Shown here: positions 1 to 49,643 of the stretch, one piece after another
Layout of the letters: each line of letters starts with the position of its first letter
Position numbering within the stretch: the stretch's first letter is position 1
Assembly (NCBI GenBank): GCA_001775055.1
Contig: MFBU01000005.1
Coordinates: 1 to 49,643, forward strand
Direction of reading: 5' to 3'
From: Candidatus Curtissbacteria bacterium RIFCSPLOWO2_02_41_11
Lineage (GTDB): Bacteria > Patescibacteriota > Microgenomatia > Curtissbacterales > GWA2-41-24
Length of the DNA: 49,643 nucleotides
Notes under the pieces: model-generated
Database searches by the model: none
The model's input: only the letters and a program-made list of their open reading frames with translations
What the model was told of the DNA's origin: nothing
Position numbers and translations under genes: made by a program

Positions 1-1
1 T

Positions 2-1120
2 GACGATGCCGGTGCTGCCTCCTCAACTAACTGCAAGTTTGCCTATTATGACGGTACAGCTTCCACCGCCCCCCAAGTTGACCTTGCCGACTGTGACACT
101 ACCAACTGTTTCCCTTCACCGGCTACTTTGAGCGCTCCATACGTTCCTTTGGCTTTTGATGCGCCGTCTTCGAAAAACAGCGAAGGTGGAGTTACTAGCC
201 TTTCGTGGCCGCATACCACTTCGGGTACTGATCGGATTCTTATTGTTGGAGTCAGTTTAAACAGAGGTGCATCCTCCATTACCGGAGTTACTTACAATAG
301 CGTAGCCATGACCAACATAGGAACTGCTGGTTTTGGTACTGCTTTTATGTCTCTTTGGCAATTAGTAGCCCCCGCCACCGGCGAGCATGATATTGTTGTT
401 AGTCTTAGTGGGTTTGCCGAAGTTATTGGTGGTGCGACGAGTTGGACAGGCGTACACCAGACGACGCCGCTTGGTACTTTCGCATCAGCCACAGGCACTA
501 GTACTTCACCATCCGTAAATGTGACAAGCGCTACAGGGGAGATGGTAGTTGATACTCTAAACGCCAGAGGGACCGCAACTGCCACTGTAGATCCAAGCCA
601 GACTGAACGATGGAATCTGTTGACCACCGGCGCAGAACCTGTGCGCGGTACGGGTAGCAACGAGTCGGGAGCAGCAACTGTCACCATGTCTTGGACATTG
701 GGTGCTTCGGAAGGTTGGGCGATTGGCGGAGTCTCTCTTAAACCAGTCGGTACAACTAATCTTAGTTCTGTTTCCTTATCTTTGGATACGACCAATAGTC
801 AGCTTTACGCCCATGTTATTAAAGACACTAATGAAAAGGCCTATTTTAAGTCCAGTGATAAAACGACAATCTCCTGGACTGGCGAATATGATTACGGCTG
901 GTCAGGTTCAGGCGACCATTTAGGCCATATCAACTCGCCGATTACCGGGACAAACGCCAACGAGATTGCCGCAGTTTTGCGGGAGACCAACAATTACGAA
1001 TTTGCCACATTGCCGGAAAGAGCCCTATTCTTGTTAGGCGCAGTGCCGTTTTTGCCGAAAGTATTTGGTAAACTTAGAAGGAAAAAAGAAGGAGGTAAAC
1101 ATTTTCAATTTAAAATTTAG
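2..1120 (+). CDS. Secreted surface protein, 3' portion, with exosortase-like C-terminal sorting tail
   Basis: The reading frame is open from base 2, so the gene starts upstream and the ORF-track start (TTG at 128) is an artefact of the window edge. The visible 372 residues are rich in Ser, Thr, Gly and Val, as in extracellular beta-sandwich domains; a repeat-like unit runs from about DRILIVGVSLNRG to WAIGGVSLKP. A second, aromatic-rich segment (YDYGWSGSGDHLGH) precedes the end. The C-terminus is tripartite: LPERA, then the hydrophobic stretch LFLLGAVPFLPKVFG, then KLRRKK. That is the architecture of PEP/PEF-CTERM-type sorting signals. An exosortase-family protein lies 2.4 kb downstream, so I infer the tail is its substrate signal. 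Adhesion or cell-wall function is a guess; no catalytic motif is seen. Confidence 0.75.
   Translation, partial: DDAGAASSTNCKFAYYDGTASTAPQVDLADCDTTNCFPSPATLSAPYVPLAFDAPSSKNSEGGVTSLSWPHTTSGTDRILIVGVSLNRGASSITGVTYNSVAMTNIGTAGFGTAFMSLWQLVAPATGEHDIVVSLSGFAEVIGGATSWTGVHQTTPLGTFASATGTSTSPSVNVTSATGEMVVDTLNARGTATATVDPSQTERWNLLTTGAEPVRGTGSNESGAATVTMSWTLGASEGWAIGGVSLKPVGTTNLSSVSLSLDTTNSQLYAHVIKDTNEKAYFKSSDKTTISWTGEYDYGWSGSGDHLGHINSPITGTNANEIAAVLRETNNYEFATLPERALFLLGAVPFLPKVFGKLRRKKEGGKHFQFKI
1088..1096 (+). promoter_or_regulatory. Strong Shine-Dalgarno GAAGGAGGT deciding a non-ATG start
   Basis: This is a near-perfect anti-16S complement lying inside the last codons of the surface-protein gene. No ATG, GTG or TTG follows at a usable distance. 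The in-frame codon 5 nt after GGAGG is ATT (1101), which makes ATT the best start for the next gene. Confidence 0.6.
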
Positions 1121-1520
1121 AAGGCCGAGATTAAGATTTTTGCGGCGTGCCCAGGAGCCAGAAAAACTCGATTCAAAAAGGCCAGTTGGAGATTTAGTTA
1201 AGGTTGTTGTTTCGCTCATCTTATGGATAGTCATCGTCGTTTTTGCTGTTAAGATTTTTAACAAAGGCTTGCCCAAAATTCCAAGCAACCTGATTGATTG
1301 GACAGATTGGACGGATATCATGGATAGGACGCCGGCGGCTTCGCCAGTGGCAACTGCCCCAACTCCTAGCGCACAACCTAGCCTAATCCCAAACCCAACA
1401 ACTAGTCTGCCAGCCCCTTCGCCAACTTCTTCGACAAGTTCTCAAGGGCCGTCCAAAGTTACGCGTTCGTGCATTGTTTGTGCCAATGCCAGTCCGAGTC
1501 CGAGCCCGAGTCCAGAATAG
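1101..1520 (+). CDS. Small bitopic membrane protein with Pro/Ser/Thr-rich tail, possible ATT start
   Basis: The function is not recognised. The ORF track begins at TTG 1065 with no ribosome site, whereas a strong GAAGGAGGT points to ATT 1101. The product would be about 139 aa: a basic N-terminus (KFRRPRLRFLRR), one transmembrane helix (VVVSLILWIVIVVFAVKIF), a short DWTDWTDIMD repeat, then a low-complexity tail of Ala, Pro, Ser and Thr ending PSPSPSPSPE. The tail resembles an extracellular, possibly O-glycosylated, spacer. It overlaps the upstream surface-protein gene and sits just before a TMTC-like glycosyltransferase, so it could be an acceptor or partner; this is inference from position only. 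Confidence 0.55.
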   Translation: MFNLKFRRPRLRFLRRAQEPEKLDSKRPVGDLVKVVVSLILWIVIVVFAVKIFNKGLPKIPSNLIDWTDWTDIMDRTPAASPVATAPTPSAQPSLIPNPTTSLPAPSPTSSTSSQGPSKVTRSCIVCANASPSPSPSPE

Positions 1521-1555
1521 TGAATAGTCAATAGTCTAAAGTGAAAAGTTAAAAT
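1513..1555 (+). repeat. Degenerate 7-nt tandem repeat (GAATAGT-type), single arm
   Basis: Successive 7-mers GAATAGT, GAATAGT, CAATAGT, CTAAAGT, GAAAAGT follow each other from the end of the preceding CDS almost to the ATG at 1561. No inverted partner is seen nearby. Confidence 0.6.
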
Positions 1556-1560
1556 AAAAA

Positions 1561-3549
1561 ATGCCAATTATAAGACTGCTTTTTAATACCAAATTTCAGC
1601 TTGCTATCATTATTCTCTTGACGGTCGGCGTTTATGCTAACACATTTGGTAATCAATTGGTTTGGGATGATAAGACCTTCGCCGATTGGGAATTAACCGC
1701 AAGTTTTAAATCCTTGCCGCAATTTCTCAAAGGTGCACTGCCGCATCCCCATGAGGGGGATTATCGCCTCTTTAAAGGGATTATTTTAACCTTTGACAAA
1801 GTAGTATTTGCAAATTCCCTGTTTGTTTTTCACTTGCAGGCGATTTTAATTCATTTATCGGCGACACTTTTAGTCTATTTTCTGACAAAGAAGATCTTTG
1901 AACTAGAAACAATAAACGATAAACGAGAAACTGTGCTAAAAGTTTCTAGTTTCCAGTTTCCGTTTTCAGGTTTAGTCGCCTTTTTGACAGCTCTTTTATT
2001 TGGGGTTCACCCAGTCCATGTTGAGGCGGTTACATTTATAACTAGTAGCACGGATATTTTGGGCATTAGCTTTTTGCTGGCTGCCTTTTACTTCTACATC
2101 AGGGCAAGAAGTGAGTATCAATATCGAAAAAAGAGGCTGGCCATTAGCGGTCTTTTGGCACTGTTGGCCTTTGCCAGCTACGAGATTACTTTTATCCTGC
2201 CAGTGCTTGTAATTCTTTACGATTTCTGTTTTCCAATGAAAATTAAAGAGAGCGCAAAAGAGAGAATTTTTAGGCATCTTTATTTTTGGGGAATTTTGGC
2301 AAGTTATGCTGTTTTTCGGTTTGGGATTTTGAAATTAACCGAGAAAAGGGAATTTCTGGAGAACAGTTTTTATCTAACGATGTTGGCACAGGCAAAAGCA
2401 ATCTGGGAGTATATACAAATCATTGTTTTCCCATTGAATCTAACCATAAACCACAAACTCCCAAGCGGCATAAGCTCGCTTCACTATGTTGATTACAATG
2501 CGCAATCCTATCTTTCTCAGAAAATCACAGATTTATCTTTCTTATTTTCGGCAGCAGTCATAATCGGGGCAGTGGCAGCTGCTATTTTTTTATATAAAAG
2601 GTTACCGATTGTTACATTTTGTATATTTTGGTTTTTTGCCTCCATGGCAATAGTTTCCAATATTATTCCGCTTGGCAATTTTATGACAGAAAGGTATTTG
2701 TTTTTAGCATCGTATGGCTGGAGTCTGTTATTGGCATACATGGTCAGCCAAGTTGTTACTTCCAAGTTCAATCTCACAGTCAAATTCTCAGCTCTTAGTT
2801 CTTACCTTTCAGTTCTAGTGATGGTTTTAGCGGTGATAGGATTTACAACCATATTGGCTTTTTACTCAGTTAAGACATATCTGCGAAATCGAGACTGGCG
2901 TGATTCGTTTACCCTTTGGTCTTATGAATTGGCAAAATCTCCAGACAGTGTTCTGGCAAGTAATAATTTAGGCAATACCTATAAAGATAAAGGGGATTTA
3001 GCACGCGCCATTCAACTTTACGAGCGAGCAGAGGCTAAAAACTCAAGACGATTGAGCAAAGTTAACCTGAATCTTGGCGATGCTTATTGGGAAGACGGAC
3101 GCTTGGAGAAAGCCCTGGAGCAATATCAAAAAGCCATTGAGGCGGACAAGCGAGAGCCTTTGGCTTACTATGGCTTAGGTAGACTTTATGTGCAGCAAAA
3201 AAAGACTGACTTGGCGATTGAGGCATACACTAAGACTTTAGATTTAAACTCACTCTATTACCCGGCTTATATAGATTTAGGTGCCATTCTGGCCGAGACC
3301 GGCAAGCTGGATCGGGCGATTGAAAAGTTTACAATTGCAGCCAAAATAAAACCAGAGGAGGCCCTGCCTCACAGAAATTTGGCAGGTGTTTACAAGAAGC
3401 AGGGTAAACTTGATTTGGCAATTGCCGAATATCAAATGGCGCTTAAGCTTGATCCTGGAAATGAAGAGATAAAAAAGCAGTTACAAGAAACCCAAATTAG
3501 GCGCAATATCAAAATCAATCAAAATCAGCAAAAAGAAACAGAAAACTAA
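1561..3549 (+). CDS. TMTC-like GT-C membrane glycosyltransferase with C-terminal TPR repeats
   Basis: This 662-aa protein has an N-terminal polytopic half (about 9-11 helices to residue ~440) and about five TPR motifs from ~455 to 640 (for example ASNNLGNTYKDKGDLARAIQLYERA). The early loop after helix 1 carries FGNQLVWDDKTF, the acidic-pair position of GT-C enzymes. This arrangement matches the TMTC/DUF1736-type protein O-mannosyltransferase family, which transfers a sugar from a polyprenyl-phosphate donor on the outer face of the membrane. Residues ~115-137 (ETINDKRETVLKVSSFQFPF) are encoded by a 7-nt-periodic palindrome and look like an in-frame insertion in a loop. It sits between the surface protein and the exosortase, suggesting modification of sorted proteins (inference). 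Confidence 0.75.
   Translation: MPIIRLLFNTKFQLAIIILLTVGVYANTFGNQLVWDDKTFADWELTASFKSLPQFLKGALPHPHEGDYRLFKGIILTFDKVVFANSLFVFHLQAILIHLSATLLVYFLTKKIFELETINDKRETVLKVSSFQFPFSGLVAFLTALLFGVHPVHVEAVTFITSSTDILGISFLLAAFYFYIRARSEYQYRKKRLAISGLLALLAFASYEITFILPVLVILYDFCFPMKIKESAKERIFRHLYFWGILASYAVFRFGILKLTEKREFLENSFYLTMLAQAKAIWEYIQIIVFPLNLTINHKLPSGISSLHYVDYNAQSYLSQKITDLSFLFSAAVIIGAVAAAIFLYKRLPIVTFCIFWFFASMAIVSNIIPLGNFMTERYLFLASYGWSLLLAYMVSQVVTSKFNLTVKFSALSSYLSVLVMVLAVIGFTTILAFYSVKTYLRNRDWRDSFTLWSYELAKSPDSVLASNNLGNTYKDKGDLARAIQLYERAEAKNSRRLSKVNLNLGDAYWEDGRLEKALEQYQKAIEADKREPLAYYGLGRLYVQQKKTDLAIEAYTKTLDLNSLYYPAYIDLGAILAETGKLDRAIEKFTIAAKIKPEEALPHRNLAGVYKKQGKLDLAIAEYQMALKLDPGNEEIKKQLQETQIRRNIKINQNQQKETEN
1903..1969. 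repeat. Heptameric palindrome inside the TMTC-like coding sequence
   Basis: The left arm (1903-1932) carries AAAC every 7 nt (GAAACAATAAACGATAAACG). The right arm (1941-1968) carries GTTT every 7 nt (GTTTCTAGTTTCCAGTTTCC). The two are reverse complements in register, separated by 8 nt. The reading frame is kept. Confidence 0.75.
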
Positions 3550-3550
3550 T

Positions 3551-4144
3551 ATGCAGACAGAAGGTGGGCAAAAAGTTTCAAGATTGAATGTTTCCAAAGA
3601 TACCTTTATTACACTTTTTTTAATTCTAGTGTTGGTTTTACTTTTTATGCCTTTTTTGGCGACTTTTAACGACCTTTTGACAAGACTAGTAATCAATCTG
3701 AAGGGTTATTGGTTTATTCGAGAGGTGATTGTGCCTTTTGAAGTGCGGATGGTGGCGGTGGTTTTGGCAACTTTGGGTTTTGAAGTGGCGGTGACGCGCG
3801 AGTATGTAATTTTGGGTAACAGCCAACCATTCTTTACGGAAATTGTTTGGAACTGTATTGGCTGGCAATCATTACTGTTTTTTGTGATTACGGCTTTTAT
3901 TGGATTGCAGGGAGACAGATATACTAACTTCTCTAAGTTTAAAGCCTTAATAATCGGTGCTTTTGGGACATTCTTAGTCAACATATTAAGAATTGTAGCT
4001 GTAGTTTTGGTTGCTTACTTCTTTGGACAGTTTCCGGCGACTATTATTCATGATTACGGTTCGCTTTTGGCAGTAATCATCTGGCTATTTGGGTTTTGGT
4101 GGTTTGTGTATGCCTTCGTCTTAGAAACGAAGGCCGCGGATTAA
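3551..4144 (+). CDS. Exosortase/archaeosortase-family transpeptidase-like membrane protein
   Basis: This is a 197-aa polytopic protein with about 6-7 helices. The three invariant residues of the exosortase/archaeosortase family are visible: Cys102 in IVWNCIGWQS, Arg147 in VNILRIVAV, and His167 in IIHDYG, each at a membrane edge. Family members cleave a C-terminal (PEP-CTERM, PEF-CTERM or similar) signal and anchor or transfer the protein. The length is short but normal for compact Xrt proteins lacking extra domains. It starts 1 nt after the TPR protein stop codon, so the two are co-transcribed. The likely substrate is the LPERA-tailed protein at the start of the window. A decamer repeat overlaps the stop codon. 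The exact subfamily is not assignable by eye. Confidence 0.8.
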   Translation: MQTEGGQKVSRLNVSKDTFITLFLILVLVLLFMPFLATFNDLLTRLVINLKGYWFIREVIVPFEVRMVAVVLATLGFEVAVTREYVILGNSQPFFTEIVWNCIGWQSLLFFVITAFIGLQGDRYTNFSKFKALIIGAFGTFLVNILRIVAVVLVAYFFGQFPATIIHDYGSLLAVIIWLFGFWWFVYAFVLETKAAD

Positions 4145-4172
4145 CGCTGATTGTTGCTGATTAACGCGGATT
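4133..4172 (+). repeat. 10-nt tandem repeat overlapping the exosortase stop codon
   Basis: Four decamers end in GATT: (GC)CGCGGATT, AACGCTGATT, GTTGCTGATT, AACGCGGATT. The TAA stop at 4142-4144 lies inside the array, so the last residues (AAD) are repeat-encoded. Confidence 0.65.
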
Positions 4173-4245
4173 AGGTTGGTCTACCAAATTTTTTTGGGTT
4201 ATTCGAATCCTTCGGGACAAGTAAACGCATCAAAGCTTCAAATTC

Positions 4246-4275
4246 TTGCAAAATGTTGGGGATAAAAATTAGAAT
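4246..4275 (+). promoter_or_regulatory. Sigma70-type promoter giving a leaderless response-regulator mRNA
   Basis: TTGCAA (4246-4251), an 18-nt spacer, and TAGAAT (4270-4275). The ATG at 4282 begins 7 nt after the -10 element, where transcription should start, so the mRNA is predicted to be leaderless or nearly so. Confidence 0.55.
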
Positions 4276-4281
4276 AAAATT

Positions 4282-4650
4282 ATGGATATGAAAAAGAAAG
4301 TTTTGTTAATCGAGGATGATCTACTTACTGCTAGGGCTTACCAAAAACTTTTGGAAAATGCCGGCTTGCAAGTTGTGTGTGCATTAGACGGGCATGATGG
4401 TTTAGAAAAAAGCCACCAAGGTTATAACTGCATTATTTTAGATCTTGCCTTACCCAAACTTTCCGGCTGGCAGGTTTTGGAGAGGCTTAAAAAACATGAT
4501 GGACTCAAACATATACCAGTTATAATCTGTACGGTTTTAGATGGAGAAGACCATCGCAAAAAGGCAGCTGAAATGGGCGCCCATGCTTTTGTCAATAAAT
4601 TCAAAGACAATCTTTTGGAAGAAGTTAAAAATGCCTTGGAGTTTTTTTAA
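4282..4650 (+). CDS. Single-domain (CheY-like) response regulator
   Basis: The 122-aa product is a complete receiver domain and nothing more. The acidic pair is in LLIEDD near the N-terminus, the phospho-acceptor Asp is in CIILDLALP, the switch Thr/Ser position falls in IICTVLDG, and the conserved Lys is in VNKFKDN. Such stand-alone receivers relay phosphate or act by protein contact. No histidine kinase is visible nearby, so its partner is elsewhere. It has its own promoter and is followed by a convergent membrane-protein gene 13 nt away. A second in-frame ATG at 4288 is an alternative start. Confidence 0.85.
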   Translation: MDMKKKVLLIEDDLLTARAYQKLLENAGLQVVCALDGHDGLEKSHQGYNCIILDLALPKLSGWQVLERLKKHDGLKHIPVIICTVLDGEDHRKKAAEMGAHAFVNKFKDNLLEEVKNALEFF

Positions 4651-4663
4651 TTGTTTCGTTCTT

Positions 4664-5284
4664 CTAAATCATTCGGGGAAATTTTTGGGCAAGATTAAAA
4701 CGGATGGCCAAATAGGACCAGAGCCAAATTGACAGGGCGATTGAGGCAAATATATAAAGAAAGTCTCCGGCTACTGAAATGTTTTGAAACCCTTTGACCT
4801 CATCCAGATAATAAAAAAATTCAGCAGTTGTCATTAATAAGAATCCTGCCCCAAAGGGAATTAAATCTCGGTGTTGGGTGTTATAGGCAATTTCAAAAAC
4901 GTTTATGGAAATTAGCAGAGTTTGGACAGCCAAGAGCTGGTGGGATTTAAAAAGCAAAAGGGAAGCGATGGCAATGACAGTGATAAAACGCAATTTTGAA
5001 TGGGAATCGATTATAAAAGAAGCAAATATTAACCAAAGCCCAAGACTATGCATCCAAAAAGTAAATTGGGGTTCATTAATTGTCGAAAAGCTAGAAACCA
5101 GGTTAAGGGCAAATGAAACTGTTAACAAGATGAAGCCGGTAGCCCTCAAAATTGCTTTTATTTCAATTTTTAAAAGAAGCGCATCAATATAAAGCCAGAT
5201 AATCGCTGCCAGTGTTGAAGCAGTTATAAAATTAGCTAAAATGAAAATTAACTGACTGACTTGCATATGATTCAAGTAAAACAC
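4664..5284 (-). CDS. Polytopic membrane protein of unknown function
   Basis: The 206-aa product is strongly hydrophobic, with about 7 predicted helices (for example LIFILANFITASTLAAIIWLY, FITVIAIASLLLF, FLYIFASIALSIWLW). Charged residues are few and no catalytic motif is recognised. The true start may be the second Met (MQVSQLIF, seven residues in). It is the only minus-strand gene in the first 13 kb and converges on the response regulator. A seven-helix sensor-like fold is conceivable given that neighbour, but nothing in the sequence proves it. Confidence 0.6.
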   Translation of the reverse strand: MFYLNHMQVSQLIFILANFITASTLAAIIWLYIDALLLKIEIKAILRATGFILLTVSFALNLVSSFSTINEPQFTFWMHSLGLWLIFASFIIDSHSKLRFITVIAIASLLLFKSHQLLAVQTLLISINVFEIAYNTQHRDLIPFGAGFLLMTTAEFFYYLDEVKGFQNISVAGDFLYIFASIALSIWLWSYLAIRFNLAQKFPRMI

Positions 5285-5333
5285 TTCATTTGTGGTTGAT
5301 CAATAGGTTGAGAAGTTGTAGAGTTTCTTTTGA

Positions 5334-7562
5334 GTGAGAAAATCGGCCCCGATTTTTTTATTGGGATTTATTACATTATTTTTTATCTGGCCACTTTTTA
5401 AATTCGGCTACACTGCCCAAACTGGTTCTTTGGAACCGGCGACTTTGGTTTTAGCAAGACGCGTGGCCGAGCAGGGTATTTTGGGTTGGGAATCGAGTTG
5501 GTATTTGGGTTTTCCGTTTAGATTTGCCGGACCACCTGCCTCTTGGTGGGTATTAGGTGCGATTGAGAAAATTGGCATTTTTGATCTTTTGGCAGTTTAT
5601 CGGATATTAAAAGCACTTGCTTTAGTTGCTTTTCCGATAACTTTTTATTTTTTGGCAAGGAGAGTATTTGGCGGTGTTTCAGCGGGTCCTGTCAAAGGCT
5701 CGTCCCAGCCGACGTCCTCGGACGAAAGGTCAACATTATTCGATACGGAAATTCATCAATTAACGTCCGGAGTAAATCGCGTCCTGCGGGCGCTCGATGG
5801 GACTCCCTCCGCCCGCGCCACCCGCTTTAAGATTGGAAATTGGAAATTGGAAATTGGAAATTCCCACTTCCCAGCCTTTTTAGCTAGCTTTTTTTTGATC
5901 ATGTTGCCTTCTGTCGGTTACATCTTCAAAAAGTTTTTTGTACTCGGGAGTGGGTTTGGCTTTGCCCCAGCTTGGATGCAGCAGGAATTTTCTCGAAGTT
6001 TGGGTCTGGCGCTTCTACCTTTGGTTTTAATTTTCTATTGGCGGCTTTTGGAGAAGATTAACTATTCTCGATTAGTCGCAACAATAATCGCAACAGCTCT
6101 GCTTTTTCTGACAGATGGGGTAACTTCGCTTGCACTTTTGGTTGGACTGACAGTAATCGTGATTATCGAGGCACATAAAGGTGATACTGCGCGCAAAGTA
6201 GCTGCCGTGGGTCTTGCACTGGTATTAGCGTTTTTACTAGATGCCTTTTTCTTTACACCGCAAAATATCCGCTTGATTGCTTCTTCGCCTTCGATTTCGG
6301 GAATTGGGCTGGTTTCATTTATTAAAGTGATGGTTCAGGCGGCAATCGGTCTTGGGCCGGCGGTTTTGGTAGTAGCTTCGATGAAGCTTTTAAGCAAAGG
6401 TAGGCAGTCTTTAGCTTTTATTTGGCTGTGGCTTTTGCCTTTTATTGCGATTACTTTGCTGTTTTATTTTTCCAACCGCCAGTTTTTGACCGAATACACC
6501 CGCTTTTTACCGGAGATGGAAATGGGGATTGCGCTTTTGTTGGGTTATTTGATTGCCCAAAAAGCATCAAGTATTAAGTATCAAGTATTAAGTATCCAGA
6601 GTTTATGGTCAGTTGTTGTCCTGGGAGCAATTTTGATTACTGTCGTGTACAGTTTTTATAAAACGCCGGCGCGCTGGCAAATATTTAAAACAAATCCTAA
6701 CATCAAGAACTCGGTTGAATATCAGATAGCCAAGTGGCTGGATCAGCAACTGACAACTAACAACAAACAACTAACAACTGACATCCCGGATAGGGTTTTT
6801 CTTTCCGGCTCAACGGCTTTTTGGCTTAATGAATTTGCGCCCGATGTTTGGCAGGTTAGAGGCGGCATTGATCAGGCTTCGACTAATCCGTCTTGGGCGC
6901 CGGCTGTCTATCATGTGCGCACAAGTCCAGATGCTGAAACTAGCCTTTTATGGCTGAAAGCCTTAAGGGTTGGTTATTTGGTCGTCCATGATCAAAGTTC
7001 GGGCGAGTATTACCATGATTTTGTCTATCCTGCAAAATTTGAGGGAAAGTTAGAGAAAGTTTTCGATAATCAGGCCGGCGATAGAATATATCGAATTGAT
7101 TCCCCAATGGCCTCTGTGACAACGCAAGCGGGCTTAAAAGACTTACTTTTGCCTGACCCTGCCAAAAGGAATGAACGACAAGCGCTTGATGTGTATACTG
7201 GTTGGTTACAAGCGGGAAAAAGGGCAAAATTGGAAGAAACAAGTAATGGACTTTTGGTAAAAGCTGAAATTGGCAAGGATGAAGTTTTGGCATTGGGAAT
7301 AACTTATGATCGCGGTTGGCAAGTCAAAGACTTACAGGGCGAAAAACTTAAGACAGCCGCTGATCCTTTGGGTAATTTAGTCATTTTTCCCCAAAAAGAA
7401 GGAGAGCAGACAATTACTTTGAAATTTCAAGAAGGAGTCGATCTTTGGCTGGGAATAGCTGTTTCTTTGGCGACTTTAGTCTTTATTAGATTTATCCTGT
7501 CCAAAAAACTGCCGATAATATTGGAAAGAGCCCAGAAAGGGTGGGAGGAGGAAGAGGAGTAA
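5334..7562 (+). CDS. Large GT-C/PTPS-related membrane protein
   Basis: This 742-aa protein with a GTG start has a signal-anchor helix, then a large periplasmic-type loop with LVLARRVAEQGILGWESSWYLG. About 10 more helices follow up to residue ~450, then a soluble C-terminal domain and a final helix. The order resembles the membrane proteins annotated as 6-pyruvoyl-tetrahydropterin synthase-related (PF10131-like), probable GT-C glycosyltransferases. The C-terminal tail GWEEEEE recalls WWEKEDE and WWQKEDEE in the two larger relatives downstream. Three stretches look inserted: residues ~118-178, IKYQVLSIQ (7-mer repeat), and QQLTTNNKQLTTD (7-mer repeat). Substrate unknown. Confidence 0.65.
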   Translation: MRKSAPIFLLGFITLFFIWPLFKFGYTAQTGSLEPATLVLARRVAEQGILGWESSWYLGFPFRFAGPPASWWVLGAIEKIGIFDLLAVYRILKALALVAFPITFYFLARRVFGGVSAGPVKGSSQPTSSDERSTLFDTEIHQLTSGVNRVLRALDGTPSARATRFKIGNWKLEIGNSHFPAFLASFFLIMLPSVGYIFKKFFVLGSGFGFAPAWMQQEFSRSLGLALLPLVLIFYWRLLEKINYSRLVATIIATALLFLTDGVTSLALLVGLTVIVIIEAHKGDTARKVAAVGLALVLAFLLDAFFFTPQNIRLIASSPSISGIGLVSFIKVMVQAAIGLGPAVLVVASMKLLSKGRQSLAFIWLWLLPFIAITLLFYFSNRQFLTEYTRFLPEMEMGIALLLGYLIAQKASSIKYQVLSIQSLWSVVVLGAILITVVYSFYKTPARWQIFKTNPNIKNSVEYQIAKWLDQQLTTNNKQLTTDIPDRVFLSGSTAFWLNEFAPDVWQVRGGIDQASTNPSWAPAVYHVRTSPDAETSLLWLKALRVGYLVVHDQSSGEYYHDFVYPAKFEGKLEKVFDNQAGDRIYRIDSPMASVTTQAGLKDLLLPDPAKRNERQALDVYTGWLQAGKRAKLEETSNGLLVKAEIGKDEVLALGITYDRGWQVKDLQGEKLKTAADPLGNLVIFPQKEGEQTITLKFQEGVDLWLGIAVSLATLVFIRFILSKKLPIILERAQKGWEEEEE
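5685..5870 (+). repeat. Foreign-looking in-frame insertion in the 742-aa protein gene
   Basis: The membrane sequence RRVFGGVSAG resumes at FPAFLASFFLIM. Between them lie about 60 polar residues (GPVKGSSQPTSSDERS...). The DNA here is richer in GC than its flanks, contains an inverted GCGGGCG...CGCCCGC, and ends in a perfect ATTGGAA heptamer array (5832-5862). Confidence 0.6.
6567..6597 (+). repeat. In-CDS 7-nt tandem repeat (TCAAGTA/TTAAGTA)
   Basis: TCAAGTA, TTAAGTA, TCAAGTA, TTAAGTA and then TCC: four heptamers forming a perfect 14-nt duplication, translated as SIKYQVLSI between two membrane segments. Confidence 0.7.
6747..6781 (+). repeat. In-CDS 7-nt tandem repeat (CAACTGA/CAACTAA)
   Basis: Five heptamers: CAACTGA, CAACTAA, CAACAAA, CAACTAA, CAACTGA. 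They are translated as QQLTTNNKQLTTD in the loop preceding the soluble domain. Confidence 0.7.
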
Positions 7563-7586
7563 CAATTGACAATTGACAATTGACAA
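7563..7586 (+). repeat. 7-nt tandem repeat (CAATTGA)
   Basis: About three copies of CAATTGA directly after the TAA of the 742-aa gene, running into the dispersed element at 7587. Confidence 0.65.
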
Positions 7587-7784
7587 GTTAGGAGGTTACG
7601 GTGACGATGCCCGTATCGGTAAAGGTAATTGGGTTAAGGTTATGATGCCGGTATAGTTTAGGGGTCAGGTTTTTAGTGTTAAATGACTCCTAACTTTACC
7701 TCTCAACCAAACCGGTTTCCTTACCTTTGCACTTACCAATATACGAAACTGGTTTCGTGGCCGATCAACGCTAAACGATTTGCA
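7587..7784. repeat. Dispersed palindromic element, copy A (also in 23S rRNA at 40235)
   Basis: The first 33 nt (GTTAGGAGGTTACGGTGACG...) match 40235-40267 at about 28 of 33 positions. The 3' part (ACGAAACTGGTTTCGT, then CGCTAAACGA) matches the end of the rRNA copy. The element contains the near-perfect palindromes ACGAAAC-TG-GTTTCGT and AAACCGGTTT. Copy A carries internally doubled versions of both halves. The upstream 34 residues of the ORF-track call at 7683 are encoded by it and are not counted as protein. Confidence 0.7.
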
Positions 7785-8048
7785 ATGAACAAACATACTT
7801 TCTGGCATCATCTGGCAATGGTGGTCTATTCGGAGATTATTAATTTAGTCTGGCTTTTGGTGGGGGGAGTGCTGATTCTTGCAGGCCTGGCGATTTTTAA
7901 ATTCGCCCAAGGAGAGTTTTTTAGACTGGCAATCGGACTGCCGCTTATCTTAATTGGCGCCAGTCTAGCCCTTTTTAAACTGCATGAAATAATTTTAGTG
8001 CTCGCCAGGCCAAACAGACTCAAAGCACTATGTGTTTTTTGCCAATGA
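7785..8048 (+). CDS. Small two-helix membrane protein of unknown function
   Basis: I start the gene at the ATG of MNKHTFWHHLAMV; the longer ORF-track version begins inside a dispersed repeat. The 87-aa product has two hydrophobic helices (IINLVWLLVGGVLILAGLAIF and LAIGLPLILIGASLALF) and a short cytoplasmic-type tail with Arg/Lys and two cysteines (LCVFCQ). It is not recognised. Placed between a GT-C protein and a flippase, it may be an accessory membrane protein of glycan export, but that rests on position alone. Confidence 0.5.
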   Translation: MNKHTFWHHLAMVVYSEIINLVWLLVGGVLILAGLAIFKFAQGEFFRLAIGLPLILIGASLALFKLHEIILVLARPNRLKALCVFCQ

Positions 8049-8136
8049 CTCAAAAACAGACTCGGATAGCTGATTTAAAAAAGGGAAATAAGCGCAAGAT
8101 TACTTGAGAACATCCCTCGCGTTTATTTTAGGTTAA

Positions 8137-9630
8137 ATGATTTTTGATTTTTTTAAACCCCAAGTCGAAAAGCCGGAAGAATTAGACCTTAAATTTACGG
8201 CCGAAACACTTAAAAAAAACGCTGTTTCGGGCGTGGTAGTTTTGGCTGTCAGGCGAATTAGCGTCCAGCTAATCCAGACTCTTTCGACGATTATTTTGGC
8301 CAGGATTTTGTTTCCAGAGACCTTCGGAGTTTTTGCGATTATGGTCTTTATTGTCGAATTTTTGGCTAATTTACCAAGTTCTGGTTTTATGGCGGCTATT
8401 ATTCAAAAAAAAGAAAAAATTAAACAAGCCGATCTTTCGACAATTTTTTGGACTGTGCTTTTGGTCTCCGTGTTATTTTTCTTAATGCTTTGGATGATTG
8501 CTCCGCAAGTTGCCAATTTTTATAAGCTCAAGGTCGAAAATGGCCTTACTTTGACAAGACTAATGGCCCTGGCTATTTTTTTGATTAATATTAGGATGAT
8601 CTCCCTGGCTATTTTGGAGCGACAAATTAGGTACTTGCGTCTAAGTATTATCGAGGGTGGTGAGCTTTTGATCATTCAAACACTTGCGGTTTTGATGGCC
8701 ATAAAGGGTTTTCAGATTGAAAGTTTAGTCGTAAGTTATCTAGTCGGTAAGTCTTTGGGTACTTTGGCTTTTTATATTTTGAGTCCTTTTAAGCTGGCTT
8801 TGGGTTTTGCCAAGGATAGCCTTGCCAAATTTTTAGGCTTTGCCCTCAATTACCAGGTTTACTCACTAGCCTATGCCGTTTCTGGTTCGATCGCACCTCT
8901 TTATGTTGGTTATATTGTTGGGCCGGCCGGTACCGGTTATTTAACCTGGGCTGGTGGCATTGGACTTTTACCTTGGGCTTTTTCCGAGCTTATCGCCAAA
9001 GTCTCCTTTCCGGTTTTTTCCAGAATCCAAAATGATAAGAGGCGACTTTCTTCTTCGGTTAATTACTCGCTTAATTTGATTTTAATGGGTGTTTTGCCAC
9101 TGACGGTTATTTTGCTCTTTTTTGCCGAGCCAATTACCAATGTTGTTTTTACTTACAAGTGGCTACCGGCGGTTTGGGCCTTAAGGTTCTTTGTTCTCTT
9201 GAGTGCCACTGTGGCTGTATCATCGGTGGCCGCAAGTTTATTAATAGCTTGCGGTGAAGTTAGGTTTGTGCGGAATGTTTCCATAGCCGCAGCTTTCTGT
9301 TTTTGGATATTAGCTTTCACCTTAATTCCTAAAATCGGCTTTACCGGACACCCCCTGGCTTGGTTTTTGGGTTCAGCTATTCAGTTTTTGATGATTATTA
9401 AGGTAAGACAAATAGTCAAAATTGACTATTTTAGGACAATATTGATTTATTTATTTTTTGCGGTCGTTTCAACACTGCCATTTTGGTATGTAGTTAAAAT
9501 CTTTGGAAATGCTTTTGAGCTGGTGGCAGTTTTAATTGCTATAGTAGTAGTTTATCTGATTCTTGTTTTTCTTTTTAGAAAAAACTATGTTCTTTTTTAT
9601 CTTGGGCAATTAAAAGTATTTCTAAAATAG
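8137..9630 (+). CDS. Wzx-type polysaccharide/lipid-linked oligosaccharide flippase
   Basis: The 497-aa product has about 12-14 transmembrane helices spread over its full length. It starts with a cytoplasmic segment, then RRISVQLIQTLSTIILARILFPETFGVFAIM, the typical opening of MOP-superfamily polysaccharide transporters (PF13440-like). Length fits the family. Such proteins flip undecaprenyl-linked oligosaccharide across the membrane. It stands at the head of the sugar-modifying genes 9728-13073, consistent with export of the glycan they make. An AT-rich TATTTT lies 7 nt before the ATG, possibly a -10 for a leaderless message. Confidence 0.85.
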   Translation: MIFDFFKPQVEKPEELDLKFTAETLKKNAVSGVVVLAVRRISVQLIQTLSTIILARILFPETFGVFAIMVFIVEFLANLPSSGFMAAIIQKKEKIKQADLSTIFWTVLLVSVLFFLMLWMIAPQVANFYKLKVENGLTLTRLMALAIFLINIRMISLAILERQIRYLRLSIIEGGELLIIQTLAVLMAIKGFQIESLVVSYLVGKSLGTLAFYILSPFKLALGFAKDSLAKFLGFALNYQVYSLAYAVSGSIAPLYVGYIVGPAGTGYLTWAGGIGLLPWAFSELIAKVSFPVFSRIQNDKRRLSSSVNYSLNLILMGVLPLTVILLFFAEPITNVVFTYKWLPAVWALRFFVLLSATVAVSSVAASLLIACGEVRFVRNVSIAAAFCFWILAFTLIPKIGFTGHPLAWFLGSAIQFLMIIKVRQIVKIDYFRTILIYLFFAVVSTLPFWYVVKIFGNAFELVAVLIAIVVVYLILVFLFRKNYVLFYLGQLKVFLK

Positions 9631-9727
9631 GTAATAACGTTATTTACTAAAAAAGAATTAAATAATTAATGCTGGCAGTCGCAGATTTTTGGGAGCTAGA
9701 GATGATATTATTGCGACAGTCCAAAAA

Positions 9728-10747
9728 ATGGTCAAAAAGCCTTTGAAAATAGCAGTACTGGGGTGTGGGTATTGGGGGCCAAACCTGGTCCGCAACTTTT
9801 CTAAAGATAAAAATTCAGAGGTGGTCATGGTTGTGGACAAAGATTACAGTCGCCTTAAATATATTAGAAAGCTCTATCCGAAAATTATAGTTTCGCAAAA
9901 TATTTCAGATTGTTTTATTAAAAATGCTTGCGATGCAGTAGTTGTAAGCTTGCCTGTCTCGATGCATTATGCTGTTGTTGAGAAGGCTCTCAAGGATAAT
10001 AAACATGTATTTTGCGAAAAGCCTCTGGCAGAATCAGTGTCCCAAACCGAAAAGCTTTTCAAACTAGCTGGAGAAAGAAAGCGGGTACTGTTTGTGGATT
10101 ATACTTACATTTATTCGAATGAAATTAGGTATTTGAAAAAAATATGTAAAAAATTGGGAGATGGTATTTATACCATAGATATGAGACGTCTTTCTTTTGG
10201 GATTTTCCAAAAAGATATTGATGTAATATTAGATTTGGCACCACATGACATCTCAATACTTATTTATTTACTTGGCGAACCCGAAAAAGTATTAACTGTA
10301 GGACATGCTCACATCAATAGGAAAATTGTTGATGATGCGCATTTGGTTTTCGTCTACAAAAGAGGATTACTAGCTCATATCCATGTTTCATGGCTTTTTC
10401 CCAAAAAGGTTCGGGATATTACGATAGTTGCTAAAAATAAAATGATTGTTTATGACGATACGAAAACTAAAGATAAGATTGAGATTGTAAAAAAGGGTGT
10501 TAGTTTGCAGAACTTACCTAAGCCCCCTTACTATGCAACATATAGAGATTTTGCTTACAGGTATCGGGTAGGTAAAGGATTCATACCGAAAATTGCAAAG
10601 ACAGAGCCGTTAGAAATTGCTTGTAGAGAGTTTTTAAAAAAGGTTCTTCAAGATCAGTCAAATGATGCAAATTTAAGTTTGAAAGTGGCAAGGATACTTG
10701 AGACATCTAAAGATAGTTTAAGGGGGCAGTCTTTTATCCATGTTTAA
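9728..10747 (+). CDS. Gfo/Idh/MocA-family NAD(P)-dependent sugar oxidoreductase
   Basis: I prefer the ATG of MVKKPLKIAVLGCGYWG over the TTG at 9689 because the Rossmann fold begins there. The dinucleotide site is GCGYWGPNLVRNF; the EKP motif (FCEKPLAES) supplies the conserved Lys; and DLAPHDISIL supplies the catalytic-type His/Asp of the C-terminal domain. At 339 aa it is full length. Members oxidise or reduce nucleotide sugars or inositols; WlbA-like 3-dehydrogenation of UDP-sugars is possible but cannot be decided. The gene overlaps the following ATP-grasp gene by 8 nt, so they are translationally coupled. Confidence 0.85.
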   Translation: MVKKPLKIAVLGCGYWGPNLVRNFSKDKNSEVVMVVDKDYSRLKYIRKLYPKIIVSQNISDCFIKNACDAVVVSLPVSMHYAVVEKALKDNKHVFCEKPLAESVSQTEKLFKLAGERKRVLFVDYTYIYSNEIRYLKKICKKLGDGIYTIDMRRLSFGIFQKDIDVILDLAPHDISILIYLLGEPEKVLTVGHAHINRKIVDDAHLVFVYKRGLLAHIHVSWLFPKKVRDITIVAKNKMIVYDDTKTKDKIEIVKKGVSLQNLPKPPYYATYRDFAYRYRVGKGFIPKIAKTEPLEIACREFLKKVLQDQSNDANLSLKVARILETSKDSLRGQSFIHV

Positions 10748-11786
10748 GACTATAAGAATTCTTGTCTTAGGGGCAGGTGGTTCACCAGCAACAAATTTTA
10801 TCAGATCACTTCGCGAAAGCCATCATAAATTTTATATTGTAGGAACCGATGCCAATAAGTACTATTTTTGGCGAAGTGAGGCAGATAAAACTTATTTAAT
10901 TCCAGATGCCAAAAAGAGAGGTTATATTGACGCGATTAATAGAATAGTTTCGACAGAAAAGATTCAACTTATCTATGCGGCAAATGATCAAGAAATAGCT
11001 AGAATTTCAAGGGACCGGCAAAAATTAAAGACAAAAGTATTTCTTCCCTCTAAAAAAACTGTATCCATCTGTCAGGACAAATATCTTTCATATCTACTCT
11101 GGGAAAAATCTGGTCTTTGCGTCCCTAAAACTTTTTTGCTAAAGACCTCTATAGACATCAAGAAAGCCTTCGTTGAACTTGGGAACAAAATTTGGCTTAG
11201 ACAGACAAAAGGCGCATTTGGCAAGGGGTCGATTATTGCGGATAATTTTCAAATCGCTAAGGCTTGGGTTGAGTTTAAACAAGGTTGGGGATATTTTACC
11301 GCTGCCAGCTACCTTTCACCAAATTCAATCACTTGGCAGTCGATTTACAGGAATGGCAGGCTGATTTGTGCTCAAGGCCGACGACGGATACTTTGGGAGA
11401 TTGAAGGTAGATCGCCTTCCGGCATAAGCGGAATCACTGGAGTCGGTAAAATTGAAACAAGTAAAATAGTTGATGAAATTGCTCAAAAGTCGATTTTGGC
11501 AATTGATAAAAGACCTCACGGGATATACTCCGTTGATATGACTTTTGATAAAGAAGGAATACCAAACCCAACGGAGATAAATATCGGTAGATTTTTTACA
11601 ACATCATATTTTTTAACCAAAGCCGGACTAAACATGCCAGAAATATTTGTTAAAACAGCGCTAGGTATGCCGACAGAAAGTGGGCTTATCAATCCAATAA
11701 GGAAAGAATACTACTGGATTAGAGGTGTTGATTTTTTACCAAAACTTATAGCAGGTGCCCAGATTAAAAAATATGACAAACAGTGA
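10740..11786 (+). CDS. ATP-grasp enzyme, carbamoyl-phosphate-synthase-like
   Basis: The 348-aa product opens with IRILVLGAGGSPATNFIRSL, a pre-ATP-grasp Rossmann segment. It continues with the ATP-grasp core (KDKYLSY-like SICQDKYLSYLLWEKSG, then WLRQTKGAFGKGSIIA as the nucleotide loop) and a metal/ATP site near YSVDMTFDKEG and PTEINIGRF. Such enzymes ligate a carboxylate to an amine or thiol. In glycan clusters they are thought to amidate or aminoacylate sugars, but the substrate is unknown. The gene is overlapped at both ends (8 nt upstream, 14 nt downstream). Confidence 0.75.
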   Translation: MFKTIRILVLGAGGSPATNFIRSLRESHHKFYIVGTDANKYYFWRSEADKTYLIPDAKKRGYIDAINRIVSTEKIQLIYAANDQEIARISRDRQKLKTKVFLPSKKTVSICQDKYLSYLLWEKSGLCVPKTFLLKTSIDIKKAFVELGNKIWLRQTKGAFGKGSIIADNFQIAKAWVEFKQGWGYFTAASYLSPNSITWQSIYRNGRLICAQGRRRILWEIEGRSPSGISGITGVGKIETSKIVDEIAQKSILAIDKRPHGIYSVDMTFDKEGIPNPTEINIGRFFTTSYFLTKAGLNMPEIFVKTALGMPTESGLINPIRKEYYWIRGVDFLPKLIAGAQIKKYDKQ

Positions 11787-12483
11787 AGAAATCAAAAGAT
11801 TGGAAAAAATTGCCGAACATTTTTCAATGCTCAAAGGAGTTAATGGCAAGTTGGAAAAATATCGAATCAAAACTGTTATGGAAAATGCCATAGGCAGAAC
11901 GATTTTGGATGTGGGTTGTGCAGATGGGGTAATGGCCAAGTCTCTCTCCGGAAAGTTTAGTGTAACAGGTATTGATGGTTCAGTTAGGTTAATTAAAAGA
12001 GCAAAAAAAATAGCCCCGAAGGCAAAGTTTATTTGTACTTTATTTGAAGATTTTGAAACACCGGTAAAGTTCGATAATGTTGTTTTATCTTTTATTTTAG
12101 AGCATGTAGAAAAACCGCAGGAATTATTGGGACTTTCCAAAACATGGGTTAAAAAAGATGGCCGAATAATTATCCTTGTGCCAAATGCTAATTCACTTCA
12201 CCGAATGATAGGAAAAGCCATAGGGATTATTGATAATTTGGCTGAATTGGGCACAACAGATATTACCCAAGGACATCGGCGCATCTATGATTTAGTAAGT
12301 CTTAAGAAGGAGATTGAAAAAGTAAATTTGAAGATTGTTAAAACCGGCGGATATTTTATAAAGCCTCTATCCGAAGCCCAAATGATTAGTTGGAGCGATG
12401 ATTTACTTAATGCGTTTTATGAAGTATCACGATCTATGCCTGCTAAATATTGCGCTGAAATTTATGCCATATGCAGAAAATAA
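11773..12483 (+). CDS. Class I SAM-dependent methyltransferase
   Basis: I start at ATG 11773 (MTNSEEIKRL), overlapping the ATP-grasp gene by 14 nt; the ORF-track start (GTG 11755) adds six residues. Motif I is TILDVGCADGVMAKSL, the acidic residue after beta-2 is in VTGIDGS, and the later motif is VLSFILEHVEKPQELL. At 236 aa it is of UbiE/Methyltransf_11 type. It probably O- or N-methylates a sugar or lipid intermediate made by its neighbours; the substrate cannot be read from sequence. Confidence 0.8.
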   Translation: MTNSEEIKRLEKIAEHFSMLKGVNGKLEKYRIKTVMENAIGRTILDVGCADGVMAKSLSGKFSVTGIDGSVRLIKRAKKIAPKAKFICTLFEDFETPVKFDNVVLSFILEHVEKPQELLGLSKTWVKKDGRIIILVPNANSLHRMIGKAIGIIDNLAELGTTDITQGHRRIYDLVSLKKEIEKVNLKIVKTGGYFIKPLSEAQMISWSDDLLNAFYEVSRSMPAKYCAEIYAICRK

Positions 12484-13073
12484 TCTATTTTGACCTCGAT
12501 GGAACAATTCTTAACGTTTGGAAGCGATTTTGGCAGGTACATACTATTCTCGCAATAAAATCTAACCTCAAGCCTATACCTTTTTTGAAATATCGGAGAC
12601 TGAAGCGTCAGGGTCTTGATGAGTACTTTTACTTTAAAGGAATATTTTCCAAAGAAAAATATTTGAGACTGAAAAGGAATTTATTGGAAGAGTCAAAATT
12701 TCTTGCGCTTGATAGTCCTCATAGTCAGATTGTTGAGGTCCTGGAAAATATTTCTAAGAGGAAGGAAATTGGAATCTTAACACACAGACACAGTAGGAAA
12801 AATCTTTTGTCTCAGCTTAAAAATTGTGGAATTATTGATTATTTTGGTCAGGTTATAAATATCAGTCCTGAGAAAAAAGACAAGGTGAGTTATTTAAAAC
12901 AGAGAGCTACTATCTATCTTGGGGATACATTAGAAGATATCAGGATTGCAAAGAAGGCGAATGTGACAGCCGTTAGTTGTGGTTGGGGCTTTGCTCATCC
13001 ACTTATTCTTTCTAAGGCAAGACCTGATTACTTGGTAAGATACCCGAAGGGACTTCTAAAAATAATTGGCTAA
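12471..13073 (+). CDS. HAD-superfamily phosphatase
   Basis: All four HAD motifs are present in 200 aa: DLDGT near the N-terminus (nucleophile and acid Asp), LTHR (motif II Thr), Lys in PEKKDKVSYL, and GDTLEDIRIA (motif IV). The helical cap between motifs I and II makes it phosphoglycolate-phosphatase-like (subfamily I). In this context it could dephosphorylate a sugar phosphate. It overlaps the methyltransferase gene by 13 nt and converges with the GT39 gene with a 4-nt overlap at the stop codons. Confidence 0.8.
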   Translation: MQKIIYFDLDGTILNVWKRFWQVHTILAIKSNLKPIPFLKYRRLKRQGLDEYFYFKGIFSKEKYLRLKRNLLEESKFLALDSPHSQIVEVLENISKRKEIGILTHRHSRKNLLSQLKNCGIIDYFGQVINISPEKKDKVSYLKQRATIYLGDTLEDIRIAKKANVTAVSCGWGFAHPLILSKARPDYLVRYPKGLLKIIG

Positions 13074-14491
13074 AAGAAGTCCCCTAAATTATAGATTTTA
13101 AGATATTTGCCTCTCTTTTGGTTAAGTTCTTCTTGTAGGGTAAGCATTTGTATGAGAGTTGCTTTTCGTACTTGTGCATGTTCAAGGAAAAATTGAGCAT
13201 TTGCTTTTGCATTGTCATCAAAAGTTTTAATCGGTTCCAAATCTGACTCTATTCTCCTTAAAAGTTCTGTATCTTTAAATGATGCATAAGCTTGATTGTC
13301 CACTACAAGATAGTGATAGCCGTTATCAAATAATTTTCTGAGCGAATTTAAATCGTTATTTGGGAACTCTACTATATCAAAGTTGGGAAGATAAAATTTT
13401 GTAACTGGAAGCTGAGTTGTAATTATTTTTTGGGATTTCGGTTGAGTGAAGGATAAATTAAGATTTTTTTGCCCTGAGTGTAAATTAATATTTTTTAAGA
13501 TACTTATGGTAGCCGGCGAAATAATCAAAAGAATGATGATAACTTTCAGAAAAATTTCTTTAAAAATCTTTTTTTCCAGTACATAATTGAGTGCCAGCGC
13601 CGCTAATATTGAAACCGGGATGGGTAAGAAGCTTATCAGTCTGGGAGCTTTTTGAATATTGAAAAATAAGGGTATGGTAAAAAGTAGAATCCAAAATAGC
13701 AGAAAAACTGTATTTTTTGATCGTTTAAAGAAAAGGCTTGCTGTTGCAAGAATGATGATTGGCCAAGAAAGATAAGTGATAATTACGTATGGATAAAATG
13801 AAAGATCAGTTAATCCAATAGTTGCTCCGTCATTTGCAAGGGTAAGTAATTGGAAGAAGTAGCTTGGAAATGAATGTGAGATTAGATGCGGAATTTCCCA
13901 AAGAAAAAGTGTTGCTATAAAAGAAATAAGCCAAATTACCAATGTTTTAAGATTATTTCGAAATAAAAAAATGAATAAGAATGGCATAAATATTAATTTT
14001 AGGTTCGAAGTATAAGCAAGACCGGCGATAAACCCAGAAAGTAGAGACATTTTGGGTGATTTAAATAAGTTACTTAATAAGATAGCCAAGGTAAGGAAAA
14101 AAAGAGCAGTAGTGTCACTAAGGGTAAGCCGGCTGAAAATTATATGGAGAGGTATGAGGGCGAAAAGTAAGGAGGCCAATATTGCAATTTTTCTAGAAAA
14201 GAGCTGCTTTGTCAAAAAAAATATCACTGGAATAGTAACGGCTCCCATAAAAGCGGATACTAACTGGCCTGCGTAGTCTGTTTCCCCAAAAAGCTTTTGA
14301 GAAACTGCCACTAAGGCAGAATATGTAGGTTTTGCTAAAGAAAGAGGTTGTCCGCCTGTGCCCCTTAAATATTTTGCCTCGTTAAGATAATTTGCCTCAT
14401 CCCAAAAAATCAAACCGACACCTTGAATATTGGATAATCTTAATGTTAATGCAAGAACAGAAATGGTTAGGATAAATAAATACTGCTTCAA
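13070..14491 (-). CDS. GT39/ArnT-like membrane glycosyltransferase
   Basis: The 473-aa polytopic protein has the GT-C signature in its first outer loop, LIFWDEANYLNEAKYL (Asp31-Glu32). A second loop reads SRLTLSDTTALFF, as in dolichyl/undecaprenyl-phosphate-mannose-type transferases (PMT_2). About 11 helices are followed by a short soluble end (ELNQKRGKYLKIYNLGDFF). It should move a sugar from a polyprenyl-phosphate carrier to lipid, glycan or protein on the outer membrane face. It is divergent from the GT2 gene at 14516, with only 24 nt between start codons. Confidence 0.8.
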   Translation of the reverse strand: MKQYLFILTISVLALTLRLSNIQGVGLIFWDEANYLNEAKYLRGTGGQPLSLAKPTYSALVAVSQKLFGETDYAGQLVSAFMGAVTIPVIFFLTKQLFSRKIAILASLLFALIPLHIIFSRLTLSDTTALFFLTLAILLSNLFKSPKMSLLSGFIAGLAYTSNLKLIFMPFLFIFLFRNNLKTLVIWLISFIATLFLWEIPHLISHSFPSYFFQLLTLANDGATIGLTDLSFYPYVIITYLSWPIIILATASLFFKRSKNTVFLLFWILLFTIPLFFNIQKAPRLISFLPIPVSILAALALNYVLEKKIFKEIFLKVIIILLIISPATISILKNINLHSGQKNLNLSFTQPKSQKIITTQLPVTKFYLPNFDIVEFPNNDLNSLRKLFDNGYHYLVVDNQAYASFKDTELLRRIESDLEPIKTFDDNAKANAQFFLEHAQVRKATLIQMLTLQEELNQKRGKYLKIYNLGDFF

Positions 14492-14496
14492 AATTA

Positions 14497-14505
14497 TGTT
14501 AGAAT
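14497..14505 (+). promoter_or_regulatory. Extended -10 promoter (TGTTAGAAT) for the GT2 gene
   Basis: TG-T-TAGAAT lies in the 24-nt gap between divergent start codons. Transcription would start about 4 nt before the ATG at 14516, giving an almost leaderless message. No good -35 is seen, as expected for an extended -10. Confidence 0.4.
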
Positions 14506-14515
14506 TTTACCAGAA

Positions 14516-15310
14516 ATGTCGGCTTTATCTATGCTTTCAGTCGTTGTCATTACCAAAAACGAAGAAAAACAAATTGCCAAATGTCTTGAAACCTGTAGAT
14601 TTGCAGATGAAATAATAGTTGTCGATGATTTTTCTACGGACAAAACTTGCCAGATTGCCAGAAAGTGCAATGCTAAGGTCTACTTGCGCAGACTTGATTC
14701 AATAGCCAAACAAGCTGACTTTGGATATAGCAAAGCAAAAGGTGAGTGGATTTTAGCAATTGCCGCTGATGAGAGAATTTCATTTAAGTTATCCCAAGAA
14801 ATATTGCGAGCAATAAAGTCAAAGGAATATGATGGTTACAATTTTTATTTTCAAAGTTTCTTATTTGGTAAAGCTCTAGGGTCCACACAGACAGATGGAC
14901 AAGTAAGATTATTTAAGAAAAACAAGGGTTACATAACCAAAGAGAGAATCCATGAAAAAATTAGGGTTAAAAGAGGAAAAATCGGCCAATTAAAAAATCC
15001 AATTCTACATTATTCTTATCCCTCGGTTTTTGGAGTTGTTGAGAAATTTAATAGATATACAAATCCAGAATCATACTTAGCATACAAAAGAGGGGAGAGA
15101 ACTAATTTATTTAAAATTAGTGTTGCAGTTCCCAGAGTTTTCTTCTGGCGATACTTGGTTGCAGGAGAATGGAGGGATGGTAAGCGCGGTTTTATCCTAT
15201 CTTTTCTATTTGGTATTTATCATCTTTTATGGCAGTTGAAACTTTGGGAGATTCAAAATAAGAAAGGCAAGCATAAATTTCATTCAGTTCACTATATTCC
15301 CAAAGCATAA
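14516..15310 (+). CDS. GT2 glycosyltransferase, WaaE/KdtX-like
   Basis: The 264-aa product begins SVVVITKNEEKQIAKCLET. It has the nucleotide-binding Asp in IVVDDFSTDKT and an AADERIS motif in the DXD position. The later HEKIRVKR, LHYSYPS and WRDGKRGF segments match the WaaE-like (LPS core heptose/glucose transferase) subgroup of GT2. A second Met (MLSVVVIT) six codons in is an alternative start. It should act in the cytoplasm on nucleotide sugars. It precedes the two large GT-C paralogs and may prime the glycan they extend. Confidence 0.8.
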   Translation: MSALSMLSVVVITKNEEKQIAKCLETCRFADEIIVVDDFSTDKTCQIARKCNAKVYLRRLDSIAKQADFGYSKAKGEWILAIAADERISFKLSQEILRAIKSKEYDGYNFYFQSFLFGKALGSTQTDGQVRLFKKNKGYITKERIHEKIRVKRGKIGQLKNPILHYSYPSVFGVVEKFNRYTNPESYLAYKRGERTNLFKISVAVPRVFFWRYLVAGEWRDGKRGFILSFLFGIYHLLWQLKLWEIQNKKGKHKFHSVHYIPKA

Positions 15311-15365
15311 TTTACCAATTGTCCAATGATAAATTTTAGTGTTAGTATGGTTCTAAGATTTTTTG

Positions 15366-18272
15366 ATGAGGAAATATCTCTTTCTTCTGACTCGTTTAGT
15401 TTTTGAATTAATAACCCACGCTGCTTCTGCTGCCGTAATATTCTTCGCATTTTTACCACTTGCCAAATGGTATTTAAGTCATAGGCCAATTTTAGGAGTA
15501 GATTTCTATAATATGGTTTCAAACGCGGCATATTATTCTCGTCATTTGGACTTTCGTTTTCTTGGCTTCAGACCGATTAACTGGTCGGGCTTCCCATACC
15601 TGTCAGATTATCCCTCGCTCCATTTTTACCTTATTCAGCCACTTTTACATTATTTTGGAGCTCAAAAGGCCAGCCTTTTATACACGATGGGAGCGATGTA
15701 TTTTTTAGCTTTGAGTTCTTACTTTTTATTCTGGACAATTTCGCGAAATGTAGTTTTATCGTCAATTTTGGCAATTTTGGGTCTTTATTCTATCGGGACA
15801 TGGGGGCCGGTAGTTTGGGGAGGTAATCTTCAGTACTTTGCAACCATGCCGTTTTTACCTCTTTCGATGGTTTTTTTAGTTTTATACTTGCAAAGTAAGA
15901 GTCGCAAGAACCTTTTAGTGGCAATAGGAATACTGGGAATTTCTGCATTGGGACACCCGCAGGTGATGGTTACATATGCTATTCCATTTACAATTTTACT
16001 CTTAGTTTTTGGTTATTATTCAAAAATAAAAGTAACTTTAAGCAGAAGATTGGCAGATGTCGGAATTTTCCTCACAGGTGTTATTTTAATTTCCTATCTC
16101 CAACTACAGACATCTTTAGGTCTAATATTTTTGTTTCCCCTCCATTTATTAAACTTCATAACAAATACATTATCTGCGTTTTTAGGGACAAAATCAGACT
16201 ATGGATATGCGGTTCCCTCGAATATATCATCAGAGGTAGCCAAAGCAATTGCTGCTTACAATCGGGCAGAATTTTGGCGATTTAAGCTGGAAGTTAACGG
16301 AGAGTTTTTTGTATTTGCCGCTTTTGCAGCCGTGTTTTTAGTGGTCGGAATTGTTTTGGCTAGAAACCGTAAGAGGTCCCTTGGGGTTTTGCCTTTTATT
16401 TTGTTTTTAGCATTTTTGTTCGGATACAATTTTGCACTGTCTAGGGGTTTTTCATTATTTCATGGCGGTTGGTACCGGGTATTTTGGCCCATGCCGATAG
16501 CCTTCGGAGCTTTGATATCTTTTAGTTATCAGTCGTTTTGGTTTTCTTTTTTAGAACGAGTAAAATTTCTTAATAATTTTACGGGTAAAACTTTATTAAT
16601 AATTATATTTTCTGCTGTGATCGCTTTTGGGGGATATAATTTTTGGTCCAAATCGACACCACAAGACTTTATAGATAAACTTGACGTTACTGGTATCAGA
16701 GAAAAATCTGGAGTATTTCCCGAAGGTTTAAATAAACCAATGGATAAATCTGAATTTTCTGCTTTATCCAAAAAGTTGGTACCAACCTGGTTACCTGCAA
16801 ACGAGAATCAATACCGACTATACAGTGCAGATCAAAAAGTAAATATTTGGTGGCCAACTTTCTATGAAATGCCACTTTTTAGGGGTTATATAGATGCTCC
16901 AATTGGTACGGATAGAGCTGGTGGTTATTACTGGACTGATCTTGCTTTAAGTGCGACTTCAGGCAGAGATTCACTTGTGGAAGATTATAAGTCTCCAGTA
17001 GAAATGGCAAAAAATAATGCTTTGTTTTTAATCGATTGGTATTCAGTTGGATATTATGAAGGGGGTCATGAGGGTAGTGATTCTTATACTCCACCTGCAA
17101 GTTATTTATTAAAAGATAGTGCTTTTGAGAAACAGGAAGAAATTCCGATACCAGGTTATAGCCAAGTTTATCAAACAGAAGCAGAAGGCGGAAAAATAAA
17201 ATGGCATGATGAAATTTCGCATTCTCTTAAATATTTTAAATTTAAAGAAGGTTTAGCTTCACCGATCGCCTCCGCTTCTAATTCTACAACCATAGGATTT
17301 GTCGGAACTTTTAACAATTATGAAACATTCTTAAGAGTTTTAGGGATGACTAATACAAACTCCAAGCAAGTTATACCTCTTTGGCTTTCGGAGTCTCTTA
17401 AAGACATGCCTAATCTTGGCAAATTGAATCTTGATGGTTTAGTTCTTTATGGATACTTAAATGGTGATAATAAATCCGGTCTTAAAAAGATAGAGAATTA
17501 TGTTAAAAATGGTGGCAAGTTGATTATTGAGACTGGAAGTGATGTTTACCAGACAAACCAAAAAAAGTTACCAGAGTTTTTCCCAATTGAGGGAACTAAG
17601 AGACAGGAAATCGGTTCGAGTTGGGAGCTTGGGGATTTTGGACCACCCGTTTTAGATGACAAACCATGGCTATTTTCCTTGCCTGTAGGATTAAAAAGTG
17701 GTTCTGAGGTGATATTAAAGGTTGGGGAAACTCCCTTGGTTGTTAGCGGATCGTTTGGCAATGGAAAAGTTATCTGGAGTGGTACCAATTTCTTTTTCCA
17801 TGCCAATGTTTATAAAAATCTCAAAGAAGGTGAATTTTTAAAAGGTTTAATCTCAAAAATTGTTTTACTTGAGACTAAGTCCCAACCCCAATTTCGTGCA
17901 GATTTTATCTCCAATAGGAAGATCAAAATCGAGACAAAAGAGGCAAAAGCTGTTCTTCTTCGTCAACAGATTCACCCTGGTTGGCAAGCAAAAGTTAACG
18001 GCGTAAGACAGCAAATTTACAAAACAGGCCCGACTTATCCTGGTTTTATGTATGTTTTTATCCCATCAAAATTGATAAATGAAAAGGTTGAAGTAGAGTT
18101 TTTATATAAGGGTGAATACTGGACTTTATTCTATACAGTGATGACAGTTGTTATCTTGATGTTTATCATAGATTATCTTTTAGGCGTCAGATTAGGTAAT
18201 TTTGTTGCAAAAAGTTTTAGAGGAAGAATTGGCTTAAGAGTTAGTAATTGGTGGGAAAAAGAAGATGAGTGA
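15366..18272 (+). CDS. Giant GT-C/PTPS-related membrane protein, paralog 1
   Basis: The ATG at 15366 follows a TTG used by the ORF track. The 968-aa protein has an N-terminal helix, a first outer loop containing GVDFYNMVSNAAYYSRHL and WSGFPYLSDYPSLHFYLIQP, and about 11 helices to residue ~430. A large soluble part contains a glutamine-amidotransferase-like Rossmann segment (LDGLVLYGYL ... YVKNGGKLIIETGSD), followed by a C-terminal helix and an acidic tail WWEKEDE. This fits proteins labelled 6-pyruvoyl-tetrahydropterin synthase-related (PF10131-like), probably glycosyltransferases. The next gene is a clear paralog and overlaps by 8 nt. Confidence 0.7.
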   Translation: MRKYLFLLTRLVFELITHAASAAVIFFAFLPLAKWYLSHRPILGVDFYNMVSNAAYYSRHLDFRFLGFRPINWSGFPYLSDYPSLHFYLIQPLLHYFGAQKASLLYTMGAMYFLALSSYFLFWTISRNVVLSSILAILGLYSIGTWGPVVWGGNLQYFATMPFLPLSMVFLVLYLQSKSRKNLLVAIGILGISALGHPQVMVTYAIPFTILLLVFGYYSKIKVTLSRRLADVGIFLTGVILISYLQLQTSLGLIFLFPLHLLNFITNTLSAFLGTKSDYGYAVPSNISSEVAKAIAAYNRAEFWRFKLEVNGEFFVFAAFAAVFLVVGIVLARNRKRSLGVLPFILFLAFLFGYNFALSRGFSLFHGGWYRVFWPMPIAFGALISFSYQSFWFSFLERVKFLNNFTGKTLLIIIFSAVIAFGGYNFWSKSTPQDFIDKLDVTGIREKSGVFPEGLNKPMDKSEFSALSKKLVPTWLPANENQYRLYSADQKVNIWWPTFYEMPLFRGYIDAPIGTDRAGGYYWTDLALSATSGRDSLVEDYKSPVEMAKNNALFLIDWYSVGYYEGGHEGSDSYTPPASYLLKDSAFEKQEEIPIPGYSQVYQTEAEGGKIKWHDEISHSLKYFKFKEGLASPIASASNSTTIGFVGTFNNYETFLRVLGMTNTNSKQVIPLWLSESLKDMPNLGKLNLDGLVLYGYLNGDNKSGLKKIENYVKNGGKLIIETGSDVYQTNQKKLPEFFPIEGTKRQEIGSSWELGDFGPPVLDDKPWLFSLPVGLKSGSEVILKVGETPLVVSGSFGNGKVIWSGTNFFFHANVYKNLKEGEFLKGLISKIVLLETKSQPQFRADFISNRKIKIETKEAKAVLLRQQIHPGWQAKVNGVRQQIYKTGPTYPGFMYVFIPSKLINEKVEVEFLYKGEYWTLFYTVMTVVILMFIIDYLLGVRLGNFVAKSFRGRIGLRVSNWWEKEDE

Positions 18273-21200
18273 GGATCAGATAAACATTAACGAAGATAAA
18301 AATAAAGAGCCACCTGACTTACAACTTTCTACTTTAAGGAAGGTAATAAACAAAGCAGTTGCAGTTATTTTATTGGTTGTTTCCTTAAGCTTTCATTTGG
18401 TAGCTATTGGCATAATTTATAAAGTTTTAGAGCCGATTATAAGCTGGTATTTAACAAAAAGTCCTATTAGAGGAATTGATACTTTTCTTTCAGCAGTCTA
18501 CGTGAACTATATTCTCAAATGGCATGATTTTTTAAGACCGGAAGCTTGGAAATATATCTGGTTTGGAGGTTATCCATTTTCTCTGGATTACCCCTCTTTA
18601 TACTTTTTAGCGATGACCCCATTTGTTAATAGATTTGGTTTGATTTCCGGAGTGATGCACTTCGCTGCTTTTGGTTTAGTAGTTTTCGCTATATCTTCTT
18701 ATTTTTTCTATCATGAGCTTTCTAAGAATAGAAGCCTTGCGTTGGTTTTAACTATTGCCACTATACTTTCGGCAAATCTGTATCGGGCTTTAGTTTGGGC
18801 AGGCGGTATTCCTTTTTGGACAACTCAGGCCTTTTACCCACTGGTCGGATTTTTAATTATTAAAGCTTTAAACAGTCGTAATGCAAAATGGTTTTATCTG
18901 GCAGCCATTGCTGCTGGTCTTGGACTAATGGGTCACCCCCAGGGTTTTTTAAATGTTATATTTCCATTTTGTTTATTAGTGTTGATTTTTTATAGTGGTA
19001 GGGACCACTTAAGGTTTCGAAAAAGACTAGGGTATATTTTGACTTTTTTTGGGCTTTCTTTTTTAGTGGGTTTGCCTGGTGTTCTTCTAGACTTTTTACC
19101 GACTTTTTTCCAAGGTTTTTTGCAAATTTTTGCTACATTCGGCACTAGATTCGGTAAGGCTCAAGGTATTGAGACAACACCCACTTTAACTGATACTACA
19201 GGACTGGAAATAATTAAGTTTACGAGAGATCAGTTTAATTATGTATTTTCTGATACTCAACAATTTGTTTGGTTTTTTCTAAGTACTTTAGCAATTGTCT
19301 GGTGTTTTACTCTTATTTACCGTAACCATAGAATTCGTGGATTATTAAACATTCTACCGTTTACCTTGTTTTTTGGTTATGAGATTAGCGTTGTATTTTT
19401 ATTTTCAAGAAACATAGACATTTATATCGGGGGTTGGTATAAAGCATTTTGGTCTATTCCAGTGGCGACATCCGCACTTGTTGCTGTGTTTTTCGGACAA
19501 ACGATTGATTCGTTTTTGCAGTTTGAGAAAATTAAGTTCTTTAAATATAGCAAATGGCCATTTTTGCTGATTTTAAATATGGCAATTTTGGTAGTCGGTT
19601 ATCTTGTATTCCCACCAGTTACCGTTAAAAATCTAATTACCCGTATTGATTCTCTTTCTAATCCATCTAGTCCTTACCCGGACATATTGAATATTAAGAT
19701 TAGTACAACCGAAAGGGAAGAGCTGAAACAGCAATTAGTACCAAAATTTCTTGATCCTAATGATAAGAATCAAAGACTTTATGTTATTGATGCTACGGTT
19801 AATCTTTGGTGGACTACGATGTATGAGATGCCTTTGGCCCGGGGATATGTCGATCCACCTATTCCAAATACAGGACGGTGGGGACTTTTTTGGCTTGACT
19901 CGGTAATGGGGCCTTCAGGAAAAGGTTCTGAAGCATCTTTGATTTTAGATTGGGAAACTCCGGAAAATGTAGTATTCGAAAATACCAAATTTCTTTTGGA
20001 TTGGAATTCAATTTACTATATTTTAGGTAATTATAGTGGTGATGTACCAACTATTTTAGCCAAGCATGTTACCGACCCAGATTATATTGAAAAGACTGCA
20101 GAAGTTACGGTTAAGGGAGCGATGGATCGTTATAACCCAAGCGGAGAAAGATTTGAGCCAGATAAAACTCAATCCTTAATTTATTATAAAGTTAGACCCG
20201 AGCTTGTTAGTCCAATTTTAACGCCCAGTAATGCTACCCCTGTTCTTTTAATAGGAGATTCTTCTGCATACGATACGATTTATCGATATTTAGGTATGAA
20301 AAATCTGAATAGTCAAAAAATAATTGTTTCTACCCGTTCAAAATTTATTGACGATCATACCTTAAAAGAACTTAAAAAATTCGATGCTGTAATTATTTAC
20401 CGCTACGATTACCATCGAGGTTCTAAAGCTTGGAAAATAATCGGTGATTACCTCAAGGACGGTGGGAAAGTTTATATTGATACCGGCCCTGATGTTAAGG
20501 AAGCAGCCAGCAATAATTTGCCGGAATATTTTCCATTTAGAAAGAGCGTTAGAGGCGATATTGGTAGGGATTGGAATGTAGAGGTAGGTGAAGGTTCTAT
20601 TACAAAGGAAGTTGATTTTAATAAATTTTCACCACTTATTTTTGATGGAGGAGTTTGGAATGTATCCCATCCAGAAAAAAATGGCGATTTAAATTCCAGT
20701 GCAGAGGTACTCCTAAGAAATAATGGTAAGGTTGTAGCCGCATCAATGAATGTCGGCTCTGGAAAGCTAAGTTGGACAGGTTTTAACCTGCCCTATCATG
20801 TTATTCGAGATTACAATGAGCAAGAGGCTAACTTTTTAACAAATATTTTAGATTCTCTGGTCGATTTTTCCATTAAAAATACTCAAAGCCCTAATTATCA
20901 ATTTATTTCTCCAGAACGAAGAGTGGTACAGACTGATGGTGCCAGGGCAGTCTTGTTTAAGGAAGAGGCCTTTCCAAGTTGGGTGGCTAAAACAGAAAAA
21001 GGCCAAAAATTGACAGTTTACAAGGCTGGTCCTACCTATCCTGGTTATGTTTACGTGCCTTTTTCTTCTGATTTGAAGCCTTCCCAGGTTATTTTAAGCT
21101 TTAACGGAGCCTTAAAATGGTGGATTTATCATCTGATTTCTTTGTTAACCTTAATTTTTCTTTTGGATAGAATCTTGACTGGCGGTCATCTGTTAGTTAA

Positions 21201-21273
21201 ACCAGTTGGCAAAGTCGTATCAGTGATTGTCAGGCCAACTAAAACCTGGTGGCAGAAAGAAGATGAAGAGTAA
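18265..21273 (+). CDS. Giant GT-C/PTPS-related membrane protein, paralog 2
   Basis: The 1002-aa product has the same plan as its upstream neighbour: cytoplasmic N-terminus, helix, outer loop (SPIRGIDTF ... WFGGYPFSLDYPSLYF), about 11 helices, and a soluble domain with FDAVIIYRYDYHRG and YLKDGGKVYIDTGPD. It ends in a helix and the tail WWQKEDEE. Shared landmarks such as GHPQ (helix 5), YEMP, RGY and GPTYPG show tandem duplication followed by strong divergence. The two may form a heteromeric enzyme or have different acceptors (inference). Function beyond membrane glycan assembly is not known to me. Confidence 0.7.
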   Translation: MSEDQININEDKNKEPPDLQLSTLRKVINKAVAVILLVVSLSFHLVAIGIIYKVLEPIISWYLTKSPIRGIDTFLSAVYVNYILKWHDFLRPEAWKYIWFGGYPFSLDYPSLYFLAMTPFVNRFGLISGVMHFAAFGLVVFAISSYFFYHELSKNRSLALVLTIATILSANLYRALVWAGGIPFWTTQAFYPLVGFLIIKALNSRNAKWFYLAAIAAGLGLMGHPQGFLNVIFPFCLLVLIFYSGRDHLRFRKRLGYILTFFGLSFLVGLPGVLLDFLPTFFQGFLQIFATFGTRFGKAQGIETTPTLTDTTGLEIIKFTRDQFNYVFSDTQQFVWFFLSTLAIVWCFTLIYRNHRIRGLLNILPFTLFFGYEISVVFLFSRNIDIYIGGWYKAFWSIPVATSALVAVFFGQTIDSFLQFEKIKFFKYSKWPFLLILNMAILVVGYLVFPPVTVKNLITRIDSLSNPSSPYPDILNIKISTTEREELKQQLVPKFLDPNDKNQRLYVIDATVNLWWTTMYEMPLARGYVDPPIPNTGRWGLFWLDSVMGPSGKGSEASLILDWETPENVVFENTKFLLDWNSIYYILGNYSGDVPTILAKHVTDPDYIEKTAEVTVKGAMDRYNPSGERFEPDKTQSLIYYKVRPELVSPILTPSNATPVLLIGDSSAYDTIYRYLGMKNLNSQKIIVSTRSKFIDDHTLKELKKFDAVIIYRYDYHRGSKAWKIIGDYLKDGGKVYIDTGPDVKEAASNNLPEYFPFRKSVRGDIGRDWNVEVGEGSITKEVDFNKFSPLIFDGGVWNVSHPEKNGDLNSSAEVLLRNNGKVVAASMNVGSGKLSWTGFNLPYHVIRDYNEQEANFLTNILDSLVDFSIKNTQSPNYQFISPERRVVQTDGARAVLFKEEAFPSWVAKTEKGQKLTVYKAGPTYPGYVYVPFSSDLKPSQVILSFNGALKWWIYHLISLLTLIFLLDRILTGGHLLVKPVGKVVSVIVRPTKTWWQKEDEE

Positions 21274-21952
21274 TTCATACGGCAGAGATTATTTTGAAAA
21301 AATTCACAAGATTGATAATCCGGAAAGAAAACAAATTTTAAAAAAGGATCTAGAGTTCCTCATTTCTAAGAAAAGTGGTATCAGAAAAATGTTAGATGTG
21401 GGATGCGGTTTGGGTGAGTTTTTGGGATTTTGTGATCAGAGGGGTATGATGAGTTATGGGCTGGAAATTTCCAAATTTGCACTATCCATCGCCAAAAAAA
21501 ATACCAAAGCGAAACTTGGCCAACTTGATATTAGTAAAGAAAAATGGCCCTATAAAAGCAATTTTTTCGATGCAGTCTGCGCCTTTGATTTATTGGAACA
21601 TGTTACCAATTCCCGGTTTGTTATCAATGAGGTTTATCGGGTACTCAAAAAGGGCGGAATTTTTCTAGTTACTACCCCTAATGGAGATTTAGAAAGAAAT
21701 CGATTTTTAAGATTCCTTTTGCCTTATGATCCAACCCACATTAATGTCCAAAATGAAAACTTCTGGCAATCGTGTTTCCAGAGGGTTGGTTTTAGAAAAT
21801 TTCAAAGCAAGGGTTGTTTGTTTTTTGGATTCCCTCCACACCCAAGAATCCGTCAGCGATTAAGAATAGTAGGGGTTAAAAGTTATATGGGTCCGATTTT
21901 TTTTCCATTTAAGGACATTTGTGCAACTTTGTATATCTATGGCTATAAATAA
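21263..21952 (+). CDS. Class I SAM-dependent methyltransferase
   Basis: I start at ATG 21263 (MKSNSYGRDYFEKIH), 11 nt inside the previous gene; the ORF-track start adds 12 unlikely residues. Motif I is MLDVGCGLGEFLGFC; the acid after beta-2 is in SYGLEIS; and AFDLLEHVTN marks the Methyltransf_11/23 type. At 229 aa it is full length. The C-terminal part has a substrate lobe with YDPTHINVQNENFW. It belongs to the same operon as the GT-C paralogs, so methylation of their glycan is likely. Its stop overlaps the end of the opposing GT4 fusion gene by 10 nt. Confidence 0.8.
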   Translation: MKSNSYGRDYFEKIHKIDNPERKQILKKDLEFLISKKSGIRKMLDVGCGLGEFLGFCDQRGMMSYGLEISKFALSIAKKNTKAKLGQLDISKEKWPYKSNFFDAVCAFDLLEHVTNSRFVINEVYRVLKKGGIFLVTTPNGDLERNRFLRFLLPYDPTHINVQNENFWQSCFQRVGFRKFQSKGCLFFGFPPHPRIRQRLRIVGVKSYMGPIFFPFKDICATLYIYGYK

Positions 21953-24285
21953 CGGTTTCCTTTGAGATCAAAAAGCAGCCTTTCAAATTTATAAGTTATC
22001 TTTCTCCAATCATGTCTCTTGGTTTCAATTATCGCCTCAAGACTCAATCTTGATCTTTGTTCGTTGTCTAGTAAGAGATTAGCCACCGATTTGGCAAAAC
22101 TTTCTGTATCAAATGGTTTAATTTTTACAAACCCCTTTTTAAAGACTTCTCCCAAGATACCAATGTCATAACCAATTACCGGTAAGCCTAATGCCATGGC
22201 CTCAAGACCTGCTAGACCAAAGCCAGCTTCATGATCGGTAAAAAGGAAAATTTTTGAAGTACTCAAGTATTGTCTTACAAGATTAAGGGGCAGGGGACCT
22301 AAAATCTCGATGTTTGGATCAATATTGGCTTTCTTAATCTGATCTTTGAGCTGTTTGAGGAATGGGGGAGCCGTTTGGCCAATAATTACCAGTTTTGCTT
22401 GGGGTAACATTTGACAGACAATTTCCCAAATGGGTACCAAGTCGAAGATCCCTTTTGAAGGATGCATTCTACCCAAAAAAACAGCATCAAACATTTTACT
22501 TGACAAATTTTGGCTCTGGGGTGCCTGCCATTTTTTTATGTCAATGCCAGCGGTGACGACCAAGAGTTTATCTTTTTGGAAGCCATGTTCGCTTAGGATT
22601 TTGGCAAGATTTGGGTTGAGAGCAGCAACTAGGTCAGCCCTTTTCTTTAAAGCGAAAATAGAAATCTGTTGAAGTAGATATGATCCAGAGTTAATCAGCC
22701 AATTTCCTGGTCGTTTACGTGGAGACAGAGAGAGATGGTGAACCCTGGCTAACCAACGAATGTTCTTATCTAGCAGCTTGGCAAAAAAACCTGGGATAAT
22801 ATCAGGGAAAACATTAGTTGATGAATATATGATATCCTTTGATGGTAATTTCGCAATAATTTTTGTACTTTTTATTATTCGCAATAAATAATTCACAAAA
22901 ACTGCAAAAGGCCTCGGGTTGTTATCCAGAAAGGTTCTTGGTAATGTGACCACCTTGGCGTTCTTATTGCGCCAGTGCCAAGCGGCTATTTCAGGCACTA
23001 TAACGGTCAATGAAACATTCGGTGATAAATAGGGTGCCATTTCTTCCAATAGTCTATCGCCTCCCGAAATAACGGTGCCCTGCGCATGACCTGTTTCTAA
23101 GGCAATGACTGCGATTCTTTTCATAGCTGTATTAATTAAACCTTCTAATTGTTTGGTATGATTTTCCCAAGAATGACCTTTTTTGATCGCAAACCAGGCC
23201 GATTTGCCCATTTTTTGAGCAATTTGGGGATTGGCGGTAAAAAACTTTACTACTTTGGCAAATTCTTCTGCCGTTGTTTTTCGTAAGAAAAATCCATCTC
23301 TTTGGTCTCTCAGGATTTGCTCAAGACCGGATCCTTTCGGCATAATCACTGGGCAGCCACAGGAAGCAGCTTCAAAACCTCCCATACCAAATGCTTCAAT
23401 ATTGGGGTGAATCCAGACTAAGGCCTCTGAATATAGTTTTGTCAACTGTTTAGGCGAAATATCTGTTTTTAAAATAACCCTTTTGGCAAGATTATTTTCT
23501 TTAATCTTGTGGCGGAAAGACTTTAAATCTACACTGTTAGTCCAGTTGCCAACCACTACAAGTTTGTTGTTTGGTAATGCTTTCATTATATCCAAAAGCA
23601 GTTGGGGGTTTTTGCCTGATTCCCAACGAGAGGATGCGATGAGGTAGTTTTGTTTTCTTTTAGGCAGTTTAAAAAGAGGTATTGTGCCAGCCAAGAGAAT
23701 TTCAGGAGTAATTTGGTAATGTTTTTGAATAAATGAGAGATGTTTTTCTGAGATAACGACGACGATTTTAGCATTTTTGACTATTTGTCCTTCTAAATAA
23801 AAAAGTAGGGGAGAAAGAATCCAAAAAACATACCTAAGTGGTGTATTTGAATAAACCTTTTTTAAAATATACTCCATTGGATCGTAAATTACCGCTATAT
23901 ATGGGATCCTATGTTTCTTCCAGAGAGAAAGTGCCGTCAAGCAAGTTGTAGTGCCATGAGCGACAATGATGTCAAAGTTTTCACTTTCAAGTGTTTGTGG
24001 TGCCAGATAAGGACTTAACAGATGTAGGGTGGAAAAGAAGGAAAAAATTGGGAATTTTATAGAGTTTTTGAAAATTTTAGGATACCGATCTGATAGGAAG
24101 CTAATTGGAATTCTTGGAAAAATTTTTAAAAATTTTTTTTGGTACCCTCTTCGCATTAAGACCAATAGTTTTGCTCTATGTTTCAATTGATTTAAATGAA
24201 AGACTTCATTTGTTGCATATTTTTGGACACCGCCAGGGACGAGTTGATCAATAAGAACGGCGATTTTTAAAAACTTCTTGGCCAT
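21943..24285 (-). CDS. Fused tandem GT4 glycosyltransferase (two complete GT-B enzymes)
   Basis: I start at MAKKFLKIAVLID (24285); the 38 residues upstream in the ORF track are Arg/Ser-rich and unlike any GT4. Domain 1 (to about residue 387 of this start) has the N-terminal GGVQKYATN loop and the donor-site EAFGMGGFEAASCGCPVI. Domain 2 starts exactly at an internal ATG (23124, MKRIAVIALETGHAQG) and has GGDRLLEEM and DHEAGFGLAGLEAMALGLPVIGYD. No linker separates them, so two adjacent genes seem to have lost a stop codon. Both domains keep the EX7E-type region. It probably adds two successive sugars. Confidence 0.8.
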   Translation of the reverse strand: MAKKFLKIAVLIDQLVPGGVQKYATNEVFHLNQLKHRAKLLVLMRRGYQKKFLKIFPRIPISFLSDRYPKIFKNSIKFPIFSFFSTLHLLSPYLAPQTLESENFDIIVAHGTTTCLTALSLWKKHRIPYIAVIYDPMEYILKKVYSNTPLRYVFWILSPLLFYLEGQIVKNAKIVVVISEKHLSFIQKHYQITPEILLAGTIPLFKLPKRKQNYLIASSRWESGKNPQLLLDIMKALPNNKLVVVGNWTNSVDLKSFRHKIKENNLAKRVILKTDISPKQLTKLYSEALVWIHPNIEAFGMGGFEAASCGCPVIMPKGSGLEQILRDQRDGFFLRKTTAEEFAKVVKFFTANPQIAQKMGKSAWFAIKKGHSWENHTKQLEGLINTAMKRIAVIALETGHAQGTVISGGDRLLEEMAPYLSPNVSLTVIVPEIAAWHWRNKNAKVVTLPRTFLDNNPRPFAVFVNYLLRIIKSTKIIAKLPSKDIIYSSTNVFPDIIPGFFAKLLDKNIRWLARVHHLSLSPRKRPGNWLINSGSYLLQQISIFALKKRADLVAALNPNLAKILSEHGFQKDKLLVVTAGIDIKKWQAPQSQNLSSKMFDAVFLGRMHPSKGIFDLVPIWEIVCQMLPQAKLVIIGQTAPPFLKQLKDQIKKANIDPNIEILGPLPLNLVRQYLSTSKIFLFTDHEAGFGLAGLEAMALGLPVIGYDIGILGEVFKKGFVKIKPFDTESFAKSVANLLLDNEQRSRLSLEAIIETKRHDWRKITYKFERLLFDLKGNRYL

Positions 24286-24395
24286 TTTATTTTTGAATCC
24301 GCGAATACCCAGACCTTCCATGGTCGGGGATGAAGCGGATGAGAAAACGTCATCCGAACCCACCCGATGAACTCTGCCCCTCTGCGGGGAGGATG

Positions 24396-25832
24396 TCATT
24401 TGCTAAAAACAAGAATTCTAATTTTCCCCATCATCAAATCATTTTTGGCTTGCCCAAAGACATTGTAAAGATTTCTTTGCACTTCTTGGAGTTTTCTATT
24501 ATCTGTTCTGTCTATGGCATAAACGAGAATAATGGATTTTTGTGGATCAAAAGTTGAAAAAAGATTTGGTTTTAGTGATCCAAAAAGAGGAGCAGGTAAA
24601 TCGTGGGCCAAAACTTGCTGATTAAGGTCTGGGTAATAATAGCGTGAAGGAAGATAGGTATAGAGATTGGCATGGACAATTTGGGTGTTTTGGTGTGGGA
24701 AACTAGCAAGCAGTGTGCTTGTTTGCCAAAGCGGTTCTTGGTTAAAAAAAGGTCTTTGGGTTGTGAGAGAAATAATGGAAGCGGAAGAAACTAAGTAGAT
24801 AATGAATAACCATTTAAATTTGAAGTACCTGTCGATTTTATCAAGAACATAGGTTGTAAGTATTAGAAAGATGGGTACTAGAAAAATAAAACTGCGTACT
24901 GAAAAGAGAGGTTTGTAAAAAGAGACTAGAAATATAAAAAGGATAGGTAAAAAGAAGCATAACAGAAGAAATCTAATTTTAGGATTTTTATAAAATTTAA
25001 TTGCAAATAAAAAGATCAAAGTCGAAAAAGCCAGAAAGCCTGTCAAGAATAGTTTTAAAAATATGGGAGTTGAAGGTTCAAAAAACCTCTTTAAGGTAAT
25101 AAATCCAGCACCACCAAGAGACATGAATGCAAAGGTTGCACCAGAACCTAATATTGGTCCTAGACATAAACAATCCGGTTTTTCCTTGCCAAAGGTGAAG
25201 ATCATCCAAGGTAGAATCAGGATCGAAATTGCCGTTAAAGCCCCAAAAAGAGTTTTCAATTTAATCTTAAAACCCAAGGATAGAAAGCTGGCCATTATTA
25301 AGGAAATTAAAGCTAAAATGGCAAAGTAATGAGTCAGGATTGCCACTGTTGAGCTTAAGATAAAAAAAATCAAATTTTTAATATTTGATTTTTGGACAAG
25401 GTTAAGAAATGCAAGCATCATCAAACTTGTCAAAAGGGTAAAGAGGCCATAGTCTCTGTTTTCAGCTGAAAAATAGACTAGTGGTGGTGAGACGATAGCC
25501 AAAACTAAAGTTAAAAGAGCCAGTTTGGGTTCAAAAATTTTTTTGGCGATTTTGTAGATAATTATAAGAGTCAAAGTACCGAAAATGACCGATGGTAATC
25601 TTATCCAGAGTAAATTGAAAGAGACTTTTTGCCACAGCCACATCAAAAGCGAGTAAAAAGGGGGCCAGTTATTATGGGAAAGGGCGTCTAATACTTTTGA
25701 CAGACTGTTTTGAGCAATGAAATAATTTACTCCCTCATCAAGCCAAAAATCATGAGAATAAATGGCATAGATTAGTCTAATGACAAGGCCGAAAGCGATG
25801 ATTGTCAAATGGCTTAGGTATTTTTTAATCAT
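24396..25832 (-). CDS. GT39/ArnT-like membrane glycosyltransferase
   Basis: The 478-aa polytopic protein has HDFWLDEGVNYFIAQ in the first outer loop (Asp-Glu catalytic pair), NNWPPFYSLLMWLW (the PPLY-like motif of PMT_2), and YFSAENRDYGLFTLLTSLMML in the next loop. These are the landmarks of GT-C mannosyl/arabinosyl transferases using polyprenyl-phosphate sugars. About 10-11 helices precede a 100-residue soluble end. It overlaps the carbamoyltransferase gene by 8 nt and belongs to the long minus-strand operon. Confidence 0.8.
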   Translation of the reverse strand: MIKKYLSHLTIIAFGLVIRLIYAIYSHDFWLDEGVNYFIAQNSLSKVLDALSHNNWPPFYSLLMWLWQKVSFNLLWIRLPSVIFGTLTLIIIYKIAKKIFEPKLALLTLVLAIVSPPLVYFSAENRDYGLFTLLTSLMMLAFLNLVQKSNIKNLIFFILSSTVAILTHYFAILALISLIMASFLSLGFKIKLKTLFGALTAISILILPWMIFTFGKEKPDCLCLGPILGSGATFAFMSLGGAGFITLKRFFEPSTPIFLKLFLTGFLAFSTLIFLFAIKFYKNPKIRFLLLCFFLPILFIFLVSFYKPLFSVRSFIFLVPIFLILTTYVLDKIDRYFKFKWLFIIYLVSSASIISLTTQRPFFNQEPLWQTSTLLASFPHQNTQIVHANLYTYLPSRYYYPDLNQQVLAHDLPAPLFGSLKPNLFSTFDPQKSIILVYAIDRTDNRKLQEVQRNLYNVFGQAKNDLMMGKIRILVFSK

Positions 25833-27606
25833 TTTTAGAAACTAAATAATTTTCTAATACCAAATACTTTAGACCGCTTTTTGTGAAAGTTTCGAGAGCA
25901 TCACGAGGGCTGCAGACAATAGGCTCTCCATGGAGATTAAAGGAGGTGTTGAGGATTGTACTGCGCCCTGTAATTTTCTTAAAGTACTGGATTAATTGAT
26001 AGTAGGCGGGGTTGGCCTCTTTGGTCAAAATTTGAGGACGGGTAGTTTTATCAAAGGGATGGATTGCTCCGGCCAATTGATGGCGATTTTTTTCAACGGT
26101 GTCAAAAGCAATTGTCATAAAAGGAGCGTCGAGTTTTTTGGGATTTACCAGATAATTTTTGGCATCAGTGCCCAAAATCGAAGGTGCAAAAGGCATCCAA
26201 AAATCTCGAGATTTAATCTGATGGTTGAGAATATTAACAACGTCATTTACCGTCGGATCAGCCAAGATTGAACGATTACCTAAAGCCCGTGCCCCAAATT
26301 CCAATCGTCCAGTAAATCTGGCAATGATTTGTCCCTTGGACAACAACTGGGCAATTTCGTAATTGGGATTTTTAAGTTGTCTCACCCTATACTTCCGGCC
26401 TAGTCTTACTACCTTAATGGATTTTTCTATTTGCTCTTTTTCATAAGAAGGGCCGAGATAAAGGTTTTTGAGAGGTTTAATTTTAATCTTTGGATTTATT
26501 CTCTGGCATCCCCAATAAGCTGCGCCGATGGCGTTTGACTCATCGCCCCCCGAGGGCATTGCAAAAAAGTTTTTAACTTTGGGAAGTGCTGCAATTTTTT
26601 GATTAGCTTTAACATTTTGAGCCACGCCTCCGCCAAAAACCACATTGCCAATGCCCGTTCTTTCAATCGCAGCCTCAATCAACTCGCATAAAAGCTCTTC
26701 GGTTAACCTTTGGACTGCGCCGGCAAGGTGGTCAAAGCGATGTCTTGGTAGATGTTCTCTAAGATAGCGATTTAAATTATCAGAGCTGACTATTGTTTTA
26801 AAAGATAAGCTTTTTTTATCCAGCCAGATTGTTTTTTTTAAAAACGCATAGATACTTAAAGTACCTGTCTCTTCAGCGTATGGTGCCAACCCCATTACTT
26901 TATACTCATGTTCGAGTGGATTCATTCCCATGATATTGGTGATACAGCCATAGAGACATCCCAAAGAGTTATCTTGGCTGGTGGAAGCAATTTTTTTTAA
27001 TTGGTTGTTATTAAAAACAGAAACTGTTGCCGAGAGACCATCGCCGCCTCCGTCACATGTCACTACAAGAATTTGATCAAACCTTTGGGTAAATCCGGAA
27101 GCATAAAGGGCGGCAAATGTGTGGGCGGTATGATGGTTAAGATAAGTGTGCTTTTTACTATCAAGACCAAATTGTTTCTCCAGAAGCTTGGCAGTTTTTG
27201 GAAAGAAAATTTTTTGGGTAAGTTTGTAGTAAGGTTCAATAGTTATCTTGTCAATTCCTCTAAGAATAGGCAATCTGTATTCTGTTTTAAGGATTAAGGT
27301 TCTAAAGGCAAGGTGAGTGTTTTTACCAAGCTTGAGAAGCTTGAAAAGAGGAGTTTTGACAGAAGTTTCCCTGGCAATGGCTAGTGAAGACAGGAAAGTA
27401 GGGACACCTCCGGAAAATACTATTAGATCTACATCTTTTGGTGAAAAACTGCCAAACCTTAGACAAAAATCAATTGACTTAAAAGGGACACCAAAGTGGT
27501 TTTTAATTCTTGAAAATCTTTCTTCTTGGACTGCTGCTACTATTTCGCCGTCTACTGCGATTGCAGCACTAGCATTATGGGCTTCATTGATACCAAGAAC
27601 TATCAT
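25825..27606 (-). CDS. NodU/CmcH-family carbamoyltransferase
   Basis: The 593-aa product starts MIVLGINEAHNASAAIAVDGEIVAAVQEERFSR, the hallmark of the family. The metal and carbamoyl-phosphate-site histidines are in HHTAHTFAALYASGF, and the ASKHA nucleotide loop is in VVFGGGVAQNVKAN. The C-terminal domain contains FTGRLEFGARALGNRSILADP. Length and order match TobZ/NodU. Such enzymes carbamoylate sugar hydroxyls through a carbamoyl-adenylate intermediate, so this gene probably decorates the surface glycan. Overlaps (8 nt and 4 nt) tie it to both neighbours. Confidence 0.92.
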   Translation of the reverse strand: MIVLGINEAHNASAAIAVDGEIVAAVQEERFSRIKNHFGVPFKSIDFCLRFGSFSPKDVDLIVFSGGVPTFLSSLAIARETSVKTPLFKLLKLGKNTHLAFRTLILKTEYRLPILRGIDKITIEPYYKLTQKIFFPKTAKLLEKQFGLDSKKHTYLNHHTAHTFAALYASGFTQRFDQILVVTCDGGGDGLSATVSVFNNNQLKKIASTSQDNSLGCLYGCITNIMGMNPLEHEYKVMGLAPYAEETGTLSIYAFLKKTIWLDKKSLSFKTIVSSDNLNRYLREHLPRHRFDHLAGAVQRLTEELLCELIEAAIERTGIGNVVFGGGVAQNVKANQKIAALPKVKNFFAMPSGGDESNAIGAAYWGCQRINPKIKIKPLKNLYLGPSYEKEQIEKSIKVVRLGRKYRVRQLKNPNYEIAQLLSKGQIIARFTGRLEFGARALGNRSILADPTVNDVVNILNHQIKSRDFWMPFAPSILGTDAKNYLVNPKKLDAPFMTIAFDTVEKNRHQLAGAIHPFDKTTRPQILTKEANPAYYQLIQYFKKITGRSTILNTSFNLHGEPIVCSPRDALETFTKSGLKYLVLENYLVSKND

Positions 27607-28265
27607 TTTTTTTGGGCAACTATTAAAGATTGTTTTCCAAAAAATGTATGCAAAAGGGGCATTTTTAAATACAGGCTGACAAAAATTGGGGACTTTGGCA
27701 ATTTCCCTTTTGTCGAGTATGGCAAAAATCTGGACTTGTGCTCTATAATTTTAAATTCAGTCAACTCTAAAGCTTCTGTCATGCTTTTATCTGTCAAAGG
27801 GAGCTGATGGTCCAAAAAATCCCAGTAACTTGTTCCAACGTATCTAATATTTGGCATCAGGATAATTAATATTCCACCTCTTTTCAATATTCTTTTAATC
27901 TCAACTAAGGTATTTACTAGATCATCTTTAGTTGGGAGGTGTTCGAAAAAGTTACTGGCAAAAACTACATCAACATCACTTTTAATTTTTTTTGATATTT
28001 CGGTGCTTGAACAGATAATTGTCCTTACGTTTTTTTGAGCATACTTTATTGTGTCAGGATTAATATCCACGGCAATTTTATTCTTTGAGTCAATATTATT
28101 TATAAATTCACAATACCCGGCTCCCAGGTCACAAACGGTATAGTCTGTCATAATATATCTTTGGAAAAAATCTCTGCACAAAACTTTCCAGATTTTGTCG
28201 CGCGTTTGTAATTCTTTTCTGAACCTGAGTTTGTAAAGTAGAGTTACATTAGTATCTTTCCTCAT
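27603..28265 (-). CDS. Class I SAM-dependent methyltransferase
   Basis: The 220-aa product has motif I in VCDLGAGYCEFINNI, the acidic ribose-binding residue in IAVDINPDTI, and a post-motif ASNFFEHLPTKDDLV. This is a Methyltransf_11/23-type fold. N-terminal residues (LRFRKELQTRDKIWKVLC) form a helical lid. It overlaps the carbamoyltransferase by 4 nt (ATGA-type), implying coupled translation and related substrates. Substrate not predictable. Confidence 0.8.
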   Translation of the reverse strand: MRKDTNVTLLYKLRFRKELQTRDKIWKVLCRDFFQRYIMTDYTVCDLGAGYCEFINNIDSKNKIAVDINPDTIKYAQKNVRTIICSSTEISKKIKSDVDVVFASNFFEHLPTKDDLVNTLVEIKRILKRGGILIILMPNIRYVGTSYWDFLDHQLPLTDKSMTEALELTEFKIIEHKSRFLPYSTKGKLPKSPIFVSLYLKMPLLHTFFGKQSLIVAQKK

Positions 28266-28302
28266 AAAAATTGCTAGATTTTAAATCTTAAGTTTATATA
28301 AA

Positions 28303-29847
28303 TCATTTAATCTCTCTAAGTTCTGTGCCATCAAAATAAAAAACATAAGAGTTATCACTTTTGAGTGATTGTTGTTTTAAGTTTATTTGTATGTCGAGTG
28401 AATCATTGCTAAAAATTCCATAGTAAAATGCGGTTTCAATTACCTGATTTCCTTGATGATTATAATGTGGTTTTTCCGAGGGAGAGATGATAAATGGTGT
28501 TTCACTTGATAGAAGTATCGTTTGATCATCGATTATTCTAACCTTAGAATTCCCGACATCTAGATTGTAAGCGATAACGTGGGCGGTCCTAAACTTAATT
28601 CCGGCTAATTTTAACATTTGGTCAAAAGCCTTTCCTTGAAATACAAAGGATTTTTGATAACCATTAGGAAGATTTAGAAAGTACAGATTTGAATTATCGT
28701 TACTATCTTCTGTGTAAATAGCAGTTTGCTTTAAAACATTATCTATTATCGTTCCTGCAACTACCCACCTTTTATTTCTAACATAAAGAAAGCCTGCCTC
28801 CAACAAAATTATCAAGGAGACTATACTAACCAAAATCACTCTAGTGGTTGTTATTGGGAGATACTTACTTATTCTTTTGTAAAAAACGACTAATGCCTCA
28901 CCGAAAAATAAAGATAGGGCTATAGACGATAAATAAAGATACCGTTCACTCGTAGGCAGAAAAATGGTTGGCGAAAAAAGTACGCCAAAGATCAACCAGT
29001 AAAACAACAATCTTCCTGTTTCCTCGAAACGCAAAGCTTTTAAAAAGGGCAGGAGTAATACGGAAACTGTAAGATAAATTAAAAATACCCTAGAAATTAA
29101 AAATTGTTGACAACTTAGTGTGCAACCTTCGTCATGCGGGTTTAAAAAAATATAGTTAAATATCCAGAACAATACCACGATCAAAAATGGAAGTAGGCTG
29201 CTCCAATAAACTTTCTTTTGCAGATAGATACCGAAGAGAATAGCCACAACTGGCAACGTTATTGCATTCTCTTTACTAAAAATAGCTATTGCGAAAAAAA
29301 TGGCCGAAGGGAAAAGATACCTAATTTTTGATTCCAGAAAGCGTATATAAAAATAGAGTGACAATAAATAAAAAAAGGCAACCACCATATCGGGTCTTGC
29401 TCCATTCCAGCTCACTGTTTCAGAGTGAAATGGAAAAACTGCAAAAAAGAAAACAGATGACGATACAACTATTTGATAAACAGCTTTGGGTGATTTTATA
29501 AACAGTTTTTTTGCCAGCCGATATAAAAGAAAGATAATACCCATATGAAAAAGTAATTGGGTCATATGGTAATAGAAGGGATTTGCGCCACCTATTTTCC
29601 AATCAAGCCAAAAACTCAAAGAAACAAACGGTGTTACTCTATGAAGCATTACCTCTACACCTCCTAAAACTGGAGGTAAAAAAACTTTAAAAAGATTAGT
29701 TGCTGAAAGAGTATTGACTTTGCTTATCCATTCAAAATCCTCTGGTGTTAATGCTACGTTTAGAATTTGCCAATATGAAAATAAAGCTAGAGCAAAACTA
29801 ATAAAAATAATTACGATATCTGCGAGATACTTATAGCCTTTTGGCAT
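28303..29847 (-). CDS. TMTC-like GT-C membrane glycosyltransferase without TPRs
   Basis: The 514-aa protein has about 10-11 helices. The first outer loop has ALTPEDFEWISKVN followed by RVTPFVSLSFWLDWKIGGANPFYYHMTQLLFH, matching the region after the catalytic pair in the TMTC-like protein at 1561 (RLFKGIILTFD ... FVFHLQAILIH). A loop reads FPFHSETVSWNGARPDMV, analogous to HPVHVEAVTFITSSTDIL in that protein. The C-terminal ~120 residues form a soluble domain (YTEDSNDNSNLYFLNLP) instead of TPRs. It probably transfers a polyprenyl-linked sugar. Gaps of 37 and 70 nt flank it. Confidence 0.65.
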   Translation of the reverse strand: MPKGYKYLADIVIIFISFALALFSYWQILNVALTPEDFEWISKVNTLSATNLFKVFLPPVLGGVEVMLHRVTPFVSLSFWLDWKIGGANPFYYHMTQLLFHMGIIFLLYRLAKKLFIKSPKAVYQIVVSSSVFFFAVFPFHSETVSWNGARPDMVVAFFYLLSLYFYIRFLESKIRYLFPSAIFFAIAIFSKENAITLPVVAILFGIYLQKKVYWSSLLPFLIVVLFWIFNYIFLNPHDEGCTLSCQQFLISRVFLIYLTVSVLLLPFLKALRFEETGRLLFYWLIFGVLFSPTIFLPTSERYLYLSSIALSLFFGEALVVFYKRISKYLPITTTRVILVSIVSLIILLEAGFLYVRNKRWVVAGTIIDNVLKQTAIYTEDSNDNSNLYFLNLPNGYQKSFVFQGKAFDQMLKLAGIKFRTAHVIAYNLDVGNSKVRIIDDQTILLSSETPFIISPSEKPHYNHQGNQVIETAFYYGIFSNDSLDIQINLKQQSLKSDNSYVFYFDGTELREIK

Positions 29848-29917
29848 TTACAGTGATGATAGACTTATTCAAAAAGCCATTTCAATCATAAAAATGTTTG
29901 GCAAAAGAAAAAACACC

Positions 29918-30682
29918 TCATTTTAATTTTTGGGCAAGTAGATAGTAATTCATTCCACATTTTTTTAAAAAGCTTACTTTACCAAGGCTTATTTCGAAGA
30001 AATTATCAAATTTTTTTGGATACATTTTGATCATAGGTGGCGACCAGGCCGTTCCGTAATCGGAACCATGAGTCCAGAAAGTTTTGAAACCCTTAAGTTG
30101 ATTTAGTAGTTTGGGTGGGGTCATGAATCTTTCATAACCGCCGGGGTGAGCCCGACCCGGATCCCAAAAGCCCTCACGAGTGAAAAAATCAATTATTTTT
30201 TTGGAAATACCTCTTGGATTCCAATAATTAGGGGCGGAGATTAATATGTAGCCATTTTTTTTGAGAATTCTTTTTAACTGGGACATGGTTTTTGTTAGAT
30301 TAGGAACATGCTCTAAAGCCTCGGCCGCCAAGATGAAATCGAATGAATTTGGTTTAAACGGTAGTTTATTCTTATTAAGAAGAATGAAATCTATTTTCTT
30401 TAAATTCCTGTTTTTTTTAGCTAAACTGATGGCATTCGGCGATATGTCCGCTGCAGTAATTTTAGCAAAGTATTTCATAAAAAGTTTGAGATTGTTTCCT
30501 AAGCCACAGCCAAAATCTAAAACTTTCATTTTGGATAAGTCAGTTTTTGCTGATAATTCTTTAAGAGCTTCTTGTAAGATTGTTCTTTGGAATTGCGGGG
30601 AGTCCATAGCTGAGGTGGGTGCTTTGTACCGATAATAATTTAAAATTTCGGTTTCTGTCAGTTTTGCTCCTTTAAAAATCAT
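29918..30682 (-). CDS. Class I SAM-dependent methyltransferase (paralog of the 31779 fusion C-terminus)
   Basis: The 254-aa product has VLDFGCGLGNNLKLF (motif I), ITAADISPNAIS, and LAAEALEHVPNLTKT. The C-terminal lobe carries YWNPRGISKKI, GFWDPGRAHPGGYERFMTP and DYGTAWSPPMIKMYPK. The same phrases recur in the C-terminal half of the protein encoded at 31779-33395, so the two share a recent ancestor. It overlaps the GT4 gene upstream by 4 nt. The conserved HPGG[YF]ERF loop may define the acceptor site (inference). Confidence 0.8.
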   Translation of the reverse strand: MIFKGAKLTETEILNYYRYKAPTSAMDSPQFQRTILQEALKELSAKTDLSKMKVLDFGCGLGNNLKLFMKYFAKITAADISPNAISLAKKNRNLKKIDFILLNKNKLPFKPNSFDFILAAEALEHVPNLTKTMSQLKRILKKNGYILISAPNYWNPRGISKKIIDFFTREGFWDPGRAHPGGYERFMTPPKLLNQLKGFKTFWTHGSDYGTAWSPPMIKMYPKKFDNFFEISLGKVSFLKKCGMNYYLLAQKLK

Positions 30683-31782
30683 TTATTCAAGATCTCTACA
30701 AATACTTGTTTGTATAAAAGAGTGATTTGAGTCCAGTCAAATTGTTTTCTAGCATTTTTCATAGCCCAGATGCCCATTTTGTGTCTAAGCTGAGGATTAC
30801 CCACCAGAATTTTAAGGTATTTATACAGTTCTTCTGTGGATTGGGCGACAAAGCCCGATTTTTTATGGACAATCAGCTCTTTGGCAGCTGCAAAATTTAG
30901 GGCAATCGCTGGTTTAGCAAAATAGGCTGCCTCAGCGATTGGCAGTCCAAAAAAAAGATAACGATCACAAGAGGCATATATATCACACTTTCTGTATAGA
31001 TTTATCAGTTGCTTATCGCTGACATTGACTAAAATTTGATTATTTTTGTTTTTGATCCGCTGTAGGTATTCAAGGTATCTTTTTTTGCCTAGTGAACCGG
31101 CGATGATTAATTTGATGGGCAGTCCACTTCTGCGAAGTTTTTCTACAGCTTCTATTAAGTGATGAAAACCTTTGTATGGTGTGAAGCGAGAGATGGAAAG
31201 GATGACCGGTTTATGGTTCACACTTGACAGGTCACGGTTTAAATTTTTTGGTTTGAGGCTTACGCCCAGATAAATGACTTTTGAGTTAACACTAAAGAGC
31301 TTTTTGAGTTCTTTTTGGGTATATTTAGATATAGCTATTACTTTTGTAGCCAGCATTGAGAGAATTTTTTTGTTAAGCCAAATTAAGTAATTAAGAATTC
31401 TATTTAATACTGTATCGTAAAAACTTATTTTTTGGTCTGGGGTAAATTTTTCTAAATAGGCATCGAACTGTGTTCCGTAATAGGTTTGGACTATTGGTTT
31501 AAGGGCTAATTTAGCAGAAATTGCTTCTGATAATGTAGCGTGAAATGAAATGATGTCAACCTTTTCCTTTCTCAATTTTAGCAACAAATCGATTGGGTTT
31601 TGGTAAAAGATTAATTGTACGTTTTTGGATTTGAGGAAGGGCTCTAAATTTTTTTCGGTATTTTTCTTTTGTGCAAATACCAAAACGTTATGAAATTTGG
31701 CCAAATATGTAGCCAATTCGAAAGGTACTCTAGCCCCAGATTTAGTTGTAGCTGACTTAGTTACGACTGCAATCTTTATCAT
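30679..31782 (-). CDS. GT4-family glycosyltransferase
   Basis: The 367-aa protein is of GT-B fold. The N-terminal domain begins IKIAVVTKSATTKSGARVPFELATYLA. The C-terminal domain begins PVILSISRFTPYKGFHHLIEAVEKL, the classic GT4 donor-domain start with the Arg/Lys of the diphosphate site. The later YLFFGLPIAEAAYFAKPAIAL is the EX7E region. It transfers a nucleotide-activated sugar in the cytoplasm. Four-base overlaps with genes on both sides place it in one translational unit with two methyltransferase domains. Confidence 0.87.
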   Translation of the reverse strand: MIKIAVVTKSATTKSGARVPFELATYLAKFHNVLVFAQKKNTEKNLEPFLKSKNVQLIFYQNPIDLLLKLRKEKVDIISFHATLSEAISAKLALKPIVQTYYGTQFDAYLEKFTPDQKISFYDTVLNRILNYLIWLNKKILSMLATKVIAISKYTQKELKKLFSVNSKVIYLGVSLKPKNLNRDLSSVNHKPVILSISRFTPYKGFHHLIEAVEKLRRSGLPIKLIIAGSLGKKRYLEYLQRIKNKNNQILVNVSDKQLINLYRKCDIYASCDRYLFFGLPIAEAAYFAKPAIALNFAAAKELIVHKKSGFVAQSTEELYKYLKILVGNPQLRHKMGIWAMKNARKQFDWTQITLLYKQVFVEILNK

Positions 31783-33395
31783 TCTTTTTGAGCCAAAAGG
31801 TAAAAGTTGAGGCCGAACTTTTTGATGAAGGGAATTTTACCCAGAGTTACTTCAAAAAATGGTGTCCATGATTTAGGATAGAGGGGAATTGACGGTAGAG
31901 ACCAGGCGTTGCCATAATCTGCGCCTCGCGTCTCGATAATTTGGCAATCCTTAAAATAGTCCCTGATCGTTTTGGGAGTTAGGAACCGTTCAAATCCTCC
32001 CGGGTGAGACCTTGCTGGTTCCCAAGTACCCTCCCCAAGTTTTGATTCCATGATTTTTTTTGAAATTCCACGCAGATTCCAGTAGACTGGGACGGATACT
32101 AGGATATAGCCATTAAATTTAGTAACTCTTTTTAGTTCTTTAACAGTGAATTCAAGATCAGGGACATGCTCGAGAACTTCGCAAGCGACAATTAAATCAA
32201 ATGTATTGTCAGCAAAGGGAAGTTTTTCTTCCTTAATAAGTTTTAAATCCACCTTTCTAAATTTATATTCCTTTGATTCTGAAATTGCTGCCGGTGCAAT
32301 ATCAACCCCCGTGATTTTGCCGAAATACTTGACCATTTGCGGTAGATTCCAGCCATGGCCGACTCCGAATTCCAAGATATGCCATCTTTTAGTTGGGTAG
32401 TTGGTAGTTAGTAGTTGGTAGAAGTCTTTTAAAATTACTTGTTGAAACGGAGCGGAATTGCGGGCCGTAAAGACTTCTCCTTGGCTATAGTAGGCCAGGA
32501 TTTGTTTTTTGGTGATTCTCGCACGTTTTATTACTTGCGGGCCTTGTGGTTTATAACGGCTTACTTTTCTTAAAGCTGGCAAGAAAGAATTGAAACGATT
32601 TTGCCTTTTAGCAATTAAAATATAGAGGCAAAAAAAGGTCTGGGACAAGATGGCTATTGGTTTTGACCAATAAGGGAAGTGCTTTTTAATCAAGTAGACC
32701 TTACCTTCATACCAGACATCGTTTTGCCACTTTTTGGGCATTTTCCCTGCCGTAGACGACTGTTGGTGGTACATAATCGCTTTGGGGTAGTAAATTACCT
32801 TTAAACCTAAATTTTTAACTCGAAGGCAAAGATCTAAGTCCTCAAAATAGAAAGGGAAGTTGGTATCAAATTCGTTTAACAGGCTGAAAACCTTTCTTTT
32901 TATCAAAAGTCCTGACCCGCTTATCCAGTCTACTTCCTGCACTTTTTGATAATTTTTTAATTTTTTAAGTCGTGATGTGAGCTTTGAGATATTGGCGGCA
33001 CCGTCCAGGTACTTTATATTGGCCATTGTTGTGGTGATTTTGCCGCCGCAAACACCAATTTTTGGGTCTGAATTAGCAAATGTGATTAATTTATCAAAAA
33101 AATCAGGAGTAAAAGTAACATCGTTATTGGTGATAAAAAGGAAATAACCTTCAGCTTTTTTAGCTGCCACATTTATTGCTTTGGCAAATCCTAGGTTTGA
33201 TTTTTGAGGCAGGATTTTTACCTTAAGAAACATTTTTTTGATATTGGGAACGGTTCTATCCTTTGAATGGTTATCAACGACAATAATTTCGGTTTTGTCT
33301 TTCGGGTAATTGAGTTTGTTTATAGACCTTAAACACTGCTCCGTTAGACTCCAGTTATTGAAGGTCGGGAATATGATTGAAATACTTTTAGTCAT
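31779..33395 (-). CDS. GT2 glycosyltransferase-methyltransferase fusion
   Basis: The 538-aa product has two enzymes. Residues 1-~255 are GT2 of the rhamnosyltransferase type: SIIFPTFNNWSLTEQCLRSI, IVVDNHSKDRT, FITNNDVTFTPDF (DXD position) and DWISGSGLLIKRKVF. Residues ~300-538 are a methyltransferase: HILEFGVGHGWNLPQM, ITGVDIAP, VACEVLEHVPDLEF, and the HPGGFERFLTP loop shared with the 254-aa paralog. The N-terminal piece of the second half (LLTTNYPT) is encoded by a 7-nt repeat. A single chain could add a sugar and methylate it, for example as a chain-terminating cap (inference). Confidence 0.85.
   Translation of the reverse strand: MTKSISIIFPTFNNWSLTEQCLRSINKLNYPKDKTEIIVVDNHSKDRTVPNIKKMFLKVKILPQKSNLGFAKAINVAAKKAEGYFLFITNNDVTFTPDFFDKLITFANSDPKIGVCGGKITTTMANIKYLDGAANISKLTSRLKKLKNYQKVQEVDWISGSGLLIKRKVFSLLNEFDTNFPFYFEDLDLCLRVKNLGLKVIYYPKAIMYHQQSSTAGKMPKKWQNDVWYEGKVYLIKKHFPYWSKPIAILSQTFFCLYILIAKRQNRFNSFLPALRKVSRYKPQGPQVIKRARITKKQILAYYSQGEVFTARNSAPFQQVILKDFYQLLTTNYPTKRWHILEFGVGHGWNLPQMVKYFGKITGVDIAPAAISESKEYKFRKVDLKLIKEEKLPFADNTFDLIVACEVLEHVPDLEFTVKELKRVTKFNGYILVSVPVYWNLRGISKKIMESKLGEGTWEPARSHPGGFERFLTPKTIRDYFKDCQIIETRGADYGNAWSLPSIPLYPKSWTPFFEVTLGKIPFIKKFGLNFYLLAQKE
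32391..32424 (-). repeat. 7-nt tandem repeat inside the GT2-methyltransferase gene
   Basis: On the plus strand: TAGTTGG, TAGTTAG, TAGTTGG, then TAGAAGT, preceded by AGTTGGG. It is translated in the opposite direction as part of YQLLTTNYPT, just before the methyltransferase motif I. Confidence 0.65.
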
Positions 33396-33397
33396 TT

Positions 33398-34423
33398 TTA
33401 AAAATTTGGATAGAGTTTACCCTTGAGCTTAGGGGGTAACATTATGATCACCTTATTATAGATGGGATAGCTTGATTGACAAGAGAGACAATGCATTCTT
33501 TTTGAATTCTTTTCTAAGGAAGATTTTTTACAAACAAGACAGATTAAAAGATCTAAGAGATTATTTTTTTGAATTGCTCTGGTCTCCTTCTTGATTTGTG
33601 CAAGGACAGTAATTCCGCCCCCTTCAATGGCAATTAGAATTTTCGTAAGTAAATTTATTGGCCAATTATTATCTTTAGCATCAAACTGCGCATTGGGTCC
33701 CCAAAAGACAGGTTCCAGCGAAATTTGTAAATTTTTATATCCTCTTAAAGCATCTTGCCACTCTCCAATAGAAAATTCGTTTTCGGTGACATTGTGGCTA
33801 CTTTCGCTACCTCCAAGCCTCGAGATGAATGGAAGTAAATATATTTTTTTTAGTATTTTTTCGGCTAAAGTTAGATTATAATCCCTTTTCCAGAGACCAA
33901 GGTTAAAAAATTGTTTGACCGGTTCTTCTGAAAAATATATCGTTTTCTGTGAGACTCTCTTCATTTCTGCGAGGACTCGGTGGGGTTTAGGGAAATGATG
34001 GATAGTTTCAAAGGCAAAAACAAAAGGAATCGAGTTGTCGGCAAAAGGTAGGTTTTCGGCATCTGCACAGATTAAGATTGGTAATTTTTTTAGGTTGAGT
34101 TTTTTGGCAAAATTCGGTGCACTTTTGAGACTTTCGAAGGAAATATCAAGAGCAAATCCTTGAGCATTAAACTTCGATGTCAAAAGAGCCGCGCGTTGAC
34201 ACTTTTCGGCACCTATTTCCAAAAATGGTGATAAAGAAATATTCTGAGAGTTGAGATTTTTAAAAATGTTTTGGGAGGAGGCAACTCGTTGCTTTAAAAT
34301 TTTTATAATTTGTTTTTGGTCTGGTTCTCCCTTAAAATAAATTCTTTGGCCGAGGTGCTGATTTACTAGTTTTTGCCGAAAAATTACTTCGCCAATTTTA
34401 GATTTTTGGAGTTGGTATGCCAT
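33398..34423 (-). CDS. SAM-dependent methyltransferase with C-terminal zinc-ribbon (Trm112-like)
   Basis: The 341-aa product has motif I in PFLEIGAEKCQRAALLTSKF, ribose-acid region ALDISFESLK, and FAFETIHHFPKPHRVLAEMKRV, all Methyltransf_11-like. Near the end, LICLVCKKSS ... MHCLSCQSSYPIYNKVIIMLPP carries two CXXC pairs, as in the Trm112/PF03966 zinc ribbon found at the ends of some bacterial methyltransferases. It is longer than its neighbours because of this tail and a helical N-terminus. It abuts the GT2-MT fusion (2 nt) and overlaps the next GT2 gene by 26 nt. Confidence 0.75.
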   Translation of the reverse strand: MAYQLQKSKIGEVIFRQKLVNQHLGQRIYFKGEPDQKQIIKILKQRVASSQNIFKNLNSQNISLSPFLEIGAEKCQRAALLTSKFNAQGFALDISFESLKSAPNFAKKLNLKKLPILICADAENLPFADNSIPFVFAFETIHHFPKPHRVLAEMKRVSQKTIYFSEEPVKQFFNLGLWKRDYNLTLAEKILKKIYLLPFISRLGGSESSHNVTENEFSIGEWQDALRGYKNLQISLEPVFWGPNAQFDAKDNNWPINLLTKILIAIEGGGITVLAQIKKETRAIQKNNLLDLLICLVCKKSSLEKNSKRMHCLSCQSSYPIYNKVIIMLPPKLKGKLYPNF

Positions 34424-35300
34424 AGACTCTATTTTTTGTATTTAAAGTTTTTGGGAGATTTATCAAATTCCAGATGAAAGCCCTGTATAGGGCATAAATA
34501 TTTATTATTTTTCCCTGAAAAATGTACAAAAACGGAATTGCTAAAAGTTGTAATGGTAGAAAGATTAGAAGGTGATCTATTCTTCCATTTTTAAACATAT
34601 AGCGAATTTTGCCACGATAATGAGCAAAAAGAGTTTCTTTGTTTGGATTAAGATTTCTATTAAAGGAATGATAAAAAATGGCCTTTGGTGTATAAAGGAC
34701 TTTTAATCCAAATTGGCGAATGCGAAAAGCAAGGTCGTATTCCTCTCCGCAGAAAATAAAACCTTCATCAAATCCATTGATTTTTTTGAATAAATCTTTC
34801 TTAATAAAAAGACAGGCCCCAACAGCCCAATCACACTGGCGAATTTTATTTTTGTCTTTGAGATCGTAAGGGTGGTAGCCTAAATAGTGATTGATGCGAA
34901 ATCCTGGGATAGCAAATTGGTCTTTTGAATCTAACATTTTGCCTGTGGTAATGCCCACCTTTTGCTGAGATTGGTAACAGTCAACAAGTGCGATAAAAGC
35001 ATTCTTGTCAAAAGTGACGTCGTCGTTAGTAGCAAGTATGTAGTTTCCAGTTGATTTTTTTGCAGCAGCATTAAGGGCAGGAGCAGAGCCTTGAGTTTTG
35101 GCAAATTTGATTAGTTTTACTGTTGGCCAGGATTTTCTAAGATAATCACTGGTGCCATCAGTTGATCCATCATCGGTTGCAATGACTTCGATTTTGCCTT
35201 GATATTGTTGAGAATAAATTGATTTGAGAAGATTACCAATGGTATTTCTGCCATTCAAGCAAGGTATGACTACGGAAATAGAAGGGTATTTTTGCACCAT
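34398..35300 (-). CDS. GT2 glycosyltransferase, rhamnosyltransferase-like
   Basis: The 300-aa product has SISVVIPCLNGRNTIGNLLKSI at the start, VIATDDGSTDGTSDYL for UDP/dTDP binding, LATNDDVTFDKNAF in the DXD position, and CDWAVGACLFIKKDLF plus GFDEGFIFCGEEYDLAFRIRQFG as the acceptor-side loop with the catalytic acid. These define the WbbL/RfbN-type branch of GT2. The C-terminus has one hydrophobic stretch (LLIFLPLQLLAIPFLYIF), probably a membrane anchor. It lies 5 nt from the next upstream gene. Confidence 0.87.
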   Translation of the reverse strand: MVQKYPSISVVIPCLNGRNTIGNLLKSIYSQQYQGKIEVIATDDGSTDGTSDYLRKSWPTVKLIKFAKTQGSAPALNAAAKKSTGNYILATNDDVTFDKNAFIALVDCYQSQQKVGITTGKMLDSKDQFAIPGFRINHYLGYHPYDLKDKNKIRQCDWAVGACLFIKKDLFKKINGFDEGFIFCGEEYDLAFRIRQFGLKVLYTPKAIFYHSFNRNLNPNKETLFAHYRGKIRYMFKNGRIDHLLIFLPLQLLAIPFLYIFQGKIINIYALYRAFIWNLINLPKTLNTKNRVYGIPTPKI

Positions 35301-35305
35301 CTAAA

Positions 35306-36115
35306 CTAAAAAATTAGACCAATGATACCGACGGCAGCTTGGGTAGTTTTAAGAAAGATAAGGCCTGCGGCATGGATTGGATCCTTGATCATTGTACTAA
35401 AATTTGAAAAAGAGAAAAGTCTTCCTATTAAATTTGCTTGATTAATAAAGACTTGAGGGTGCTTTTGGGCGTATTTTTTGATGTGTTTGGCATAATAAAA
35501 TTTCTTCTTTAAAATTTTAGCAAGAGATGTATCGCCTTCCAAATTATAAATTTTGGAGTTAATTTTACCAACTTTAAAACCGGTCTTTATTGTCCTTTGA
35601 TGCAAATCCCAATCTTCACCTGCAATCAAATTTTCGTCAAATCCTCCAAGCTTGAGAAAGCTGCTTTTTTTGAAGAATCTGGCAGCCCAGAGATGTGACT
35701 GATCCTGATAGAGGGATTTTTCAAGTGCCAGGCATTTGGCCCAAAAAGTCTCACCTTTAACGGTTTCTGGAATAACAATTGCATCTAATTTGTGTTTATT
35801 GGTTGTTCTGACCGCATCTTTAACAAGATTCTTGGAAATTTCTTGGTCGGAATCGACAAATAATAACCAGTATCCTGTAGCTTTTTGAGCACCAAAATTT
35901 CTTTGGGCGGAGCGTTCGTTACCCTTTTGAAAAATAAGCTCTGTATATTTGGTAGCGATTTCTATGGTCTTATCTTTTGAAAAGTTGTCGATGACGATTA
36001 TCTCTAAGTTTTTGTATATTTGATTCTTAATACTCCTAAGGCAGATTTCTAAGTTTGCCTCTTCGTTTAAAGTCGGAATTATTACCGAAACTAAGTCAGC
36101 GTGTTTTAGGTTCAT
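35306..36115 (-). CDS. GT2 glycosyltransferase
   Basis: The 269-aa product shows VSVIIPTLNEEANLEICLRSI, IIVIDNFSKDKT, GYWLLFVDSDQEIS (DXD-type) and GFDENLIAGEDWDLHQRTIKTG (the ED..L acceptor motif). It looks like a membrane-associated GT2 with a weakly hydrophobic C-terminus (AAGLIFLKTTQAAVGIIGLIF). It overlaps the start of the upstream GT39-like gene by 20 nt. Substrate unknown. Confidence 0.85.
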   Translation of the reverse strand: MNLKHADLVSVIIPTLNEEANLEICLRSIKNQIYKNLEIIVIDNFSKDKTIEIATKYTELIFQKGNERSAQRNFGAQKATGYWLLFVDSDQEISKNLVKDAVRTTNKHKLDAIVIPETVKGETFWAKCLALEKSLYQDQSHLWAARFFKKSSFLKLGGFDENLIAGEDWDLHQRTIKTGFKVGKINSKIYNLEGDTSLAKILKKKFYYAKHIKKYAQKHPQVFINQANLIGRLFSFSNFSTMIKDPIHAAGLIFLKTTQAAVGIIGLIF

Positions 36116-37562
36116 ACTTTATAATATTAACGTCAGAAAACTTTTGTAAAAGTGTTTGATTATGGGTTTTTCCCACGCAAGATTTAAATTGCACTGCTTG
36201 GTTTTTATGGAGTGGTGACGGGATAACTTCAATGAGCCAAAATTCTTTATCCTTAAGTTTGCTTAATTCGGTTGGAATAAATCCGAGAACAGTTTTATTT
36301 ATTTGATTCATATATAGCGAGTCAATAGCTGCCCTATGATCCAATTGTGGCATTTTATAAGAATAATAGTAGAAGGTTGTCATTTCTGTGTGTAGAATTG
36401 GTTGTTTTAGGTTCACATTATTAAAAACGAAAGAATCAACGGCAGAGGAAGGTTTTTTCGCAAAAAAGATCAGGGTAGATAAAATCGTTATTATAGAAAC
36501 AATAACGTAAACATTTTTAAGAAAGCCATTTTTTGCTATGGATATGCCAATAAACAGATAAAACGGAATTGAAAAAATAAGGATTGATCTTAATCCGAAT
36601 ACTGAAAACACCATAATGGAGAAAATAATTGTTATAAGAATAGGTATTATCAGCATTATTGTTAAAAATTGCTCGTTTTTCTTCAACCGGCCCGTGAATG
36701 TGAAAGCTAAAAGCCCTATATTTACCAAAGAGAAACCCAGCAACATGATTTTTAGATTGTTAATAGATAAAATTTCAGGGTTTATGGCTATTGCTAAATT
36801 TAGCGGGAATGTGTAATGAACTGGAATCAGAAAAATTTTTTGCAGAGAAAATTGAGGCAAGGCGGCACTAGGGACGGGCTCCACTCTCAGGAAACTTAGA
36901 TAAAGTGGGAGCGTAATAAGAAGGGCTAGTATGAAAAGAATTGTGAAAGTTTTAAATTTCGAACCTAATGTTCTTATCTTATATAGAAGATAAGTGAGCA
37001 GACTCAATGTTAACACGGGGTAAAGATAATAAGTGTAATTTCCAAGAGTCATTATCGAAAATAATAAAAGGTTGTCTTTAAAAGCGGAGGAAGAATGTTT
37101 CAAAAAATTTATAAATAATATAAAAGTGAGTAAGCTTACAAGGATAGCAAAAGCATAGACTCTTAAATAAGAGCTGTAATAGATTTGAGTTGGGGACAGT
37201 GCAAAGACTAGAGCAGTCAGGATGCCCACTTTTGGATTGAAAAGAGCTCTGCCAATTAGGCCAATTATAATTATTGAGATGGTGCCGACAATTCCAGACA
37301 AGAATCTAACAACTATATAATTTTGAAAAATCTGTTCAAAAAAGTGGAGAATGAAAGACCATAAGGGAGGATAAGCACTTAAGGTTGCTTTAAGCATAGG
37401 TATAACTGCCACATTAGAAATGAGTATCTGATAAGCTTCGTCACCATCAAGCGGTAAATAAACGGCAAAAACTAACCTTATTAAACCGCCTAGAAGTGCC
37501 AGTAGGACAAGATTTGTTAAAAAGCTATTACTTTCTAATAACTTGGAGAGTTTTTTGGGCAT
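36096..37562 (-). CDS. GT39-like polytopic membrane glycosyltransferase
   Basis: I start at MPKKLSKLLESNSF (37562), because the extra 28 residues of the ORF track lie deep in the previous gene; even so the two overlap by 35 nt. The 488-aa product has LPLDGDEAYQILISN (catalytic acidic pair), AYPPLWSFILHFFEQ (PPLY-like), and SSYLRVYAFAILVSLL in the next loop. These are the landmarks of the PMT_2/ArnT group. About 11 helices are followed by a ~110-residue soluble end. Uses a polyprenyl-phosphate sugar, by family. Confidence 0.78.
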   Translation of the reverse strand: MPKKLSKLLESNSFLTNLVLLALLGGLIRLVFAVYLPLDGDEAYQILISNVAVIPMLKATLSAYPPLWSFILHFFEQIFQNYIVVRFLSGIVGTISIIIIGLIGRALFNPKVGILTALVFALSPTQIYYSSYLRVYAFAILVSLLTFILFINFLKHSSSAFKDNLLLFSIMTLGNYTYYLYPVLTLSLLTYLLYKIRTLGSKFKTFTILFILALLITLPLYLSFLRVEPVPSAALPQFSLQKIFLIPVHYTFPLNLAIAINPEILSINNLKIMLLGFSLVNIGLLAFTFTGRLKKNEQFLTIMLIIPILITIIFSIMVFSVFGLRSILIFSIPFYLFIGISIAKNGFLKNVYVIVSIITILSTLIFFAKKPSSAVDSFVFNNVNLKQPILHTEMTTFYYYSYKMPQLDHRAAIDSLYMNQINKTVLGFIPTELSKLKDKEFWLIEVIPSPLHKNQAVQFKSCVGKTHNQTLLQKFSDVNIIKYEPKTR

Positions 37563-38637
37563 AAACTTTATGAATATACTGTTTAATGTACTTATAGCAT
37601 TCTTCCCAAGAAAATTGTTTAGACCAATTGTAGCCATTTTCGGCAAATTTGGTTCTTAATGTTTCGTTTGTCAGTAAGTTAACCGCCGCTTGCGCTAAAT
37701 CTTGGGGATTGCTTTTAACCAATAACCCATTAAATCCCTCTTTTATTGAGTCAGTCAAACCTGGCACTTTATAACCAATAGGGATACAGCCTAAAGCATT
37801 GGCTTCTGTCGCAACTAAACTCCAACCCTCTCTGACTGCGGGAATAAGAATAATTTTGGCTTTTTCAAGAAGGGTTTTCTTTTTTTGATCTTTGACAAAA
37901 CCTAATAATTTAACGCTTTTTTGAAGTTTAAACTCTGTTATATGAGATTTAATCTTATCAATATAAGAACTTTTTCCGGAACCGATAATTGCCAATTTTG
38001 CATAAGGGAGTTTTTGCTGAATGGTTTTGAAGGCAAGGACAGCATCGAGAGCATTTTTTGCCGGGGTAAGACGTCCGATAAATACTAAAAGATCCTCTTT
38101 TTCGGAAGTTATTTTTGGTTTGAAATCAATTCCTGGGAGATAAGTTGTCACTTTTTCAAAACCAAGTTTTCTAAGATCAGAGGTTGTTGATTTACCAAGT
38201 GCAATAATCGGCTGATTTTTGTAAATTCTAAGATAAATTGGTTCAAGTAAATAACCGATGATATTAAGCGGGAAGATAACTTCCAAGAACCAGTACTCCC
38301 GGGCAAGCTGATGGATAAGAGTCAACGCTTTTTTCCTTGCGTAAAGAGGTGTAAAAAATGGAAGAGTATTAATCTCGTCAATAATTAAATCGAATTCATC
38401 TTTTCTTCCAACATAATAAATGAAAGCAAATAGGCGGCAAGTAATAAGCCCCCCCCGACGGATTACTTTGACTCCCTTGATGTCTTCTTTATACTTTGCC
38501 CCGGGAAATTTAGAAGTGAATAGCGTGACTTTTATGCCGTCTTTGACAAACCTGCTTGCAACTTCGATTGCCACTTTTTCTGCCCCACCGCCATCTGGGT
38601 TTTTAATATCACGCCAAGAAAGCCATAGAATTTTCAT
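37528..38637 (-). CDS. GT4-family glycosyltransferase
   Basis: The 369-aa product begins MKILWLSWRDIKNPDGGGAEKVAIEVASRF, with the GGAE loop that many GT4 enzymes use to hold the donor phosphate. The C-terminal domain starts LLVFIGRLTPAKNALDAVLAF. The EX7E-type region is REGWSLVATEANALGCIPIGY. At its end, EECYKYIKQYIHKVYAQK gives a basic helix that could bind membrane. It is an early gene of the minus-strand operon, separated from the first GT2 gene by a 149-nt dispersed repeat. Confidence 0.87.
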   Translation of the reverse strand: MKILWLSWRDIKNPDGGGAEKVAIEVASRFVKDGIKVTLFTSKFPGAKYKEDIKGVKVIRRGGLITCRLFAFIYYVGRKDEFDLIIDEINTLPFFTPLYARKKALTLIHQLAREYWFLEVIFPLNIIGYLLEPIYLRIYKNQPIIALGKSTTSDLRKLGFEKVTTYLPGIDFKPKITSEKEDLLVFIGRLTPAKNALDAVLAFKTIQQKLPYAKLAIIGSGKSSYIDKIKSHITEFKLQKSVKLLGFVKDQKKKTLLEKAKIILIPAVREGWSLVATEANALGCIPIGYKVPGLTDSIKEGFNGLLVKSNPQDLAQAAVNLLTNETLRTKFAENGYNWSKQFSWEECYKYIKQYIHKVYAQKTLQVIRK

Positions 38638-38639
38638 TG

Positions 38640-38783
38640 AGATACGAATGAGTACGAATGATAATTCTGATTTAATATATTCGCTTAAATTCGCGTGCGA
38701 GATTAACTCTCGTGAGTTCTAGGCAGGAACGAATATTCACGAATAATTATAGAACAAGTCGCCTATTCGCGTACATTCGCGAG
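38640..38783. repeat. Dispersed 10-nt-periodic palindromic element, copy 1
   Basis: ACGAATGAGTACGAAT, then ATTCGCTTAAATTCGC, then a core (GATTAACTCTCGTGAGTTC), then CGAATATTCACGAAT, then ATTCGCGTACATTCGC. Each half-site pair has a 10-nt period, and successive pairs are complementary, so two hairpins can form. The layout and core match 43765-43915. Confidence 0.75.
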
Positions 38784-38786
38784 ATG

Positions 38787-39590
38787 TTAAACGAAAGCCT
38801 TTTGAGGAGTAATTGAGATTTCGTCTTGTTCTAAGTGGTTGTGAGCGTCTTGATAGTATTTGAGAATGTTCTTGCGATAAAAAATTGCCAAGGTGTCTTG
38901 TAAGATCCATTTTATCGTACTCAGGTGAATTGTGGATGAGAAATTGTAATTTAAAATTATGGGAACCTCCACAATTCTGTTATAGCCAAGTAATTTAGCG
39001 ACAACCAAAAGTTCTAAATCAAAAGCAAATTGCTTAACAACAATTCTTGGGAAACAAGCCTCAAGTACTTCTCTTCGGAAGACTTTGATACCAACCTGGG
39101 TATCAGTTACATTGAGATTAAAAAGTACTCTAATTATTATTTGGTATATTTTACTTAAAATTCTTCTTAAGATGGGATATTTGACTTGTGAGAGCGGATG
39201 TCTTTTTGAGCCGATTGCAAGAGAAGAGGTACTTTTTTGAAGATAGTCTAGAACTACAGGGATGTTTTCGGCTGGGAGATCAAGGTCTGAATCGGTGAAA
39301 ACAACAATATCACCATGGCTTTTCTTAAAGCCATAATAGAGAGCAAAACCCTTACCCTGATTCAGATCATAAGAAAATATTTTAATCCGCTGGGTATTTC
39401 CATTGAATCGTTTACTACGGACAGCCTCACGGAGAGTCTTATCACGGGAAGCATCATCAACGACAATTATTTCCCAGTCATAGGCCAGTTTTTTTAATTG
39501 ACTAACAAAGGAGGAGATTACTTCAAAAACTTCTGTGTCTTTGTTGTAGGCAGGAACAATTACCGAAAGCTTGGTATTTAATGCAGGCAT
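38787..39590 (-). CDS. GT2 polyprenyl-phosphate glycosyltransferase (DPM1/ALG5-like)
   Basis: The 267-aa product reads LSVIVPAYNKDTEVFEVISSF, IIVVDDASRDKT, GDIVVFTDSDLDLPAENIP (DXD) and SKRHPLSQVKYPILRRILSKIYQ. It then has VTDTQVGIKVFRREV, the typical block of dolichyl/undecaprenyl-phosphate sugar synthases. Such enzymes charge the polyprenyl carrier with mannose or glucose. It is the first gene of the minus-strand operon and would supply the donor for the many GT-C enzymes of this window. No C-terminal transmembrane domain is present. Confidence 0.85.
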   Translation of the reverse strand: MPALNTKLSVIVPAYNKDTEVFEVISSFVSQLKKLAYDWEIIVVDDASRDKTLREAVRSKRFNGNTQRIKIFSYDLNQGKGFALYYGFKKSHGDIVVFTDSDLDLPAENIPVVLDYLQKSTSSLAIGSKRHPLSQVKYPILRRILSKIYQIIIRVLFNLNVTDTQVGIKVFRREVLEACFPRIVVKQFAFDLELLVVAKLLGYNRIVEVPIILNYNFSSTIHLSTIKWILQDTLAIFYRKNILKYYQDAHNHLEQDEISITPQKAFV

Positions 39591-39923
39591 TATCTTTAAT
39601 CTAAAATAGTAAGCTTTTGGGTTACTTTAGTCCTAAATTAAGTATGAGTGCTTTTGTGATTCTTTGTCAAGCTATTAAGAATATGAGAGCTAAAGGCGAC
39701 TGAGGTTGACAGTCTTAACTGTCGTTGCTATACTTCAAGTGGTGATTTTCACTGACTGTAATTCGCAAGTTGGCGGATTAACAAGTTGGGAGACTAATTT
39801 TTTAATGTTGAAATCTATTCATTTTCTACTTTTTAAGCGGTTTTTCGCGCCCTAAAAGATTAGCTCCCACAGAATTTAATTAACAATAAAAAAGTTTCGG
39901 ACTCGATTGGCGTGCAAACAATC
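39591..39923. other. Divergent intergenic region between glycan operon and rRNA genes
   Basis: It holds the rRNA promoter at 39706-39734 and about 190 nt of leader before tRNA-Ala. I find no ORF, no 16S rRNA 3' end (no anti-Shine-Dalgarno CCTCC segment) and no second tRNA. The rRNA transcript therefore appears to begin here without 16S. Confidence 0.6.
39706..39734 (+). promoter_or_regulatory. Consensus sigma70 promoter for tRNA-Ala and 23S rRNA
   Basis: TTGACA (39706-39711), 17-nt spacer, TATACT (39729-39734). It is the best match to consensus in the window and points at the stable RNA genes 190 nt downstream. Confidence 0.7.
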
Positions 39924-39996
39924 GGGCCGATAGCTCAGTTGGTAGAGCGTTGCATTTGCACTGCAAAGGTCAGGGGTTCGAATCCCCTTCGGTCCA
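39924..39996 (+). tRNA. tRNA-Ala (anticodon TGC)
   Basis: A 73-nt cloverleaf: acceptor GGGCCGA/TCGGTCC with one G-U pair, D arm GCTCAGTTGGTAGAGC, anticodon stem TTGCA/TGCAA with loop TTTGCAC (anticodon TGC), and T arm CAGGGGTTCGAATCCCCTT-type. Discriminator is A. CCA is not encoded (ACAAA follows). Its place before 23S matches the usual spacer tRNA of bacterial rRNA operons. Confidence 0.95.
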
Positions 39997-40058
39997 CAAA
40001 GCACCTTAACAATTGAATATGGAAAGAATTAATTTAATAAAGTTCGGTTTCACAAAAC

Positions 40059-40083
40059 TAGTGTTTTAGAAACTGAATGGAAT
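40059..40083 (+). other. 5' strand of the 23S rRNA processing stem
   Basis: This segment (ending AAACTGAATGGAAT) is complementary to 43736-43760 over 14 contiguous bases plus most of the rest. It is a standard pre-23S stem for RNase III-type processing. Confidence 0.75.
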
Positions 40084-40234
40084 GGGTCAATTTTATGCGT
40101 TCAATGGATGCCTAGGTGCAACACACCGAAGAAGGACGTAGAGGGCTTACGATAAGTACCGGTGAGCTGCCGTCAAGCTTTGATCCGGTAATTTCCGAAT
40201 GGGGAAACCCGCTTGTGCATGGCACAAGAGGTTT

Positions 40235-40352
40235 GTTAAGAGGTTACGGTTACAATGCCAGTATCGTTTAGCGGTTACGTTTAGCGTTAATATTACGTTT
40301 GACGTCTAACTTTTTACGAAACGGGTTTCGTTACCGATAAACCCTAAACGAA
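40235..40352 (+). repeat. Dispersed palindromic element, copy B, inside 23S rRNA domain I
   Basis: It replaces a short loop between GGGAAACCC and GAACTGAAACATC. GTTAAGAGGTTACGGTTAC... matches 7587 onward, and ACGAAACGGGTTTCGT is a palindrome with 7-bp arms and a 2-nt loop. TCGTTTAGCGG and CCCTAAACGA form outer complementary arms. Confidence 0.7.
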
Positions 40353-40526
40353 TTTCTTGCGCTGTGCATGAGCACTTTAGTGCGAATACATAAGCGCTAG
40401 AGAGGGTACCGCCTGAACTGAAACATCTAAGTAAGGCGAGGAAAAGAAAACAAACCAGTGATTCCCTAAGTAGTGGCGAGCGAAAGGGGAAGAGCCTAAA
40501 CTTGAGCGAGGCATTGAGCCTCGCAG

Positions 40527-40633
40527 TGGGTAGTTAATAGTTGGTAGTAGGTAGTTGGCGGCAAATTAATTGCAGCTTCTACAAGCTACAAGCGAGTCGA
40601 GTCCGACTCGACGAGTGAACTACTAACTACAAG
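40527..40633 (+). repeat. 7-nt-periodic palindrome in 23S rRNA domain I
   Basis: Left arm is built of 7-mers GTAGTTA, ATAGTTG, GTAGTAG, GTAGTTG. The right arm AACTACTAACTAC is the complement in register. A GC-rich hairpin (GTCGAGTCCGACTCGAC) sits between them. Confidence 0.7.
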
Positions 40634-40859
40634 TCGAATTCATTCGGCGTACTGCGAAGCTGAAAGCTTCGCTTGAGGGTTGCGGGACTCAAATATGAGA
40701 CTATTGCGGATAGCAGAATAATCTGGAATGGTTGGCCATAGATGGTGAAAGCCCAGTATGTGAAATTCAAGATAGCTCTATGAGTATCCCAAGTACTACG
40801 GGACACGCGAAATCCTGTAGGAATCCGGCTCGACCATGAGCCAAGGCTAAATATGTGTT

Positions 40860-40899
<40 letters not shown>

Positions 40900-41696
40900 G
40901 AGTACCCCGGAAGGGGAATGAAAAGTACCTGAAATTGAACGCTAACAAGCAATCGGAGCCCCGCTCTTTTTGCGCGTAAGAAGACCATGATTTAAGGCTA
41001 GTAAAGTCGTGTTTAGATTAAGTCACGGTTTTGTCTTGTGTCCAAAAAGAGCGGGGTGACGGTGTGCCTATTGAAGAATGAACCGGTGAGTTTTATCATG
41101 CTGTAGTCTAACCCCGCTAAGCGGGGGGAGGCAGAGTGAAAGCAAGCGTTAATAGCGCGTTTTAATACAGCATGTTAAAGACCCGAAACCGCGTGAGCTA
41201 ACCATGACCAGGATGAAGTCCCGCTAACGCGGGATGGAGGTCCGAACCCGTGTCAGATGCAAGTGGTTGGGATGAGTTGTGGTTAGGGGTGATATGCCAA
41301 TCGAACGCGGAGATAGCTGGTTCTCCCCGAAATATATTTAGGTATAGCCCTTGTCTAACTTCACAGGGGTAGAGCACTGAATGGGTGATGCGAAGCAATT
41401 TGTGTCATTCAATCAAACTACGAATACTGTGAAACAAATTGGGCGAGGAGTCAGTCCGACCCGGATAAGCGGGCCAGGGCTAAAGGGAAACAACCCAGAT
41501 CCAAAGCTAAGGTCCCAAAGTGTATTTTAAGTGTTAAAGGTAGTACTAGCGCCAAGACAGCAAGGAGGTTGGCTTAGAGGCAGCCATCCTTTAAAGAAAG
41601 CGTAACAGCTCACTTGTCGATTGCGGTAGTGCGCCGACAATGTACCGGGGCTCAAAAATACCACCGAAGCTTGGGATTTGTCCGAAGGACAAATAT

Positions 41697-41779
41697 CGCG
41701 GAACTAAGCAGAACTTTACGCAGAAATACGCAGGATTGTCGGCGTTATTCCGCGTTTAGTTCAGCGTTTTTCAGCGGTA
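41697..41779 (+). repeat. 10-nt-periodic palindrome in 23S rRNA
   Basis: The left arm has ACGCAGAAAT, ACGCAGGATT and GCAGAACTTT decamers. The right arm has CCGCGTTTAG, TTCAGCGTTT and TTCAGCGG. The arms are complementary in register. It lies between ACCGAAGCTT and GGTAGGGGAGCG, where E. coli has only a short stem-loop. Confidence 0.65.
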
Positions 41780-42355
41780 CTTGCCCTTCGGGCAAGTGGT
41801 AGGGGAGCGTTTGCATTGCGGTGAAGGTCACGGCGTAAGCCGGACTGGAGCGATGCGAAGTGAGAATGCCGGTATGAGTAGCGAAAGTCCCGTGGGAATC
41901 GGGACCGCCGAATGTCCAAGGTTTCCTACGCAACGTTCGTCGACGTAGGGTTAGTCGGTCCTAAGGCGAGGCCAGAAGGCGTAGTCGATGGATAAGCAGT
42001 TAATATTCTGCTACTTTGGCAAAATCGTTTTAAAGCAAAGGGAAGACGAAAATGGAAAATTCCTAGGTCGAAATGATACGGCCCCTAAAAAGTAAGAAAG
42101 TAAAATGTGGAAAATCCCTTTTTATGATTATTCGAGCTTTGATGGTTAGCTGCCGCAAGGTGGCAAAAGGAAAAGTTTCAATTTCCAAGAAATTTTCTCG
42201 TTGTTAGATTTTATCAAAACCGTACCTAAACCGACACAGGTGGACTGGTATTAGAGTACCAAGGCGAGCGAGAAAACTATCCTTAAGGAACTCGGCAATA
42301 TAACTGGACGTACCTTTGGTAGATGTCCTCCCTGGCCGTCTTTCAGACGGCTACA

Positions 42356-42450
42356 GTTGACATTTGACATCTGACAACTGACAAAATTGGAATTTTTTAT
42401 TTACAAATTTTCCGCTTAAGTCAATTGTCAATTGTTATTTGTTATTTGTT
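42356..42450 (+). repeat. 7-nt-periodic palindrome in 23S rRNA
   Basis: Left arm: TTGACATTTGACATCTGACA and ACTGACAAA (TGACANN period 7). Right arm: GTCAATTGTCAATTGTTATT and TGTTATTTGTT. The arms are complementary and enclose about 36 nt. Confidence 0.7.
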
Positions 42451-42778
42451 GCCGCCCGACGGGCGGCTGGGGCGCAGTTAACGACGCCAGGCGACTGTTT
42501 AACAAAAACACAGGTCTCTGCAAAGTCGAAAGACGAAGTATAGAGGCTGACACCTGCCCAGTGCTCGTAGGTTAATCGTCTGAGGTGATCTGTCTTTGGA
42601 CAGTGAGCTTCGGATGCAAGCCCGGGTAAACGGCAGCAGTAACTATAACTGTTCTAAGGTAGCGAAATTCCTTGTCGGGCAAGTTCCGACCCGCACGAAA
42701 GGTTGAACGACTCGGCGACTGTCTTGAGGATAGACTCGGCGAAATTGCAATGGCTGTGAAGATGCGGCCAACTTGCAC

Positions 42779-42809
<31 letters not shown>

Positions 42810-42953
42810 CAGCTTGGCATTGATTTGGAGATTAGACTTGTATAGCGTAGGAGGGAGCCAGGTACCGTTTGGTACCTGGCGACAATGTAACACCTCCCGG
42901 TTTGCTTTTCAAATCTTACCGTTTGTCCTAATAAAATACGGGAGACGGGACAG

Positions 42954-43007
<54 letters not shown>

Positions 43008-43150
43008 TACAAAGGTCGACTCAACTCCTACAGAAACGGAGCGTTAGAGTGCAAAGGCATAAGTCGGCTTAACTGTAAGTGGTACATCACGAGCAGATGC
43101 GAAAGCAGGTCTTAGTGATCCTCACGTTGCTTATGGGAGCGCGTGAGCTT

Positions 43151-43183
<33 letters not shown>

Positions 43184-43617
43184 GATCTTCCCCAAGAGTC
43201 CATATCGACGGGAAGGTTTGGCACCTCGATGTCGGCTCACCGTATCCTCCCGCTGAAGTAGGCGGGAAGGGTTGGGCTGTTCGCCCATTAAAACGGTACG
43301 CGAGCTGGGTTCAGAACGGCGTGAGCCAGTTCGGCCTCTATCCGGTGCAAGCGTTTGATACTTGAGGGGGGTCACCACTAGTACGAGAGGACCGTGGTGA
43401 GTTAGCCTCTAGTGTGCCAGTTGTCACATCAGTGGCAGTGCTGGGTAGCCACGCTAATAACTGAGAAGCGCTGAAAGCATCTAAGCGCCAAACAGGCCCC
43501 AAGACTAGGTATCTGTAAGATCCGTTGTAGACTACGACGTTGATAGGCGGCAGGTGTAAAGCAAGTAATTGTTGTCGCGCGCAAGCGCGAGAGCGCTTAG
43601 CGGAATGCGTGGACTAT

Positions 43618-43680
43618 TAACTAGAAACAAGAAACCTTAAACAATTTCTAAAGTTTCTGGTTTCAAGTTTCATGTTAATT
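43618..43680 (+). repeat. 7-nt-periodic palindrome near the 23S rRNA 3' end
   Basis: Left arm CTAGAAACAAGAAACCTTAA, right arm AAGTTTCTGGTTTCAAGTTT: GAAAC and GTTTC every 7 nt in complementary arms, inserted in a distal hairpin of domain VI. Confidence 0.7.
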
Positions 43681-43735
43681 GTTCGCCAGCTTCGCTGGCG
43701 TTCAGCTTAGCCGTACTAATAGATCGAATGACCAA

Positions 43736-43760
43736 ATTCCATTCAGTTTCGAAGACACTA
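43736..43760 (+). other. 3' strand of the 23S rRNA processing stem
   Basis: ATTCCATTCAGTTTCGAAGA and following bases pair with 40059-40083. Confidence 0.75.
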
Positions 43761-43764
43761 GATA

Positions 43765-43915
43765 TGTATGCGAATCAATGCGAATAGGTATGGCGGTTTA
43801 TCTTATTCGCTCAAATTCGCATGGGAGGATTACTTCTGTGAGTAGTTCTTAGCATGCGAATATAAACGAATATTTTAAGGCTGATAAGCACATTAGATAA
43901 AATTCGCGTATTGTA
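43765..43915. repeat. Dispersed 10-nt-periodic palindromic element, copy 2
   Basis: GCGAATCAATGCGAAT, then ATTCGCTCAAATTCGC, a core with GATTACTTCTGTGAGTAGTTC, then CGAATATAAACGAAT, and finally ATTCGCGTA. Same order and orientation as 38640-38783, 5 kb away. Confidence 0.75.
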
Positions 43916-43917
43916 AC

Positions 43918-43951
43918 TTGACAAAGTCAAGCTAAAGCGCTTAAATATAAT
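43918..43951 (+). promoter_or_regulatory. Promoter for the 154-aa gene
   Basis: TTGACA (43918-43923) with a 17-nt spacer to TTAAAT (43941-43946), which overlaps a TATAAT (43946-43951). The transcript would include a 60-nt leader with the hairpin at 43979. Confidence 0.5.
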
Positions 43952-43978
43952 CAGTTTTCACAAGCCTGCCCAAAACAT

Positions 43979-44004
43979 TCCCATTAATCGGGGTGTTTTT
44001 TTTG
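43979..44004 (+). terminator. Hairpin plus T8 in the leader of the 154-aa gene
   Basis: CATTCCC and GGGGTG form a short stem (with G-U pairs) around ATTAATC, followed by TTTTTTTT. It ends directly before the GGGAGG ribosome site. It could terminate the 23S transcript or attenuate the downstream gene. Confidence 0.5.
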
Positions 44005-44015
44005 GGAGGAAAATT

Positions 44016-44480
44016 ATGATTGTTGAAAGATTAGACTATTTTGGCAAAATTGCTGCTAGAAAAGATCCAGATAATTATGAGCAGCAGTTAGAGCCGGAAG
44101 CAATCGGCTTTATAAAAGGGGTATTTAAGCTTCACCCTGATATTAGGATTCATTTGGCTAGACGTGATCCAAGAGTCTGTGAATTACTGCACACCGCTGA
44201 AGACAGGGATGCTTTTAAGCAGGCCATGGAGGGAGTTTTCGGAGGGGATACAGTCCATGTACTTGCGACAGCGGAACAGGATTTAATGGAATTAGTAGGA
44301 CCGGTAATGACTGGAAAGCCTTCTCTAAGATTAGCAGAAATCTATGCGGATGATCCAGAGATGGTGTTGCATTTAAAAGATATCGTGACAACTGCAAAAA
44401 GGATTATTGGCGGGCTTAAAGATGAATTGCAACCGATTGTCAGAGAACCTGTTTTGGTACCCGCTTCCATAACTTATTGA
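44016..44480 (+). CDS. Protein of unknown function lying between 23S and 5S rRNA
   Basis: The 154-aa, acidic, soluble-looking protein has a good ribosome site (GGGAGG, 7 nt before ATG). No signal peptide or membrane helix is seen. Predicted to be mostly helical, with VCELLHTAEDRDAFKQAMEGVFGGD and a C-terminal helix HLKDIVTTAKRIIGGLKDELQPIV. No family is recognised and no catalytic pattern is obvious. Its stop codon overlaps the -35 element of the 5S promoter. Its place inside a would-be rRNA operon is unusual and might hint at a role tied to ribosome synthesis, but that is only positional. Confidence 0.6.
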   Translation: MIVERLDYFGKIAARKDPDNYEQQLEPEAIGFIKGVFKLHPDIRIHLARRDPRVCELLHTAEDRDAFKQAMEGVFGGDTVHVLATAEQDLMELVGPVMTGKPSLRLAEIYADDPEMVLHLKDIVTTAKRIIGGLKDELQPIVREPVLVPASITY

Positions 44481-44506
44481 TTTTTCCATGACATTTTTGC
44501 TAGAAT
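44477..44506 (+). promoter_or_regulatory. Dedicated 5S rRNA promoter
   Basis: TTGATT (44477-44482, overlapping the TGA of the preceding gene), 18-nt spacer, TAGAAT (44501-44506). The predicted start, 7 nt after the -10, is the first base of mature 5S (44513). Confidence 0.6.
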
Positions 44507-44512
44507 TTCATT

Positions 44513-44630
44513 TGCTGGTGTCTGTAGCGATATGGAACCACTCCTTCCCATTTCGAACAGGATAGTGAAACGTATCAGCGGCGACAATAGTGCCTGGGCA
44601 ACTGGGTGCGAAGATAGCTCGATGCCAGCA
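44513..44630 (+). rRNA. 5S ribosomal RNA
   Basis: The 118-nt segment closes with TGCTGG/CCAGCA (helix I). It contains GTAGCGATATGGAACCACTC, then CCCATTTCGAACAGG (loop C region), GTGAAACG, and TGGGTGCGAAGATAGCTCG, all in canonical 5S order. It is separated from 23S by 777 nt and a protein gene. Confidence 0.93.
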
Positions 44631-44653
44631 ATTTTTTTTTGAAAAAATTGCTG
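44626..44653 (+). terminator. Palindrome and T-run ending the 5S transcript
   Basis: CAGCAATTTTTT and AAAAAATTGCTG form a perfect 12-bp inverted repeat around TTTG. The left arm includes the 3' strand of 5S helix I. The run of T at 44632-44640 directly follows the 5S end. Confidence 0.5.
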
Positions 44654-44721
44654 TGCTCGCGCTGCGGTCCTCTCCGCCAATTTGCGGATGCGGGTCTAAT
44701 GCTCGATGCCAGCACTAAAAT

Positions 44722-44747
44722 AGCTCACCCAAAAGGTGGGCTTTTTT
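44722..44747 (+). terminator. Rho-independent terminator
   Basis: AGCTCACC-CAAAA-GGTGGGCT followed by TTTTTT. Confidence 0.75.
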
Positions 44748-44824
44748 GTGGAAGCCAAGTTGCGGTGTTCTCCTTCAGTTGGCAGATGTGCGCCTAATAT
44801 TCGGTGCTAGGCATTAAGAAAATT

Positions 44825-44847
44825 ACTCACCTAATCGGTGAGTTTTA
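44825..44847 (+). terminator. Rho-independent terminator (second repeat unit)
   Basis: ACTCACC-TAATC-GGTGAGT followed by TTTA; a perfect 7-bp stem but a weak T tract. Confidence 0.55.
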
Positions 44848-44853
44848 TATTAT

Positions 44854-44859
44854 TATAAT
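44854..44859 (+). promoter_or_regulatory. TATAAT -10 element for a leaderless 710-aa gene
   Basis: A perfect TATAAT ends 6 nt before the ATG at 44866, so transcription should start at the A of the start codon. No convincing -35 is seen; a terminator stem occupies that position. Confidence 0.5.
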
Positions 44860-44865
44860 ATTAGT

Positions 44866-46998
44866 ATGAATGAAGTCGGTACTGAAGTTATTGAGAAAAC
44901 AACTGCGCAACCTTCTGATCAAAGTACTGCCAAACAACCTGAGGTAGAAAAAGTAGCTGCACAAGTTCAACATACTACTAGAGAGGAAAACCCTAAAAAT
45001 GCATTAACTCAGTTAGCTAACAGAAATAAAGTTAAACCAGAAATATCTGATTCTATTGAAAGTGAAGAAGCCCGCAGAGCGAGAGAAGTGTTAGGAAAAA
45101 TTGTTCAAGGTGTTAAAGACTGGAAACCTTTTGAGGAAGAACACGACATAAAACTTGATGATGATCTTGAACACTTGGTGGAAGAGGGAGATATGTATTC
45201 ACTTTTGAGACTGAAAAGCGAAAACTATAGGGAAATTGAAATGCATACTACTTATTCCTATAGAGATCGGAGTTATCGCTCTAGTAAAACTACAGAGATT
45301 GGGAAAAAGACAGAACTTGCTGAAAGAGATTCTGAAATTAAATCGGATTTGAGAAACAGTCTTCAAAGAAGGGTGCGGATAAAAGCCGCAATACTAAGAG
45401 TGGTAAAAATGAAAAATAGTGATTATAGAGAAGATGATATCTACACATACATTGATGAAAAAAACGAAAAAAGACAGAATATGTGGTTTGGTGATATTAG
45501 CAGACAGGAACTATTGGAATCTGCAATTGACTTAGCATTAAGTGTTGATGCGAATATACCAAATTCTTTGGAACTGTGTAAAATAGCTGAAAGTTTAGGA
45601 ATAGGCGAATCAATACTTAAATTTTTAGTTGGAAGTAGAGAAGATTTTTTTTTAAAGTTGGTTACAAAAGTGTTAGATGAACCTTTTAAAGAACTACCAA
45701 ATTATATTAAAGGATTTATGGCTCGTAATATAAATAGTGCAAAATTAATAGATTTAGCGTCAGCTCTTTCTGAAGAAAAAGTTAGTACACAACAGCTTTT
45801 TAAATCCCTTACTGAAAATTTATCTAATGGTGAATTACCGGGTATATTTCCAGAAAGATTGAAAGAATTTTTAATACTTGGTGAAAACCCAAATATTGCG
45901 AGATATGTTAGGTCTGGTGTTTTTGAAATGGAGGGTTTACTTAAACGTATTGTATCTAGAAAAGATTTTATGGGTTATGCTAAAACTTTTGACTTAATAA
46001 TTGGGCGAGGAGACGATGCTAAATTATGTTTTGAATATGCCAGGTTGTCTGATAGTTTATCGAGAGGTAGATTCACATGGGATGAATTTCCTGAAATTCA
46101 AGGTGAAATTCCAGGACTACCAGATCATTTACAGTGGAGGAATATGAGTATTGCAAGTAGGCGGCGTTTTTTAAGTGATGGAGGGACAAAAACTGATGAT
46201 CAAATTAGAGAAATGGATAAAATTGAACCTAAAAATTTTTCAGAAAAAGGCAGACTGATTTTAATCAGAGCGATATTAACTGAGGTTATAAGTAAATCAA
46301 AGAATAGTAGAGTAAAACAAAATGCAGATAAGCGGAACAGAGAGTTGGTTGGAATGGATGGTGAAGTATTAAAAACAGGGGATTTATTGCATGGAACTGA
46401 TATTGGGCATTTTACTGCAATATTGTCTAGCGGAGATAGGTCAGGTGAATTTTTAGGTTTTGTTTCAATTAATGATGCTACTCCTTTGGGAGCTGATTAT
46501 TCTCAAGTACTTCAAACCGATGTTGATGGTTCATTTACTTACGATGATGAAAAAGCAGAAACGAGATTATCAATACAGGAACTTAGAAATAGATACAAAG
46601 AGAATCCTTTTGGGGCAATTTATGGTGCTAGCATTGCGGCACAATATGGCGCAAGACCGAGAGAATCATTTACTTCTCATGATGCGAAAAGTTCCGAAGA
46701 CACTGGAATATCTTTAATATTTAATAGACAAAGAAATGATGTGTTTTTGAGGGGTATGGAGTATAGCGGACAGATGAGGAGTCACCATATTCTTATACCA
46801 GTTGGATTACCCTCTACGGAGATAACGGGAGTAATTGTTAATGAAAATGCTACAGAAACTCTGGATAAAGCAAAGCAAAATATTGTTGACAATGGTTTTT
46901 TTATTCCCATTTATGGACTTGATGGAAAACTACTATTCACTCTTATACATTACGACCAAATGAGGAATAGTCAAGCGGAATTAACGAGTGCTGTTTAG
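44866..46998 (+). CDS. Large soluble protein of unknown function with C-terminal HGT-motif domain
   Basis: The 710-aa, highly charged protein has no signal peptide or membrane helix. Residues 1-~75 are disordered (Gln, Thr, Lys, Glu), ~75-480 are largely helical, and a distinct C-terminal domain starts near residue 500 with TGDLLHGTDIGHFTAILSSG (His509-Gly-Thr) and SGEFLGFVSIND. It continues with SLIFNRQRNDVFLRG, HHILIPVGLP and a final beta-rich segment. An HGT motif followed by an I..SG helix occurs in several ADP-ribosyltransferase-fold families (Tpt1, Arr-like), so an ART-like domain is possible. I cannot place the full catalytic triad. No immunity-type neighbour is evident. Confidence 0.6.
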   Translation: MNEVGTEVIEKTTAQPSDQSTAKQPEVEKVAAQVQHTTREENPKNALTQLANRNKVKPEISDSIESEEARRAREVLGKIVQGVKDWKPFEEEHDIKLDDDLEHLVEEGDMYSLLRLKSENYREIEMHTTYSYRDRSYRSSKTTEIGKKTELAERDSEIKSDLRNSLQRRVRIKAAILRVVKMKNSDYREDDIYTYIDEKNEKRQNMWFGDISRQELLESAIDLALSVDANIPNSLELCKIAESLGIGESILKFLVGSREDFFLKLVTKVLDEPFKELPNYIKGFMARNINSAKLIDLASALSEEKVSTQQLFKSLTENLSNGELPGIFPERLKEFLILGENPNIARYVRSGVFEMEGLLKRIVSRKDFMGYAKTFDLIIGRGDDAKLCFEYARLSDSLSRGRFTWDEFPEIQGEIPGLPDHLQWRNMSIASRRRFLSDGGTKTDDQIREMDKIEPKNFSEKGRLILIRAILTEVISKSKNSRVKQNADKRNRELVGMDGEVLKTGDLLHGTDIGHFTAILSSGDRSGEFLGFVSINDATPLGADYSQVLQTDVDGSFTYDDEKAETRLSIQELRNRYKENPFGAIYGASIAAQYGARPRESFTSHDAKSSEDTGISLIFNRQRNDVFLRGMEYSGQMRSHHILIPVGLPSTEITGVIVNENATETLDKAKQNIVDNGFFIPIYGLDGKLLFTLIHYDQMRNSQAELTSAV

Positions 46999-47159
46999 CG
47001 TTTGCGGTTTTTTATTCAATTAAAACTGTAATACAAGAAATTAGCTTACTGGTGGTAGGGTTTTTATTAGTTTATTGCTGGGAACATTTTTAAACGATCG
47101 CAAAATTTTGTCTCTCAATTGGTAATGTTGAGTTTGGTCTTGATTTTTAAAGATTGGAT

Positions 47160-47189
47160 TTGACTTTGGGGTTGGGAAGATTGTTGAAT
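47160..47189 (+). promoter_or_regulatory. Putative promoter for the 188-aa gene
   Basis: TTGACT (47160-47165), 18-nt spacer, TTGAAT (47184-47189), followed by a purine-rich ribosome site (AGAGGGAA) before ATG 47207. The rest of the 208-nt gap shows only a CTCAA/TTGAG hairpin. Confidence 0.4.
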
Positions 47190-47206
47190 AAGAATAGAGG
47201 GAAATT

Positions 47207-47773
47207 ATGCCAGGAGATCCAGAAGCAGGAATTACTCCAGTGGCCGCAACAGTTGGCGCTGCGGAAGCAGTTACTCCTGAAAAAACCGAAGCACAGCAGA
47301 AAATTGAGGCTTTGGTTAATCAAGTAAGGGGAGTAAATGCCCAACTAGGTGGAAAAGTCGCAGCGGAAGTCCACTTTGATGATGGGAGATCGACCCTTTT
47401 CTTTGCACGCACAAGTCGGCAACCAGGCGAATCTATATTTGTTTATGGTGTAGATTCACTCAGTGGTCCGGTTTATATTTCGGGAGAACTATCCAAAAGA
47501 TTATTGCAAGGGAGCCAAAATGCTATTGATTTACAGCAAGCAGCAAGCGTGACTGAAGATGAGGTGCACAATTGGGTGCATCCCTTTAGGGATGAAAATG
47601 AGTTAACTAGTTGGTCAAAAGCCTTCGAAGAATCTAAAAATGCTGTACTTCAAGATCGAGTGGAAATGCAGAAAATCAGAGAAGCAAAAAACAGAATCTT
47701 AGATCAAGCATTAAGTGTTGTTTCCGAGCCAATTGATATAAGCACACCACCCTCAATTCCCACCAGCGCCTGA
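47207..47773 (+). CDS. Small soluble protein of unknown function
   Basis: The 188-aa acidic protein starts with a low-complexity Ala/Pro/Thr/Glu segment (to ~residue 25) and a helix (AQQKIEALVNQVRGVNAQLGG). A compact alpha/beta part follows (AAEVHFDDGRSTLFFARTSRQ ... SIFVYGVDSLSGPVYISGELSKRLL), and then a long charged helix. The last residues (STPPSIPTSA) are disordered. No family is recognised. The start ATG has an AGAGGGAA ribosome site. Both flanks are non-coding, so it is probably monocistronic. Confidence 0.6.
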   Translation: MPGDPEAGITPVAATVGAAEAVTPEKTEAQQKIEALVNQVRGVNAQLGGKVAAEVHFDDGRSTLFFARTSRQPGESIFVYGVDSLSGPVYISGELSKRLLQGSQNAIDLQQAASVTEDEVHNWVHPFRDENELTSWSKAFEESKNAVLQDRVEMQKIREAKNRILDQALSVVSEPIDISTPPSIPTSA

Positions 47774-47844
47774 TCGGCCGCCGATTTCGTAAATTTTAGC
47801 GCTTTTTTTATCCGCAAAAAACTGGTATACTGCCAGTTATCAAT

Positions 47845-47898
47845 GTCCAATGACCAAAACCCAAATTCCAAAAATTGGAGTTTGGAGTTTGGAAATTT
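47845..47898. repeat. 7-nt-periodic palindrome upstream of the S1-domain gene
   Basis: Left arm TCCAATGACCAAAACCCAAA and TTCCAAA; right arm ATTGGAGTTTGGAGTTTGGA. GGAGTTT/GGAAATT heptamers face CCAAANN units. The hairpin lies in the 5' leader of the S1 gene. Confidence 0.65.
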
Positions 47899-47934
47899 GT
47901 AATTGAAATTAAAAGATCAAGGAAGTGAGTATGA

Positions 47935-49152
47935 TTGTTAAAATCAAAATCCTCAAAACCAACGGGATCTTCTCGCGCTAAACCCTTCGGTAAAACTCAG
48001 GGTAAACCTACCTCAATGGAGGAGTTACTCGCCTCAAGCGGGTACCAAATTCCTTCAATTCGGCGTGGACAGGAAGTAAGCGGTAAAATCGTTTCGATTT
48101 CCCATTCGGAGATCTTAGTTGATATCGGCGCCAAAAGCGAAGGAATTGTTGCCAGCAGGGAAATGTCTTCTATCCGAGATATCATTTCCGGGCTTTCTGT
48201 GGGAGACACGATTGATGTGACGGTTATCTACCCGGAAAATGACGCCGGTCAAGTGGTGCTTTCAATGCGCAAGCTTTCGCAGGATGTCCGTTGGCAGGAT
48301 CTTGAGGATAAAAAGAATAGCGATGAGGAGATTGGAGTAGTTGCTCTTGAGGTCAATCGAGGCGGTGTAATCTGTGATTATACGGGACTGCGCGGGTTTT
48401 TGCCGGCTTCGCTGCTTACTAAAATCCCTTCGAATCTTGCCGATTTAATCGGTAAGAGCCTGACTGCTCGGGTTATTGAAGTTGACAGGCAAGGCAATAG
48501 ACTTATTTTTTCCCAAAAGCAGCCTGACACTAAAGATCTTAAGGCTATTGGCAAGCTTTTAGCGAAGGTCAAGATAGGCCAGAAGCTTGCCGGAGTGGTT
48601 AGCGCGATTTTACCATTTGGAATTTTTGTGGAAGTTAACGTAAACGGTAAAGAAGGTCAAGAAGGTAAGGATGGTTCGGAAGGTGAAAAATTGAAACCTT
48701 CTAAGTCTTCTCAACCCTCCCAACCTTCTAAATCTTCTAAGCTCGAGGGCTTAGTGCATATATCGGAGATTTCCTGGGAGAAAGTTGAAGATCCTTCCAG
48801 GCTTTTTAAAGTAGGGGATCGCGTCGAGGTAATGGTAATTGCTAAGGAAGAGGCAACCGGCAGGTTAAATCTGTCGATCAAACAGCTGGCTCACGATCCC
48901 TTTTTGGAAGCATCGGCGGCCTTTTCCAAAGACGAAGAGGTTACCGGCAGTGTAGCCAGAGTTACCCCTTATGGAGTTTTTATGACTTTGAAAAACGGGG
49001 TTGAGGGTTTTGTGCCTATCTCCAAAATTTCTCCAAACGAGAATTATCAAATCGGGCAGAAAATTACCTGTACGATTGAGTCAATCGATTCAAAAGCCCG
49101 GCGAATTTCGCTTTCGCCACTGGTTCGAGAAAAACCGATTTTGTATAGGTAG
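47935..49152 (+). CDS. rpsA: S1-domain RNA-binding protein (ribosomal protein S1-like)
   Basis: The 405-aa product has four S1/OB-fold repeats: GQEVSGKIVSISHSEILVDIG (about 45-110), a degenerate second repeat with GGVICDYTGLRGFLPASLL, a third starting GQKLAGVVSAILPFGIFVEV, and a fourth DEEVTGSVARVTPYGVFMTL (about 325-400). MEELLASSGYQIP ahead of repeat 1 is usual for compact S1 proteins. Repeat 3 is split by a 30-residue GKEGQEGKDGSEGE / KPSKSSQPSQPSK insertion encoded by a 9-nt-periodic palindrome. The start is uncertain: TTG 47935 follows GGAAG, but an ATG at 47931 opens a 16-codon peptide in another frame; ATG 48016 is a shorter option. It binds mRNA on the 30S subunit, by family. Confidence 0.85.
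   Translation: MLKSKSSKPTGSSRAKPFGKTQGKPTSMEELLASSGYQIPSIRRGQEVSGKIVSISHSEILVDIGAKSEGIVASREMSSIRDIISGLSVGDTIDVTVIYPENDAGQVVLSMRKLSQDVRWQDLEDKKNSDEEIGVVALEVNRGGVICDYTGLRGFLPASLLTKIPSNLADLIGKSLTARVIEVDRQGNRLIFSQKQPDTKDLKAIGKLLAKVKIGQKLAGVVSAILPFGIFVEVNVNGKEGQEGKDGSEGEKLKPSKSSQPSQPSKSSKLEGLVHISEISWEKVEDPSRLFKVGDRVEVMVIAKEEATGRLNLSIKQLAHDPFLEASAAFSKDEEVTGSVARVTPYGVFMTLKNGVEGFVPISKISPNENYQIGQKITCTIESIDSKARRISLSPLVREKPILYR
48647..48740 (+). repeat. 9-nt-periodic palindrome in frame inside the S1 gene
   Basis: Left arm AAGAAGGTCAAGAAGGTAAG has a 9-nt period (AAGAAGGTN). Right arm ACCTTCTAAGTCTTCTCAAC and CTTCTAAATCTTCTAAG has the complementary CTTCTAAGT unit. A period of 9 keeps the frame, giving Lys/Glu/Gly repeats then Pro/Ser/Lys repeats. 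Confidence 0.75.
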
Positions 49153-49159
49153 CAGCATT

Positions 49160-49275
49160 AGAAGTGGGAAGTTGGAAGTGAGAGGCTGGAAATTGATGTG
49201 AGAATTTTAAGAAATCGAATTATCCCACTTCGATAATCTAGCGTCGCATTTCTCACCTCTCACTTCTTGAAGTTG
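49160..49275. repeat. 7-nt-periodic palindrome between S1 gene and radA
   Basis: Left arm GAAGTGGGAAGTTGGAAGTG and AGAGGCTGG; right arm TCTCACCTCTCACTTCTTGA. The heptamers (AGTTGGA, AGTGAGA) face their complements across about 50 nt. Confidence 0.65.
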
Positions 49276-49283
49276 ATTGATTG

Positions 49284-49643
49284 ATGAAGATTCACTCTGA
49301 GTTTGTTTGCCAACAGTGTGGGTATCGATCTGCCTCATTTTTGGGCAAGTGTCCAAATTGTGGCGAGTGGAACTCGCTCGTTGAGCAGATCGCCCAGGAG
49401 CAGAAGTCGGAAAGTCGGATTCAGCAGGCAGAAGTGGAGCTTGTTAGGCTTGCCGAAGTTAAAAGCCAGAAGTTTCCCAGAATTGCGACTGGTTTTTTGG
49501 AGTTTGATCGGGTTTTGGGTGGCGGTATTGTTCCCGGTTCAATTGTTTTAATTGCTGGCGATCCGGGTATTGGCAAGAGTACATTGTTGCTGCAGACAGC
49601 AATGGTTATTGCTCGGGGTCCTGTCAGTCGTTTTCTTCCCGCC
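49284..49643 (+). CDS. radA: RadA/Sms DNA repair protein, 5' portion
   Basis: This open frame was missed by the ORF track because it runs off the window. Its 120 residues begin MKIHSEFVCQQCGYRSASFLGKCPNCGEWN, the four-Cys zinc finger of RadA (CXXC...CXXC). They continue through RIATGFLEFDRVLGGGIVPGSIVLIAGDPGIGKST, the Walker A motif. RadA is a RecA-like helicase that promotes branch migration in recombinational repair. After LLLQTAMVIAR the expected VLYVSGEES strand is replaced by GPVSRFLPA, whose DNA starts like the insertion at 5690 (GGGTCCTGTCA), so an in-frame insertion may begin here. The gene is incomplete at the window end. Confidence 0.9.
   Translation, partial: MKIHSEFVCQQCGYRSASFLGKCPNCGEWNSLVEQIAQEQKSESRIQQAEVELVRLAEVKSQKFPRIATGFLEFDRVLGGGIVPGSIVLIAGDPGIGKSTLLLQTAMVIARGPVSRFLPA

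Follow-up and report, generated by a model that had tools for sequence, protein, structure and literature searches.

Why does the gene of a polytopic membrane protein contain, in frame, a palindrome built on a seven-nucleotide rhythm, and is this palindrome a single occurrence or one copy of something more widespread? The stretch of DNA analysed here as a whole, called the window, measures 49,643 nucleotides and corresponds to contig C5:1-49643 of genome G000 (1,078,522 bases, 99.8% complete). The answer that we favour, as the probable one by a reasonable distance from certainty, is that a palindromic element, non-autonomous and dispersed through the genome, has left one of its copies here; it would be one of several families with the same architecture. 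The features discussed below are collected in Table 1.

Table 1. Coordinates of the features; positions are those of the window, except for the two hairpin repeats, which are given by contig of G000
Feature	Position	Strand	Basis or remark
Heptad array GTCAATA, directly upstream of host gene	1508..1555	+	period-7 scan
Host gene, 662-aa polytopic TMTC-like membrane protein, C-terminal TPR repeats	1561..3549	+	
R1-family element, 72-nt palindrome	1901..1972	+	sequence; R1 model match 1899-1976
Left arm, 31 nt, five cores AAC/AAAC at 7-nt spacing	1901..1931	+	sequence, alignment
Loop, 10 nt, TGTGCTAAAA	1932..1941	+	sequence, alignment
Right arm, 31 nt, five cores GTTT/TTTT/GTT at 7-nt spacing	1942..1972	+	sequence, alignment
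Heptad array ATTGGAA x ~4.5, inside ORF 5334-7562	5821..5876	+	period-7 scan
Heptad array AGTATYA, inside ORF 5334-7562	6557..6603	+	period-7 scan
Heptad array CAACTRA, inside ORF 5334-7562	6742..6788	+	period-7 scan
Heptad array CAATTGA, 3' end of ORF 5334-7562	7552..7598	+	period-7 scan
23S rRNA gene	40087..43735	+	Rfam match ends 43606; 3' end set by conserved GTACTAAT strand
23S rRNA insertions with GGTAGTT / ACTAC heptads	40504..40664	+	
Heptad palindrome CAACTGA / TCAATTG in 23S rRNA	42336..42458	+	~115 nt
Sibling R1 copy in 23S rRNA gene, just before conserved 3' end (GTACTAAT at ~43713)	43608..43687	+	
core8 hairpin copies	C24:8348, C14:118297, C14:138962, C7:28506, C2:50161		
core7 hairpin copies	C5:85137, 88222, 80729, C4:10518, C6:8837		

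Architecture of the element and its site in the host protein

A sequence-only reading of this locus had described complementary arms at 1903-1969 in which AAAC and GTTT recur every 7 nt. This periodic structure was confirmed with five cores per arm, although each end of the element had been placed two or three bases short. The left arm reads AAC-TAG-AAAC-AAT-AAAC-GAT-AAAC-GAG-AAAC and the right arm GTTT-CTA-GTTT-CCA-GTTT-CCG-TTTT-CAG-GTT. According to the alignment, the arm length of four heptads plus a three-base core (4x7+3) is the same in the relatives of the element. As a hairpin the palindrome is unexceptional (DNA z -1.4, RNA z -2.5), because pairing is confined to the cores.

The element comprises 24 codons and covers residues ~115-137 of the host ORF. 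Four homologues with 20-26% identity in BLASTP showed gaps of ~10, 17, 18 and 23 residues exactly at the element, and in an alignment of 16 sequences the loop was shorter in every homologue spanning the site, a comparison that applies to the protein level given that the homologues are just 20-28% identical and the exact element borders are not readable in their DNA. Orthologs all carrying a similar segment around these residues, the outcome that would have spoken against an in-frame insertion, were not encountered, and the earlier claim of such an insertion is upheld.

Seven-nucleotide periodicity in the window and the genome

The scan of the window revealed nine arrays at period 7 and zero or one at the other periods between 4 and 15, save the harmonic 14. 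Genome-wide, 193 arrays were obtained at period 7, 97 at period 14, and 0-34 at the remaining non-harmonic periods between 4 and 15. A stricter window gave 92 period-7 arrays in the genome versus none in a second-order Markov shuffle, so that shuffled and real sequence did not yield equal numbers. Eighty distinct heptad units were counted among the arrays of G000. An inverted partner at most 80 nt away and with a score of at least 20 was present for 36 of the 193 arrays, and the same partner scan gave five direct partners and seven in each of two controls. For the comparison of arms, 39 inverted pairs with gaps of 0-52 nt were counted; with 80 units and these pairs, the observation of the sequence-only reading that constructs with differing arms occur at many loci is supported. 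Approximately 150 of the 193 arrays are without a detectable inverted partner, so the palindromic element does not account for all arrays; slippage may have produced the partnerless ones, or they may be halves of elements or elements in decay.

The length of the arrays in G000 peaks at 25-27 and 30-34 nt and then falls off sharply. Both peaks are identical for arrays in coding sequences and in intergenic DNA, which rules out the reading frame, and with it any protein-coding cause, as the reason for the fixed length. Relatives of the same family exhibited a peak at 31-33 nt; array densities in the relatives are rough estimates, and the divergence between G030 and G050, two genomes of the same genus, was too high for a useful comparison. 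The lineage was assigned from the small genome size and from the lack of uL30, a protein that CPR bacteria do not have and that was absent in 16 of the 16 genomes examined. Variable columns within arrays are only mildly clustered, hence we do not claim a strict "5+2" rule.

The 742-aa ORF 5334-7562 is without any Pfam match and contains three different heptad arrays. Multi-unit heptad arrays were also seen in Bacteroidota, Verrucomicrobia, Planctomycetes, Desulfobacterales, Cyanobacteria and Curtissbacteria (L140-L219), with a mode of 4.5 units and some arrays far longer in the other phyla. One record of Candidatus Curtissbacteria (Microgenomates) bears the same kind of heptad arrays.

Dispersed families R1 and R2

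BLAST searches with arrays and their flanks against the genome showed that palindromes at unrelated loci align across both arms. A covariance model, R1, was built from seven AAAC/GTTT copies with the window copy left out, and its search of the 1.08 Mb genome returned 12 full-length loci. Among them it recovered the window copy over 79 of 79 positions (56 bits, E 3e-8 for the genome). Across 657 kb of genomes from the same family, the model gave no hit with an E below 0.33. In the R1 consensus structure the cores pair and the 3-nt spacers are unpaired, and no covariation was found outside the invariant cores of the alignment. All R1 copies, the window copy included, would share a common descent; a chance AAAC/GTTT heptad palindrome with the right spacing would also score well on the model, so for the window copy this view draws mainly on its geometry.

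Common descent is firmer for R2, a model built from the copies in TsaD, a C10 ORF and C14. It recovered the LeuRS copy with E 2e-10 plus further copies, amounting to ~12 loci in G000, and R2 copies also occur in G008, a sister genus, where the LeuRS orthologue carries one at the corresponding site. The copies in LeuRS, TsaD and C10 have a common loop, their left arms contain the same irregular GAGTC, and they share the peptide VGSxESVxGSxN..NYEL in one frame. All coding R2 copies (LeuRS, TsaD and two glycosyltransferase ORFs) use a single reading frame, and of the six frames of an element usually no more than one is open. The sequence-only reading had regarded the constructs as a class defined by structure and not as one family of repeats. 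The class stands, but it contains dispersed families, and the window copy falls into R1 with its 12 loci.

Three tandem paralogous ORFs at C20:55580-57580 of G000, two of them nearly identical, have an R1 palindrome near each 5' end; this trio is a recent segmental duplication.

Insertions in 23S rRNA and in protein genes

The 23S rRNA gene of the window is ~600 nt longer than the family model, its match occupying 3520 nt for 2925 model positions. Compared with two genomes of the same class, it contains nine insertions of at least 18 nt, and heptad palindromes are contained in those at 40504-40664 and 42336-42458. Several of the insertions in this gene are lineage-specific. Positions 40520-40597 match R2 (E 4e-4), and the ~115 nt inserted at 42336-42458 are missing from the family consensus and from both same-class genomes. 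In another genome of the same family (G006 C20; L348/L349), the 3' region of the 23S rRNA is also expanded, with a different, non-identical insert sequence.

Fifty ORFs contain heptad arrays in their interior, including those for FolD, LeuRS, ArgRS, TsaD, MiaA, LepA, RsmH, PriA, transketolase and a class II, Lys/Asp/Asn-type tRNA synthetase. FolD has ~16 extra residues at the array in comparison to solved structures; the difference in LepA is a mere one residue, and therefore not all arrays are clear insertions. The arrays of LeuRS, TsaD and MiaA occupy loops that are short in outgroups, and the insertions are absent from the outgroup proteins. One and the same LeuRS site carries different heptads in four genera (GTCAAAA, GTTAAAA, CGAAATC and CCAGAAA), for which re-insertion or turnover of units is needed, and a MiaA array is common to several genera with changed units. 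Insertion sites recur and heptad units turn over. Neither a target-site duplication nor an empty site at base resolution was seen among the loci compared.

A 1335-aa ORF (L040:2368-6375) combines an IS481/IS3-like helix-turn-helix N-terminus with a following cellulose-synthase-like GT2 domain and contains three heptad arrays and an R2 element.

Origin of the elements

The sequence-only reading had left two options for the origin of the segment, a neutral selfish element and template switching at replication forks, and the former is supported. The families share two inverted arms of ~31 nt, each with five cores of 4-5 nt at 7-nt spacing and variable 3-nt spacers, and a short loop. In the explanation that we propose, such an element would be copied in trans by an enzyme of the host or of a transposon, and its copies would insert between genes, into tolerant helices of the 23S rRNA and into protein loops. 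An insertion into a coding sequence would survive only if the single frame of the element that lacks stops is continuous with that of the gene, adding a polar surface peptide of ~24-28 residues. Insertions that break the frame or the fold would be removed, leaving near-neutral passengers. The data show the geometry, the excess of period 7, the dispersal, the in-frame position within essential genes, the presence in rRNA, the single open frame and the restriction to a lineage, whereas mobility and selfishness are our inference; the class as a whole is probably selfish and near-neutral.

Template switching would make one arm a fold-back copy of the other, and inverted arms with a common heptad core and short gaps (0-52 nt) are what it predicts. 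Arm against arm, the invariant columns are 88% identical. The variable columns, however, reach 0.58 in the best register versus 0.593 +/- 0.011 with units shuffled and thus lack a register-specific correspondence, and whole elements recur at unrelated loci. Because neither arm reproduces the other unit by unit, a simple and recent fold-back copying is unlikely. Later turnover of units could have erased the register, which is why we take the comparison to weaken template switching rather than to dispose of it, and we give this origin a very small chance.

The missing unit-by-unit match of the arms also agrees with a local birth of the arrays, in which the polymerase slips in 7-nt steps, arrays including adjacent inverted ones arise in situ and nothing transposes. 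We consider this unlikely, albeit deserving of serious attention: units are homogeneous within an array and different at orthologous sites such as that in LeuRS, MutS is absent from this family, and in many bacteria the long simple repeats are most often heptanucleotide repeats, for which slippage has been proposed (PMC4679880, PMC4692102, reporting Mrazek et al. 2007). The missing MutS may help repeats to persist, without explaining the value seven. Slippage, however, predicts falling lengths and not two peaks with few longer arrays, leaves the inverted pairing of 36 versus 5 direct partners unexplained, and offers no reason for a common loop, irregularity and reading frame in unrelated genes. 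A fixed count of evenly spaced cores might instead point to binding sites of a DNA- or RNA-binding protein or to a structured regulatory RNA, and heptamer direct repeats have been proposed as cold-shock-protein sites in Beggiatoaceae (PMC4679880). Eighty different heptads in one genome and the position of arrays inside essential coding sequences and rRNA are hard to reconcile with binding sites, and structured RNA was rejected given the missing covariation outside the invariant cores and the lack of an Rfam match at threshold, so that this reading is highly improbable. Rather doubtful, and put forward as a speculation, is a sequence-agnostic but geometry-specific generator that would start at a local seed and write four to five units of 7 nt each (~31 nt); it is equally speculative that its output, single or as an inverted pair, would extend over many phyla and be the source of both the palindromes and the heptanucleotide excess.

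Candidate enzymes were compared with array density among the relatives. Y1 transposase and Pol IV were rejected as the cause, since they occur in nearly all relatives regardless of density (Y1 genes in 19 of the 21 genomes searched), as was reverse transcriptase, which is found in about half of the relatives with no obvious relation to density. G000 has two Y1 genes. The RAYT-like one (L096:5400-6800; C25:25983-26312) is flanked by CAAGACCCGGACTT repeats, not by heptads, and the second is located at C9:44170.

Comparison with known repeat systems

Rickettsia palindromic elements (RPE) and Wolbachia palindromic elements (WPE) are lineage-restricted families of dispersed palindromes in intergenic DNA, in frame in conserved genes and also in RNA genes (PMC2229807, PMC10969869, PMC4224334). 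The elements described here resemble them in their dispersed copies (12 R1 and ~12 R2 loci in G000), in the in-frame position with an open frame in LeuRS, TsaD, two glycosyltransferase ORFs and P0001, and in the insertion into an RNA gene, here 23S rRNA. RPE, however, measure 105-146 bp and form a long stable stem-loop, whereas the present elements have 72-85 nt and the window copy folds weakly (DNA z -1.4). Unlike in RPE, the arms consist of five cores spaced by 7 nt with unpaired 3-nt spacers, and the host does not belong to the Rickettsiales. NCBIfam contains RPE models, and none appeared among the matches listed at E<=1 when seven host proteins were searched. Since the present elements differ from RPE in two defining features, size with stability and sequence, we do not file them as such; the best explanation is that they would behave like RPE while having heptad arms and unpaired spacers.

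Bacterial heptanucleotide repeats have long been known to be over-represented, with approximately four to five copies per array and slippage as the hypothesis (PMC4692102, PMC4679880, PMC2700814). Examples of such LSSR are TAACTGA of Beggiatoaceae, GGGAATC of Xanthomonas and the arrays of G. metallireducens (PMC4679880, PMC4692102, PMC2700814). The 7-nt unit, tandem repetition beyond chance, the copy number of approximately four to five, occasional inverted pairs (Xanthomonas) and a location sometimes within genes are common to both. LSSR, however, have one dominant unit, in contrast to 80 units per genome here, many of them in essential coding sequences. For LSSR a copy number varying freely by slippage would be expected, whereas lengths here peak at 25-27 and 30-34 nt, and unlike LSSR the present elements are true dispersed palindromes with a fixed arm length.

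With REP/RAYT and other bacterial MITEs the elements share that they are short, palindromic and non-autonomous. In REP/RAYT systems the palindromes flank the Y1 transposase gene and serve as its substrate; of the two Y1 genes of G000, the one that was read has another repeat on its flanks. The terminal inverted repeat with target duplication typical of MITEs was not seen among the loci compared. Borg tandem repeats create new disordered protein regions (PMC9879509), but they belong to archaeal extrachromosomal elements, whereas the repeats here are inverted, based on 7 nt and chromosomal. Heptad repeats and coding palindromes are thus each known; the open-access literature searched gave no account of such elements in Patescibacteria, nor of the combination of both features.

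The best-known coding palindromes are those of Rickettsia and Wolbachia. The elements reported here would be an independent class, built internally on a 7-nt architecture, that is dense in one Patescibacteria-like family and resides in tRNA synthetases, in tRNA-modification enzymes and in 23S rRNA. Such a class would show that selfish palindromes repeatedly invade essential genes of reduced bacterial genomes and shape protein loops. With a sequence-independent geometry of 31 nt and five cores, present also in arrays of other phyla, the old question of why simple repeats of bacteria prefer seven bases becomes testable.

G000 also harbours two GC-rich hairpin repeats, core8 and core7, each in five nearly identical copies, all of which have a heptad array around them and lie at its middle. 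The units of the surrounding arrays differ between copies, and on both sides of one copy they are largely the same and in direct orientation. These hairpins either target heptad arrays or generate them.

Follow-up and report, generated by a model that had tools for sequence, protein, structure and literature searches.

The window analyzed here, a stretch of 49,643 nucleotides from Candidatus Curtissbacteria bacterium RIFCSPLOWO2_02_41_11, contains two copies of a quasi-palindrome of about 143 bp composed of eight RCGAAT/ATTCGY boxes, which form four pairs with each pair at 10 nt. We give about an even chance to the reading that it is a lineage-specific dispersed extragenic palindromic repeat residing in transcribed rRNA spacers, the boxes of which are kept as candidate protein-recognition sites. 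Built from boxes, the element looks like a new type among the extragenic palindromic repeats that other bacteria are known to carry. Contig C5, to which the window belongs, is part of a 1.08-Mb genome (G000; 25 contigs, completeness 99.83), for which whole-genome gene calls were made with a crude codon-usage caller.

Structure of the element in the window

The first copy, el1 (38641–38783, delimited by sequence, box scan, and profile R1), occupies the entire gap (38638–38786) between two minus-strand glycosyltransferase genes, and the start codon of one of them (37528–38637, identified by ORF, Pfam, and relatives) abuts the element. Its boxes lie at 38644, 38654, 38679, 38689, 38729, 38739, 38765, and 38775. 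The second copy, el2, is situated in the 23S trailer (43767–43910, plus strand; sequence and profile R1, 3.5e-24 on the plus strand) with boxes at 43770, 43780, 43805, 43815, 43856, 43866, 43892, and 43902, of which the one at 43892 has decayed to ATTAGA. The layout is RCGAAT-N4-RCGAAT, N18-19, ATTCGY-N4-ATTCGY, and about N35, the whole series then being repeated once, with 34 to 35 nt from A pair to B pair, 85 to 86 nt from A pair to A pair, and aligned ends of the form ACGAAT...ATTCGT. Box pairs at 10 nt (four CGAAT-N5-CGAAT and three ATTCG-N5-ATTCG) occur in the window only within el1 and el2, and no CGAAT or ATTCG pair at a spacing of 9 or 11 was present anywhere in it.

Aligned in the same orientation, the two copies share 100 identities over 143 nt, about 70% identity in a gapped alignment, and only 1 of 2,000 box-preserving shuffles scored as high, so the common core is real. 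The preliminary description had reported two copies with the same order, the same orientation, and a common core. The copies, their order, and their core are present, in a four-pair structure larger than the one described. The shared orientation holds insofar as el1 and el2 align the same way, but it is soft because the unit is a quasi-palindrome: against the profile, el1 scores nearly equally or higher in reverse (38641–38782, 2.6e-21 on the minus strand and 1.3e-14 on the plus strand), and its own orientation is ambiguous.

Association with rRNA genes

The 23S transcription unit of the window runs on the plus strand from a promoter predicted by consensus scans (TTGACA-17-TATACT, 39706–39734), which is also present at the same place in G006, a genome of the sister genus within the same family, through tRNA-Ala(TGC) (39924–39997, ARAGORN) and a 23S rRNA gene with insertions (40087–43606, Rfam RF02541, 2363 bits) to the 5S rRNA gene (44514–44630, Rfam RF00001). 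A motif scan across relatives located the boxA-like antitermination motif GCACCTTAACAATTGAA before 23S (40001–40017, plus strand). A boxA-like GYACCTTAACAAYTGAA lies downstream of the 16S-leader box element in G000 and G006 and also upstream of 23S, and the boxA-like antitermination motif GCACYTTAACAAYTGAA lies upstream of 16S and 23S in G000 and G006 and of 23S in G014. An inverted-repeat search (I1) detected a putative processing stem around 23S, with arms at 40052–40083 and 43736–43767 (plus strand) that are 88% complementary over 32 nt; it is separate from the box element, and el2 starts at the end of its 3′ arm. An ORF at 44016–44480 separates 23S from 5S; an ORF occupies this place in G006 and G012 too, but no similarity in sequence to that of the window could be detected. 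Heptamer-period arrays (TGACAAT and AACTACC types), the strongest periodic words in G000, were observed at 40530–40640 and 42352–42450 of the window and in many intergenic regions of the genome; they fill insertions inside 23S and resemble cyanobacterial heptanucleotide repeats.

A sequence profile built from 17 copies and searched against G000 and its relatives returned exactly four full-length copies in G000, and the remaining matches were far weaker (E above 1e-4). Besides el1 and el2, these are el3 (C20:53408–53549), 174 bp downstream of 16S, and el4 (C20:55419–55562), 211 bp upstream of it. The 16S gene (C20:53723–55208, minus strand) is on another contig than 23S, and the two loci are unlinked, at least ~50 kb apart with the contig ends as bound. 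The tRNA-23S unit had been described as bracketed by the two window copies. The link to rRNA proved stronger than was seen then, with four of four full copies beside 16S or 23S at two loci and most G006 copies likewise, and the bracketing requires a correction: el2 follows 23S by ~160 bp, and el1 is 1.14 kb upstream of tRNA-Ala with one glycosyltransferase gene in between. All four copies lie ≤1.35 kb from 16S or 23S, a zone that makes up 1.7% of the intergenic DNA of G000, which gives a probability of chance placement of about 9e-8 when the copies are treated as independent.

At the 16S locus, a predicted promoter (TTGACA-17-TAGAAT) has its −10 hexamer 6 to 8 nt before the start of el4, and G006 has the same promoter sequence with a box array directly behind it, starting at the predicted +1. 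Because the predicted promoter directly precedes it in both genomes, the 16S-leader element probably forms the beginning of the pre-16S transcript, which in G000 would be opened by el4. The 16S leader is longer in G000 and G006 than in the element-free G014.

Genome-wide distribution of the boxes

In G000, CGAAT-N5-CGAAT forms 33 pairs at 10 nt, compared to a mean of 3.2 at other spacings and to a single pair for the reversed-pattern control, and 28 of the 33 pairs are located between genes, although intergenic DNA makes up 18% of the genome. Chance clustering of the boxes was ruled out by the window scan, the spacing counts, and the reversed control. Since the 10-nt spacing is enriched and the core aligns, the motif is neither scattered at random distances nor confined to the half-sites.

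Shorter box arrays occur in the groES-groEL, rpsS-rplV, rpsN-rpsH, and atpD-atpC gaps, with gene names that we assigned from the protein starts. Some arrays are direct and have no inverse partner. The atpD-atpC gap is represented twice in the assembly (C16:14818–14958 and C7:705–1240), in one version with a box array up to the start codon of atpC and in the other with a longer spacer and no array.

Other repeats were observed in the intergenic DNA of G000. A second palindromic family consists of ATTAGTAT/ACTAAT words in 7- to 10-nt steps (C9:3680–3742, C14:40492–40562, C15:40812–40871, C15:92013–92074, C22:16067–16118, and C22:32197–32268). Tandem ATTCGGATNA/ATTAGGATNA decamers lie close to, or extend as far as, the starts of dnaK, rplC, HU, and a PBP-like gene (C14:38452–38564, C14:88764–88950, C14:113680–113726, and C25:28561–28600) and may be a separate regulatory array. 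Very large proteins of one homology group, with box arrays nearby, are encoded in G000 (C20:22881–29357 and C10:2785–6375) and at L111 and L112; the N-terminal stretch of the L111 protein matches transposase-type helix-turn-helix families.

Gain and loss among relatives

The profile search found 12 full copies in G006, 7 of them no more than ~1.5 kb away from 16S or 23S. Around tRNA-Ala and 23S, three are upstream, one is located close to the 3′ end of 23S, and one follows the gene; of the others, two are located around 16S, one beside a tRNA pair, and four in the S1-radA block, which in the window follows the 5S gene. Six G006 copies at different loci share 57 to 81% of their non-box positions, which points to recent copying. 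The G006 16S gene was also seen to contain an ORF (L103 5815–6189) resembling, by eye, 23S intervening-sequence proteins.

In G008, copies were found upstream of the el1 glycosyltransferase gene and between radA and its neighbor. In the neighborhood of this glycosyltransferase gene, the element is present in G000, G006, and G008 and absent in G013. In G014, G007, and G009, the profile search and locus comparison detected rRNA genes and essentially no elements. Box arrays in G012 and G006 occupy 23S insertion gaps, as seen in alignments with the 23S of G014, which has no boxes. The four-box core pattern was present in two of 192 genomes drawn from across the phylum, G000 and G006, both of the same family.

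Judged from these comparisons of sequence, relatives have gained and lost element copies at syntenic positions; an AtpD tree used for placing the events gave no resolved branching. The suggestion that the element is mobile is in part borne out, by presence and absence at syntenic sites, by arrays inside 23S genes, and by similar G006 copies at different loci. No target-site duplication was found, the ends being inverted repeats and the empty site of G013 too diverged to show one, nor was a mobilizing gene, with no convincing recurrence of a gene family among the neighbors of the boxes. A viral origin was rejected, with two matches in a viral contig collection, and a plasmid search for the element gave no match.

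Box palindromes in other phyla

A scan of 84,980 species genomes for the four-box pattern yielded at least 117 stretches, whereas we estimate that chance would produce fewer than one. Among the matches listed, these belong mainly to Chloroflexota and Verrucomicrobiota, and also to Acidobacteriota, Planctomycetota, and others. The unit there is ACRCGAATNN in nested inverted arrays, mostly intergenic, with no clear rRNA link and no shared neighbor gene among the matches listed. These CRCGAATNNA palindromes resemble the window element in the same box, the 10-nt steps, and the inverted nesting; they differ in having eight fixed and two free bases, two to three boxes per arm, a length of about 70 to 100 bp, and no evident rRNA link. 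No paper describing them was found.

Conservation of the boxes and alternative explanations

In orthologous copies of el1, the boxes are 78 to 80% identical, figures affected by ascertainment as copies were located via their boxes, and the rest is 33 to 39% identical, with a spacer similarity that did not exceed that of shuffles at the usual threshold. Neutral decay alone is unsuited to explain the element because the boxes were kept while the spacers were randomized.

Pairing of the boxes left no trace in their evolution. The GCGAAT and ATTCGC pairs had been proposed to alternate so that each pair can bind the next, which is geometrically possible but goes together with no covariation between partners and with direct arrays that have no inverse partner. 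In the 17 copies, no box-partner covariation was detected under cloverleaf, nested, or two-hairpin models, with 89.7% paired cells observed and 89.2% in shuffles. The 105 elements examined in other phyla showed agreement between nested partners in 167 of 210 cases and between non-partners in 169 of 210, and G.T combinations (23) were not commoner than A.C (20). As the partners do not covary, the boxes look constrained as sequence and not as stems.

The two strands of the boxes show a mild asymmetry. Departures from the core number 4 of 320 in sense-strand RCGAAT and 16 of 320 in ATTCGY (P = 0.01), and 13 of the 14 clearly oriented full copies point along transcription, the others being ambiguous (leave-one-out profile scoring of 16 copies). 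Both counts rest on related copies; together, they hint at a directional or RNA-level reading of the boxes.

In the dispersed-repeat explanation that we prefer, a protein would read every box by its sequence, with one box to a helical turn, either on double-stranded DNA or on nascent rRNA, and new copies would result from occasional copying events into transcribed DNA that is non-coding and would tolerate a self-complementary insert.

The strongest rival to this explanation, though a distinctly less probable one, is a host cis-regulatory array, in which the boxes of 16S and 23S leaders and trailers are read by a DNA- or RNA-binding protein, dimeric or oligomeric, that tunes or coordinates the unlinked rRNA units. 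The confinement of all four full G000 copies to rRNA loci argues for such a host role, as a selfish repeat need not be so confined, and the start of el4 just after the −10 hexamer, the conserved promoter and +1 array of G006, the retention of boxes beside diverged spacers, the bias along transcription, and the lower variability of RCGAAT agree with it. Against it, G014, G007, G013, and G009 have intact rRNA genes and no element, copies also reside in the glycosyltransferase and radA gaps, no candidate binder was found, and the supporting counts are not independent because the copies are related. In a stricter form, which we put forward tentatively and with more reserve, the element would be an rRNA-specific cis-acting array: a putative protein would read its RCGAAT boxes, spaced by one helical turn, where the unlinked 16S and 23S units begin and end, and would coordinate the synthesis or maturation of these units.

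An RNA-processing hairpin or cloverleaf, into which the transcript of the element would fold and which an enzyme such as RNase III would cleave so that rRNA, tRNA, or mRNA parts come apart, is improbable. It would suit the transcribed positions, the good folding of el2 (z −5.4), the arrays in 23S insertion loops of the kind excised as intervening sequences, and the 16S gene, around which a classical inverted repeat was looked for and none was found. It is opposed by the missing covariation, by partners agreeing no better than non-partners, by a forward-strand fold that, corrected for composition, does not exceed the reverse in stability (9 of 17), and by direct-only arrays, which are unable to fold in this way. 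A role as the rRNA processing stem itself was rejected, since 23S has its separate flanking repeat and the element shows no compensatory changes.

A recombination site or insulating boundary around the rRNA locus, as first considered, is very improbable: related copies do stand on either side of the tRNA-23S unit and of 16S, but at about 70% identity they are too diverged for efficient homologous recombination to be likely, no rearrangement between them was seen, synteny upstream is kept in G006, G008, and G013, and nothing in the analysis supports insulation. Least credible is that gyrase or another topoisomerase wraps the element as a strong site, in the manner of E. coli BIME-2: strong gyrase sites occur downstream of rRNA operons and in BIME-2 and have evenly phased arms (PMC6379681), and the element would resemble them in its ~140 bp, its symmetry, and its place beside the most transcribed genes, but its CG-step offsets within one arm (10, 26, and 10 bp) depart from the even ~10.7-bp gyrase phasing, and the A and B boxes of one arm do not share a helical phase, their CG steps being 36 bp (about 3.4 turns) apart.

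Comparison with known repeats and partner proteins

REP/BIME elements are extragenic palindromes with a GTAG or CGTC tag and hairpins of 20 to 40 bp (PMC3733652). The window element is similarly dispersed, palindromic, extragenic, and present in multiple copies, often between co-directional genes, and both kinds occur in several phyla and can form mosaics of inverted units. In contrast to REP/BIME, it is about 143 bp long with eight boxes at one-turn spacing and no GTAG/CGTC tag, has 4 to 12 full copies only, is rRNA-centered, and does not flank RAYT-like genes. RAYT-like Y1 transposase genes are present in G000 (C25:25983–26312 and C9:44170–44397) and at L303 and L313, and some are flanked by inverted repeats of their own (CACCCCTGGGGTG-type) that have no relation to the boxes. 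A RAYT-mobilized REP was rejected, box pairs being absent beside both Y1_Tnp genes of G000.

ERIC/MITE-type elements are quasi-palindromic, about 100 to 150 bp long, and located in transcribed intergenic DNA. The window element shares this length, symmetry, and setting, as well as gain and loss between relatives, but no defined terminal repeats with target duplication were found in it, and its constraint lies in internal boxes. The 23S intervening sequences are insertion loops removed from 23S; the arrays in 23S insertion gaps of G012 and G006 are like them, whereas the window copies lie outside mature rRNA. Short boxes, one per helical turn, are also a feature of MraZ boxes, which are direct repeats of TGGG/TGGTG type with a 10-bp period upstream of mraZ. 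An MraZ operator was rejected, as the mraZ gene of G000 (C15 around 48875–49100) has its own four ATGGTGANNA boxes upstream in 10-nt steps and direct order, which differ in sequence and layout.

No gene family recurs convincingly beside the boxes, and the search for a box-binding partner protein gave no candidate. A GxxExxY nuclease or 23S IVS-protein partner, suggested by the neighbors at C20:22398, was rejected, with no association in the at least 117 loci in other genomes. In the literature searched, no description of these boxes was found.

Implications

Patescibacteria have tiny genomes, many with unlinked rRNA genes and insertion-laden rRNAs, and few recognized regulators. The occurrence of full G000 copies at rRNA loci only and the persistence of their boxes point to either an rRNA-specific control or maturation site or a repeat specialized for rRNA spacers. 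If true, the rRNA-specific array would be a control system not described in Patescibacteria. The box-at-10-nt design recurs in several other phyla, which suggests that such palindromic repeats belong to a wider class not yet catalogued.

What the first reader, a model, noticed from the sequence alone, without database searches (positions are those of the whole stretch)
48647..48740. Nine-nucleotide palindrome creates a low-complexity loop inside S1 domain 3
The arms have a 9-nt period and are reverse complements, so the first arm encodes Lys-Glu-Gly repeats and the second Pro-Ser-Lys repeats. It sits in a loop of an OB fold of an essential protein. Period 9 preserves the frame in unit steps, unlike the 7-nt class, which suggests selection on the period when in genes.
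Basis: partly seen in the sequence, partly recalled or inferred. Interest (0 to 1): 0.7.

Follow-up and report, generated by a model that had tools for sequence, protein, structure and literature searches.

The report
In-frame repeat hairpin in ribosomal S1
A short DNA hairpin built from 9-letter tandem units sits in frame inside a ribosomal-protein gene of a tiny Microgenomates bacterium; related genera carry different hairpins of the same design at the same spot and in loops of other core genes, so core proteins here seem to be repeatedly and tolerably invaded by repeat DNA.

Summary
Window 48652-48737 holds two arms of degenerate 9-nt units (NNNGAAGGT x4, then its reverse complement x5) inside the third of four S1 domains, in a 28-residue loop that AlphaFold2 models as disordered between two strands. 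Only the 6-nt cores pair; the 3-nt spacers do not. It is not a one-off. The genome (687 of 1,079 kb sampled) has 53 such periodic-arm palindromes (shuffled control: 1), mostly period 7 and intergenic. In the same family (Curtissbacteria-like Microgenomates), S1 orthologues carry palindromes at the same loop with other units: period 9 in five genera including this one, period 8 in two. RadA, Obg and TsaD show similar lineage-specific loop insertions. Period 9 is enriched in genes (4/8 in-gene, 3/32 intergenic, p=0.02), but periods 7 and 8 also sit inside conserved genes, and stop-codon survival alone would favour period 9 about twofold. So 'selection on the period' is only partly supported. Best reading: hairpin-forming tandem-unit repeats that spread, often locally, and survive in frame where proteins tolerate a disordered loop. 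They resemble Rickettsia palindromic elements in effect, but consist of periodic units that turn over.

The parts
47935..49152 (+). gene for S1 RNA-binding protein (rpsA-like, 405 aa, four S1 domains), host of the element
   Evidence: Pfam PF00575, four stretches, E 6.4e-47; found in 11 family genomes
48652..48684 (+). left arm: four 9-nt units, core GAAGGT with 3-nt spacers; encodes EGQEGKDGSEG
   Evidence: sequence; detector hit; genome-wide unit pattern 68 hits against 8 for the reversed-pattern control
48685..48695 (+). short central loop of the palindrome (GAAAAATTGAA)
   Evidence: sequence and predicted fold
48696..48737 (+). right arm: five 9-nt units, core ACCTTC (reverse complement of the left core); encodes PSKSSQPSQPSKSS
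   Evidence: sequence; predicted hairpin of helices separated by internal loops
49160..49267 (.). intergenic periodic palindrome of the same kind, period 7, between S1 and radA
   Evidence: detector
47840..47906 (.). intergenic periodic palindrome, period 7, upstream of S1
   Evidence: detector; a very similar element stands next to the S1 piece of G006, L206 4967-5033
49281..49643 (+). radA (5' part in window); its loop just beyond the window end holds an assembly gap followed by a period-7 array
   Evidence: L001/L260 sequence

Best explanation
The S1 element is one copy of a large, heterogeneous family of dispersed hairpin-forming repeats in this Microgenomates lineage. Each has two arms of three to six degenerate tandem units, period 7, 8 or 9 nt, the second arm carrying the reverse complement of the first arm's unit. 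Shown: the family's abundance, periods, unit classes, in-frame presence at loops of conserved proteins, and different units at one and the same loop in different genera. Inferred: copies arise mainly by short-range, homology-assisted copying (template switching or ectopic gene conversion between hairpins, plus unit slippage), and a copy inside a gene survives only if the frame stays open and the loop tolerates a disordered, polar peptide. The S1 insert then has no S1 function of its own; its palindrome is inherited from the repeat family, not selected in S1.
For: Census: 53 periodic-arm palindromes in 687 kb of own genome, 1 in shuffled control; 64 more in samples of nine other family genomes. 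Same loop, different unit: S1 period 9 with different units in G000, G013, G009, G012, G008 and period 8 in G010 and G007; RadA loop p7 G000/G003, p8 G007, p9 G002/G006/G008/G012, other palindromes in G013/G014; Obg and TsaD loops lineage-specific. Both arms differ together between genera although they encode unrelated peptides. The S1 unit belongs to a genome-wide class clustered on one contig: S1 plus C5:100.8-126.6 kb, in frame in L7/L12, in an extension before a NusG-like ORF, and in other ORFs. Local copying: G002 has exactly two copies of CGTTTCGACARGTCGAAA, one in the S1 loop and one in the RadA loop 900 bp away, both in frame. Disordered loop in the model. Unit order is not mirrored between arms, and G-U does not exceed A-C mismatch on the sense strand, so no sign of selection for an RNA hairpin.
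Against: No clean empty site was found: the closest pair, G002 and G014 (83% identical in S1 DNA), shows no readable insertion boundary or target duplication. The degenerate unit GTAYCAMRR recurs in unrelated families of the class (19 of 187 genomes, reversed control 0), which local copying alone would not give and which hints at horizontal spread or a recognised motif. S1 loop arrays of several genera could descend from one ancestral insertion.
Confidence: 0.6

Rival explanations
1. The palindromes are non-autonomous mobile elements (MITE or REPIN type) moved in trans by a transposase, for instance a Y1/REP-associated tyrosine transposase, with the tandem units as recognition sites.
For: Y1_Tnp genes occur in 13 of 15 family genomes, two in the own genome. 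The GTAYCAMRR unit is shared, patchily, by distant families of the class. Elements lie in unrelated genes and intergenic regions.
Against: G012, dense in arrays (9 in 81 kb), has no detected Y1_Tnp at 88% completeness. Many unit classes with three periods and no fixed ends; no target duplication seen.
Confidence: 0.2
2. The hairpin is a selected nucleic-acid structure (mRNA stability, translational pausing, S1 autoregulation) and the peptide is a by-product.
For: Palindrome at the same S1 position in at least seven genera while units differ. Synonymous-shuffle z of -2.6 to -4.1 in L002, L003, L006 and L007.
Against: Synonymous-shuffle z only -0.9 in the window's own S1. Sense-strand mismatches are not biased to G-U: 31 against 52 A-C in genes; unit order not mirrored. 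G014 and G003 S1 have short loops without a palindrome, and the same arrays occur in unrelated genes.
Confidence: 0.1
3. Protein-level adaptation: a low-complexity charged or polar loop in S1 is selected (RNA binding, phase behaviour) and the palindrome is incidental.
For: Nearly all in-gene period-9 GTAYCAMRR arrays are read in the same frame pair (TTG/STT then RDT/LDT), as expected if the peptide matters or must at least be harmless.
Against: Charge and composition differ widely between genera (KEG/PSK, STT/RDT, GNQVIRQ/PDNQITR); other families of the class have 13-30 aa loops. The same peptides appear in RadA, Obg, transketolase and a glycosyltransferase.
Confidence: 0.08
4. Chance low-complexity coding sequence, or an assembly artefact.
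For: MAG assembly; the own radA loop contains a run of N.
Against: 1 shuffled hit against 53 real; the architecture recurs at the same loop in independent assemblies of other genera.
Confidence: 0.02

Closest known systems
Rickettsia palindromic elements (RPE)
   Same: Palindromic repeats of roughly this size dispersed in a reduced genome and inserted in frame into unrelated conserved genes; PMC10969869 summarises 44 insertions in R. conorii
   Different: RPE fall into families, each with its own sequence; here the arms are periodic arrays of short degenerate units with three periods and many unit classes, and the unit at one site differs between genera
Borg tandem repeats (aaTRs)
   Same: In-gene tandem repeats make disordered amino-acid repeats; in-gene unit lengths divisible by three against 14-38% of intergenic ones (PMC9879509)
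   Different: Borg repeats are perfect and head-to-tail; here units are degenerate, the array is inverted at its centre, and in-gene periods 7 and 8 also occur
Heptameric intergenic repeats (TAACTGA in Beggiatoaceae)
   Same: Abundant 7-nt units between genes (PMC4679880, abstract)
   Different: Those are direct repeats of one fixed unit; here the arrays are palindromic, of many units, and also in genes
REP/BIME/REPIN elements with RAYT transposases
   Same: Small palindromic repeats in many copies (PMC3116915, PMC2817692, abstracts); Y1 transposases are present in the family
   Different: No fixed REP-like end sequence seen; periodic arms; in-frame intragenic copies

Membership tests
Rickettsia palindromic elements (as a kind) | palindromic repeat inserted in frame inside conserved genes | tested here: met
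   S1, RadA, Obg, TsaD, GlmS, DUF72, transketolase, glycosyltransferases
Rickettsia palindromic elements (as a family) | fixed consensus sequence shared by copies | tested here: not met
   only short degenerate units are shared; several unit classes and periods
REPIN/RAYT | Y1 (RAYT-type) transposase in the genome | tested here: met
   13 of 15 family genomes, own genome two matches; none in array-rich G012; RAYT subtype not resolved
REPIN/RAYT | conserved REP motif and linkage to the transposase gene | not tested
   no conserved end motif stood out in the census; linkage was not examined
MITE | target-site duplication at the insertion | tested here: inconclusive
   G002/G014 comparison at S1 too diverged to read boundaries
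Borg-type aaTR | in-gene unit length divisible by three | tested here: not met
   10 of 20 verified in-gene arrays have period 9; seven have 7 and three have 8

The most novel reading that the evidence does not exclude
A sequence-agnostic process in Microgenomates builds hairpins from tandem units of 7-9 nt and repeatedly rewrites them in place, so that core proteins (S1, RadA, Obg, TsaD) carry fast-evolving, lineage-specific disordered loops written by repeat DNA.
Probability: 0.35. Interest if true: 0.8.

Novelty: new variant of a known kind. Interest (0 to 1): 0.62.

Why it matters
If right, reduced bacterial genomes host a class of selfish or mutational repeats that is not only tolerated in genes but recurs at the same permissive loops of core translation and repair proteins: a natural insertion-tolerance map and a source of new disordered regions. 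It also shows two arms differing together between genera while encoding unrelated peptides, which makes the generating mechanism directly testable with strain-level data.

Tried and rejected
Mirrored-arm test (does unit order in the right arm mirror the left?): no excess over permuted units, so one inverted duplication followed by divergence is not supported. RNA-level selection by G-U excess: opposite sign. Y1 transposase as the obvious mover: present in most family genomes but not found in array-rich G012. Empty-site comparison between G002 and G014: too diverged at the loop. History on the S1 tree: the four loop types need 5 changes against a minimum of 3, not better than shuffled labels, so neither one ancestral array with changing units nor repeated insertion is excluded. 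TIGR arrays, reported from parasitic bacteria (PMC12045711), were considered from the abstract only; no Tas gene search was done. Literature searches for palindromic or periodic repeats in Patescibacteria, CPR or Microgenomates found no description; the library lacks most subscription papers.

Full report
Observation. The stretch is as described, with two corrections. Between 48652 and 48684 the core GAAGGT (once GATGGT) occurs four times at 9-nt steps; between 48696 and 48737 its reverse complement ACCTTC (with one- or two-base variants) occurs five times at 9-nt steps. The cores pair, the 3-nt spacers do not: 24 of 32 aligned arm positions are complementary, and the predicted fold is a ladder of short helices separated by internal loops. 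Tandem Repeats Finder misses it because of the degeneracy. Against codon-order shuffles the fold is extreme (0 of 300); against synonymous shuffles it is not (58 of 300), because the peptide itself already fixes most of the cores.

Setting. The gene is a four-domain S1 protein, followed by radA. AlphaFold2 on an alignment of 19 sequences places residues 239-266 (pLDDT < 50) between strands 229-235 and 269-275 of the third S1 domain. Overall pTM is 0.47, so only the within-domain placement is used.

Relatives. The window's genome is G000 (1.08 Mb, 25 contigs). The contig that matches family member G010 is titled Candidatus Curtissbacteria, so this is a Microgenomates lineage. In the family, the S1 loop is 35-52 aa in nine of eleven genomes that show it (own included); in 17 members of other families of the class it is 13-30 aa (lengths counted from PFG to LEG). 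In most long loops the DNA is again a palindrome with periodic arms, but the unit differs: ATCAGG with period 8 in G010 and G007, GTACCACGA-like with period 9 in G009, G012 and G008, ACAAAGGGT-like with period 9 in G013. G002 and G006 have long loops without a clear periodic palindrome; G014 and G003 have short ones.

Not only S1. The RadA loop after the Walker A helix shows the same thing: period 7 in G000 and G003, 8 in G007, 9 in G002, G006, G008 and G012, non-periodic palindromes in G013 and G014. Obg and TsaD loops are likewise lineage-specific in length and sequence. Pfam hits that span or flank the array verify interior arrays in Obg, TsaD, a metallophosphoesterase, GT2 and GT1 glycosyltransferases, GlmS, DUF72 and RadA; the transketolase array lies in the linker between two of its domains. 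L20 and L7/L12 carry arrays as N-terminal extensions.

Genome-wide. A detector that asks for complementary arms, both with the same period, finds 53 elements in 687 kb of the own genome (39 with period 7, 10 with period 9, 3 with period 8, 1 with period 6), and 1 in a block-shuffled control. Nine other family genomes, sampled in part, hold 64 more, from 0 (G002, 94 kb) to 23 (G006, 225 kb). The S1 unit class (three GARGRT cores at 9-nt steps, up to two mismatches) has 68 matches in the genome against 8 for the reversed pattern, concentrated on contig C5 at S1 and at 100.8-126.6 kb, where some are in frame (L7/L12, an extension before a NusG-like ORF, others) and some are not. A second class, GTAYCAMRR, has 38 matches in the own genome, 0 in the control, and occurs patchily in 19 of 187 genomes of the class.

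Mechanism. Four facts bear on it. (i) At one loop the two arms differ together between genera although they encode unrelated peptides. (ii) Unit order in one arm is not mirrored in the other, so variants are not shared position by position; the arms look like two samples of one unit pool. (iii) Mismatches on the sense strand are not biased to G-U (31 G-U, 52 A-C in genes), so RNA pairing is not visibly selected. (iv) G002 has a short palindromic piece in exactly two places, the S1 loop and the RadA loop 900 bp away. I infer short-range copying between hairpins plus slippage, filtered by reading frame and by tolerance of the loop. The inference is not shown directly: no recent empty site was available. 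A Y1 transposase is present in 13 of 15 family genomes and remains a rival mover.

The period claim. In the own genome 4 of 8 verified in-gene arrays have period 9 against 3 of 32 intergenic ones (p = 0.02); over all sampled genomes without S1, 5 of 14 against 5 of 79 (p = 0.006). But 7 of 20 verified in-gene arrays have period 7 and 3 have period 8. In a simulation of random palindromic arrays, at least one of six frames stays open in 69% at period 9, 34% at period 7 and 32% at period 8, so survival alone gives about a twofold advantage. The verified list was assembled by me and is small; a few classes of unit, not independent draws of period, underlie it. The published parallel is the Borg case, where all in-gene units are divisible by three (PMC9879509).

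Reading frame. Nearly all in-gene GTAYCAMRR arrays are read in one frame pair, giving T/S/G/K-rich then R-D-T/L-D-T-rich peptides, in unrelated proteins; the L20 extension is an exception in its first half. This fits purifying selection for a polar, disordered insert. The own Obg array even matches arrays in RadA and S1 of other genomes at the protein level.

Limits. Gene context was scored with a codon-usage model of my own; thresholds of the detector are ad hoc; genomes are MAGs; 64% of the own genome was sampled; the family holds only 15 genomes here.

Noticed in passing
window 49643 onward (L001/L260, radA loop): The window ends at an assembly gap of seven N inside radA, directly before a period-7 array (TGTCAATTGTCAATGGTCAAATGTCAAATGT).
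   Followed up: partly
window 1901-1972: Period-7 periodic palindrome inside a 663-aa ORF whose C-terminal part has TPR repeats.
   Followed up: partly
window 47950-48020: S1 N-terminus reads SSRAKPFGKTQGKP, resembling a second kind of dispersed repeat peptide (PFGKAQGK/SGQA type) seen in the S1 N-termini of G007, G010, G003 and in S1 domain 2 of G008.
   Followed up: no
L330 (G049, another family): The S1 loop of the same domain carries a different, GC-rich insert (PARSPTRRASGLREQASGPGGKGEA), so the loop is used independently elsewhere.
   Followed up: partly
L150 10549-10995, L153 14860-15381: Ribosomal proteins L20 and L7/L12 carry period-9 arrays as N-terminal extensions; whether these are translated depends on the start site.
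   Followed up: partly
L127 7441-7502, L127 8095-8194, L149 11458-11519: Near-identical period-7 GTATCTA/GTATTTA palindromes lie just before pilin-like N-methylation motifs in several genes.
   Followed up: no
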